Shown here: piece by piece, positions 1-43,961 of the stretch | How positions within the stretch are numbered: the first letter of the stretch is position 1 | Layout: every line of letters starts with the position of its first letter | From: an uncultured Verrucomicrobiota bacterium | GTDB lineage: Bacteria > Verrucomicrobiota > Verrucomicrobiia > Limisphaerales > CAIQOK01 | Length of the DNA stretch: 43,961 nt | Reading direction: 5' to 3' | Assembly: GCA_903873415.1 (NCBI GenBank) | Contig: CAIQOK010000034.1 | Coordinates: 1-43,961, forward strand | Translations under genes and position numbers: made by a program | The notes under the pieces: generated by a model | What the model was told of the DNA's origin: nothing | Databases searched by the model: none | Seen by the model: the letters and a program-made list of their open reading frames with translations, nothing else

Positions 1-89
1 GTGGGATCCCTGATCCCGAGTTCAATCCCTACCATCGGATGGTATTCGACTTTCTTGCTCAACGGAATTCCTTCTCGCTGGTTCGGTGA
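1..89 (+). CDS. Possible 3' end of a gene cut by the left window edge
   Basis: One plus-strand frame is open from base 3 to a TGA at 87-89 and encodes about 28 residues, including PEFNPYHRMVFDFLAQR. The composition looks like a real protein C-terminus, unlike the other two frames here. I do not recognise a family from so short a piece. It would be convergent with the HupE-like gene that ends at 270. It could also be random open frame. Confidence 0.3.
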   Translation, partial: GIPDPEFNPYHRMVFDFLAQRNSFSLVR

Positions 90-269
90 CAAATGAATGG
101 ATCACAATGGTTGTCCCAGCGTGCGCTCGGTTCGCTACGCTCACCATCGCTCCGCCTCACCCCAAAGGGGCGAAGCAGCAGGGAAAGAAAGCAATTTACA
201 CCGGCAATTTTTCCCCCGCTTCCTCAGTGCCGCATGCGCAGAATGACATTGTTCGACCGCATCTGGCAT

Positions 270-1439
270 TCAGCGTGTGAAGACCTGCTGGCGCAGAGCG
301 ATGACCAGATAGTAGGCGCCGCAGGCACTGATGAGTGCGGAGCTCCAACGCACCAGGGAGGGGTGGTGTTGGGCGTGAAGCCATTTTTGTCGGCCCAACC
401 GCAGAAGCCCAAACAACGGCAACACAACCAACTGATGACCGATTTCCACACCCAGGCTGAAGGAGCAGAGCGCCAGCCAGATTCCCGAGGTCGGGAGTCC
501 CTGCATGGCGTCGAGCAGCCCGCCGGCAAATCCCAGTCCATGGATCAATCCAAAGCCAAATGCCACCGCCAGCCGGATCCGTGACCGGGCCCGTTCGGGG
601 CGGAGCACGTTTTCCAAGGCCACCATCACAATGCTCAGGGCAATCACCGGCTCCACGATGAACGGAGGCAGACGTATCAGGCCGAACACGCACAGCCCCA
701 GGGTCAGCGTGTGGGCCAGGGTGAAGACGGCAACAACCTTGAGCATTTCCCAAAAGCTCACGGTGGCGACAACCAGTGCGGCCACGAATAACAGGTGGTC
801 ATAGCCGCCGAGTATGTGCAGCACGCCATGCCGCAGATAGTCGCGGAAAGTGTTCTCTTGTTTCTTTGGGGTGAGGGGATTGGCCGGGGGCGTTTCAGCG
901 GCGCTCCAGCCGGTGGGGACCACTTCGGTTTGGCGACTGCCCAGCAACCAAGTGGTGACGCCTTCGCTATCACTCCATTTCGTCCTTACCACATAGCTGA
1001 TGTCCCACGGAGTGGCGGCGGCGTAGGGCCATTCTCTGAGCATGTCGTGGGAGAAGCGCAGCTCGGTCGGAGGCGGGCTGGGCAGAGGGTATTCCAGTTC
1101 ATACTGATACACCGTCTGTTCCGGTTCGCCGATCCGGCTTGGGGGTGAGAGGGAGACGACACGTCCTGTCAGTGCGTTGGTTCCGGCGGAGATGCTCAGA
1201 TGTTTCAGGACATAATCGCGATGTTTCTCCGCCGCATGATTCAGGATTCCTGTGTTTGTAAGGTTGCACCCCTGGGCAACCGAGAGTTCCTTGAGCGAGA
1301 CATTGATGGCCACTCTTACCAGGGAGGGGGAGAGCTGCACCCACATGGGGTTTTGAAGATCGGGATGTGCCCAGACTTTGGAAGCCAGACCCATCAGTGC
1401 CAGTAAAACGAGCAGGCTGGAACGAAATGACTTTGCCAT
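270..1439 (-). CDS. HupE/UreJ_2-family membrane protein
   Basis: A 389-residue protein with an N-terminal signal peptide ending near VWA-HPD, an extracytoplasmic region of about 170 residues, and a C-terminal bundle of five to six membrane helices. The membrane part carries the HupE/UreJ signatures GYDHLLF, LAHTLTLGL and GLIHGLGFAGGL. Their conserved His and Asp residues are thought in this family to bind or conduct Ni or a related metal ion. The real substrate is unknown. I chose the ATG at 1439, preceded by GGAG at a short spacing; an in-frame GTG at 1454 is possible. It lies 165 bp downstream of the exported intradiol dioxygenase-like gene on the same strand, so the two may be co-transcribed. 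The family assignment is firm and the function is not. Confidence 0.88.
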   Translation of the reverse strand: MAKSFRSSLLVLLALMGLASKVWAHPDLQNPMWVQLSPSLVRVAINVSLKELSVAQGCNLTNTGILNHAAEKHRDYVLKHLSISAGTNALTGRVVSLSPPSRIGEPEQTVYQYELEYPLPSPPPTELRFSHDMLREWPYAAATPWDISYVVRTKWSDSEGVTTWLLGSRQTEVVPTGWSAAETPPANPLTPKKQENTFRDYLRHGVLHILGGYDHLLFVAALVVATVSFWEMLKVVAVFTLAHTLTLGLCVFGLIRLPPFIVEPVIALSIVMVALENVLRPERARSRIRLAVAFGFGLIHGLGFAGGLLDAMQGLPTSGIWLALCSFSLGVEIGHQLVVLPLFGLLRLGRQKWLHAQHHPSLVRWSSALISACGAYYLVIALRQQVFTR

Positions 1440-1604
1440 AGATCTCCGGGACACACCTTAACAGATTCGTTTTGTGTGGATAACAGTCTTTATGCCCGAC
1501 TCAAAAGGTCCAGTGGGGTGAGGGGAAACCCCGGTGGAAATCCGGCTTTCATCCAAGAATCATGAAATTCAAAAGCCTTAGTCCGCCGGGTCGCGCAAGA
1601 ACCT

Positions 1605-2300
1605 TCAACCTTCGGGAGTGATGCCGGGCATCAGATCGAACCGGGCTGAAAGTTCCCCGGCCCGCGAGCCGGGGAGGGGCTTGAAATCCACCGTCACCGA
1701 ATCGCGTGCGGCTTGATCTCCGATGCTGCGCCACAGGGAATCCTTTTGGTTTCCGGGATGGCCTTTGATGAAAAGCTGGGTGGTCCAAGGATCGCGTCCT
1801 TTCACTTTGACTTTGAAATGAATGTGTGGGGCCTGGCGGCCGGGATAGCACGCGGGCTTAAGAGCGCGAAAATAATATTCCCCGGTCGATCCGGTCAGAA
1901 AACGGCCGAATCCTTGGAAATTCGCGTCATACTTGCTCTGCTTGGACTGGTCGGCCAGATACACTCCCGAGTGATCCGCCTCCCAGATTTCAATCGCGGC
2001 GTTGCGGATCGGATCGCCCTTGGCATCGAGCAGCCGGCCGCTGAGATGAACGATCTCGCCAATGGCCGGCGTTAACGAATCATTGATCAGGATCAGGTCA
2101 TTGTCGGTGTCCAAGGGCAGTTTTGGCGGGTAGAATGGGCCTTCGCTCACGCGGGCCGTTTTGGCCGACGGCCGGGTCAGTTCCTCCGCAAAAGCGCCCG
2201 GCACGGTCAGGAAAAGCGCCGCCCAGCTGGTTCCTCGCAGGAATCTGCGGCGCGAAACAGTCAGCCCGGCACTGGATTGGCTTGGAATTATGGACTTCAT
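1605..2300 (-). CDS. Tat-exported intradiol ring-cleavage dioxygenase-like protein
   Basis: A 231-residue protein related to intradiol dioxygenases, the Fe(III) enzymes that open catechol-type rings. It begins with a twin-arginine-type signal (SRRRFLRG, then a hydrophobic stretch ending AFAEEL), so the product should act outside the cytoplasm. The beta-sandwich core is visible: GRLLDAKGDPIRNAAIEIWEA, then a Tyr in GVYLAD, a Tyr in CYPGR and two His in APHIHF. These match the expected Tyr2/His2 iron ligand set. I chose the ATG at 2300 because it puts the Tat motif near the N-terminus; a start at 2351 would add 17 unlikely residues. Exported members of this family often have unknown substrates. 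Its start lies 129 bp from the divergent response-regulator gene, so the intergenic region may hold both promoters. Confidence 0.85.
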   Translation of the reverse strand: MKSIIPSQSSAGLTVSRRRFLRGTSWAALFLTVPGAFAEELTRPSAKTARVSEGPFYPPKLPLDTDNDLILINDSLTPAIGEIVHLSGRLLDAKGDPIRNAAIEIWEADHSGVYLADQSKQSKYDANFQGFGRFLTGSTGEYYFRALKPACYPGRQAPHIHFKVKVKGRDPWTTQLFIKGHPGNQKDSLWRSIGDQAARDSVTVDFKPLPGSRAGELSARFDLMPGITPEG

Positions 2301-2429
2301 GATTTTTGAGGAGTGTGCGAAGCGCTGTTTCCGGATGCAAGCTCGCTTCATCCCGGCTTAAGGTCCGTTTGGCGACAATGTGCGGGACTGGCGGTTTCGC
2401 CGAGTCCATGCTAAACCCATCAGAATGCG

Positions 2430-3080
2430 ATGAGAATTCTAGTTGTAGAGGACGAGCCGGACCTTTTGGCGAGCCTAGCCAGAGCCTTGCGCGAAGAGGG
2501 CTATGCGGTTGATACCGCCGAGAACGGTGAAGAGGCCCTGTTCAAGGCCGAAAGCTACGATTACGACACCATCGTTCTGGATGTCATGCTGCCCAAGCTG
2601 GATGGATGGAGCGTTTTGCGGCGCCTGCGCCAAACCAAGAAGACGCCCGTTCTTATGCTTACCGCCCGGGATGCCGGCCGTGACCGCGTGAGGGGCCTTG
2701 ATTCGGGGGCTGATGATTATGTGGTCAAACCATTTGATCTCGACGAGCTCTTCGCCAGGCTTCGCGCGTTGATCCGTCGCAGTTCCAATCAGACCACCAC
2801 CATCATCGAGGTCGGCGCGGTCAAACTGGACACCGCCGCGCGCCGGGTTTTTTTCCGGGGCCAACCTGTTGAGTTGACGGCCCGCGAATATGCCCTGGCG
2901 GAGTTTTTGGTCCTGCATCGAGGCAAGGTGGTCACCCGGACCGAACTCTACGAGCACCTCTTCGATGAAGATGACAGCACGCTCTCGAATCTCTTGGACG
3001 TGCATGTTTCCAACATCCGGAAAAAACTCGGCGCCGAATTCATTGCCACCCGGCGCGGGCATGGATACTGCATTGAATAG
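2430..3080 (+). CDS. OmpR/PhoB-family response regulator
   Basis: A 216-residue two-component regulator. The receiver domain (about 1-115) has the acidic pair E7/D8, phospho-acceptor D51 in VLDVMLP, T78 in LTARD and K100 in VVKPF. The C-terminal half (about 125-216) is an OmpR-type winged helix (ELTAREYALAEFLV, then VHVSNIRKKL). It should bind DNA as a phosphorylated dimer. The sensor kinase gene follows 104 bp downstream on the same strand and is the likely partner. The divergent dioxygenase/HupE pair is a plausible target by position only. The sequence is close in style to QseB/PmrA-like regulators, but that does not identify the signal. Confidence 0.95.
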   Translation: MRILVVEDEPDLLASLARALREEGYAVDTAENGEEALFKAESYDYDTIVLDVMLPKLDGWSVLRRLRQTKKTPVLMLTARDAGRDRVRGLDSGADDYVVKPFDLDELFARLRALIRRSSNQTTTIIEVGAVKLDTAARRVFFRGQPVELTAREYALAEFLVLHRGKVVTRTELYEHLFDEDDSTLSNLLDVHVSNIRKKLGAEFIATRRGHGYCIE

Positions 3081-3184
3081 GCCGTGAACAAAGAACCCAT
3101 CAAACGCCGCGCTTCGAATTTCGGAAGGCCTTCCTCAGAGGGAACCGCCCGCATCTGGCCGGGGCTTTGCGGGTTCTGCAGACC

Positions 3185-4687
3185 ATGATTTTCAAATCCA
3201 TCAAATGGCGGTTGCAGTTGTGGTATGCCCTGATTCTGACGGTGTTGCTCGCAGGGTTCGGATTTACCGCCTTCCAACTGGAGCGGGGGCGTGTCTTGCG
3301 GCCGATCGACGAGGGGCTTCAGCATCGGGCCAATGCGCTCGCCAACATGCTTCGCCCCCCTCCCAATCGGGGTCGCGAGGGGGAGCCTCCAGGAGAGGAG
3401 CCTCGCGGGCCCTGGCACAGGGACGACCGGCCGTCGGACGATCCCGCACCCGGACATGGGCTTGCGACGAGGCTGCCCGAGTTTGCAGGCCGCCCCTTCC
3501 TGCTTCCGCGCCAGTTGGCGGGATTGTTCGAGGAGGCGGATACCAACGGGTTTTACTTTGCCTTGAGCCGGGATGGAAAAGTGGTTCTGTCTTCGAAGAA
3601 TATTCCAGCCGGTCTGGTTTTTTCGGGGGCTCTTTCCCGCCCGCCCAACCCGCCTGTCTCGCGCGGAGCATGGCGGGAGATGCTCTTTTTCCCTTCTCCC
3701 TCCGGAAGGGTTGATGGCGAGATTGTTGTTCTGGTCGGCCGCTCCATTGCTGTCGAGTTGGACCTGCTGCATCGTGTGGCCCTTATGCTTTCTGCGGTGG
3801 GCGGTGGAATCTTGCTTCTTGGTCTGGCCGGTGGCAGTTGGATTGCCACCCGGGCGATTCGGCCCATCCAAGAAATCAGCGCCACGGCGCTTAAAATCTC
3901 CGCAGGCGACCTCTCGCGGCGGATTGATGCCGCGGATACGGAAAGCGAGCTGGGCCAGATGGCTATGGTGCTCAATTCCACCTTTGCCCGGCTGGAGTCT
4001 GTCTTTTCTCAGCAGCGGCAGTTCACTTCGGATGCAGCCCATGAACTGCGCACGCCGGTCGCGGTGATTCTCACCCAAACCCAGACCACGCTCAACCGTG
4101 AGCGCAGCCCGGAAGAATACCGTCAAGCCCTTCAGTCCTGTCAGCGTGCCGCCCAGCGGATGCGGCGGCTCATCGAGTCCCTTCTGGCAATTGCCCGTTT
4201 GGATGCCGGGCTGGAAAGCCCTTCCGAATCCCCCTTTGACCTGGCGGCCTCCGTTCAGGACTGCATGGAGCTCGTCAAGCCTCTGTCGCAAGAGCGTGGA
4301 ATCAGGATGTTTGGCGCTTTGAATCCCGTGTCCTGCCTGGGGGATGAGGATCGCATCGGACTAGTGATCAACAATCTGCTCACCAACGCCATCCACCACA
4401 ACCATGCCGGCGGGGAGGTGCAGGTCAACACCCGGCTGGAGAAGGGGGTTGCGGTGCTGACTGTGTCAGACAATGGGCCGGGGATTGCGGCGGAGCATCT
4501 GCCCCACATTTTCGAGCGGTTTTATCGGGTGGATACCGCCCGGACCAGTGTGGAGGGACGGGTCGGTTTGGGCTTGGCCATCTGCAAGTCCATCGTGGCA
4601 AGCCATGGTGGGACCATCGAGGTTCTCAGTCAGGCGGGGGCCGGGGCCGCCTTCACAGTGCGGCTGCCATCTCCAAGCCCGGCATAA
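3185..4687 (+). CDS. Two-component sensor histidine kinase
   Basis: A 500-residue membrane kinase. It has a first membrane helix near residues 9-28, an extracytoplasmic sensor region of about 165 residues that includes a Pro/Arg/Gly-rich stretch, and a second helix near 198-220. A HAMP linker follows, then a HisKA domain with H286 in DAAHELRTPVAV. The HATPase domain shows the N box NNLLTNAIHHN, DNGPGI, HIFERFYRVD and GLGLAI. All catalytic boxes look intact. The ATG at 3185 was preferred to an upstream TTG at 3167. It should autophosphorylate and pass the phosphate to the response regulator encoded just upstream. The signal is unknown. Confidence 0.93.
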   Translation: MIFKSIKWRLQLWYALILTVLLAGFGFTAFQLERGRVLRPIDEGLQHRANALANMLRPPPNRGREGEPPGEEPRGPWHRDDRPSDDPAPGHGLATRLPEFAGRPFLLPRQLAGLFEEADTNGFYFALSRDGKVVLSSKNIPAGLVFSGALSRPPNPPVSRGAWREMLFFPSPSGRVDGEIVVLVGRSIAVELDLLHRVALMLSAVGGGILLLGLAGGSWIATRAIRPIQEISATALKISAGDLSRRIDAADTESELGQMAMVLNSTFARLESVFSQQRQFTSDAAHELRTPVAVILTQTQTTLNRERSPEEYRQALQSCQRAAQRMRRLIESLLAIARLDAGLESPSESPFDLAASVQDCMELVKPLSQERGIRMFGALNPVSCLGDEDRIGLVINNLLTNAIHHNHAGGEVQVNTRLEKGVAVLTVSDNGPGIAAEHLPHIFERFYRVDTARTSVEGRVGLGLAICKSIVASHGGTIEVLSQAGAGAAFTVRLPSPSPA

Positions 4688-4742
4688 ACCCATTCTTTGG
4701 GCTCGGCATTGAATCCCTTTTTGTTGATTATTGGTGCAGACA

Positions 4743-6911
4743 ATGGAATTGCGTGATTTTGCCGAACGGATCTTATTCGCGACAACGCTGGAAGAAAAAC
4801 TGCGGACTCCGGATGAAATCACCGACTACTTTCCCGGCTCTGCTTTGGCCTTGCCGACGGCCCCCGGCCGGCCAGCCAACTTGGTTTTCAAGCCTTATGG
4901 GACCGGTGAGAAAAGTGATTTTCCCGGGCTGCACCGGCTCGAACAGACTGAGGAGCGGGGCAAGCTGCTGCATTTTTTCGCGAACCACGAGCTGCTGGCC
5001 ACGGAGTTGATGGCGTTGGTGCTGCTCCGCTTTCCAGACGCGCCTCCAGCCTTCCGGCGCGGCGTGTTGCAGACCCTTCAGGACGAACAGGAACACACCC
5101 GTCTTTATATTGGGCAGATGAAGTCCTGCGGCGTTGGGCTGGGCGACTTTCCTGTCAGCGGCTATTTCTGGCGCTGCGTGGCTCCGATGGAAAACCCCAT
5201 TGATTACGTGGCTGGACTGAGTTTGACGTTTGAACAAGCGAACCTGGATTTTGCCGGCCACTACGGTCGATGTCTGGCGGCGGTGGGCGATGCCTCTTCC
5301 GCAAGACTGCTTGAGAAAATCTATCGGGACGAGATTGGTCATGTCGCAGTGGGGTTGAAATGGTTTCGCCGCTGGAAAAACCCCTCGCAAACGGATTGGG
5401 CGGCATTCTGTCAGGCGTTGAAATTTCCGCTCTCCCCCCAGCGCGCCAAGGGGTTCACTCTGAACATGGCCGGACGCCGTGCCGCCGGATTCGATCCGCA
5501 ATTCATCGCCGAGTTGAACGTCTATTCCCAGTCCAAAGGCCGCACCCCGAGTGTTTTTGTCTTCAATCCTTTTGCGGAGGGCTTTATTGCAGAAGGCGGC
5601 GCGTTTAATCCCACCCGGGTGCAGTTGCAATTGGCGCGCGACTTGGAAAACCTTCCCCAGTTCCTTTGCCGGCAGGACGATATTGTGTTGCTGCAGCGCA
5701 AACCCTCGGTGGAGTTCCTCAGCGGTATCAAGGAGGCGGGATTCCCGCTCCCGGAGTTTGTCGAGTTGCCGGCCCTCAGCCCTGCGGGTCGAGGATCGGC
5801 ATTCCGCGGCTTGGCCTCACGAAAGCTGGGCCGCCTCTGTCCATGGGCTTGGGGAACGGACAGCTTCAAATTGCTCAAGCCTCTGTTTGGCAGCGTCACC
5901 GGCGAGGTTCGCGGCGATGATCAGCGCTTCAATCCGGGTTTGGCTCGGCTCTATTCCAAGGCTTGGAGCGCGGGATTCCTCCGGGATATCATTTCGGATG
6001 GATACTGCGGCGACGGGGCTCGCGGCTTGAAAACGACCGACGCGCAAAACTGGCTGTGCACCGAAAATGAAGTCGGGGTGGCGGTCAACTCGATGCCCGG
6101 GGTGAGGGACGCGATCGCCCGGATCCGCGGTCGCGGCCATCACCCAGTGGTGGTCAAGGAGGCTCTGGGCTTGGCGGGAAGCAACGCGCTGAGGCTCTTT
6201 GAACCGGAAGTGCTGGAGACACAGACGCGCTGGATGTCCAAGGCTTTCGCCCAAGGCCGCGAGTTGGTTGTTGAACCCTGGCTGGAGCGCCTGCAGGACT
6301 TTTCCGTGCAACTGGAAATGTCCGGGGCGGGTTTGAAGCTCTGCGGCTACACCGGCCTGGTGACCGACGCCCGCGGTCAGTTCCAGTCCAACTTTGCCGA
6401 GTCGCATCACCACAAGCGCCTGCCAGAGGGCATCCCGTCGCTTTTTATCGGCCGGCCCGACATCACCGGCCGGATCCTGTTTTTTTACGAGCGGTTGATA
6501 GCCCGTCTTGAGAAGGAGTTGCGCAACCTGAATTTCGCCGGCCCGGTCGGCATCGACGCCTTTGTTTACCGCGATACGGCCGGCGGGGTGCGATTGAAGC
6601 CGGTGGTGGAGATCAACCCCCGTTTCACCATGGGGCGACTGCTGGTGGAATTGATGAGGCACTCCTGTCCGGGCAGTTTTGGGTCTCTGCGGCTGGTCAA
6701 TGGGGCGGTTCTCAAGCAGGCAGGCTTGGGGACTTTTTCAGACTATGCCTGCCGGTTGGTGGAGCAGTTCCCCTTGCGGTTGGAGGGGCAACCTCAATCG
6801 AGGCTCCGGAGCGGGGCGGTTTGCCTGAACGATCCGGCGCTGGCTCAGGCCTGTCTGGCCGTGTTCCAAGTTGGCGCGGAACCCGCGCTGATTTCCAGCA
6901 AGAAGATTTAG
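4743..6911 (+). CDS. DUF455 ferritin-like diiron domain fused to ATP-grasp-like domain
   Basis: A 722-residue two-part protein. Residues 1 to about 270 match the DUF455 (COG2833) ferritin-like family and contain a full diiron ligand set: E88, E115-x-x-H118, E164 and E197-x-x-H200. The C-terminal part (about 300-722) resembles an ATP-grasp ligase: VVVKEALGLAGSN near 470 (nucleotide-binding Lys and glycine loop), LVVEPWL (hinge), and VEINPRFTMGRL near 622, with the Glu/Asn pair expected to bind Mg-ATP. Stand-alone DUF455 proteins are about 270 residues, so this is a fusion. The likely chemistry is an iron-dependent oxidation together with an ATP-driven ligation, but the substrate is unknown. 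I used the ATG at 4743; TTG 4731 and GTG 4734 are alternatives. It follows the kinase by 55 bp, on the same strand. Confidence 0.85.
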   Translation: MELRDFAERILFATTLEEKLRTPDEITDYFPGSALALPTAPGRPANLVFKPYGTGEKSDFPGLHRLEQTEERGKLLHFFANHELLATELMALVLLRFPDAPPAFRRGVLQTLQDEQEHTRLYIGQMKSCGVGLGDFPVSGYFWRCVAPMENPIDYVAGLSLTFEQANLDFAGHYGRCLAAVGDASSARLLEKIYRDEIGHVAVGLKWFRRWKNPSQTDWAAFCQALKFPLSPQRAKGFTLNMAGRRAAGFDPQFIAELNVYSQSKGRTPSVFVFNPFAEGFIAEGGAFNPTRVQLQLARDLENLPQFLCRQDDIVLLQRKPSVEFLSGIKEAGFPLPEFVELPALSPAGRGSAFRGLASRKLGRLCPWAWGTDSFKLLKPLFGSVTGEVRGDDQRFNPGLARLYSKAWSAGFLRDIISDGYCGDGARGLKTTDAQNWLCTENEVGVAVNSMPGVRDAIARIRGRGHHPVVVKEALGLAGSNALRLFEPEVLETQTRWMSKAFAQGRELVVEPWLERLQDFSVQLEMSGAGLKLCGYTGLVTDARGQFQSNFAESHHHKRLPEGIPSLFIGRPDITGRILFFYERLIARLEKELRNLNFAGPVGIDAFVYRDTAGGVRLKPVVEINPRFTMGRLLVELMRHSCPGSFGSLRLVNGAVLKQAGLGTFSDYACRLVEQFPLRLEGQPQSRLRSGAVCLNDPALAQACLAVFQVGAEPALISSKKI

Positions 6912-6958
6912 CTCTCCATTCCCCGGGTTTTCTGTCATAGTGGAGTCGTCTTAATTTC

Positions 6959-9025
6959 ATGACACCAAAATTATTCTCCGAGTTGGGTCTGTCCGCCGAC
7001 GTGCTGAAGGCCATTGACAAGATGGGTTTTGAACAAGCTTCGCCCATCCAAGCCGAAGCCATTCCCGCAATGCTGACGGGCAAGGATATTGTCGGCCAGT
7101 CCCAGACCGGCTCGGGCAAGACGGCCGCCTTCGGCGCGCCGGCGGTGGACAAAGTCGATGTCGACAAGCGCGCCGTTCAGATACTCATCTTGTGCCCCAC
7201 GCGCGAACTGGCCGTGCAGGTCTCGGAGGAGATCCACAAGCTGGCCGCCTTCAAGCGTGGCCTGCACGCTCTTCCCATTTACGGCGGCCAATCCTACGAC
7301 CGCCAGCTCTTCGGCTTGCGCCAGGGCGCCCACATTGTCATCGGAACCCCCGGTCGGGTCATGGACCACATGCGCCGCGGCACCCTCAAGTTCGACTCGC
7401 TCAAGATGGTCATTTTGGACGAGGCCGACGTGATGCTGAACATGGGCTTCCGCGAGGACATTGAGTTGATTCTGCAGGCGACGCCCAAGGAGCGGCAGAC
7501 GGTGTTCTTCTCGGCCACCATGCCCCGGCCCATCCGCGAGCTGATTGAGAAATACTCGCGCGAACCCCAGAACGTCCGTATCGAGCAGAAGGCCATGACC
7601 GTGCCGACGGTGGAGCAGGTTTATTTTGAAGTGGACCGCCGTTATAAAATCGAACTGCTCACCCGCCTGATTGACATTCATGATCTGAAGCTGGGCATCA
7701 TTTTCTGCAACACCAAGCGCATGGTCGATGATCTGGTGGATCATCTCAACGCCCCAGGGTATTCCGCCGACCGTTTGCACGGCGACATGACTCAAGCCCA
7801 GCGCGATCGCGTGATGAACAAGTTCCGCAAATCCGGCTTGGAATTCCTCGTCGCCACCGACGTGGCGGCGCGGGGCATCGATGTGGATGATATCGAGGTT
7901 GTGTTTAATTACGACCTGCCTTACGACGGTGAGGATTACGTGCACCGTATCGGCCGGACCGGGCGCAAGGGACGCAGTGGCCGGGCCATCTCTTTCGCCT
8001 CAGGCCGCGAGGTGTTCCAAATCCGGAATATCGAGCGCTTCACCAACATGCGCATCCAGCGCGGCAAGCCGCCCACAGCCAACGAGGTCGATGAGGCCCG
8101 CGCCAGCGTTTTTCTCGAGAAGTTGCGGGCCACTCTCGCCGGGGGGGAATTCAAACGCCACGACCGCTTGGTCGAGCGACTTTTGGAAGAGGGGTTTGCC
8201 TCGACCGACATCTGTTCCGCCCTCATTCATCGCCTGCAAAGCGGTGATGGTGCCGCATCCAAACCCCCGCAGCGCGAGGAGGAATACGAACGTCCCCAGC
8301 GCGACGACCGGGGCGAGCGCCGTCAGGACTATCGCGACGATCGCCGCCCGCAATTTGAGGACCGCGCCCCGCGCCCCGCATACCGCGCCCCCGAGCCGGC
8401 ACGGCTGCGCCCCGTCGAGCGCCCTTTGATCTCAAAACCCCAAATCCCCGCCAAACCCTACGCCAGCAAGCCTTTGTCCCCGGTCGCGTCGACCGCCCCC
8501 GGCGGAGGCATTGAAAGAAAGGAGCGCGCGGAATCCAAGCCTGCGGTGAAAGCTTCCGAGGGGATCTCCACCCGGTCATCAACGCCGGCGGTGGCCAAGG
8601 ATGCGGCGGTTGTTGCGCCCGCAAGCGCCGCCTCGGCCCAATCCCAAGCCGCTCAGCCTAAGACGTTTTCTGACGAGGAGATTCTCGCGTCCGTCGGCAA
8701 CCCCGAACCCCAAGCGCAACCCAAACCCGGCGGCAAAGCCAAAGCCTTTCCGGCCGGCGTCACTAAGCCCAAGGTTAGCCGCGCCACCCCCGCCCACCAA
8801 ACCCGGCTCTGGATCAATCTGGGCGAAGAGATGGACATCAAACCCATCGACGTCGTCAACGCCATCGCCGGCGAAACCGGGTTGCCGGGCAAGACCGTTG
8901 GCACCGTGGACATCCGGGAACGGCATCTGTTTGTGGACGTGGATTCCGAGCAGGCCAACAGCATCATTGCCAAGCTCAACCGCGCCGAGATCAAAGGCCA
9001 TAAGGTAAAGGTCAAGACTGCGTGA
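6959..9025 (+). CDS. deaD: DEAD-box RNA helicase, DeaD/DbpA type with C-terminal RNA-binding domain
   Basis: A 688-residue ATP-dependent RNA helicase. The Q motif (FEQASPIQ), Walker A (S48-T55), PTRELAVQ, DEAD at 154-157, SAT at 185-187, the VATDVAARGID region and HRIGRTGR are all present. After the two RecA-like domains (to about residue 370) there is a long low-complexity linker (about 430-600). It starts rich in Asp/Arg/Tyr and then becomes rich in Ala/Pro/Lys. The last roughly 75 residues form a DbpA-type RNA-recognition domain (RLWINLGEEMDIKPIDVV). Members act in ribosome assembly and cold adaptation by unwinding structured rRNA or mRNA. Its TGA overlaps the GTG start of the next gene, so the two are probably translationally coupled. 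Confidence 0.93.
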   Translation: MTPKLFSELGLSADVLKAIDKMGFEQASPIQAEAIPAMLTGKDIVGQSQTGSGKTAAFGAPAVDKVDVDKRAVQILILCPTRELAVQVSEEIHKLAAFKRGLHALPIYGGQSYDRQLFGLRQGAHIVIGTPGRVMDHMRRGTLKFDSLKMVILDEADVMLNMGFREDIELILQATPKERQTVFFSATMPRPIRELIEKYSREPQNVRIEQKAMTVPTVEQVYFEVDRRYKIELLTRLIDIHDLKLGIIFCNTKRMVDDLVDHLNAPGYSADRLHGDMTQAQRDRVMNKFRKSGLEFLVATDVAARGIDVDDIEVVFNYDLPYDGEDYVHRIGRTGRKGRSGRAISFASGREVFQIRNIERFTNMRIQRGKPPTANEVDEARASVFLEKLRATLAGGEFKRHDRLVERLLEEGFASTDICSALIHRLQSGDGAASKPPQREEEYERPQRDDRGERRQDYRDDRRPQFEDRAPRPAYRAPEPARLRPVERPLISKPQIPAKPYASKPLSPVASTAPGGGIERKERAESKPAVKASEGISTRSSTPAVAKDAAVVAPASAASAQSQAAQPKTFSDEEILASVGNPEPQAQPKPGGKAKAFPAGVTKPKVSRATPAHQTRLWINLGEEMDIKPIDVVNAIAGETGLPGKTVGTVDIRERHLFVDVDSEQANSIIAKLNRAEIKGHKVKVKTA

Positions 9026-9438
9026 GCGAGCTGGTCCCACCTAAATCAGTCGAGCGCCTGTTCCCGTTCGTCCTTAAGTCGCGCAACCTGCTGGTTGGGC
9101 GCGACACACTGCGCCGCAGCAAGGGTAAGCTGCACTTCATCCTCATAACCGAGGATGTTTCCGAAAACAGTCGCACCGAGGTGTTGGCTGATTTCAGGCA
9201 CTATCCTGTCGTTCAGTGCTTTGTTTCGGCGGATCTTGAAAAACACTTTGGCGTGCGCGGCGCCAAAGTCGTGGGCTTCGCCAAATCAGGATTGGCCCAG
9301 TCCATCTACGCCGAACTCAAACCCCACCGCATCAATCAACCGGTGACGAAGTCCAATCCGCCCGACCCTGCACAGGGCCCTGCGGCAGGCCGCAAGGCGG
9401 CAGCAAAGCCGCCCGCTCAGCAAAAGAGCCGTCCCTGA
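9022..9438 (+). CDS. L7Ae/YlxQ-like RNA-binding protein
   Basis: A 138-residue protein whose first roughly 100 residues fit the ribosomal L7Ae/L30e/YlxQ fold, which binds kink-turn RNA. The core reads LLVGRDTLRRSKGKLHFILITEDVSENS, then a helix-strand-helix ending GFAKSGLAQSIYAEL. The tail is rich in Ala/Pro/Lys and probably disordered. It starts at a GTG that shares four bases with the helicase stop (GTGA), so it should be made with the helicase, possibly to act on the same RNA. The fold assignment is by eye and moderately sure. The RNA target is unknown. Confidence 0.75.
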   Translation: MSELVPPKSVERLFPFVLKSRNLLVGRDTLRRSKGKLHFILITEDVSENSRTEVLADFRHYPVVQCFVSADLEKHFGVRGAKVVGFAKSGLAQSIYAELKPHRINQPVTKSNPPDPAQGPAAGRKAAAKPPAQQKSRP

Positions 9439-10157
9439 CCTTGTCCGCCGGTGTTTGCGCCTACGCAACCCGGATCCATGCCCGCCTCTCACGGCGGGCA
9501 TTACCATCAACCTGAAAACGGCACTTGGGATCGATCGCGGACTCCGAGCACTCGAAAGCGCCTTTGAGATAAAACTCAAGTAACCATGAAGCGCTGGATG
9601 AGGCCGAGGAAGCCCTCTTCTGTCTCCATTCTCTTCATAAGATTCATGGTGGATTTGGCTTGGAACGGAAGGTTTACCATGAAGCGCATGGAGGGCATGA
9701 AGGGGGACGATTTTTCAGTGGCGCAACCGGGCGTCTATGGGAGATGAAGTAAATAGGCAGGGCGCCTCACTCCGTGCGCGCCGTCGCGGTGCGGCAGAAA
9801 ATGCGGGTTGGCAGCAGCAGCGTGCAGCGGACTGCCTGCCCTACCGGTTTTTTCAACCAGGTTGCATTATGAAGGACACTGAATGAATGAACCTAACACC
9901 TGCAGTTGGAGTTCAGGCGGCATCCTCTGTTCGTGTGACCGAGAATTTCACCGGCAAGGCGTCCGAGGAAATCTCATCCTTTCCTTCACCCGTTCAGGGA
10001 ACCGAAACCGGCGATGCACAAGTGATCGTCGGCCTGAATTTTATTCAATCATCAACTGCGGAGGTTAGGTTGAACCGCATAGTGCTGAGATTGCGTCCCG
10101 GGTGCGATTGGAGAAGGCTGCCAAAGCCTCATGGGTGACCGGATTGACGCCCGGCTT
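9439..10157. other. Gene-free stretch with short repeats and a hairpin
   Basis: No convincing coding frame in about 720 bp. It holds a perfect 9-bp hairpin (9478-9501) and two copies of ACCATGAAGCGC (9583-9594 and 9676-9687), the second running into a short ATGAAG-like repeat. A further small inverted repeat (GGTT/AACC) lies near 9846. The stretch looks like degenerate intergenic sequence. Confidence 0.6.
9478..9501. repeat. Perfect inverted repeat (9-bp stem, 6-nt loop)
   Basis: ATGCCCGCC at 9478-9486 pairs perfectly with GGCGGGCAT at 9493-9501 around a TCTCAC loop. It lies 40 bp after the stop of the L7Ae-like gene. No T-run follows, so a classic intrinsic terminator is not supported. It could stabilise the 3' end of the helicase/L7Ae transcript or be a repetitive palindrome. 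Confidence 0.65.
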
Positions 10158-10571
10158 TCAGGCAGGTTCCGAGTGCGATCCGAAAACAGATCCGGCCGGA
10201 CGTTCGACCAGATGCAGCAGGTTCCCGTCGGCATCGGCAAAGAACAGAACCCGCCCGCCGCCACCCGCCGGTTTGATGGGTTGACTAAAGATCACTCCGC
10301 GAGCCTCCAGCAGGGCTTTGGCGGTTTCGATGGAATCCACGCGCAGCGCGACATGCCGCCATCCAGCCAAGCCGTTGTCAGCCGTCCTGCCGAGCGCAGC
10401 CCCGGCCTCGTAGATCTCGATCATCACGCCGCCTGGCAAAGCGACAAAATAGGCCGGCGGGGTCTGGCCGTTATCGAAGAGGAGTTGGGCTCCCAGTGTG
10501 TTCACATACCACTGCTGCAGGGCCTTTGGATTGAGGGATGGGAGCCCCAGATGTTCAATTGCAAATTGCAT
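10158..10571 (-). CDS. VOC-superfamily (glyoxalase/dioxygenase fold) protein
   Basis: A 137-residue single-module vicinal-oxygen-chelate protein with paired beta-alpha-beta-beta-beta units. The four candidate metal ligands are H7 (IEHLGL), E52 (MIEIYE), H73 (WRHVAL) and E123 (LVERP), in the right places for a functional metal site. The ending FFADADGNLLHLVERP is typical of glyoxalase-I-like and fosfomycin-resistance-like members. The substrate cannot be read from sequence. It is isolated, with no operon partner on its strand. Confidence 0.85.
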   Translation of the reverse strand: MQFAIEHLGLPSLNPKALQQWYVNTLGAQLLFDNGQTPPAYFVALPGGVMIEIYEAGAALGRTADNGLAGWRHVALRVDSIETAKALLEARGVIFSQPIKPAGGGGRVLFFADADGNLLHLVERPAGSVFGSHSEPA

Positions 10572-10661
10572 GGGGGGGTTCTAGCGGGACGGTCGGAAAA
10601 ACGCACGGGTTTTCTCTCTGGACAAGCGTGGCTGGAGCGCGCATGATAGCGTTCGCTGAGT

Positions 10662-10746
10662 GCCCGCGTGGCGGAATTGGCAGACGCGCTAGATTCAGGT
10701 TCTAGTGAGTAACATCGTACAGGTTCAAGTCCTGTCGCGGGCACCA
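10662..10746 (+). tRNA. tRNA-Leu (anticodon CAG)
   Basis: An 85-nt gene with CCA encoded. The acceptor stem is GCCCGCG (10662-10668) with CGCGGGC (10736-10742), discriminator A, then CCA. The D arm contains GGCGGAATTGG and the T arm contains GGTTCAAGTCC. The anticodon stem CTAGA/TCTAG encloses the loop TTCAGGT, giving CAG. The long variable arm fits a class II tRNA. A strong hairpin follows 14 bp downstream. Confidence 0.97.
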
Positions 10747-10760
10747 CTCTTATTGAGGTA

Positions 10761-10784
10761 GCAGGCGGAATTCCATCCGCCTGC
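10761..10784. repeat. Perfect inverted repeat downstream of tRNA-Leu(CAG)
   Basis: GCAGGCGGA (10761-10769) and TCCGCCTGC (10776-10784) form a 9-bp GC-rich stem around the loop ATTCCA. No T-tract follows. By position it may define the 3' end of the tRNA transcript. It may also be a dispersed intergenic palindrome. Confidence 0.65.
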
Positions 10785-11743
10785 AACAAAACCCGGACCT
10801 TAGTCACATCTGTGTCAGTTCCCTTCTCGGCCAACCTCCACGATCAATTGATGGGAATCTATCGGCCCGCCAAGGGATTTCCACATTATTGAGTTGCCTT
10901 CAAGCTTGCTGGCAAATGGCGCGAGTTTTTCCCCGCTATCTGAACCGAGGTTGGGCGGCGGCGTGATTTCATTCACCGAGTGTCCGGTTTCTGGGAGCCC
11001 AGATTTCCAATGGTTGTTGCCGGGTGCAGGCAGACTGGCAGCGGGCCTGAAAATCCGGGTGAACGAGGATGCTGATTTTGGCTGGCGCACGGCCTTCGCG
11101 GTTGATGGGAGGACTTCCCGCCGAGTCTTGGTGGAGCGGTGGCGGGCATCGGGCTGCAGAAGGGGTCTGGTTATCTTGAGGAAACGGAGGTTCGAGGCGG
11201 GGATGTCATCTTCATGTGCCGTGAAGCGCATTCCCTTGTTCGCGCCCGCCAAAAATGACAAGCGTAATACCGGCTCACTGCGCGGTTCGGGTCGCTTTTT
11301 TAGCGATACTCATTTCGTCGAGTGAGCCTTTGGGGTTATGCCAAAACCAATTCCCGGTGCCGACGGTGTGCGGGTTGTTTGAGTATCGGGAATCAGGCGG
11401 TGGACGCGGCGAAATCTGAAGCGTGATCCGTTCATTTTCAAGCGCTTGTGAAAGCGCGGTTTGGCACTTGCAAGGGGATTTCCGAAGCAGCCGGATTCAG
11501 GCGCGAATAATGCCAGTCCATCACCCTGCTCGGCGGGGCGGGGTGGCTCGTCATAGGGGAAAAGTGGGTGGGAGAAATTCGGGTTTGTTCCCTGTTTTTC
11601 GCTGGTCTGCGTTGCCATGGATGTGAATCTCAAAATTGGCGCGCGCACTTTTGCAGGCAATGACGCAGAAAGTCCTATTCCTCAGTGAAAGTTCATATAA
11701 TATTTTTCCGCACTTGGGCGACTTTTGCGGCTTGAGCAGGTTT
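10785..11743. other. Gene-free stretch
   Basis: About 960 bp without a supportable gene. Open frames on both strands (for example 10815-11261 minus and 10894-11325 plus) have no recognisable domain and contradict each other. From about 11560 the sequence becomes AT-richer than its surroundings and leads into a TATAAT box and a small ORF. Confidence 0.5.
11696..11701 (+). promoter_or_regulatory. Candidate -10 box (TATAAT)
   Basis: A perfect TATAAT occurs in a locally AT-rich tract 43 bp before the ATG of the small membrane ORF. No good -35 hexamer is found at 16-18 bp spacing, so this is a weak prediction. Confidence 0.3.
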
Positions 11744-11881
11744 ATGAGAAGTAAAAAAAACGTGCGAACCACTGTTGATTCATCGAGACACCAGAAGCGG
11801 ATGCTGGTGTTTACGATTTTTTTTGCTGCTCTGGCAGTTCTTGTCGTCGGATTGGGTGTTTGGTTTGCGAATCGAAGGTGA
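11744..11881 (+). CDS. Putative 45-residue single-helix membrane protein
   Basis: A small ORF with a basic N-terminus (MRSKKNVRTT, then HQKRM), one strongly hydrophobic helix at about residues 21-38 (LVFTIFFAALAVLVVGLGVW), and a short FANRR tail. The positive-inside rule places the N-terminus in the cytoplasm. A weak ribosome-binding site (GAGCAGG) lies just upstream, and a TATAAT box lies 43 bp upstream. No family is recognised. The clean topology in an otherwise gene-free region makes it plausible, but short hydrophobic frames also arise by chance. Confidence 0.4.
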   Translation: MRSKKNVRTTVDSSRHQKRMLVFTIFFAALAVLVVGLGVWFANRR

Positions 11882-12446
11882 GTCGGGAGGGGATGCGAAG
11901 AGCAGGAAACCCGTGTTTGGGGGGGTACCGTGGTTGCCGGGAGCCGGCGGTCTGTCCGCCAATCTAGGGGTGGGACGGGATTTAGCCGGTGGCAAGCCCC
12001 TCCTTGTTTGGTTCATGGTTTATTGGCCCCTTTCCGGCCACTTGCCTCTGTGCAGTTTAAAGCGGGGAACCCGTTTTTTTACCGTGTCCAGAGCTTTAAC
12101 GGAGTCTATTGCGACGGCTTCCTGAACGTCGTTAATGGCGTCCGGTGCGGAGAAGACATATCAGTGTCTGCCCCGTCGAGCGGCGTCCGGTCGAAGGGAA
12201 ACACCGGGCAGTGGGCGGAAAAACCACCCCGAGACCCAATCCACGCGCCGAAGCGAGAGGTCCATGAGGCCTTTGAATTTACCTGCGAGATCGGGAAGCG
12301 CCGGGGAATCGCATCAGCAATCGTGATGGGAGGGATCTTGAAGGCTCATGCAGACCTCTGAACGGATTTTGACTTGTCGGGGGAGCGCTTGCCGGCGCCT
12401 TGTAAAAAACCGGTCAACTCAGTTACTGCCAACGAATTCAGCAAGT
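11882..12446. other. Gene-free stretch with a possible FN3-like fragment
   Basis: No intact gene. One plus frame around 12050-12140 encodes FFYRVQSFNGV followed by a Gly-Phe-Leu-Asn-Val-Val ending. This resembles the last strands of fibronectin type III repeats (YYRVRAYN...SNVV). It may be the remnant of a surface-protein gene. The same place holds an 8-bp hairpin with one G-T pair and a run of seven T (12059-12080), which could instead be an intrinsic terminator. Confidence 0.35.
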
Positions 12447-12530
12447 TGGTGCGCACGAGAGGACTTGAACCTCCACACCTTTCGGTACCAGATCCTAAGT
12501 CTGGCGTGTCTGCCATTCCACCACGCGCGC
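12447..12530 (-). tRNA. tRNA-Leu (anticodon TAG)
   Basis: An 84-nt gene on the minus strand with CCA encoded (plus-strand TGG at 12447-12449). The acceptor GCGCGCG pairs with CGTGCGC (one G-T pair), with discriminator A. The anticodon stem CCAGA/TCTGG encloses CTTAGGA, giving TAG. The variable arm is long, as expected for a class II tRNA, and the T arm has GGTTCAAGTCC. Confidence 0.97.
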
Positions 12531-12809
12531 ATGTCACTTTTGGCCAGCCGTCCTTCCGCCCTTCGGACTCTTTTCACCGGCCCGTTGCCCATTAATTTGG
12601 CCGGCAACAAGGGACCAACGGCGGGGCATTTTGGCTGATCAACCCGAAGATGTCCATCTTCGACTCTTCGGACTGAGGTTTTATGGAGCCGGTTTTGGGT
12701 CGCTTTAGCCGAGGGGTTATGCGGCGGATCGGGCAGGATGCGATCGGCGCAAATCGGGAAATGAATCGCGAAGGACAACAGTCGGGGCAGGGTGGGGTGC
12801 CGGTTCAGG

Positions 12810-13817
12810 TCAGGCGTGAGAGGTCGCTTGGAGAGAGGCGGGGGGCAGGTTGCGGACGCCGACCATTTGCTGAGCCTCGCTATCCCACACCTTCAAGCGC
12901 AGGCAGCGGAGGATTTCCCGCGGATGCAGCGAGGTTGTCTTGGGTTTCTGCAGTTCGGGCATTGCGAGCAATACCTCGGGCAGCCGGTAGAAGGGGATGC
13001 GGGCGTTGAGATGGTGGATGTGGTGGTAGCCGATGTTGGCGGTGAACCAGGCCCAGAGGGGACCTGTCTTCATGTGGCTGGAGGATTCCAAGGCGGCTTT
13101 TTCATAGGTCCATCCGGCGCTGTCGCCGAAAATCACGCCCGGGAAATTATGCTGGGCATAAAACAAATAGCTGCCGATTCCGTGCGCAATGAAATGCGGG
13201 ATCACCTGGGAGAGCACCAGCGCGGTCCAGCCGAAGTTGAAAACCAGGGCGATGGAGATGGCGACGTGGATGAGTAATGCTATCAGGCAGTCGAAGTGTT
13301 CCCGCGGGTTGTTTAAGAACGGCTGCAGGCACATTCCATACAGAAAGGCGAAGAGGTAGCCAAAGAGGATGGTCAGGGGATGGCGCATGAAGAGGTAGTG
13401 CCACCGCTTGCCCCGGGAACATTTGAGATAATTGGCGCGGGTCATGATGGGAAAGGAGCCGATGTGCGAGCCGCGCAGCTTGGAATTGTGGTTGTGATGG
13501 TGGTTGTGCGAGCTGCGCCAGATGCTCGTCGGGCTCAAGGCGAGAATGCCAAAGATGCGCATCAGGATTTCCGCCAGCCGCGAATGGGGGAGAATGGCCT
13601 GATGCTGTTGGTCGTGGTAAATGACGAAGGAACGCAACACCAGCAGTCCGGCCAGAACGCTGCAAATGATTTTGGCGGCGGGATGGAAATTCCAGAGCGT
13701 TCCTATTAAGCAGACTGCCAGAAGCATCCCGGTTGACAAGACATGAAGCCAGCTCTTCGCTGTGCAATCGACGGCGTAGGGCTTGGTTGCCAGAATCAGA
13801 TCTTTACCGGTTTTCAT
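12810..13817 (-). CDS. Membrane fatty acid desaturase
   Basis: A 335-residue integral-membrane diiron desaturase/hydroxylase. The three histidine boxes are H68DQQH72, H104NHHHNH110 and HHIHH at 265-269, separated by membrane helices at about 25-65 and 145-205. An extra HFIAH lies near 208. These boxes carry the two irons that insert a double bond into an acyl chain. The best resemblance is to bacterial acyl-lipid desaturases; the regiospecificity is unknown. The ATG at 13817 was chosen because upstream in-frame starts (13886, 13925) add a tail without homology and run towards the neighbouring gene. The pilin-like gene lies 104 bp upstream on the same strand. Confidence 0.9.
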   Translation of the reverse strand: MKTGKDLILATKPYAVDCTAKSWLHVLSTGMLLAVCLIGTLWNFHPAAKIICSVLAGLLVLRSFVIYHDQQHQAILPHSRLAEILMRIFGILALSPTSIWRSSHNHHHNHNSKLRGSHIGSFPIMTRANYLKCSRGKRWHYLFMRHPLTILFGYLFAFLYGMCLQPFLNNPREHFDCLIALLIHVAISIALVFNFGWTALVLSQVIPHFIAHGIGSYLFYAQHNFPGVIFGDSAGWTYEKAALESSSHMKTGPLWAWFTANIGYHHIHHLNARIPFYRLPEVLLAMPELQKPKTTSLHPREILRCLRLKVWDSEAQQMVGVRNLPPASLQATSHA

Positions 13818-13921
13818 GCTCAAATTTAGCCGGATTCCATGATCAGGCACAATCTCATCCCTTGTCGATGAGAATCGCGCCGGCATGGGAACCGCTTGGA
13901 AACACTGGTTGAGCTCCGCCC

Positions 13922-14626
13922 TCAAAGACCGGTTGTGTTGTCATCCCAGCCCCGGCGGCTGTGGAAGGACCACCAGTCCACCTCCTTTGGATCGCGTTTT
14001 TCCTGCGCCGCGTGGGTGTCGGCAAAAACGAAATTCTGGCGCTGAAAATGGGGGGCGGCCGAAGGGGTCCAGTAGGGCATTTCCCAGAGCAGCACCGCCG
14101 CGGACGAGTTGGCAATGGTGGTGTTCTTGCGCCCGCTCACCGGGCTCTGAACTTCATAAGCAGATTGGTCGGCTGTCAGATAGATATGGTTCCAGACGTA
14201 GGTCAGGGAATCATTATCCTTGAGCAAAGTGGCGAAGGCGGGCACAAGCGGATCCTTGGATTGGCTGCCAGCGGGGCAAATATAAAGGGCGGGTCCGATT
14301 GTTTTTGCGGGGGCAGGATTGCTGCCGACGTTTCTGCCGAGATAAGGTTCGAGCAGCTCAGGAAGATAGGCTGTGCCCAGGGCGTGATCCGTTCCCCAGG
14401 CTTTTCCCCAGCTCAGGCAATAGGGCAAGCGTTCGTGGTAATCGGCCCCATACATTGCCACCCCGAGTCCGATCTGCCTGAGATTGTTGAGGCAAAAGGT
14501 TTGTTGCGACTTGGCCTTGGATCTGGCAAGTGCGGGCAGGAGCAGCGCGGCCAGAATGGCAATGATGGCAACCACCACCAGAAGCTCGATCGGCGTGAAG
14601 GCGCGGATGCGAATGGTAAATTTCAT
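13922..14626 (-). CDS. Type II pseudopilin-like protein (prepilin N-terminal methylation domain)
   Basis: A 234-residue protein with a short basic leader and a classic prepilin N-terminus, [27 protein letters not shown]. The prepilin peptidase should cut before the Phe, with Glu at +5. The residue at -1 is Ala rather than the usual Gly. After the helix comes [16 protein letters not shown], the standard start of the DUF1559-like globular part seen in large paralogous sets in Verrucomicrobia and Planctomycetes. The usual C-terminal ADGH motif is ADTHA here. I chose the ATG at 14626, which leaves a normal leader; an in-frame start at 14725 would add 33 residues. It is likely anchored in the inner membrane or assembled into a pseudopilus. 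Confidence 0.88.
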
Positions 14627-14804
14627 TTTAAAAAGCGGCGGGTTCGCCAAAATCATATGGGAGAGGCCGGAAAACACCATGTTATACGCTCTCAAGCCCG
14701 CAAGTTTGGCGGACGCAGGTCCCATTGGCCCGGGTGGTTTTTAAAAGTGATTGGCTGTCACTATTTGCTTTCTGCCTGAAGCCGGGGGCTGCTAGGTTTC
14801 CGCG

Positions 14805-15482
14805 ATGTTCGCCGTTGTTTTAAGAATCCTCTTTGCGGTCTGCATGGCAGGGATACTCGACCTCCCCACCCATCAATCCGCAGCGGCAGCCCCTTTGCCG
14901 GAAGAGCTGGTTTTTTCAGAGCGGTTTGACAGCCCTCTGACAAGGCACTGGGAGCAACTGAAGTTTGGAAAGCCAACCGACTATTTCCTCTGCATGGACG
15001 GCACCAACCAGTGCCTTAAGGCGGTTGCTGACAAGACCTGCTCGGCATTCATGACAAAGGTGAGGGTAAAACCCCAACACCGACTCGTCGCACGCTGGCG
15101 GTGGAAAATCGACCATGTCCCCCAAAACGCTTCGGATAATGTCTCCCGGACCTTCGATCATACGGCGCGAATAATCATTGCGTTCGATACCCTCATAGGC
15201 CCGCCGCGAACGATCAATTATGTCTGGGCCAACCAGGAGAAAATCGGCACTGACATGCGGCACCCCCTGTCAGGGCGGGCCAAGATGGTAGTCGTTCAGT
15301 CCGGAAACCTGCTCGCGGAAAAATGGATCCCCGAAGAGCGAGATGTCACCTCGGACTGGCATCGGCTCTTCGGAGAGAAAGCCATGCCCGACATCGTGGC
15401 TTTGGGCGTGATCACAGACTCCGAAAACACCGGCACGCAGGTCACAGCATATTACCAGAATCTTGAGCTGCTGGAGCGTTAG
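14805..15482 (+). CDS. Exported DUF3047-family protein
   Basis: A 225-residue protein with an N-terminal signal peptide (hydrophobic to about residue 28, with a likely cut near SAAAA). The mature part fits DUF3047: ARWRWKIDHVP, then RIIIAFDT, RTINYVWANQEKIGT, KMVVVQSGN, WIPEERDVTSDWHRLFGE and GVITDSENTG. Members are secreted or periplasmic beta-rich proteins of unknown function. The length is normal for the family. It stands alone on its strand and is followed by an Ig-like gene relic. Confidence 0.85.
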   Translation: MFAVVLRILFAVCMAGILDLPTHQSAAAAPLPEELVFSERFDSPLTRHWEQLKFGKPTDYFLCMDGTNQCLKAVADKTCSAFMTKVRVKPQHRLVARWRWKIDHVPQNASDNVSRTFDHTARIIIAFDTLIGPPRTINYVWANQEKIGTDMRHPLSGRAKMVVVQSGNLLAEKWIPEERDVTSDWHRLFGEKAMPDIVALGVITDSENTGTQVTAYYQNLELLER

Positions 15483-15539
15483 TCAAACAACAACTGCTTG
15501 TTACAAAAGTATGGCGCGCTGGTTGCAAACCGGCGGCAT

Positions 15540-15937
15540 TCCGGAAAACTCCTTCCTCCCGCTCCGATCTGATACTGCCGAACCCTTCCAGCAAGCCTGG
15601 TGCCCTTTTCAGAAATGTCTCAAGCCATATAGCCAGCGGAGTTGGCACCTGTTATGCCGTCATCGGCAATAGCAGCGGCTCCGTAGTATCCGGCAGTGCC
15701 ACATTGAGCGCGACTTCCCTGTCGCTCTACTCAGGCATCATGGTCAATGGCCCCATAGGATCGACTTACATGGTGCAATACACCATCAGCCTCTCCGGCA
15801 CGCCGATTTGGACCACGTTGGGATCCCTGAAGCTGACCAAGCCGTTCAATGTTGTGTTTCAAACTCGTTCCGGCGAACCAACCCCGGCGCCTCTATCGCG
15901 CAGTGCCCCGGCAGTAATAGGCACAATATCAGATTGA
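15540..15937 (+). pseudogene. Relic of an Ig-like surface or exported protein (C-terminal fragment)
   Basis: A plus-strand frame with no credible start encodes GVGTCYAVIGNSSGSVVSGS, which matches the final strands of bacterial Ig-like repeats (GTYTVVVSNSAGSV). It continues with SLSLYSGIMVNGPIGSTYMVQYTISL and SGTPIWTTLGSLKL, a C-terminal module common in large Verrucomicrobia exported proteins. It ends at a TGA at 15935-15937, and an intrinsic terminator follows 13 bp later. The large upstream part expected for such proteins is missing, so this looks like the 3' stump of a deleted gene. It could also be a cassette moved from elsewhere. Confidence 0.5.
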
Positions 15938-15949
15938 ATCAACCCGCGT

Positions 15950-15975
15950 CCGCGGCAACACGGCCGCGGTTTTTT
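15950..15975 (+). terminator. Rho-independent terminator
   Basis: CCGCGGC (15950-15956) and GCCGCGG (15963-15969) form a perfect 7-bp GC stem around a 6-nt loop, followed at once by six T (15970-15975). It closes the Ig-like relic and could still stop transcripts from the DUF3047 gene. Confidence 0.8.
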
Positions 15976-16183
15976 CATCAAAAAGCCGGCGGCTTCCCGC
16001 ATATAAGCACCATCGGGCGCCTGTTTTCAGGGGATGCCTGCCAGGTTTCGTTTTCTGCGGATGGGTATTGGAACAAATCCGGTCTTTGTTACGAAAGGGT
16101 GACAATTCGCGGCCCGCTGATGTTTTGAGTTGCGGGTCGGCGGCCGAAGAGCTGAAGATTAGCTGTCATCGATTGTTGATTGC

Positions 16184-17131
16184 ATGACCACCAATTCAAA
16201 AGCATCCGCACCGGCTGTCACACGCTATCGGACGATCTGGATCTCAGATGTGCACTTGGGAACAAAGCACTCTCAGGTGGAGCCGTTGCTGGAATTTCTG
16301 CGCGACCATGAATGCCGCTACCTCTATCTGGTGGGGGATTTCATCGATGGCTGGCAGCTGCGCTCGAAGTGGCACTGGAAGGACAGCTACAACGTTTTGA
16401 TTCAGAAACTACTTCGCAAAAGCCGTAAGGAAACGGAAGTGATCTATCTGACTGGAAACCATGACGAGTTTCTGGAGCAGTTCCTCAACATGAATTTTGG
16501 CAGTGTCCGGCTTACCCGTGAGGTCATCCATACTGCGGCCAACGGAAAGCGGTATCTGGTCTTGCATGGGCACCAGTTTGACGGCCTCACCAAATTCAAC
16601 CGTGTGCTGGAAAAGCTGGGCACCCGGCTCTACGACTGGATCCTGGATTTCAACCTGCACTTCAACCGCGTCCGGCGAAGCCTGGGCTTTGGCTACTGGT
16701 CTCTGGCGGCCTATCTCAAGTTCAAGGCCAAGTCGGCGGTGAAATACGTGACCGAATACGAGGAAACCATTGTCCAGATGGCCCGCAAGCACAACGTGCA
16801 GGGCGTCATCTGCGGACACATTCACCGTGCCGAGACCAAGACCATCGCCGGTGTGGAATATCTCAACTGCGGCGACTGGGTGGAAAGCTGCACGGCTCTG
16901 GTGGAGGATTTCGACGGTAACATTCGGCTGCTACACTTTCATGAAGATAATGCTCAGCATACTCGGCGAAGGGCGGGGGCACCTGACTCAGGCGATGGCG
17001 GTGAAGGAGATGGTGGAGAAGGCGGGGCACCAGATCACGAGCGTGGTTTTCGCCGCGGGACCGCATCGTCAGGTTCCACCCTTCTTTGCATCGGCCATGA
17101 GGATGCCGGTTACCCGCATCCCCACGGTTGA
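16184..17131 (+). CDS. LpxH-like metallophosphoesterase (UDP-2,3-diacylglucosamine diphosphatase family)
   Basis: A 315-residue reading frame. The first roughly 253 residues form a calcineurin-type phosphoesterase of the COG2908/LpxH group: D22-V-H24, G-D52, GN92-H93-D, LHGH (H128, H130) and GHIHRAE, then the typical ending EYLNCGDWVESCTALVEDFDGN. LpxH-type enzymes remove UMP from UDP-diacylglucosamine in lipid A synthesis; this branch may act on related substrates. After residue 253 the frame runs 62 codons into the next gene as low-complexity sequence, overlapping it by 191 bp. The homologous part ends exactly where the glycosyltransferase ATG lies, and a TGA in another frame overlaps that ATG. 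This suggests a lost stop by a one-base change. Confidence 0.87.
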   Translation: MTTNSKASAPAVTRYRTIWISDVHLGTKHSQVEPLLEFLRDHECRYLYLVGDFIDGWQLRSKWHWKDSYNVLIQKLLRKSRKETEVIYLTGNHDEFLEQFLNMNFGSVRLTREVIHTAANGKRYLVLHGHQFDGLTKFNRVLEKLGTRLYDWILDFNLHFNRVRRSLGFGYWSLAAYLKFKAKSAVKYVTEYEETIVQMARKHNVQGVICGHIHRAETKTIAGVEYLNCGDWVESCTALVEDFDGNIRLLHFHEDNAQHTRRRAGAPDSGDGGEGDGGEGGAPDHERGFRRGTASSGSTLLCIGHEDAGYPHPHG

Positions 17132-18077
17132 TTTCGCATTCAAAAACAGCAAAGGAGTCAATATTGCCGCGACTCTGACGGGATTGATTCGGAACATCCC
17201 GGCCTACTGGCGAGGAGTGCGCACCCTCAAGGCGGTGGTGGAGGAGACCCGGCCCGACGTAATCATCAATTTTTTCGAGCCGCTCACAGGCCTTTACGCC
17301 TTTCTTCACCGAAAGCGCCCGCCAGTGGTGGCTATCGCCCATCAGTTCATGACCGGTCACCCGGACTACATCCGGGTTCCCGACATGCGGCTTCAGCAGT
17401 GGGTGATGAAATGCTTCGTGGCACTCGTCGGAAGTGCCTCGACCCGACTGGCGCTCTCCTTCTACGAAGCCAAGGATCTTCCGGATAAAAAAACCACTGT
17501 CTGCCCTCCGATCCTGCGACGCCAGATTTTCGAACTGCATTCCAATCCGGACGGGAAATTCGTCCTGGCCTACCTGCTTAACCACGGCTATGCCGAGCAG
17601 ATCATCCAATGGCATCGGAGCAACCCGGAGACCGTGCTGCATTGCTTCTACGACAAGCCCGATGCGCCGGCGGAATTCCGATACGACGAAACGCTGACCT
17701 TTCATCGACTGGACGGTGAAAAGTTTCTCCGTATGATGGCCGATTGCAAATATGTCGCCTGCACCGCCGGGTTCGAGTCCGTCTCCGAGGCGGCTTATCT
17801 GGGAAAACCGCTCTTTCTGATGCCGGTTGAGAACCACGTCGAACAAAAAATAAACGCCTTGGACGCCACCGCCATTGGATTGGGAATCCATGATACCAGC
17901 TTCAAGCTTGATCGACTCAGGGAGCTGCCGGACCGGCTGGAAAACACACGGTTCAGGGATTGGCTGCACCGGGCGGATAAGATTCTTATAAGGACCCTGG
18001 AAGACACCGTGCGACAGTGCGGTGGAGCCAAAAAAGCCACGCCGCCATTGCAGGAAGGGGTCGCCAAAACAGCCTGA
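16941..18077 (+). CDS. Glycosyltransferase of the MJ1255/VC2487 (MurG-like, GT-B) type
   Basis: A 378-residue GT-B glycosyltransferase. It starts MKIMLSILGEGRGHLTQA, the N-terminal loop of the MJ1255/VC2487 and MurG/UgtP-like families. The acceptor-side domain includes RPDVIINFFEPL and VAIAHQFM. The donor-binding half holds FHRLDGEKFLRMMADCKYV and the conserved TAGFESVSEAAYLGKPLFLMPVENHVEQKINA. It probably transfers a sugar from a nucleotide donor to a lipid or envelope acceptor. The ATG at 16941 lies inside the preceding LpxH-like frame, and the two are on the same strand, so a joint role in glycolipid synthesis is likely. A 13-C run lies 11 bp after its stop. Confidence 0.87.
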   Translation: MKIMLSILGEGRGHLTQAMAVKEMVEKAGHQITSVVFAAGPHRQVPPFFASAMRMPVTRIPTVDFAFKNSKGVNIAATLTGLIRNIPAYWRGVRTLKAVVEETRPDVIINFFEPLTGLYAFLHRKRPPVVAIAHQFMTGHPDYIRVPDMRLQQWVMKCFVALVGSASTRLALSFYEAKDLPDKKTTVCPPILRRQIFELHSNPDGKFVLAYLLNHGYAEQIIQWHRSNPETVLHCFYDKPDAPAEFRYDETLTFHRLDGEKFLRMMADCKYVACTAGFESVSEAAYLGKPLFLMPVENHVEQKINALDATAIGLGIHDTSFKLDRLRELPDRLENTRFRDWLHRADKILIRTLEDTVRQCGGAKKATPPLQEGVAKTA

Positions 18078-18088
18078 GCAGCCGAGCG

Positions 18089-18101
18089 CCCCCCCCCCCC
18101 C
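18089..18101. repeat. Homopolymer of 13 C
   Basis: An uninterrupted run of 13 C sits in the 76-bp gap between the glycosyltransferase stop (18077) and the GH1 ATG (18154). Such runs slip during replication and in sequencing. Here it could alter spacing in a promoter or leader, or change a longer in-frame GH1 N-terminus that is open from 18022. Confidence 0.9.
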
Positions 18102-18153
18102 TCCTGGCAGCCAAACCGCATCCACTCCGGAGCCTGTCCTGCGAACCCACTTC

Positions 18154-19416
18154 ATGGAGACCATAGCGACCCCAAGTCAACCCGGGAACCCACGGAAATT
18201 TCCTGAATCCTTCCTTTGGGGAACCGCCACAGCAACCACCCAGATTGAAGGCCATATCCAGAACGAGTGGACGGACTTTGTTGCCACAGACGGCGGCACC
18301 TGCCGGATCGCCTGCGACAGTTACCATCGCTACAGTGAAGACATCGATTGGATGGGGCGGCTGGGAGTCAACTCCTATCGTTTTGGTATCGAGTGGTCAA
18401 GGCTTCAGCACGCTCCCTTCGCACCGCTCAATCGGAATGAGCTGGAGCGCTACATCGATCAGATCGACCGGCTCCGTGCCGCCGGAATAAAGCCGATGTT
18501 GGTGCTGCATCACTTCTCCAATCCACACTGGGTCAACGCCGTGGGGGGATGGACTAATTCCAAAACCATCGCGGCGTTTCTGGATTATGTCCGGAAGCTC
18601 GTAAAAGCTCTGGAGGGGCGGATTGAGTTGTGGAACACGTTCAACGAACCGGACACCTACGCTTGTCTGGCTTATCTTCTGGGCGGATTTCCTCCCTGTA
18701 ACAAATGGAAGTTGCACCGGTTCCGCAAGGTGATCGGTCACATGGCCCGGGCGCACCAACAAGCCAGCCGGATCATCCGCACTGAGAGTGTGGGCGGAGA
18801 GAGAGCTCAAGTGGGTATCGCCAAGAACTGGACTTTTTTCCACGCCTACAAGCGGTTCTCCCCGTGGGACCGGTTGACCGCGGCAGCCTGCCACTACACC
18901 TTCAACAAGTTTGTGTTGGACGCGTTCATGGGAGAATCCCGTCGCCATGCGTCGACTTTTATCGGGTTGAATTATTACGGAAGGGTTCGCTTTCATCATT
19001 TCAGCGCGATGATTCCCGCCAGCGGTGCGCCAGTGAAGCGCCTGAAGGATTTTGGTTTCGTCTGCGACGACATGGTGGAGCGCTATCCCGAAGGATTAGG
19101 TGAAATTCTAACCTACCTTCAGCGCAAATTCCGCCTGCCCATCTACATCACCGAGCACGGAGCGGCCTCGGAAGATGAAACTTTCCGCGAGCGGGATCTG
19201 CTCAACAATCTCGGCGCCTTGCAGCGGGCCATCGCGCAGGGGGTGGACGTGCGGGGGTTTTACTATTGGTCGCTGCTGGACAATTTCGAATGGCAGTTCG
19301 GGTATTCGAAAAAATTCGGACTTTTGAGCGTGGACTTCAAGGACCCCCGCCTTCCCCGCAAAATGAAGCCCTTGGGCGAGGCGTATTCCAAAATCTGCCG
19401 GGCCAATGCCCTCTGA
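18154..19416 (+). CDS. Glycoside hydrolase family 1 (beta-glucosidase-like)
   Basis: A 420-residue TIM-barrel glycosidase without a signal peptide, so probably cytoplasmic. It starts with the usual FPESFLWGTATATTQIEG. The acid/base is E165 in NTFNEP, and the nucleophile is E334 in YITEHGAA, where most GH1 enzymes have TENG. The terminal DNFEWQFGYSKKFGL matches the sugar-recognition loop. The length is slightly short but complete for GH1. The substrate is unknown. Being behind an LpxH-like gene and a glycosyltransferase suggests turnover of a cell-made glycolipid or glycan as one option, and dietary beta-glucoside use as the other. An upstream in-frame start at 18022 would run through the poly-C tract and looks unlikely. 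Confidence 0.92.
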   Translation: METIATPSQPGNPRKFPESFLWGTATATTQIEGHIQNEWTDFVATDGGTCRIACDSYHRYSEDIDWMGRLGVNSYRFGIEWSRLQHAPFAPLNRNELERYIDQIDRLRAAGIKPMLVLHHFSNPHWVNAVGGWTNSKTIAAFLDYVRKLVKALEGRIELWNTFNEPDTYACLAYLLGGFPPCNKWKLHRFRKVIGHMARAHQQASRIIRTESVGGERAQVGIAKNWTFFHAYKRFSPWDRLTAAACHYTFNKFVLDAFMGESRRHASTFIGLNYYGRVRFHHFSAMIPASGAPVKRLKDFGFVCDDMVERYPEGLGEILTYLQRKFRLPIYITEHGAASEDETFRERDLLNNLGALQRAIAQGVDVRGFYYWSLLDNFEWQFGYSKKFGLLSVDFKDPRLPRKMKPLGEAYSKICRANAL

Positions 19417-19537
19417 GCCTGGCGGCTGGCAATGGATGGTTGCGTTGGCTGGCACGCATCCCGGTCAATGAGGGCATCCAAATCAATCCCCGCCTCAAAG
19501 CGGTTGGATTCGCAGTTCGGGAAGGGGTTTCGCGCGC

Positions 19538-20437
19538 TCAAAAGTCCGTCAGTTTCTCCAGTTCTTTCACCCGCTGATCGATCTGGCTGCGCTTGATCTT
19601 GGTGGTGCGGTTCAGTCCGAACCCTTCGCAGCAGAATGAGGCTGTCACGCTGCCGTAGACCATGGCGCGCCGGAGATGGTTTTCGATCGGGCCGCGGGCC
19701 GTTGCCAGACAGCCCATCATTCCGCCCACAAACGAATCCCCCGCCCCGGTGGGATCCACCACTTTGGATAACGGGTAGGCAGGACAGACAAAGAAGCCGC
19801 GCGGGCCGGAGAGGATGGAGCCGTGGGAACCTTTTTTCACGATGACGTATTTGGGTCCCATTTTGTGGATTTTTTTGATCGCGGCGAAGACGTTGTCCTC
19901 CTTGGTGAGCTGATGGGCCTCGCTATCGTTGAGCACGAAGCCATCGAGGCGTTTGAGCAGCTTAAGCAGGTCGTTGAGCGCGATGTTCAGCCAGAGGTCC
20001 ATGGTGTCCGCCACGACAAATTTGGGGCGGCGCATTTGGTTGAGGACGTGGTGCTGGAGGGCGGGGGCGATGTTGGCCAGCAGAACGAATTCCGAGGCCT
20101 GGTAGGCTTTGGGCAGCGCCGGGGTGAAGGTTTCGAACACGCCCAGCTCGGTGAGCAGAGTGCGCCGGTTGTTCATGTTCACCTCATATTCGCCGGACCA
20201 GTGGAAGGTTTTGCCTTCGAGCTGCTGGAGGCCTTCGAGGTCGATTTTATGGCGGCGGTAGAGGGAGAGGTATTTCTTTGGGAAATCGTCGCCCACCACG
20301 CCCACGAGCTTGACCGGGCTAAAGAAACTGGCGGCGACCGCCGCGTGGCTGGCCGAGCCGCCCAGCAGGCGCGGGTTTTCCCGATGCGGGGTTTTGATGG
20401 AATCCAGCGCGGTGGAACCGACTATTAAAACACTCAT
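19538..20437 (-). CDS. PfkB-family sugar/nucleoside kinase
   Basis: A 299-residue ribokinase-fold kinase. GGSASHAAVA near the N-terminus is the substrate-side glycine motif, and VVDPTGAGDSFVGG is the C-terminal anion-hole motif with the catalytic Asp. The ATP-side region reads YVIVKKGSHGSI. The start was set at ATG 20437 (MSVLIVGS), which begins the first beta strand; the open frame extends 26 codons further without similarity. The family phosphorylates ribose, adenosine, fructose derivatives and others, and I cannot choose between them. It is divergent from rimO (149-bp shared upstream region) and convergent with the GH1 gene. Confidence 0.9.
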   Translation of the reverse strand: MSVLIVGSTALDSIKTPHRENPRLLGGSASHAAVAASFFSPVKLVGVVGDDFPKKYLSLYRRHKIDLEGLQQLEGKTFHWSGEYEVNMNNRRTLLTELGVFETFTPALPKAYQASEFVLLANIAPALQHHVLNQMRRPKFVVADTMDLWLNIALNDLLKLLKRLDGFVLNDSEAHQLTKEDNVFAAIKKIHKMGPKYVIVKKGSHGSILSGPRGFFVCPAYPLSKVVDPTGAGDSFVGGMMGCLATARGPIENHLRRAMVYGSVTASFCCEGFGLNRTTKIKRSQIDQRVKELEKLTDF

Positions 20438-20586
20438 GCGAATGATGGTTGGCGAATTATTTGAACTATGGGTCAGAGAATAATGAGCCCTCAGGCTCCG
20501 GGCAAGCCTGTGCATGTGGGAAATGACGAAACTCTCCCCGCCACGGTTGCCTCCGCCTCCGCCATCCCTTAGGCTGAGGGCTCTTG

Positions 20587-22263
20587 ATGAAGAAAGAAAG
20601 CTCTGCCAAACAGCCCGTGCGGGTCGGATTGATCTCTCTGGGTTGCGCCAAAAACCTGGTTGACGCCGAGATTATGCTCGGTTCCCTCCTGAAACACGGC
20701 TTGGAAATCACCAACGATGCCGCCCAAGCCGATGCGGTGATCGTGAACACCTGTTCGTTCATCGATTCGGCCCAGGAGGAGAGCGTGGACACCATTCTGG
20801 AATCGGTGGCGCTGCGCGAGGCCGGGCACCGCGGTCAGGCTGTCATCGTGTCGGGCTGCCTGCCCCAACGGTTCCGCGACGAGTTACCCAAGCTCCTGCC
20901 CGAGGTGGACGCCTTCATGGGAATCGATCAGGTGGCGCAGGTGTCTGAGATTGTGGATAGGGCTTTGGCCAGCCGGGCTCAAAAAACGGCCAGCCAACCC
21001 AAGACCAAGGGAAACAAATCCAAGGTGGTCTCACGCCTCCACGAACTGGAGAAAACCCGCGGACTCCCGACGCACGAAAACGAAGAATCCCTCCGCGGCA
21101 CGCAAAAATTCGGCCGCACCAAAACCCTGCTCGCCCCCGCCCCCGCCGCCCCGCTGCTCGACGTCACCGCGCGCCCCACGTTCATCCCCGACTACGAGAC
21201 CCCGCGGTTCCGGCTCACCCCCAGGCATTTCGCCTATTTGAAAATCGCCGAGGGCTGCAATCATCCCTGCAGTTTCTGCATCATCCCCCGGATGCGCGGC
21301 GCCCATCGCAGCCGGACGCAGGCCGACATTGTGGCTGAGGCCAAGGCGTTGATCGCCGACGGGGTGAAGGAGATCAATCTGATCTCTCAGGACTCAACCT
21401 ATTACGGGCTGGATCTGAGGCCTAATCACAGCCGGGCGATTTCCTCGCCGGACAAGTTTTACGCGGCGGCCAAGGCGCTTTCGGCCGATGCGACCACCAT
21501 CTGCACCTTGTTGCGCGAACTCAACGGGTTGAAGGGCGATTTCTGGATCCGGCTGCTCTACACCCACCCGGCGCACTGGACCGACGAACTGATTTCCACC
21601 ATCGCCGCGTGCAAAAAGGTCGCCCGCTATGTGGACATCCCTTTGCAGCACATCCACGAAAACATGCTGGAACGGATGCGGCGCGAAACCTCCCAGCAAT
21701 ACATCGTGGATCTGGTGCGGAAAATCCGGGCGGGGATTCCTGGCATCAGCCTGCGGACCACTTTTATTGTCGGGTTTCCGGGTGAGACTGAGGCGAGCTT
21801 TCAGACGCTGCTGGATTTCATTCGCGAAACACGCTTCGAGCGGCTTGGTGTGTTTGCCTATTCCAAGGAGGATGGCACCCGGGCCGGACAGATGGCTGGA
21901 CAGATCTCCGACGCGGTGAAACAGAAGCGGCGTCAACGCGCGATGGCCGCCCAGCACGAAATCGCCGTTCAGATTTCCGAGGCCTTTGTCGGACGTGAAC
22001 TCAAAGTGCTCGTGGAGGGGTTGGCCACCTCCAAGCAGATTCAGGCCGCAAACATCAGCTCCTGGGAGCATGGACTCATGCGCGAGGGAGAGCAGCCCAG
22101 CCCAAAACTCAAGGGCCGCAATTTCCTGGTTGCTCGCGGCGAGGCCGACGCCCCGGACATCGACGGCCGGATTTATGTGCGCGGCAAACTGCCCGTCGGC
22201 GAGTTTGCACGGGTCAAAATCGTCGGGCACACCGATTACGATCTGATCGCCGAGCCGCTCTGA
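20587..22263 (+). CDS. rimO: Ribosomal protein S12 methylthiotransferase RimO
   Basis: A 558-residue radical-SAM enzyme that adds a methylthio group to the conserved Asp of ribosomal protein S12. The N-terminal MTTase domain has cluster cysteines C20 (SLGCAKN), C56 (VNTCSF) and C91 (SGCLPQR). The radical-SAM cluster motif is C224-NHP-C228-SF-C231. The C-terminus is a TRAM domain ending in VKIVGHTDYDLIAEPL, typical of RimO rather than MiaB. The protein is about 100 residues longer than usual. One insert (about 130-200, Lys/Ala/Pro rich) separates the MTTase and radical-SAM domains, and another (around residues 280-310) lies inside the radical-SAM barrel. ATG 20587 is preferred to TTG 20584. 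Confidence 0.95.
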   Translation: MKKESSAKQPVRVGLISLGCAKNLVDAEIMLGSLLKHGLEITNDAAQADAVIVNTCSFIDSAQEESVDTILESVALREAGHRGQAVIVSGCLPQRFRDELPKLLPEVDAFMGIDQVAQVSEIVDRALASRAQKTASQPKTKGNKSKVVSRLHELEKTRGLPTHENEESLRGTQKFGRTKTLLAPAPAAPLLDVTARPTFIPDYETPRFRLTPRHFAYLKIAEGCNHPCSFCIIPRMRGAHRSRTQADIVAEAKALIADGVKEINLISQDSTYYGLDLRPNHSRAISSPDKFYAAAKALSADATTICTLLRELNGLKGDFWIRLLYTHPAHWTDELISTIAACKKVARYVDIPLQHIHENMLERMRRETSQQYIVDLVRKIRAGIPGISLRTTFIVGFPGETEASFQTLLDFIRETRFERLGVFAYSKEDGTRAGQMAGQISDAVKQKRRQRAMAAQHEIAVQISEAFVGRELKVLVEGLATSKQIQAANISSWEHGLMREGEQPSPKLKGRNFLVARGEADAPDIDGRIYVRGKLPVGEFARVKIVGHTDYDLIAEPL

Positions 22264-22295
22264 TTCCCCGTTTCTAACCCAGACCGAATCTTTGC

Positions 22296-23267
22296 GTGCC
22301 GCTGCTTGAGGTCGAGAATTTAAAGGTGCATTTACCCGTGCGGCGGGGGCTCTGGAGTGGCGCCCAGGAATGGGTGAAGGCCGTGGATGGCGTGAGCTTC
22401 CAGATTGCCCCGGGCGAAACTCTCGGCTTGGTGGGGGAGAGCGGTTGCGGCAAGACCACTCTGGGTCGCGCCATTGTCCGGTTGATTGAGCCGACAGCGG
22501 GCAGGATTCTGCTGGAGGGTGAGGAGCTCACCCGGTTGCGCGGGGCCAAGCTGAGGTCGCAGCGGCGCCGCTTGCAGATGGTTTTTCAGGATCCCTACGG
22601 CTCGCTCAACCCGCGCCTGACGGTGGAGGGCATTGTGGGCGAAGGGCTGGACCTGCATCCGTTAAGCGACAGCCCGTCGGCGCGGCGCAAACGCATTGCC
22701 GAGCTGCTCTCAGCGGTCGGATTGGATCCCGCTTATTCCCAGCGTTATCCGCACGAATTCTCCGGCGGCCAGCGCCAGCGCCTGGGAATCGCCCGGGCTC
22801 TGGCGGTGGAACCTGATCTGATCATCTGCGACGAGCCGGTCAGCGCCTTGGATGTCTCGGTGCAGGCCCAGATCATCAATCTGCTGCAGGACCTGCAACA
22901 GGCCCGCGGTTTGGCCTATCTCTTCATTGCGCATGACCTCGCCGTGGTGGAGCACATCAGCCGGCGCGTCATGGTGATGTATTTGGGAAGAATCGTGGAA
23001 ACCGCAGAGGCCAGAACATTGTTGAGCCAGCCGCGCCATCCCTACACTCAGGCTTTGATCTCCGCCGTTCCGCAGGTGGACCCGGACATGCGCCGTCGGC
23101 GTATTCTTCTGTCCGGCGACGTTCCATCGCCGATTCATCCGCCGGCGGGTTGTCCCTTTCATCCCCGCTGTCCGGTTGCTGAGGTGCAATGTCAGTCGGA
23201 CATTCCTTTGCCGCAAGGCTCTCCTTCTGATCACCAGGTCGCATGCCATTTGGCCGCGCGGTTTTAG
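22296..23267 (+). CDS. Oligopeptide ABC transporter ATP-binding protein (OppF/DppF type)
   Basis: A 323-residue ABC ATPase with Walker A GESGCGKT (47-54), signature FSGGQRQR (155-162), Walker B LIICDE (175-180) and a switch His in IAHD. The C-terminal extension, with CPFHPRCP and a further Cys, is the oligo/dipeptide-transporter type that can bind a 4Fe-4S cluster. It starts at GTG 22296, 32 bp after rimO on the same strand. The matching permeases and binding protein (oppABC-like) lie about 6 kb away on the other strand. No OppD partner is visible in the window. Confidence 0.92.
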   Translation: MPLLEVENLKVHLPVRRGLWSGAQEWVKAVDGVSFQIAPGETLGLVGESGCGKTTLGRAIVRLIEPTAGRILLEGEELTRLRGAKLRSQRRRLQMVFQDPYGSLNPRLTVEGIVGEGLDLHPLSDSPSARRKRIAELLSAVGLDPAYSQRYPHEFSGGQRQRLGIARALAVEPDLIICDEPVSALDVSVQAQIINLLQDLQQARGLAYLFIAHDLAVVEHISRRVMVMYLGRIVETAEARTLLSQPRHPYTQALISAVPQVDPDMRRRRILLSGDVPSPIHPPAGCPFHPRCPVAEVQCQSDIPLPQGSPSDHQVACHLAARF

Positions 23268-23422
23268 GAGGAGTCTCCTTTCATAAATCGGCGTCCGCCC
23301 CCATCCTCGCTCTATACACCCCAAGGCATTCTGATTGCCGCCGCCGTTCCAGCAGAACAGGCCGAGTGAGTTGGTTATCGGCCCTGTGTTTCTTCAATCC
23401 GTCCGCTCCGCCTGCGCCGCTT

Positions 23423-24568
23423 TCATTGTTGGGTTGCCGCTTCGGCCCGGGCGGCAAGGATCCGCTGGCTGGGGCGGTAATTGGCGATGAAATCCCGGTG
23501 GTATTCGGCAAAACATCCTTCCGCGATGGCGGCCCGCGCATCCGCCATCACTCTTAAAACCAGATGGGAATTGTGCACGCTGAGCATGCGCAGGCCCAGG
23601 ATTTCATTGACGTTGAGCAGGTGCCGCAGATAGGCCCGCGTGAAATGCCGGCAGGCAAAGCACGAGCACCCCTCCTCAATCGGCGAGAAATCCATTTTGC
23701 AGGCGCCACCTTTCAGGCTGTAGGAACCGCGCCGCGTCATCGCCGTGCCGTTGCGCGCAATCCGCGTCGGCAGGACGCAGTCGAACATGTCCACGCCGCG
23801 GGCGATCAGTTCCACTAGTTGTGCCGGGGTCCCCAGGCCCATGGCGTAGCGTGCCTTGTTTGCGGGAAGCCATGCTTCGGCCAGTTCCACCGCCTTCATC
23901 ATCTCCGGCTCCGGTTCGCCCACGCTCACCCCGCCGATGGCGTAACCGTCAAAGTCCATCGACACCAAGGCCCGGGCGCATTCCTCGCGCAGGGCCGGGT
24001 CGCTCCCGCCTTGGACGATGCCGAAGACGAGCTGGCCCTCGCCGCGCGGTTGGGTTCGACATTCCCGAGCCCAGCGGATGGTGCGTTCGACGGCCATGCG
24101 CTGTTCCTTCGCGGGAGCATCGTGTGGCGGGCATTCGTCAAAGACCATGGCAATGTCCGAGCCGAGGGTGCGCTGGATTTCCATCGCCTCTTTGGGGCCG
24201 AGAAAGAGCGGTGACCCGTCCAAGTGTGAACGGAACTCCACGCCGTGTGCTTTGATCTTCCGGATTTTGGCCAGACTGAACACTTGGAACCCTCCGCTGT
24301 CGGTGAGGATGGGTTTGTCCCAATTCATGAAGCGGTGCAGGCCGCCTGCGGCGCGGATGATTTCCAGACCGGGGCGGATGTTCAGGTGGTAGGTGTTGCC
24401 CAGAATGATCTGGGTGCCCATCTCCAGCAGTTCGCGCGGGTCCAGCGCCTTGACGCTGGCCTGGGTGCCGACGGGCATGAACACGGGCGTTTCGATGACG
24501 CCGTGCGGGGTGGTCAGCCTACCCAGACGCGCTTTGGTATGGGGATCCGTTTTGAGCAGTTCAAACAT
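23423..24568 (-). CDS. tgt: Queuine tRNA-ribosyltransferase (Tgt)
   Basis: A 381-residue enzyme that swaps guanine for the queuosine precursor at position 34 of tRNAs with GUN anticodons. D90 in LTDSGGFQVFS (general acid/base), D263 in MFDCVLPTRIAR (nucleophile), and Zn ligands C301, C303, C306 and H332 are all present. The length and order fit bacterial Tgt throughout. The start MFELLKTD is standard. It is convergent with the OppF-type gene. No other queuosine gene lies nearby. Confidence 0.97.
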   Translation of the reverse strand: MFELLKTDPHTKARLGRLTTPHGVIETPVFMPVGTQASVKALDPRELLEMGTQIILGNTYHLNIRPGLEIIRAAGGLHRFMNWDKPILTDSGGFQVFSLAKIRKIKAHGVEFRSHLDGSPLFLGPKEAMEIQRTLGSDIAMVFDECPPHDAPAKEQRMAVERTIRWARECRTQPRGEGQLVFGIVQGGSDPALREECARALVSMDFDGYAIGGVSVGEPEPEMMKAVELAEAWLPANKARYAMGLGTPAQLVELIARGVDMFDCVLPTRIARNGTAMTRRGSYSLKGGACKMDFSPIEEGCSCFACRHFTRAYLRHLLNVNEILGLRMLSVHNSHLVLRVMADARAAIAEGCFAEYHRDFIANYRPSQRILAARAEAATQQ

Positions 24569-24705
24569 TGCGGGAAGGTTTTAACGGAAAGGAGGCCCCA
24601 GGCAAAGGCTCAAAGCATCCGGCACACCGTGTTTTCAGAGCGCTCCTTGGGGGGCCGCTATTGGAATGAGGCATTCCTCGAGAGGGGATAACCGTGTCAC
24701 CCCGC

Positions 24706-25410
24706 TCAATCCTCGGTTTGGGGTGCCGTCTCAGCCGCCGCATCCCCGGTCAGATCGCTGGCCGCTTCCATAATGGCGTAGTGGATGCCCAAATTGTGTT
24801 GGGCGGTTTTGTCGCCCTGACGCGCGGCGCGCAGAAACCATTTCACGGCCTCCCGCGTGTCTTGAGGAACACCCCGGCCGCTTTGATAGCACAGGCCCAG
24901 ATTGCATTGGGCTGGGGCTATTTCTTGATCGGCGGCAAGTCTATACCATTTCACCGCCTCCTCAAAGTCTTGCGCGACGACCCGGCCATGCTCGTAAAAC
25001 GTGCCCAGATTGAACTGGGCTTGAGGCTCCTTTTTTTCAGCGGCCGCCCGATACCATTTGAGCGCTTCGGCTTGGTTTTCCTCCACGCCGTCCCCTTTTT
25101 CGTAGAGAACCCCCAGATTGAACTGCGCCGCCGGATCCCCTTGTTCGGCGGCCTCACGATACCACCGAGCCGCCACGCCGGACTCTTGTGGCACACCCAG
25201 TCCGTTTTGGTAGCAGAAGCCCAAATAACATTGGGCGATGGAATCGTTCTGATCAGCCGCCTTGCGGAACCACTGGGCCGCCTGCTGCTCGTCGTGCGGG
25301 AGGCCCTGCCCGTTGAAGTAGCAAACAGCCAAATAGCGCTGCGCCTCGGCATCGCCCTCGGTGGCGGCCTGGCGAACTTCATCCACTGTCGACCATGTGC
25401 GACGGATCAT
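24706..25410 (-). CDS. Sel1-repeat (TPR-like) protein
   Basis: A 234-residue protein made almost wholly of five to six Sel1-like repeats of about 36 residues. Each has the pattern AxxGDxxAQxxLGxxYxxGxGVxxDxxxAxxWxRxAA. The repeats form a right-handed superhelix that usually serves as a protein-binding scaffold. There is no signal peptide, so it is likely cytoplasmic. The tail is short and acidic. The partner is unknown. It lies 137 bp upstream of tgt on the same strand, possibly co-transcribed. Confidence 0.9.
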   Translation of the reverse strand: MIRRTWSTVDEVRQAATEGDAEAQRYLAVCYFNGQGLPHDEQQAAQWFRKAADQNDSIAQCYLGFCYQNGLGVPQESGVAARWYREAAEQGDPAAQFNLGVLYEKGDGVEENQAEALKWYRAAAEKKEPQAQFNLGTFYEHGRVVAQDFEEAVKWYRLAADQEIAPAQCNLGLCYQSGRGVPQDTREAVKWFLRAARQGDKTAQHNLGIHYAIMEAASDLTGDAAAETAPQTED

Positions 25411-25549
25411 CGTTTCAGTTGGTTTCCTTTGGATGCCGGCCTCGTTTCTTGGGGCCTGAGTCCATGTGGCCCTCAGGATAGATCACGGTCTGCCGAGTTC
25501 AAGTTTCCTTTGGTGCCCACTGGTTGTGGTTAGTTATGAGTGGGGGAAA

Positions 25550-25624
25550 TGGTGGGCGCTGAGGGATTCGAACCCCCGACCTACTCGGTGTAAGCGAGAT
25601 GCGCTACCACTGCGCCAAGCGCCC
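25550..25624 (-). tRNA. tRNA-Val (anticodon TAC)
   Basis: A 75-nt gene with CCA encoded (plus-strand TGG at 25550-25552). The acceptor GGGCGCT pairs with AGCGCCC, with discriminator A. The D arm is GCGCAGTGGTAGCGC and the T arm is GGGGGTTCGAATCCCTC. The anticodon loop CTTACAC gives TAC. The relic-filled region lies on its 5' side. Confidence 0.96.
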
Positions 25625-25804
25625 TTCCATCCACTAACGATCAAGTATTAGGCCAAGCACCAAGGGCGCGGCAAGAATAAACCTCTAAACCGCCATGAAA
25701 CAGCTTGAGCCGGAGCGACGCACCGGCGTTCTGCAGACTGGCAATCCCGAGACCGCCGAACCCGGCAGGCAAACTTGACACTGTGTTGTGTGGATCGCGT
25801 TGCT

Positions 25805-26030
25805 TGCCGCATGGGACCGACCGCATCCGCGCCACTTACCGGCACCGCTGCCTGCGGTATGTGATGAACGAGAAGATGGCGAACCAAAGCCTGCGAGAGC
25901 GGTTCCGGCTTTCGCAAAAGAAGACGCGGTCGGTCTCACGGGCCATCCGAGACGCGGTGGATGCCGGAAAGATCAAACTGGCCAGCCCGGAGCAGACTTG
26001 CCGCGCTCGCGCCCTCATCCCGGCCTTTTT
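25805..26030 (+). pseudogene. Relic: C-terminal winged-helix part of an AAA_4/RecG-like protein
   Basis: The plus frame encodes DRIRATYRHRCLRYVMNEK, then MANQSLRERFRLSQKK and VSRAIRDAVDAGKIKLA. This matches the C-terminal end of AlbA_2/AAA_4 (RecG-like) proteins, in which NxSLRxRFGL and a winged helix follow ExDRIRAxYxHxxLRYV. The catalytic and N-terminal parts are absent. Intact relatives often sit in type I restriction loci. The fragment begins about 180 bp from tRNA-Val. Confidence 0.65.
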
Positions 26031-26034
26031 CCAG

Positions 26035-26135
26035 GGGGAGCAGGAGGAAGACGGCGAGGTGCTGCCGGCGGGGTGCTTGCGCGAGGCCATCCTGCGGCTG
26101 AACCCGGCCGTTCCTAAGGAGGCGCTGGAGACGAC
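26035..26135 (+). pseudogene. Relic: possible N-terminal fragment of a type I restriction subunit (HsdR-like)
   Basis: In the same frame as the preceding relic comes GEVLPAGCLREAILRLNPAV, then PKEALE. This resembles the first helix of HsdR proteins (LxxRLRxALxRLNPxLPxEALE). The next domain does not follow. It is short, so this is a motif-level match. Together with its neighbours it supports a collapsed restriction locus. Confidence 0.4.
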
Positions 26136-26159
26136 TAAGCGTTACTTACTAGTTCGGTT

Positions 26160-26535
26160 TGCGATGAGGATAAACCCATCAACACCTGGAAAGACGCGCC
26201 CCAAGGCAGAATCCAGAAGTTCGATGTCGCGGTGGCGAGGAGCTACCTCACGGAAAACGACATGGCGCAACTGCAACGCCTCGTCTCCGCCTATCTCGAT
26301 GTGGCCGAAGACATGGCGCTGCGGCACATTGCCATGACCATGCAGGACTGGGAAACCCGCCTCAACCGCTTCATCGCAGCGACGCGGGGAGATTTTGCGG
26401 GATGCTGGCAAGGTCACCGCCGAAATCGCCCAAGCCCACGCCGAAAGTGAGTTTGAGAAATACCGAATCCTGCAAGATCGACTGTTTGAGTCCGACTTCC
26501 ACCGAATCATCAAGGGACTTCCACCGGCAAGGCTC
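26160..26535 (+). pseudogene. Relic: C-terminal half of a RhuM-family protein, frameshifted
   Basis: The frame opened at 26160 encodes GRIQKFDVAVARSYLTEND, then LQRLVSAYLDVAEDMAL and MTMQDWETRLNRFI. This matches the middle and C-terminal part of RhuM-family proteins. Near 26385-26400 the reading jumps to another frame and continues LRDAGKVTAEIAQAHAESE, then FEKYRILQDRLFESDFHRI. The N-terminal half is missing. One frameshift and one truncation show that the gene is dead. RhuM genes are common inside type I restriction-modification loci. Confidence 0.7.
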
Positions 26536-26860
26536 GCAACGCGGTGCCCATGGCTATGGAGGCCCGATTGGGCGAGGAGCCCTTGGGAACCAGCATGAGG
26601 AGGCGACGGTTTTGGGCGATCAACTTGAGCCGCGCAGTGCGCTGGGGTGCGCTCCAACTCATCCACCGGTCGCGATCCTTGAGCGCGTGGCAGGCGGGTC
26701 CCCACGCCGCCAAGGCGACGGGCCGGGAGTCGATCTCGACGATCTGCCGCAGGAAGTCGCCCGCCGAGGGCGACGCGCCCAGATCGTGGCATTTCTCGAG
26801 TTGGGCATCGAACCAAGCGCGCTACCCAGGCGTGCTCGCCACGCGCACGACGGGGGTGGA
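26510..26860 (-). pseudogene. Relic: DruA/DUF4338-family protein fragment
   Basis: The minus strand encodes WFDAQLEKCHDLGA, DFLRQIVEIDSRPVALAAW, then ACHALKDRDRWMSWS and RLKLIAQNRRLLMLVPKG, ending RALPVEVP at a stop. This matches the central part of the DUF4338 family, known from the DruA subunit of Druantia anti-phage systems and from many stand-alone transposon-associated copies. A TAG at 26822-26824 interrupts the frame upstream, and the C-terminal third is lost where the sequence meets the RhuM relic. Confidence 0.6.
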
Positions 26861-27528
26861 ATCGGAGCCTGCGGACGGATGTTTCGGAATCGTCCTCCCA
26901 CTTCGGTCAAACCTGAAAGTGGGCTTTTGTGCACCGAAATCGCAATTCGCCAGCCATCACGTCATATCCCGCCTCAAACCGAAGGGCCCCGGCCGTGTCT
27001 GGGTGCGGCCAACAAAAGCGCTGACTGTTTGTGCTTTTTGGATGGTCATGGCAGACTCGGAAAGTGAGGTGCCGGTTTGCGAGCGCGCCGGCACCGGCAT
27101 CTTCTGATGCCTGGGGTCGGGTGCGGAACGGAACTCCACGAGTTGTCTCGGACCCAAGGCATCCACGCTGGCAGATTCCCTGCTTCAGTCATTGTAGTGA
27201 CGCCAATCTAAGTGTGTTTGCAGAGCGTCCGTCCGCAACATTCGATTTTCACCGGGGAGGGGGATTCAATCATCAAGAGTCACTTGCCATTACGGGTGGC
27301 GGTTGGTTGGCGTTTTCTCATCGGACACGGATTGGATTATCGGCTGACATGATGGTCCGCATGTCATCAGGGTGAGTACTGCTCCACGATCCATTCAGCC
27401 GCGCTTTCCCTGCAATGCGGAGCGCGCTATTAAACGGGGCTTGCCGGGGTCATCTCATTGCGGAGCATGGGGGCAGCAACGGGTTTATAAGGCCGGTTCG
27501 GAGCGTCTGGGCGGTTGTGGCAACGGAC
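26861..27528. other. Gene-free stretch between the relics and guaA
   Basis: About 670 bp without a convincing gene, RNA or repeat. Small open frames on both strands lack recognisable domains. It may be further degraded island sequence. Confidence 0.5.
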
Positions 27529-29070
27529 CTATTCCCACTCGATGGTGCCTGGAGGCTTGCTGGTGACGTCAAACACGCAGCGGTTGACGCCCTTGACCTC
27601 GTTGATGATCCGGCTGGAAAGTTTCTCCAGCAGCGGGTAGGGGAGTTTCACCCAGTCGGCCGTCATGCCGTCCTGAGACTCCACGGCGCGGATGGCGATG
27701 GTGTATTCGTAGGTGCGTTCGTCGCCCATGACGCCGACACTGCGCACGGGGAGCAGGACGGCGAAGCTTTGCCAGATCTCGTAATACAAGCCGCTGGCCT
27801 TCATCTCCTCCACGACGATGGAGTCGGCATTGCGCAGGATTGAACAACGGGCAGGGGTGACTTCGCCCAGGATGCGCACCGCCAAGCCGGGGCCGGGGAA
27901 TGGCTGGCGATAGACAATTTCCTTGGGTAGGCCTAGTTCGATGCCGAGCTGGCGGACTTCGTCCTTGAAGAGGCACTTGAGGGGTTCGACCAGCGCGAAC
28001 TTCATTTTCTTGGGCAGTCCACCCACGTTGTGATGGCTCTTGATCATTGCCGCCGGATTGCCGGCGATGGGGACTGACTCGATGATGTCGGGGTAAAGGG
28101 TGCCTTGGGCGAGGAACTTGGCTTTGCCGGCGCGCCGGGTGGCGGCTTGGAAGACCTCGATGAAAGCCTTGCCGATGATTTTGCGTTTGCGTTCCGGATC
28201 CGTCACGCCTTTGAGGCGGGAGAGGAAGAGTTTGGAGGATTCCTCGTATTGGAGCTTGAGTTTGAAATGGCGGCCGAAGACCTCGCGCACCACGTCGGCC
28301 TCACGTCCGCGCAGGAGGCCGTTGTTGACGAAAATGCAGGTGAGTTGGCTGCCGATGGCCTTGTGCAAGAGGGCCGCCGCGACGCTCGAGTCGACGCCGC
28401 CACTCAGGCCGAGGATGACCTTTTCCTTACCGACCTGGGCGCGGATTTCATCCACGGCCTGGTCGACGTAATTGCGCATGGTCCAGTTTTTACCGCAGGC
28501 GCAAACGCCCTGAACGAAGTTGGCCAGGATATCCTTGCCGCGGGGTGTATGGGCGACTTCGGGATGGAACTGAAGGCCGAAGAATTTTTTGGACGGCAGC
28601 TCGATGGCGGCGTAATGGGAGTTCTCGGTGGTGGCCACGGCGACGAAATCCTTGGGGAGCTTGGTGAGCTTGTCGCCGTGCGAGTTCCAGACCTGAAGTT
28701 CCTTGGGCAGGTTGTTGAAGAGGGCGCAGTCGCCGTCCTGGACGCTGAGTGTGCCCTTGCCGTATTCCCGCTTGAGTCCTTTTTCGACATGGCCTCCAAG
28801 GAATTTGGCCAGCAACTGCACGCCGTAGCAGATGCCAAGAACCGGCACGCCCAGCTTGAAAACCGCCCGGTCGGGCAGGGGCGCATCCTTGGCATAGACC
28901 GAGGAGGGACCTCCGGAGAGGATGATTCCCTTGGGGGCCAAGGCGGCGATTTGCGCCGCCGGCGTGTCGTAACGCAGGATGACGGAATAGACGTTGCACT
29001 CGCGGATGCGGCGCGCGATGACTTGGGTGTATTGCGACCCGAAATCCAAAATGACAATTTGCTCAGTCAT
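27529..29070 (-). CDS. guaA: GMP synthase (glutamine-hydrolysing)
   Basis: A 513-residue enzyme that aminates XMP to GMP using glutamine and ATP. The N-terminal class I amidotransferase has the triad C81 (GICYG), H169 and E171 (FHPEVAH). The ATP-pyrophosphatase domain has SGGVDSS at 223-229. The C-terminal dimerisation domain contains [13 protein letters not shown] and ends KPPGTIEWE, the standard GuaA ending. The length is typical. It is the last gene of the minus-strand block, 73 bp after the oppC-like gene. Confidence 0.98.
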
Positions 29071-29143
29071 GGTTCAAAACAGGCTGGGAGTGTTTGCCGG
29101 TGGGCCGGCGTTTGGCGAGACAATTTTGCGGGCACCTGGCCGC

Positions 29144-30193
29144 TCATGCCGATCCTTTCACATTCCAAGCGTCGCGCAGGCCGTCCCCGAGAAAATTCAG
29201 CGCCAGGAGCGTGATCACCAGCACGCCCCCCGGAAAGGCGATGAGCCACCAGTAGATCCGGATGGGGTTGATCTGGTCCACGCCCTCGGCGATGAGGGAA
29301 CCCCAGCTGGCCATGGGGGGTTGCACGCCCAGACCCAAATAGCTCAGGAACGATTCATAGAGAATGATGCCCGGCACGGTCAGTGTGAGATAAACGATTA
29401 CGACGCTGAAAACATTGGGAATGATGTGGCGGGTGAGGATGTGCCACGGGCCGGCACCGAGCACCCGGGCTGCATCGACAAATCCGCGGGTTCGCAGCGA
29501 GAGGACCTGGCCGCGGACGATGCGCGCCATAGTTAGCCAGGAAACAGCGCCCAGCCCGATAAATAAGAGCATCAGGCGCAGCTCTTTTGCCAGCCCGGGG
29601 GACTCTTGCACCCAGCTCGCAGCCTTGAGCATCTGTCCCGTGGTGGTCAGCAGCACAATCACGAAGATAATCGACGGCAGGGAATACAGTATGTCGACAA
29701 TCCGCATCAGGACGCTGTCGAGGCGGCCGCCGGCCAGGCCGGCGATGGCGCCCCAGAGCACGCCAATGACCAGGCTGACACTGGCACCCACTCCGCCCAC
29801 CAGGAGGGATATCTGCGCGCCGTAAAGAATCCGCGAGAACACATCGCGTCCGTGTCCGTCGGTGCCGCACCAGTGTCCGGGCCCTGGCGGGGCGAATTGG
29901 GCGTCCGAGAGCTGATCTGGATTATGGATATGGGCGAAGGCGGCGCCGGCGGGGCCGAGGCGGGCGGCGAGTTGGAGTATGACCGGCCAGAGCGCAACGC
30001 TCAGGAGCAGGACAATAAGGATCCCTGCCGAGGTTAGGGCGGGCCGGTTTTTTTTGAAGCGCCGCCAAGCGCGCCGGCCCGGACTTTGGAGTGAGTCGGG
30101 GGTGGTTGCTGGCGCATCTGTTGCCGGGGCGGATCGGGCTACGCCGGGCAGGCCATTGTTGTGTGAGTGCGTGCTCCGGGCCGTTTCATTCAT
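29144..30193 (-). CDS. oppC: Oligopeptide ABC transporter permease (OppC/DppC type)
   Basis: A 349-residue inner-membrane permease. An N-terminal cytoplasmic tail of about 45 residues is followed by a helix near 55-75, a periplasmic loop with GHWCGTDGHGRDVFSR (the OppC hallmark), and five more helices. The coupling EAA loop reads GFVDAARVLGAGPWHILTRHIIPN. It pairs with OppB to form the membrane channel. Its start overlaps the end of the oppB-like gene by 8 bp, so they are translated together. Confidence 0.94.
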   Translation of the reverse strand: MNETARSTHSHNNGLPGVARSAPATDAPATTPDSLQSPGRRAWRRFKKNRPALTSAGILIVLLLSVALWPVILQLAARLGPAGAAFAHIHNPDQLSDAQFAPPGPGHWCGTDGHGRDVFSRILYGAQISLLVGGVGASVSLVIGVLWGAIAGLAGGRLDSVLMRIVDILYSLPSIIFVIVLLTTTGQMLKAASWVQESPGLAKELRLMLLFIGLGAVSWLTMARIVRGQVLSLRTRGFVDAARVLGAGPWHILTRHIIPNVFSVVIVYLTLTVPGIILYESFLSYLGLGVQPPMASWGSLIAEGVDQINPIRIYWWLIAFPGGVLVITLLALNFLGDGLRDAWNVKGSA

Positions 30194-31100
30194 ATTTCAC
30201 GCGTGGATCCAGCAGTTGGTAGGCGAAGTCGACGGCGAGGTTTAAGGCGATGAGTAGCCCGGCATAGAGCAGCGCCAGGCCCACTGTCATCGGGTAATCA
30301 AGATTGATGGAGCTGTTGATGAAATACACGCCCAAGCCGGGGATCTGGAAGAAGTTTTCGATCACAAAGGACCCGGTCAGCAGGTCGGCGAGCATGGGGC
30401 CTGAATAGGACACGACGGGCAGGATGGCCAGGCGGAAGGCGTGTTTGAGGAGGATCGCGTTTTCACCCAGGCCCTTGGCGCGGGCGGCGGTGATGAACTC
30501 GCTTTGCATCGTGTTGAGCATGCCTTCGCGGAGCAGGCGCGCCACCTTTCCTGCATAAAAAAGCCCCAGTGCCACAGTCGGTAGAATCGCGTGGAACGGG
30601 GATTCCCAGAGTGCGACAGGCAGCAGACGCCATTTGAGAGCGAAGAGGGTGACGAGCAGTGGCGCGATGACAAATCCCGGGACGCACACGGCCAGCAGGG
30701 AGAAGAAGCCGCTGGTGAAATCCTGCCATTGTCCCTGTCGCGCCGCACCCAGATAACCGGCTGGCAGGCCGATGCCCAGGGCGAATCCCAGCGCCAAGGA
30801 TCCCAGCAGCAGGGACACCGGGAGCGCCTGGGCGATGACGTCATTGACGGTGTGGTTGCGATATTTCAAGGAAGGCCCGAAGTCGCCGTGCGCCAGATCA
30901 CCCAGATAGCGCAGGTATTGCCGCCAGAGCGGCTCGTCGAGATGGTATTTGGCCTTGAGATTCCGCTCGATTTCGGGCGAGGCCGGCACCCGTTCCCGGT
31001 CAAAGGGGCCGCCGGGGGCGGCGTGGACCATGGCGAAGGCCAAAGCGCTGATGATTAGCAGGAGCGGCAGGGTGAAGGCGATGCGGCGCAGAAAATACAT
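30186..31100 (-). CDS. oppB: Oligopeptide ABC transporter permease (OppB/DppB type)
   Basis: A 304-residue permease starting MYFLRRIAFTLPLLL, with about six membrane helices. The periplasmic part contains LDEPLWRQYLRYLGDLAHGDFG, typical of OppB. The EAA loop is EFITAARAKGLGENAILLKHAFR. The C-terminus ends LDPRVKYE, as in most OppB proteins. The ATG at 31100 lies 2 bp after the oppA-like stop. Confidence 0.95.
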   Translation of the reverse strand: MYFLRRIAFTLPLLLIISALAFAMVHAAPGGPFDRERVPASPEIERNLKAKYHLDEPLWRQYLRYLGDLAHGDFGPSLKYRNHTVNDVIAQALPVSLLLGSLALGFALGIGLPAGYLGAARQGQWQDFTSGFFSLLAVCVPGFVIAPLLVTLFALKWRLLPVALWESPFHAILPTVALGLFYAGKVARLLREGMLNTMQSEFITAARAKGLGENAILLKHAFRLAILPVVSYSGPMLADLLTGSFVIENFFQIPGLGVYFINSSINLDYPMTVGLALLYAGLLIALNLAVDFAYQLLDPRVKYE

Positions 31101-31102
31101 GG

Positions 31103-32794
31103 CTAGTGTTGCCGGCGGGTGCCGGCTTCGGGTTTGCGCCGGATGAACTGCAACGGATGTTGGTCGATCATGTTGGGCCAGATGCCTTGGATTTTTTCCG
31201 GGTCGTAGTAGTTGAGCCCGACATTGAAGAACAGGGGGACGATCGGCAGTTCGTCGCGCACCAGCAAGAGCTCGGCTTCTTGAAACTTTTTTTCACGGGC
31301 GGCCGGATCGGTCTGGCGGTTGGCGCTGCGGATCAGTCCGTCGTAGCGTGCGTTTTTCCACCCGGTGCGGTTGTTCCCGTTGTCGCTGGTGAACATTTCC
31401 AGAAAGGTGTTGGGGTCGTTGTAATCCCCCACCCAACTGGAGCGGGTCAGGTCGTAATCGAGTTGAGACTGGGCGCTGAGGTAGACCTTCCATTCCAACT
31501 GGCGCAATTCGATCTCAATGCCCAGCTCGTCACGCCACATCTGTTGGAGTTCCACGGCGATTTTCTCGTGCATTTTGGCCGAACCTCCGGCGGCGGCATT
31601 GAACATGTATTCGCCGCGTGGGAACCCCTTGCCGCCGGGAAACCCCGCCTCGGCCAGAAGTTTTCGGGCCCGGGCTGGATCATGGCCCAGTCCCGCCGGC
31701 GGGGTGTAGCGGGCGGTGCCATCCGGCACAAAGTGGGAGGCGATCGGCTCGCCGTTGCGGGTGATACGCTGGACCAGACGCTGTTTGTCTATCGCCAAGG
31801 CCAAGGCCTGTCGGACGCGGGGGTCGGTGTAGGGGGGGCGGGTGACGTTGAAGCGGAAGAAATAGGTGCCCAAGTAGTTGAACGGGTGGAAATCGGGCCG
31901 TTTTAGCAGGACATCCAGCAGTTCGGTGGGGACCAGTTCCTTGTCCCAGACGATGTCTGCCTGGCCGCGTTCATAGAGGTTTAATGCGGCGTTGGGGGAG
32001 CCGACGGGCAGGAAGTCGATGATTGCGGAGCGGGTCTGTGCGGCGTCCCAGTAGCGGGGGTTTTTTTTGAGCCGGATTTTGTCGTTGATCCGCCAGGCTG
32101 TCAGTTCGTAAGGGCCGCTGCTGGGCAGGGGGCGGGTTTTGAGCCAAGCATCGCCATGCCGGTCAATGGTCTGGCGCGGCACCACGGACAAGGTCGAAAA
32201 GGCGCACAGGTCAAGGAAGAAGGCTGTCGGCTCCTCCAGTTCCACGCGGACTGTGAAGGGATCCGGGGCGTGGATTCCGAGGAGGTCGGGGTTTTTGATT
32301 TTACCGGCGTAGAAAGCCTCGCCGTTCTTGAGGTGAAAAAGCTGGCCGGCATAGTCCGATGCTGTGGCCGGATCCAGCACGCGGATCCAAGAATAGAGCA
32401 CGTCCGCAGCGGTGATAGGTTCGCCGGTAGACCAGAGCAGATTGGTGCGGAGGTGGAAGGTGTAAGTGCATTGGTCCGGGGAGATTTCCCAGTGTTCTGC
32501 GAGCCCGGGAATGGGGTCTGCTGTTTTTGGATCCAGCCGGGTCAGACCCTCAAAGAGGCCTTGGACAATCCGCATCTCGGCTTGGCCGGTGATGATGGCC
32601 GGGTCGAGTGATTCGGGTTCGAGGCCGTTGATAATGGTGAGGTCCGGGGGCGGTTCGGGGTGGCAGGCGGTTGCCAGCAGGCAGAGGAGAGGGAGGAAAA
32701 GAAAAAGGCCGCAACACAGGTTTCGGCCCGGAGCACCCGCCTCGCTGCGCTTCGAAGGTTCGAGGCGGGGTGAGGAGGGGGCGGTTGGAAACAT
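31103..32794 (-). CDS. oppA: Peptide-binding lipoprotein (OppA/DppA, SBP family 5)
   Basis: A 563-residue solute-binding protein that delivers peptides to OppBC. The N-terminal hydrophobic segment ends LLATAC, a lipobox-like site with Cys near residue 44, so the mature protein is probably lipid-anchored. The family 5 core is clear: EPESLDPA, VRIVQGLFEGL-type start, TYTFHLR, FRFNVTRPPYTDPRVRQALALAIDK and SSWVGDYNDPNTFLEMF. The leader is unusually long (over 25 residues before the hydrophobic part), so a later start is possible. It begins 3 bp after secG and forms a tight oppABC cluster. Confidence 0.94.
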   Translation of the reverse strand: MFPTAPSSPRLEPSKRSEAGAPGRNLCCGLFLFLPLLCLLATACHPEPPPDLTIINGLEPESLDPAIITGQAEMRIVQGLFEGLTRLDPKTADPIPGLAEHWEISPDQCTYTFHLRTNLLWSTGEPITAADVLYSWIRVLDPATASDYAGQLFHLKNGEAFYAGKIKNPDLLGIHAPDPFTVRVELEEPTAFFLDLCAFSTLSVVPRQTIDRHGDAWLKTRPLPSSGPYELTAWRINDKIRLKKNPRYWDAAQTRSAIIDFLPVGSPNAALNLYERGQADIVWDKELVPTELLDVLLKRPDFHPFNYLGTYFFRFNVTRPPYTDPRVRQALALAIDKQRLVQRITRNGEPIASHFVPDGTARYTPPAGLGHDPARARKLLAEAGFPGGKGFPRGEYMFNAAAGGSAKMHEKIAVELQQMWRDELGIEIELRQLEWKVYLSAQSQLDYDLTRSSWVGDYNDPNTFLEMFTSDNGNNRTGWKNARYDGLIRSANRQTDPAAREKKFQEAELLLVRDELPIVPLFFNVGLNYYDPEKIQGIWPNMIDQHPLQFIRRKPEAGTRRQH

Positions 32795-32797
32795 TGT

Positions 32798-33172
32798 TCA
32801 GCGGGCGGCGGCGGGGGCCGTATTGCTGGCCGGTGCGGAGGCAGACTTCGGACTGGCCGGTGCCGGGGAGGAGAGGGGCTGTTTCATCTGCTGCTGCAGG
32901 TTCTCGCGGAATTCGGAACTGCTGCGCTGGGCGTAACGGTTCTCGAGCATTCCGATGACCACGGCGAGCACGAAGAATGTGCCGGCGCAGTATTTGGTGG
33001 CCTTGGTCAGGAAATTTCCCGACCCGGCACCAAACAGGGCGTCGGTGGCACCCGCGCCAAAGGCCAGCCCCGCGCCGGCGTCTTTTTTGGGCAGTTGCAT
33101 GAGGACCAACAAAACCAATCCCGCACAGGCCAGGATCAGAACAAGAGTCAGAAAACCGATGAAAAAAGCCAT
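32798..33172 (-). CDS. secG: Preprotein translocase subunit SecG
   Basis: A 124-residue SecG. It has two membrane helices (about 3-25 and 58-77) joined by the conserved loop with LPKKDAGAGLAFGAGATDALFG. The tail is extended and rich in Ala/Pro/Ser/Gln, common in this phylum. SecG assists SecYE during protein export. The ATG at 33172 was chosen because the open frame further upstream overlaps tpiA. It is 10 bp downstream of tpiA, in the widely conserved pgk-tpiA-secG order. Confidence 0.94.
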   Translation of the reverse strand: MAFFIGFLTLVLILACAGLVLLVLMQLPKKDAGAGLAFGAGATDALFGAGSGNFLTKATKYCAGTFFVLAVVIGMLENRYAQRSSSEFRENLQQQMKQPLSSPAPASPKSASAPASNTAPAAAR

Positions 33173-33182
33173 AAATACGCCT

Positions 33183-33947
33183 CTAAATTGAGTTTTTAAT
33201 AATATCGGCAAAGCTCCGGACTTCCAGCGCCGCGCCGCCCACAAGGGCACCGTCCACGTCGGGTTGGCTCATCAGCTCACGCGAGTTGGACGGCTTGACG
33301 CTGCCACCATACTGAATCCTCACCTTTTTGGCAATGCTTTCGTCAAACATCTTGGCCAGCAGGCTGCGGATGAAGGCGTGGGCGTCCTGGGCTTGCTGGG
33401 TGGTGGCCGTTTTGCCCGTGCCTATGGCCCAGACTGGTTCATAGGCCACGACCGTTTCCACCATTTGTTCCCGGGTCAGTCCGCACAGGCTGCCGCGCAC
33501 CTGGGTGTCGAGCACCTGTTCGGTCTGGTTGGACTCGCGCTCGGCCAGGGTCTCACCCACACAGACAATCGGCTTGAGCGCCGCGGCATGGACTGAGGCC
33601 GCCTTTTTGGCAATCAGCGCGTCGGATTCCTTCTGATATTGGCGGCGTTCGCTGTGGCCGAGAATGACGTAGCGGACGGAAAATTCCTTGAGCATGCCGG
33701 CGGCGATCTCGCCGGTGTAGGCACCCAGGCCGTTTTCGCTCATGTTCTGCGCTCCGAGCCGGAGGTTGGAATCCAGGATGGCTTTGGAAACCTCGCTCAG
33801 GGCCGTGAAGGGAGGGCAGACAACGATGTCCACTTCCTTCACGCTGGCCAGTTCCAATTTCAAACCGTGCACCAGGTCCAGACCCTCGGCGACGGTTTTG
33901 TTCATCTTCCAATTGCCTGCAATGATCAGTTTGCGTTCTTTATTCAT
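33183..33947 (-). CDS. tpiA: Triosephosphate isomerase
   Basis: A 254-residue TIM-barrel enzyme that interconverts dihydroxyacetone phosphate and glyceraldehyde 3-phosphate. Catalytic K14 (GNWKMNK), H98 (LGHSERR) and E170 ([12 protein letters not shown]) are present, as is the C-terminal phosphate loop VGGAALE. Length and start are standard. It lies between pgk and secG on the same strand. Confidence 0.98.
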
Positions 33948-34035
33948 TTGAATGGTGTTGGGACGCGGTCAAAGTGTTCAGAGGACGGGAGACTGAGCGA
34001 TCCGGCTCTGGTCTGTCCGTCCGGGAGGGGGCGGT

Positions 34036-35289
34036 TTATTTGTCAGAGAGCGCGGCCACCCCCGGCAGCACGGCGCCTTCCAGAAACTCCAGGCTCGCAC
34101 CGCCGCCCGTGCTCATGAAGGTCACTTGATCGCCAAGATTGATGTTGTTGATGGCTTTGACACTGTCGCCGCCGCCGATGATGCTTTTGGCTCCGTTTTT
34201 CTGCGTCGCCTCGGCTACGGCTTGGGCCACGGCATTGGTGCCGGGCGCGAAGCGGGCATCTTCGAACATGCCCATCGGTCCGTTCCAGAGAATGGTTTTG
34301 GCTCCGTGGATGATCCGGGCATAATTCGCGGCGGTCTCCTCGCCGATGCTGAAGCCCTCGGCGTCGTCGGGGATGCCTGTTTTGGTGGTGCGCACATCGA
34401 CAAACTCAAACACCGGCCGGCCCTTTTTGTTCACCTTGCCGGTGTCCACGGGAGTGGCGATGACGGTGTCGGTGGGGAGTTGGAAATTGACGCCGAGTTT
34501 TTTGGCTTTCTCTTCGGCGGCCAGGGCGGTTCCTGTGTGATCCGGCTCCACCAGGGATTTGCCCACCTTCTCGCCATGCGCCAACCGGAACGTGTAAGCC
34601 ATGGCGCCGCCGATCAAAATCGTGTCGGCTTTCTCCAGAAGTCGATCGATGACCTTGATTTTGTCGGAGACTTTTGCGCCGCCGAGGATGACGACGAAGG
34701 GGCGAGCGGGGTTTTCGAGTTCATCGCCGAGGAATTTCAATTCCCGTTCCATCAGAAGGCCTGCCGCGCACTGGCCGCCGCGGGCGGCGACGATGCGGGC
34801 CACCCCCTCGGTGGAGGCATGGGCGCGATGGGCGGCGCCGAAAGCGTCGTTGACGTAGACATCGGCCAGACGGGCAAGTTGTCCGGCAAAGGCGGGGTCG
34901 TTTTTTTCTTCGGCCTGGTGGTAGCGGACGTTTTCGAGCAGCAGCACGCCCCCGGGAGGCAGTTCGCCGGCCAGAGACTCCACCTTTTCACCGACGCAGT
35001 CATCCGCAAAATTCACCGGGCAGCCCAGCAGGTCGGCCAAACGTCCGGCAACCGGGCGCAGCGACATTGAGGATTCGCGCTGTCCCTTGGGCCGACCCAG
35101 ATGGGCGGTGAGAATCAGACGTCCGCCCTGTTCAATCAGAAACCGGAGTGTGGGCAAGGTTTCCCGGATCCGGGTGTCATCGGTGATGACCATCTGTCCG
35201 TCTTTTTCCACCAGCGGCACGTTGTAATCCACGCGCAGAAAAACACGCTTGCCTCGCACGTTCAGATCCCGAATTGTCAGCTTTGCCAT
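34036..35289 (-). CDS. pgk: Phosphoglycerate kinase
   Basis: A 417-residue glycolytic kinase that makes ATP from 1,3-bisphosphoglycerate. It has RVDYNVPL at the N-terminus, the substrate motif [42 protein letters not shown] and the nucleotide-binding end [10 protein letters not shown]...[12 protein letters not shown]. The ATG at 35289 starts the usual MAKLTIRDL. It is the first gene of the minus-strand block and probably lies next to its promoter. Confidence 0.98.
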
Positions 35290-35322
35290 AAAAATTGATG
35301 TCCTAAAAAAACCGGCCACTAA

Positions 35323-35348
35323 GGTATAGCAGTCTGGCACCGAGTCAA
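35323..35348 (-). promoter_or_regulatory. Candidate promoter upstream of pgk
   Basis: On the minus strand, TGC-TATACC (35331-35323) looks like an extended -10 element. A TTGACT box (35348-35343) lies upstream, but with only 14 bp between the hexamers, which is short. An AGGA stretch follows near the ATG. It is plausible as the promoter of the pgk-to-guaA block, but weak. Confidence 0.3.
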
Positions 35349-35736
35349 AACCAATTCGCCAGAATGCACGGCAGTGATGGCGGCATTGCCTGCTCCGGTC
35401 AAAATGATGGGCGCGGAGGGATTCGGAAATCCGGTTCTTGGTTTTGCAATGGCCGAACAGGGCTCCGGTGCCGGCAGCCGTTCAAAGCCCGAGTCGGAAC
35501 AAAACCGGACCGGGTGGCTGAACACAAGGGGGAAGTTTTAGTCATTCATTCTCAAGAATTTGGGAAATTGAAATTCGGCCTTCGAAGGGGGGCGGCATCG
35601 CAGCCGGAGTTTGAGCGCTGCCAACCGCTTTGTGCGGGCGGGGCGTTTGACCTGCCGGATTTGGGAATAAACGGAGTGGAGTTGGCAGCCCTCTTCGGCT
35701 ATCACAGGAGGAATTGCGAACAATGGCATCAACACA
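35349..35736. other. Gene-free region upstream of apbE
   Basis: About 390 bp with no recognisable gene. At its right end is a strong ribosome-binding site (AGGAGG, 35706-35711) followed at 35723 by a five-codon frame (MASTQ). That frame's TGA overlaps the apbE ATG as ATGA, which suggests a mini-leader cistron. Confidence 0.5.
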
Positions 35737-36750
35737 ATGAGTAATCTCCAGCAGTCTCCGGGGGGCGCCGCTTCCGCGCGCGACGTTTTGACCCGCATCA
35801 CCGGCAGCGTGCAAACCAGTTCGGAACGCGGATTGGAGAAGCTTTCATTTCATGCGATGGGCACCCGCTGTGCCGTTAACTGCCATGGAGCGCCGGCGGC
35901 GGCAATTCGGGATTTCCAGCGTGAGGTGGTCGCCTGGGTGGCGTCGTTCGAGGCGCGATATTCCCGATACCTGCCCGAGAGCCTCATTGGCCGGATCAAT
36001 GAGGCGGCGGGCCGGCAATGGGTGGAGACGGATCCTGAAACGGACCGGCTGCTTGCGTTGTGCCAGGATTTGTTTTTTTTCACCCGGGGCGCTTTCGATC
36101 CGACGGCGCTGCCCTTGATCCGGTTGTGGAACTGGAAGGCGCAGCCCCCGGTGCTTCCTGAGGAGGTGGTCATTCGCGCGGCTCGTGAATTGGTGGGATG
36201 GAGCAAGGTCCAACGCCGGCCCGGCGCGGTTTTCCTGCCCCGTGCCGGCATGTGCTTGGACTTGGGTGGAATCGGCAAGGAGTATGCCGTGGATTGTGTG
36301 ATTAATCTGGCTGTGTCGCGCGGGATCGCCAATGTGCTGGTTGATTTCGGTCAGGATGTGCGGGTAAAGGGAGCGGCACCGGACAAAAAATTCTGGTTGA
36401 TCGGATTGGAAGATCCCTCGCAACCGGGGAAATGCTGGACAAGTGTCGCGGTGACCGACCATGCCGTGGCCACTTCAGGGGATTATTTCCGCTGCTTCCA
36501 GATCAATGGCAGGCGCTACGGGCACATCATCGATCCGCGCACCGGTTATCCGGTGGACAACGGCTGCCGGGCGGTATCGGTTGTGGCGCCCTCCTGCACG
36601 ATTGCCGGGCTGCTCACAACCACGGCGCTCATTCTGGGGCCGAAGGAGGGATTGCAGTTGATAGAAACGCATCAAGGAGCTGCTGGAGCGCTTACAACCG
36701 ACAATTCACGTCTCCTCTCCCGGAGGTTTCACGAGTTTGCCACGGCTTGA
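35737..36750 (+). CDS. apbE: FAD:protein FMN transferase (ApbE family)
   Basis: A 337-residue flavinyltransferase that attaches FMN through a phosphoester bond to Thr/Ser of target proteins. Family motifs are HAMGTRC near residue 40, GAFDPTALPLIRLW, DLGGIGKEYAVD, NVLVDFGQDVRVKG and HIIDPRTGYPV (Mg/FAD site). No signal peptide is obvious, so it may work in the cytoplasm or lack a recognisable leader. No flavinylation target (NqrBC, RnfDG or FMN-binding domain) is present in the window. It starts at an ATGA overlap with a five-codon leader. Confidence 0.93.
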   Translation: MSNLQQSPGGAASARDVLTRITGSVQTSSERGLEKLSFHAMGTRCAVNCHGAPAAAIRDFQREVVAWVASFEARYSRYLPESLIGRINEAAGRQWVETDPETDRLLALCQDLFFFTRGAFDPTALPLIRLWNWKAQPPVLPEEVVIRAARELVGWSKVQRRPGAVFLPRAGMCLDLGGIGKEYAVDCVINLAVSRGIANVLVDFGQDVRVKGAAPDKKFWLIGLEDPSQPGKCWTSVAVTDHAVATSGDYFRCFQINGRRYGHIIDPRTGYPVDNGCRAVSVVAPSCTIAGLLTTTALILGPKEGLQLIETHQGAAGALTTDNSRLLSRRFHEFATA

Positions 36751-36791
36751 AAAATGCCTGGCTGGCACCCATGGGGTAGTCCCGACCGGAG

Positions 36792-37763
36792 TCAGAGCAG
36801 ACTGTTGATCATGATGCCCAGCACGCTCATTGGTCCCTGATCCTCCAGCCCCTCGGTGGCCTTGTCGAGTTTCTGCAGGGTTAATTTCGCATCACGGAGG
36901 AAATCCTGGTCGTTGATCAGCTTGCCCACGGTGCCCTGGCCTTGGTTGATTTTCTGAAGGATTTCTTTCAGGTTGGTCATTGACTCGGTGGTTTCGTTGT
37001 AGAGTTTCTCCTCCTTCACCAGCTTGCCGATGGTGCCCTGGCCGGAATTGATCTGCCCGATCACTTTGCGGGCATCGGTCACGGTCGCTTTGATTTCCTC
37101 ACCCGCACTCTGAAGGTTTGAGACCGTGTTCAGGGCGGTGCTGTAGAGTGCGTCGTCGAAGATGAGCCTGCCCACGGTGCCTTTGCCCTCGGAAATCTGG
37201 GAGGAAATGGACTGGAGATGGGCGATGGTGGCGGTCAAGGGTTCGCGGTTGGCCTTGAGGAAATCGGTGAATGGTCCGAGCAGGTTGTCGATCTTGTCGC
37301 CGGTAAAGCTTTTGGTGAGGTTTTCCACGCCGCTGGCCACGCTGTCAAGCTTGGCCATGAGGCTGCTCAGATCGGCCTGCTCGTTGGCGGCAAGGACGGT
37401 GGTGTCATCCGCGACCGGGGCCGTTTTAGAGCCGAAGTCGATCGCGACGAAATTCTGGCCCATCAGGCCGGTGAATTTCACCGTGGCGGTGCTGTCGGTT
37501 TTCACCCCGGCGTCCTTGTGGATCTTCATGGTTACGACCACTTTGTTGTCGCGCAACTTGATCTCCTCCACGCGGCCGATCTCCACGCCCGCCATTTTGA
37601 CGCGGTCGCCCACCTTGAGTTCCTGGGCGTTGTTGAACAGGGCGGAGATGTGGTAGCCGCTTTTGAAGTTTTCCAGTCCGCCGACGATGTCCAAGATGAA
37701 CACAGCGGAGAGCGCGATGACGGCCACGAAGATGCCGAGCCGGGTTTCGATGGAGTTTTTCAT
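36792..37763 (-). CDS. MCE/MlaD-family lipid-transport protein
   Basis: A 323-residue inner-membrane-anchored protein. It has one helix (about 8-28), then an MCE domain (about 38-115: AQELKVGDRVKMAGVEIGRVEEI and LMGQNFVAIDFG) that forms a hexameric ring with a lipid-conducting pore in characterised members. The C-terminal 200 residues are helical, with three evenly spaced motifs: GKGTVGRLIFDDALY, GQGTIGKLVKEEKLY and GQGTVGKLINDQDF. They probably form a needle-like extension as in PqiB/LetB-type or Mce proteins. It is the last gene of the mla-like operon, 8 bp after the ATPase gene. Confidence 0.93.
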   Translation of the reverse strand: MKNSIETRLGIFVAVIALSAVFILDIVGGLENFKSGYHISALFNNAQELKVGDRVKMAGVEIGRVEEIKLRDNKVVVTMKIHKDAGVKTDSTATVKFTGLMGQNFVAIDFGSKTAPVADDTTVLAANEQADLSSLMAKLDSVASGVENLTKSFTGDKIDNLLGPFTDFLKANREPLTATIAHLQSISSQISEGKGTVGRLIFDDALYSTALNTVSNLQSAGEEIKATVTDARKVIGQINSGQGTIGKLVKEEKLYNETTESMTNLKEILQKINQGQGTVGKLINDQDFLRDAKLTLQKLDKATEGLEDQGPMSVLGIMINSLL

Positions 37764-37771
37764 AGCTTGTC

Positions 37772-38536
37772 TTAACGGGAATCGGGTCGTTTGAAATCAG
37801 CAGTCAAAAATTTCCGGATCAGCGGGTCGCTGATGTGTTTGATCTCCTCCGGGGTGCCGATGCTGACAATGCGGCCGTCATTGATCACCGCAATGCGGTC
37901 TGCCACGCCGAAGGCCAGATCCCGGTCATGGGAAACCACGATGGTGGTGACATGGACGCGATCCTTGAGTTTGAGGATTTCCTCGCCTATGACGACGGCG
38001 GAGAGAGGGTCCAGTTCGCTGGTGGGTTCATCGTAAAGGATGAGCTGGGGTTCCACGACCAGGGCGCGGGCGATGGCCACCCGTTTTTTCATGCCCCCGG
38101 AAAGTTCGTTGGGCATCTTGTCCTCGGTGCCCTTGAGTCCGACCACCTCGAGCTTTTCCGAAACCACCCGGCCGATATCGGCTGGGGCAAGCAGTTGGTG
38201 CTCGCTGAGATAAAGCCCGACGTTCTCACCTACGGTCAAGGAGTTGAGCAGGGCTCCGGACTGGAACACCATTGCCATGCGGTGTTTTTCCATCACCCCG
38301 GGCGACTGGATGGATTCGTCGTTGATGAGGATTTCCCCAGCATCAGGTATTTCCAGGCCGATGATGTGTTTGAGCAGGACGCTTTTGCCGCTGCCGCTGG
38401 GGCCCATGATGACGAAGATTTCTCCGGGCTTCACCTCGAAGTCCAATCCCTTGAGGACTTCCTGCCCGTTGTAGCTGCGGCGCAGTCCGCGGACTTGAAC
38501 ACTGACGGCTGCTGAATTGGATTGGGAGTGGCTCAT
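37772..38536 (-). CDS. MlaF-like ABC transporter ATP-binding protein
   Basis: A 254-residue ATPase of the MlaF/Ttg2A type. Walker A is GPSGSGKS (45-52), Q loop VFQSGAL, signature LSGGM (145-149) and Walker B LILYDE (165-170), followed by PTSELDP, typical of this subfamily. It powers lipid movement through the MlaE permease. Its ATG overlaps the permease stop (TGATG), so the pair is translationally coupled. The open frame continues upstream of the ATG but without similarity. Confidence 0.94.
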   Translation of the reverse strand: MSHSQSNSAAVSVQVRGLRRSYNGQEVLKGLDFEVKPGEIFVIMGPSGSGKSVLLKHIIGLEIPDAGEILINDESIQSPGVMEKHRMAMVFQSGALLNSLTVGENVGLYLSEHQLLAPADIGRVVSEKLEVVGLKGTEDKMPNELSGGMKKRVAIARALVVEPQLILYDEPTSELDPLSAVVIGEEILKLKDRVHVTTIVVSHDRDLAFGVADRIAVINDGRIVSIGTPEEIKHISDPLIRKFLTADFKRPDSR

Positions 38537-39273
38537 CACTTTAACAGGAGGCGGGTTAGCGCGTAGTCCAGGATGACAATCAGCACGATGGAGTTCACGA
38601 CCGCCTTGGTCACAGAGCGTCCGATACCGCGGGGGCCGCCGATGGTGATGAGTCCCTGGTGGCAGGAGACAACGCCTACCACCAATGCGAAGCAAAAGCT
38701 TTTGAACACGCCGTTGGCAACCTCCCTCAGTCCGACGATCTCCCGCAGATTCTGGAAAAAGGCCTGGAAGGCAATGTCAATTCGGCCGTTGGCCGCCGAT
38801 ACCGCGGCCCCGCCCAGCCAGCCGGCCAAGATGGAGAAAATCACCAGTAGCGGCACCGCCAAGGCAATGGCTGTTATTCTCGGTAGCACCAAGTAATGGA
38901 TCGGGTTGATGTTCATGGTCCTCAGCGCGTCGATTTCCTGATAGACGCGCATGGAGCCGATTTCCGCGGCCATGGCCGAGCCGATGCGGCCGGCAATCAG
39001 AATGGACATCATGACGGGGGCCAGTTCTTTGGCGATGGAGATGCCGACCAGTCCGCCGACGGCGCTGGTGAGTCCGCGTTCGACGAGCACGGGGCCGGTC
39101 TGGAGTGCGATGACGCCGCCGATGAAAAATGAGAGGATGCAGACCATGAGCAGGCTGGCGTTGCCGATCTCAAAGAGCTGGTCATAGACTTTCTCGCGCT
39201 GGCGCCAAGCCAGAGGCAGGGCCAGGAGCGTGCGCCAGAAAAGCAAAACCATTTCTCCAATATTTTGAAACAT
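38536..39273 (-). CDS. MlaE-like lipid ABC transporter permease
   Basis: A 245-residue MlaE/TrbA-type permease with a short N-terminal amphipathic helix and five to six membrane helices. The core includes GGVIALQTGPVLVERG, IAKELAPVMMSILIAGRIGSAMAAEIGSM, then EIDALRTMNINPIHYLVLPR. These match the family's coupling segment. It forms the channel dimer on which MlaF and the MCE ring assemble. It begins 9 bp after the WP-repeat gene. Confidence 0.94.
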   Translation of the reverse strand: MFQNIGEMVLLFWRTLLALPLAWRQREKVYDQLFEIGNASLLMVCILSFFIGGVIALQTGPVLVERGLTSAVGGLVGISIAKELAPVMMSILIAGRIGSAMAAEIGSMRVYQEIDALRTMNINPIHYLVLPRITAIALAVPLLVIFSILAGWLGGAAVSAANGRIDIAFQAFFQNLREIVGLREVANGVFKSFCFALVVGVVSCHQGLITIGGPRGIGRSVTKAVVNSIVLIVILDYALTRLLLK

Positions 39274-39282
39274 ACCGTGGCT

Positions 39283-40752
39283 TTATTTTGATTTCGGGGC
39301 GGTTTGGGGCGCGCGGCGGGTTTGGTGTGCCGGAAAATAAAACCAGCGACGGGACACGCCCTCTGGTGTGGAGTGATACTGGAAAAGCCCGAAGAGGAGC
39401 GAGTCTTTTTTCGTGCCGGGCGCGGTTTCCTGCCGGAAGAGGTTCCAGAGCAGGGACTGGCAGGACGCCTTGGAGGTGGCGTTGTACTCCGAGCGCCAGA
39501 GGGACCACATCGGTGAGTAATCCCGCTCGAGGCTTCGGTTGTTGGGCACGATCGGTTCCACCGGGGCCAGGATTTGCAGGCGGCGGTTGCCGTTCGGCTC
39601 CCGGCGCCAAGTGTAGAGCGGCCACAGATCCCGGCGGTTGAAGGCTGTGCCGGTCTGCGTGTTTTTCTCCGTTACGTCCGAATAGAGGTAGAGGGCGATC
39701 CGGGTCCGGGTTCGCTCCAAGGTGTCTACTTTAACCCGGTTGTATTTGTAAAGCAGCCAAGGGCAGAAGCGGCTTTCCAGATTGGTGGTCTGGGCATGGC
39801 TGTAAAACGGCCAGATCCGGGAAGTGGTTTTGCCCTCGCCCCGCGCAAACTCAATGACCGGCCAGGGGGTCTGCCACTCATTATAGTGGTTTTCCCGGTC
39901 GATCACGTGGGTGATGAACGGCCAACCCACGGTGGTGGAGTCCCGCTGGGGGGAGCGGACCAGGCTGTAGAAGGGCATCAAGGCCTTTTCCTGCCGGGCG
40001 TTGGTTGTCCCCAGCCCGCTCAGGGTGTTGAGATAGACGGGCCACAATGCGAAGCGGCGGTCATGGCCGGGAACCAGTTCGGGGTCTCCAAAACGGTTGG
40101 TCCGGGTTGTCGGTTCCTTGTGTTCATGGCCGAGAAATGGCCATAACTGCCAGCCCTCCAGTCCGTTGCCGTGCCGCTGATGGTAGAAGGGGTAGAGGTA
40201 ATTCTCCGTGATCACATCCCCCTTCCGGGTCCGGGCGTAGAGGGGAAACATCGCGAAGAAGATTTCATCCTTGAAAAGCCTGTGCTTGACATGCCCGTAA
40301 AAAGGGGCCAGCGCGCTGTAATCCTCGTTCGTGTCCCCAGACCGTTGCCGGAAAAAAAACGGGTAAAATGTGGACCGGGTGGTGTTGGTGTGTGCCTGAT
40401 CCTCACCGCCGGCATAGCTGAGCACCTCCATGAAGTGCCAGCGATGCTCCGTCCCGTAGCGGCGGTAAGTGATCACCGGATAGGCAAAGTCCACCTCGGT
40501 GGAATCCATTCCGGGGTCCCGGGTGATTGAAAAAAGGGGGGGGAAGGCCAGCAGGGTGGCGGTTTCCTTGGTTTCACTGTAAAAAAGCGGTCCGACCATC
40601 TCGGTGCGATGGCCCGGAGAGAGTGTCAGATCGAAATCCTGAATCAGCGGCCCGAGCTGCTGCTCCTTTTCAACCGGTGCGGCCGAGCAGGGCCAGGGCA
40701 GGGCCAGAGAGCCTGCCAACACTAGGAAAAACAATTTTCGGGGGCTTATCAT
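39283..40752 (-). CDS. Exported WP/YPFY-repeat protein, first gene of the mla-like operon
   Basis: A 489-residue protein of unknown function. A signal peptide (MISPRKLFFLVLAGSLALP, cut near CSAAP) is followed by a long run of short aromatic strand-like units: LLAFPPLFS, FYPFFFRQRS, LAPFYGHVKH, MFPLYARTRK, LYPFYHQRHG, LWPFLGHEHK, LWPVYLN, LMPFYSLVRS, GWPFITHV, IWPFYSHAQ and LWPLYTWRRE. The pattern W/Y/F-P-F/L-Y followed by charged residues repeats every 20-45 residues. It suggests a beta-strand array, such as an outer-membrane barrel or a propeller. The mlaE-like gene starts 9 bp later, so the protein may be the outer-membrane or periplasmic partner of the lipid transporter. ATG 40752 is used; GTG 40767 is an alternative. 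Confidence 0.8.
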   Translation of the reverse strand: MISPRKLFFLVLAGSLALPWPCSAAPVEKEQQLGPLIQDFDLTLSPGHRTEMVGPLFYSETKETATLLAFPPLFSITRDPGMDSTEVDFAYPVITYRRYGTEHRWHFMEVLSYAGGEDQAHTNTTRSTFYPFFFRQRSGDTNEDYSALAPFYGHVKHRLFKDEIFFAMFPLYARTRKGDVITENYLYPFYHQRHGNGLEGWQLWPFLGHEHKEPTTRTNRFGDPELVPGHDRRFALWPVYLNTLSGLGTTNARQEKALMPFYSLVRSPQRDSTTVGWPFITHVIDRENHYNEWQTPWPVIEFARGEGKTTSRIWPFYSHAQTTNLESRFCPWLLYKYNRVKVDTLERTRTRIALYLYSDVTEKNTQTGTAFNRRDLWPLYTWRREPNGNRRLQILAPVEPIVPNNRSLERDYSPMWSLWRSEYNATSKASCQSLLWNLFRQETAPGTKKDSLLFGLFQYHSTPEGVSRRWFYFPAHQTRRAPQTAPKSK

Positions 40753-40869
40753 GGCGACAGTTGGCACCAGAGAAATCTGATAATAATTGAGAAGGGCACC
40801 GGATCAACCGTTTAGATTATTCTTTTCAATAGCAGGGTTGGCTGATCAAGATTGCGCCTGAGCCCTAGG

Positions 40870-41181
40870 TCAGTCGCCCGAGGGTTCGGGGTTTCTGGGA
40901 TTGGCTGCTGCCGGCCTGGGCCGGTGCAAGACCATGACATTGCCCACGCGCATTATCAGGTGGCTGGAGGTTTGCGCAGCCAGCTGGGGGGCAAGTTCTT
41001 TTTTCTGCTCTTTGAACTCGGAGAACTTGATCTTCACCAGCGGGTGCAATGCCAAGGCCGTGTCCACTGACCGGATGAACCCGTCGCTTAAGCCGGCCTT
41101 ACCGATTTTAAGCATCGGCTCCAGAAGCTGGGCCGTGGACTTGAATTTGCTGATTTGCGAGCTGCTCAATGGTTCCATCAT
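40870..41181 (-). CDS. YhbY/CRS1-YhbY-family RNA-binding protein
   Basis: A 103-residue protein with the CRM fold. It has QLLEPMLKIGKAGLSDGF, a central helix, VKIKFSEFKEQKKE, and the terminal strand MRVGNVMVLHRPRP. YhbY-type proteins associate with pre-50S ribosomes. The GxxG loop is IGKAG here (usually VGKxG). Either ATG 41181 or 41178 is possible. It stands apart, 117 bp upstream of the WP-repeat gene on the same strand. Confidence 0.88.
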   Translation of the reverse strand: MMEPLSSSQISKFKSTAQLLEPMLKIGKAGLSDGFIRSVDTALALHPLVKIKFSEFKEQKKELAPQLAAQTSSHLIMRVGNVMVLHRPRPAAANPRNPEPSGD

Positions 41182-41327
41182 CAAGCCCAGAGTCTAAACC
41201 AGTCCCTCTCTAAAAACCAATCTCAATCGGATCCCAGAACGGGGATAACTGCGGGCCGCAAAAAGCGCGGTCCGTCGTTTGTCGGCGTTGACTTCGCGGC
41301 GCTGGCAGGCCAGTTTTCTGACCACTC

Positions 41328-42578
41328 ATGTCAACCAAACTTCTTCACGGCTCAGCTGCTGGTTTCAAGGATGGCTTGTTTCCCCCCCATTCGCGCCGCG
41401 GTTTTCTGCATCGATTCGGTGCTCTCACGGGTGCGGCAACCCTCGGGTTTTCCGGTGCCGGGGCTTTTGCCGCCCCGACTCCGATTCAAGGCTTTGAGAG
41501 AGCGGCTGCCGATCCGAACAGCTCCAAAGACTGGCAACCTGTGTCCGATCGCAAGATACGGGTCGGGCTGGTGGGCTACGGGGTCTGCCAATTTGGGGCC
41601 CAGTTCGGTTTTCAGGATCACCCCAATGTGCAGGTCGTGGCCGTGAGCGACCTGCTGCCGGACCGCTGTTCGGAGATGGCCCGGGCCTGCCGCTGCGCCA
41701 AAACCTATCCCTCGCTGGAACAATTGGTGAAGGACGATTCCATCGAAGCCGTGTTTGTGGCCACAGACGCCCCGAGTCATGCCCGGCATTGCATCGAGGT
41801 TCTGCGGCACGGGAAGCATGTTGCATCGGCGGTGCCTGCAATGTTCGGATCATTGGAGGATGGGGAAAAGCTTTTTGCGGCTGTGAAAAGCAGCGGGCTC
41901 AAATACATGATGTTTGAGACGTCGGCCTTCCATGAGGACCTGACGGCCATGCGGCAGATCTACCGGGCGGGCGGGTTGGGCAAGTTGTTGTATTCGGAGG
42001 GGGAATATTTTCACTATATGGAGACGCCCATCGATTCCTTCAAGGGATGGCGGGTGGGCCTGCCGCCCCAGTGGTATCCAACCCATTCCAACGCCTATTA
42101 CAATTGCATCACCGGCGGCAGTTATACGGAGGTTTCCTGCCTGGGCGTTCCCAGCAGGGTGGAACATTTGAAACCCGCCAACAATCCCTACCAGAATGCC
42201 TTTGGCAGTGAGATCGCGTTTCTGCGGACCAGCGAGGGGGGCATGGCGCGGATGGCCGTGAGTTGGGATACTCCCGGCTTGGGCGGGGAAAAGGGGAGGG
42301 TCCGCGGTCAGCGCGGCTCCTTTGACGGGAAATACGAGGGGCTTGAAAAGCAAGTGCCCGACATCAGGCGTCCGCCGCTGCCGCCGGGAATGTCTCCAGG
42401 TGCCCATGGGGGATCGCATGGTCATCTGACCAATGAGTTCATCAATGCCATTCTTCAGAACCGCCAACCGCTTGTGGACATTTCCATGGCCCTTAATCTC
42501 ACTGCCGCGGGAATTGTGGCCCATCAATCGGCTTTGAAGGGAGGGGAGTGGTTGAAAATTCCCCAATATAAACTCTAA
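41328..42578 (+). CDS. Tat-exported Gfo/Idh/MocA-family oxidoreductase
   Basis: A 416-residue NAD(P)-fold protein. A twin-arginine-type signal (HSRRGFLHRFGA, then a hydrophobic stretch ending AFAAP) indicates folded export with cofactor bound. The Rossmann part has RVGLVGYGVCQFG and VSDLLPDR. The usual EKP segment, whose Lys helps catalysis, reads SAVP here (167-170), a variant seen in some environmental members. The C-terminal domain has HGGSHGHLTNEFINAIL and ends normally. Exported members often act on carbohydrate derivatives, but no substrate can be assigned. It stands alone. Confidence 0.9.
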   Translation: MSTKLLHGSAAGFKDGLFPPHSRRGFLHRFGALTGAATLGFSGAGAFAAPTPIQGFERAAADPNSSKDWQPVSDRKIRVGLVGYGVCQFGAQFGFQDHPNVQVVAVSDLLPDRCSEMARACRCAKTYPSLEQLVKDDSIEAVFVATDAPSHARHCIEVLRHGKHVASAVPAMFGSLEDGEKLFAAVKSSGLKYMMFETSAFHEDLTAMRQIYRAGGLGKLLYSEGEYFHYMETPIDSFKGWRVGLPPQWYPTHSNAYYNCITGGSYTEVSCLGVPSRVEHLKPANNPYQNAFGSEIAFLRTSEGGMARMAVSWDTPGLGGEKGRVRGQRGSFDGKYEGLEKQVPDIRRPPLPPGMSPGAHGGSHGHLTNEFINAILQNRQPLVDISMALNLTAAGIVAHQSALKGGEWLKIPQYKL

Positions 42579-42773
42579 TCCGAATATCCAGACCGTTTTT
42601 TCTTGGCGTGTGCTGTTGGGTATGACCTTCCCTCGGCTTGCCGCGGGTGTTTCTCCGGCCTCGTTGTCAGTGTGAAAGTTTCGGGACGGGTGCCCGGTCG
42701 GCATCGAAAGGATTGCGCTTGATGCTGAGGATCAGGTGGTGATCCGTTTTCATTTTGCGGATGGCGGGTTTGA

Positions 42774-43961
42774 TCAGGGGGCTGTGACTGAGCTTAGGCA
42801 CTTGAAATGCCGCAGAATGGCCTCAAAACCGCCCAGCGGCACGTAACAAGCGTCGCTTTGCCGCACCCGCTGCTGGAGCCCCCGGTCGTCGGTCACCACA
42901 AAGCGGCGGAGGTTGAGGTTCTGCAGGGTTTTTGAGGCCAGCCGGTTAATGATGACATCATCGGCCCGGTTTGTGCCGGTGGCTCCGCTGTATTCCAGTT
43001 GGAGATTAGGATGGATTTTTTCCAATGAGCGCACCGGGCCATCAAAAACGATGCGGGTATGGAGTTTTGGCCGGTTTCTTTGAAGCTGGCCAACGACCAA
43101 TAGCAGATGTTGACGGGTCTTTTCACCCGGTTTTCCGTTCTCCAACAGACTGGCGAAGACTTCCAGATTGAACAGAACATTGTGGCCGTCGATCAGCAGC
43201 TCGCACTCGGCGTTGCGCTCGATCAATCCTTGAAGCGAAAGCCAGTGGAGGGTTTCTTCACGGGGTGCGGCGGGGTGTTTTGAATTGAGGATGCAGTTGC
43301 GTCTTTGCAACGTTTCGTGGAGCTGCTGCTGCTGCTGGGCGCCTAATAGTTTCAGGGTTCCCAGGCGCTCCAGCAGATCGCTGGTTTCCCTGAGTCCTGT
43401 GAAGTCGGTGGAATTCTGGATTTTATCGATCAATCCCCGGCTGAATGCGTCCATGTTGGGTGCCGGGCCCAGTTTGGCTTCGATAGCCTCGATTTCATGC
43501 CCGACTTCTTCGCGGAGCGGGGCCAGTTCGCGCAGCGGGTTGATGGCATTCAGGCTGGCATCGGCCAAAAGATGGGCGGCCTGACGCAGTTCGCCAAGGC
43601 GCTTTTGCAGGTGGCGGCGATTGCCCGTGTGCAAGTCCTGATGCCCCTGGGCCTCAAGCGCGTGGGTGACCCGGCTGATCAAATGATCTGCAGTGGTGGA
43701 CCTCAGGAACTGCTCCAGATCGACCGCATTCGCCAACCACTTGCGTTCGCAGGCGTTGAGTGCCTCTTTAACACCGGACTGTATCGTGGCGGCTTTTTCA
43801 GCCCGCTCCGAGACCAGTTGTTGATCCAGTGAATGCTTTTGCAGTTCAACTTCGTGGAGTGCCTGGGTCAACTTGGCGAGCTGGTCGGCATGGCGTTGCT
43901 TCTCGGCCTGCCATTGGGCGGTGGCCTTCCGGTTATCCTCGGCCCTGGCAGTGCGTTCCTT
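42774..43961 (-). CDS. NYN (YacP-like PIN-fold) nuclease with coiled-coil N-terminus, 5' end outside window
   Basis: At least 395 residues; the frame is open through the right edge, so the N-terminus is missing. Upstream of the nuclease is a long helical region rich in Glu/Gln/Ala/Lys (coiled coil), followed by a stretch with five consecutive Gln. The C-terminal 160 residues form an NYN domain with four acidic sites: LLIDGHNVL, IVFDGP, GTNRADDVIINRL and VVTDDRGLQ. This domain type is an Mg-dependent RNase related to YacP/Rae1, which acts in ribosome-associated mRNA cleavage. The coiled-coil part is unlike Rae1 and may mediate assembly. Confidence 0.85.
   Translation of the reverse strand, partial: KERTARAEDNRKATAQWQAEKQRHADQLAKLTQALHEVELQKHSLDQQLVSERAEKAATIQSGVKEALNACERKWLANAVDLEQFLRSTTADHLISRVTHALEAQGHQDLHTGNRRHLQKRLGELRQAAHLLADASLNAINPLRELAPLREEVGHEIEAIEAKLGPAPNMDAFSRGLIDKIQNSTDFTGLRETSDLLERLGTLKLLGAQQQQQLHETLQRRNCILNSKHPAAPREETLHWLSLQGLIERNAECELLIDGHNVLFNLEVFASLLENGKPGEKTRQHLLLVVGQLQRNRPKLHTRIVFDGPVRSLEKIHPNLQLEYSGATGTNRADDVIINRLASKTLQNLNLRRFVVTDDRGLQQRVRQSDACYVPLGGFEAILRHFKCLSSVTAP

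Follow-up and report, generated by a model that had tools for sequence, protein, structure and literature searches.

A DUF455 ferritin-like domain joined to an ATP-grasp module: a candidate one-gene oxidase and ligase of uncultured bacteria

Introduction

What might an enzyme do that carries, on one chain, a predicted diiron domain of the DUF455 family and a predicted ATP-grasp module? The question is raised by a single gene on a 43,961-nucleotide contig (hereafter the window, meaning the whole stretch of DNA that was analysed) from a 3.8 Mb draft genome that is most closely related to MAGs of Verrucomicrobia subdivision 3 / Limisphaerales. We found no description of a DUF455 or ferritin-like domain fused to ATP-grasp in the open-access literature, earlier work elsewhere being possible, and the DUF455 papers found there give no function for it. 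A sequence-only reading of the gene had proposed an oxidase and a ligase that modify, for example, a small acid or peptide in two steps. Here we follow up that proposal with structure prediction, fold and profile comparison, and a survey of homologues and their genomes.

Results

Gene and protein

The protein has an N-terminal DUF455 domain followed by a C-terminal pre-ATP-grasp/ATP-grasp module, all in one intact 722-residue frame, and a search of the assembly returned a single copy of the gene:

4743-6911, + strand: whole gene, 722 aa plus stop, single open frame

Sequence comparison shows that the start, MELRDFAE, is kept among homologues. The full-length structure prediction reached a pLDDT of 90.4 and a pTM of 0.87. 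Conservation is given below for an alignment of 108 full-length homologues, the lowest identity to the query being 31%.

A predicted diiron site in the DUF455 half

The N-terminal half belongs to DUF455, PF04305 matching it at 153.6 bits against a gathering threshold of 34.3. Modelled alone, this half forms a four-helix bundle (pLDDT 92.7). Among its closest fold matches, bacterioferritins and Dps reach Z 14-15 with some 142 residues aligned, and the match to aldehyde-deformylating oxygenase (Z 14.6) extends over 186 residues, almost all of the fold; the Foldseek E-values are weak (best 0.04), as is expected of helical bundles. The alignment to bacterioferritin 4cvs is near-gapless, placing model residues 67 to 214 on chain residues 2 to 144 (142 aligned, 2.0 Å), and it carries the bacterioferritin ligands, which we take to be E18, E51, H54, E94, E127 and H130, onto E83, E115, H118, E164, E197 and H200, respectively. 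The features of this half are as follows:

4842-5507, + strand: DUF455 ferritin-like domain, residues 34-255 (PF04305 E 8.8e-45; ferritin-like fold model)
4989-4991, + strand: E83, predicted helix-A diiron ligand (108/108 invariant; in register with bacterioferritin)
5085-5096, + strand: E115xxH118, predicted helix-B ligands (108/108 invariant)
5232-5234, + strand: E164, predicted helix-C ligand (108/108 invariant)
5331-5342, + strand: E197xxH200, predicted helix-D ligands (108/108 invariant)

The sequence-only reading had named E88 together with the last five of these residues. Those five hold, each being invariant, and E88 does not. Because E83 lies in the bacterioferritin register, and because 19 DUF455 proteins that do not belong to the fusion family all have E at position 83 but E, D, N or A at position 88, we assign the helix-A ligand to E83; the invariance of E88 is confined to the fusion family. 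The resulting E, ExxH, E, ExxH pattern on a four-helix bundle is that of ferritin-like diiron carboxylate proteins, and we infer that this half binds iron.

A further set of residues (H77, N81, H82, Q116, Y122, W143, T162, Q165, N167 and D169) is invariant or nearly so among the fusions. Several of them differ in stand-alone DUF455 proteins, which suggests that the DUF455 half of the fusion has a substrate pocket of its own.

Two other kinds of protein came up in these searches. Encapsulin ferritin gave weak matches in 14 of 46 members (best 2e-4), which we judged to reflect a common fold only. Some Verrucomicrobiota genomes (loci L107-L122, for example L110 and L117), mostly of family f61, encode divergent DUF455-like proteins of 445-550 aa, up to three per genome, that keep all six diiron ligands.

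An ATP-grasp module in the C-terminal half

Sequence searches say little about the C-terminal half. The window protein matches no ATP-grasp family above its curated cut-off among the Pfam and NCBIfam profiles: ATP-grasp_3 (PF02655) scores 15.6 bits against a cut-off of 23.2 (E 0.017), DUF3182 has an E-value of 0.054, below threshold, and the LdmS profile NF047900 scores 11.5 bits against a cut-off of 475 (E 0.088). The LdmS profile matches 7 of 46 members weakly (best 0.0026), and a full-length profile search again gave a weak LdmS match (E 0.0038). Profiles of each half searched separately gave no convincing match, and the whole protein, searched by sequence against the PDB, had no match. PF18604 (PreAtp-grasp), a domain that occurs in PGM1, matches 9 of 43 relatives (best 1e-6) and not the window protein; homologue L205, at 1e-5 and 26.4 bits, falls just below the cut-off of 27.5.

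Structure gives a clearer answer. At E <= 0.001 the full model matches 373 PDB chains, and those ranked highest are all ATP-grasp folds. For the C-terminal half the ranking is led by PGM1 (3wvr, Z 27.7 over 382 residues) and a Streptomyces ATP-grasp peptide ligase (8ynd, Z 25.5), followed by LdmS (7r8p, Z 23.4) and BesA (8yi6, Z 23.1); PurK trails at Z 19.5, and PurK and GARS chains together span Z 17-19.5. The features of the module are as follows:

5550-5957, + strand: pre-ATP-grasp region, residues 270-405 (PF18604 matches in relatives; boundary approximate)
5958-6878, + strand: ATP-grasp domain, residues 406-712 (fold match to PGM1, LdmS, BesA)
5958-5960, + strand: K406, predicted ATP-binding lysine (108/108 invariant)
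6156-6158, + strand: K472, predicted ATP-binding lysine (108/108 invariant)
6273-6275, + strand: E511, hinge acid of EPWL (E in 106/108, Q in 2)
6555-6557, + strand: D605, predicted Mg ligand (108/108; D also in three Bacteroidales relatives)
6609-6623, + strand: E623-x-N625-x-R627, predicted Mg ligands and carboxylate/acyl-phosphate arginine (108/108; same in three Bacteroidales relatives)

The roles given to these residues are those that we take to be usual for the ATP-grasp fold: two ATP lysines, Mg ligands, the arginine of ExNxR and the hinge acid. The hallmarks picked out by the sequence-only reading, namely the loop of K472 and EALGLAG, the EPWL hinge at E511 and the EINPR segment (E623, N625, R627), are thus present and conserved. 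That reading had named a match to a non-ATP-grasp family as grounds for giving it up; what we find is the fold of ATP-grasp amino-acid and peptide ligases, with the two lysines, the hinge acid and the D/E-x-N Mg ligands of the superfamily. We therefore file the protein under the ATP-grasp superfamily, on fold and residues, and not under Pfam family PF02655. Judged on the predicted model, the ATP-grasp call is correct, yet sequence searches alone barely detect it, and the C-terminal half would be expected to bind ATP.

Stand-alone relatives of the whole module, without DUF455, occur in Bacteroidales plasmid records from Parabacteroides, Prevotella and Phocaeicola, with the catalytic residues of the fusion except that K406 is replaced by R. 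These genera are anaerobes, which fits a ligase part that does not itself require O2. The stand-alone ligase genes (L123 7992-9200, L124 7998-9113 and L125 around 8001-9248) are annotated as hypothetical, and Pfam gave no significant family for those of L123 and L124.

Spread and conservation of the fusion

The fusion is real and old. It is found in Verrucomicrobiota, Latescibacterota and a third phylum, mostly in uncultured bacteria; 80 loci came from scanning GTDB genomes. Targeted searches found the module in 40 of 58 genomes of the third phylum, with frame lengths of roughly 650-850 aa in nearly every case, and the fusion in 22 of the 388 Verrucomicrobiota genomes sampled. Among 58 close relatives of the window's genome 19 have a match, the partial ones lying at contig ends or in frames broken only by alignment, and none shows an arrangement as two separate genes. 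Absence from close relatives had been put forward as a sign of an assembly artefact; the 108 intact full-length homologues rule this out.

The six diiron ligands and K406, K472, D605, E623, N625 and R627 are invariant in all 108. The stretch that joins the domains is nearly as constant:

5526-5552, + strand: inter-domain linker with S-[KR]-G-R-x-P motif, residues 262-270 (G266 108/108, R267 107/108)

All 108 homologues have exactly 21 residues from F254 to F274, and the motif is nearly invariant. Such a constant linker, in agreement with the pTM of the full-length model, suggests that the two domains are held in a fixed arrangement. Pairwise distances of the two halves correlate (r 0.94) and the tree tracks phyla, save for a few MAGs with labels at odds with their position, so the halves appear to have travelled together. 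The DUF455 half is the better conserved, with a mean difference of 0.44 versus 0.62 in the ligase half.

At one locus (L095 8001-9145, identical in sequence to the G018 match, L016) the match to the DUF455 half ends near residue 301. Opposite-strand sequence at that contig end resembles a Rieske oxygenase N-terminus by eye and is probably a contig-end misassembly.

Gene neighbourhood and link to aerobic life

No conserved operon partner was seen among about 106 loci, whether a reductase, a transporter or a second pathway enzyme, and the enzyme thus resembles a one-gene module whose substrates are common metabolites. Inference from operons or gene clusters was dropped, since neighbours vary across these loci and local patterns are too few. 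In the window the gene is flanked by a two-component system on one side and a DEAD-box helicase on the other. Elsewhere, an M17 leucyl aminopeptidase gene lies directly downstream at a 0 bp gap in two genomes of one phylum (L228 7507-9000, L229 6972-8459), with clpA close by and the same operon likely; a DCC1-like thiol-disulfide protein is encoded upstream in two genomes; and clpS/clpA lie near the fusion in five. In three genomes of the distant Verrucomicrobiota family f89 (L225, L226, L227), clpS-clpA stands head to head with the fusion gene.

The window also encodes a protein resembling intradiol dioxygenases, with a Dioxygenase_C domain and a Tat-like N-terminus (1605-2351, - strand), and a membrane protein of the fatty-acid-desaturase family with His-box motifs (12810-13925, - strand), another likely diiron enzyme.

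A haem-copper oxidase (COX1, called at E <= 1e-20) is present in all 22 Verrucomicrobiota genomes that carry the fusion, compared with 140 of 388 overall (Fisher 6e-11), and by genus in 12/12 versus 82/199 (Fisher 1.4e-5), an association that is inflated by relatedness and confounded by shared ancestry, genome size or lifestyle. In family f59, neither COX1 nor the fusion occurs in those genomes of genus g59 that were listed, and several genera with COX1 have the fusion. Such a link would be expected of an O2-dependent enzyme, though it is no proof of O2 use.

Discussion

Based on the two folds and on sites that are jointly kept in 108 homologues, a single-chain oxidase and ligase with a small acid or peptide as substrate, as the sequence-only reading had it, is the best-supported account of this protein. 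We consider it reasonably probable that the gene encodes a bifunctional enzyme that combines diiron/O2 oxidation of an amino-acid-type metabolite with ATP-driven joining of a carboxylate to an amine. The DUF455 four-helix bundle would bind two irons through E83, E115, H118, E164, E197 and H200, and this site, with O2 and electrons from an external donor, would hydroxylate, desaturate or N-oxygenate a substrate of amino-acid type. The ATP-grasp module may convert a carboxylate to its acyl phosphate with MgATP and condense this with an amine, in the manner of PGM1-, LdmS- and BesA-type ligases, although fold similarity does not prove function. Both reactions, and the single substrate that we infer they share, would lead in a free-standing enzyme to a small metabolite, an oxidised amide or dipeptide-like compound. 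The product is probably an oxidised, small peptide-like molecule that has not been described before.

We slightly prefer oxidation before ligation. Ligation before oxidation falls under the same explanation as a special case: the ATP-grasp module would form a dipeptide or amide, and the bound peptide would be oxidised by the diiron domain. The mangotoxin diiron oxidase MboA acts on a peptide built by the ATP-grasp ligases MboC/MboD (PMC13185094), which makes ligation first a serious rival, and the Bacteroidales ligase module also stands alone without DUF455. The order of the domains along the chain proves nothing, and we regard ligation first as possible, if rather unlikely.

It is improbable, in our judgement, that the ferritin-like half instead serves as an iron, O2 or peroxide sensor, or as an iron store, that controls a plain amino-acid ligase. 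Bacterioferritin, Dps and rubrerythrin do match it structurally about as well as aldehyde-deformylating oxygenase does, and a peroxiredoxin gene adjoins stand-alone DUF455 in two alphaproteobacteria. However, the stronger conservation of the DUF455 half relative to the ligase half, with its many invariant polar residues, suggests a specific pocket.

RimK-like ATP-grasp ligases modify proteins, and the ferritin-like MiaE hydroxylates tRNA. With these as parallels, and with no biosynthetic gene cluster around the gene, the enzyme might add an amino acid to a protein, tRNA or cell-wall peptide and hydroxylate it as well. We think this quite improbable: the nearest folds are small-molecule or peptide ligases, and the patchy occurrence in close relatives (19/58 genomes) is unlike that of most core macromolecule modifiers. 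Very unlikely is a PurK- or GARS-like role in carboxylation or nucleotide-precursor ligation, for which the matches to those chains speak, since the Z scores of peptide and amino-acid ligases are higher by 4 to 8 units, mostly over longer alignments, and PreAtp-grasp matches occur in relatives.

Returning to the bifunctional oxidase and ligase, the fusion is a functional clue that links DUF455 both to aerobic life and to the chemistry of amino-acid/peptide ligases. If the proposal is true, it would provide a ferritin-fold counterpart to pairs of oxidase and ATP-grasp ligase that have so far been of heme-oxygenase-like fold, and it would point to a new metabolite from many uncultured bacteria. 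More tentatively, the gene may be a single-gene pathway spread over several phyla, in which a diiron oxygenase and a ligase in fixed geometry pass a substrate on, yielding a new general metabolite rather than a cluster-specific one and giving DUF455 its first biochemical role.

Comparison with known systems

What is new here is the single-chain, ferritin-fold version; the superfamily of each half and the pairing of the two activities are already known. PGM1, the pheganomycin peptide ligase (3wvq/3wvr), shares the fold of the entire C-terminal half (residues 269-722, 3.2 Å), including the layout of pre-ATP-grasp plus ATP-grasp, but it has no oxidase domain, sits in a biosynthetic cluster and is only 17% identical to the fusion. 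LdmS, the Staphylococcus aureus L-aspartate--L-methionine ligase (7r8p/7r8q, NF047900), is likewise similar in fold, whereas it is single-domain and its profile matches far under the curated cut-off. Stand-alone DUF455 proteins (PF04305) of alphaproteobacteria and Neisseria have the same domain and the same six ligands; they differ in having no ligase half, in an identity of about 30% or less and in neighbours such as peroxiredoxin.

The closest parallels in chemistry come from paired systems. BesA, the ligase of the beta-ethynylserine pathway, resembles the C-terminal half over 381 residues, and the same pathway also employs a diiron oxidase, BesC. BesA and BesC are encoded by separate genes, and the fold of BesC is heme-oxygenase-like, not ferritin. 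BesC is named in PMC13185094, which places 1447 heme-oxygenase-like diiron oxidases near ATP-grasp ligases in at least 25 cluster types. In MboA with MboC/MboD, a diiron oxidase cooperates with amino-acid ligases on a short peptide, but the diiron fold is another one and the separate genes lie in one cluster with a redox partner.
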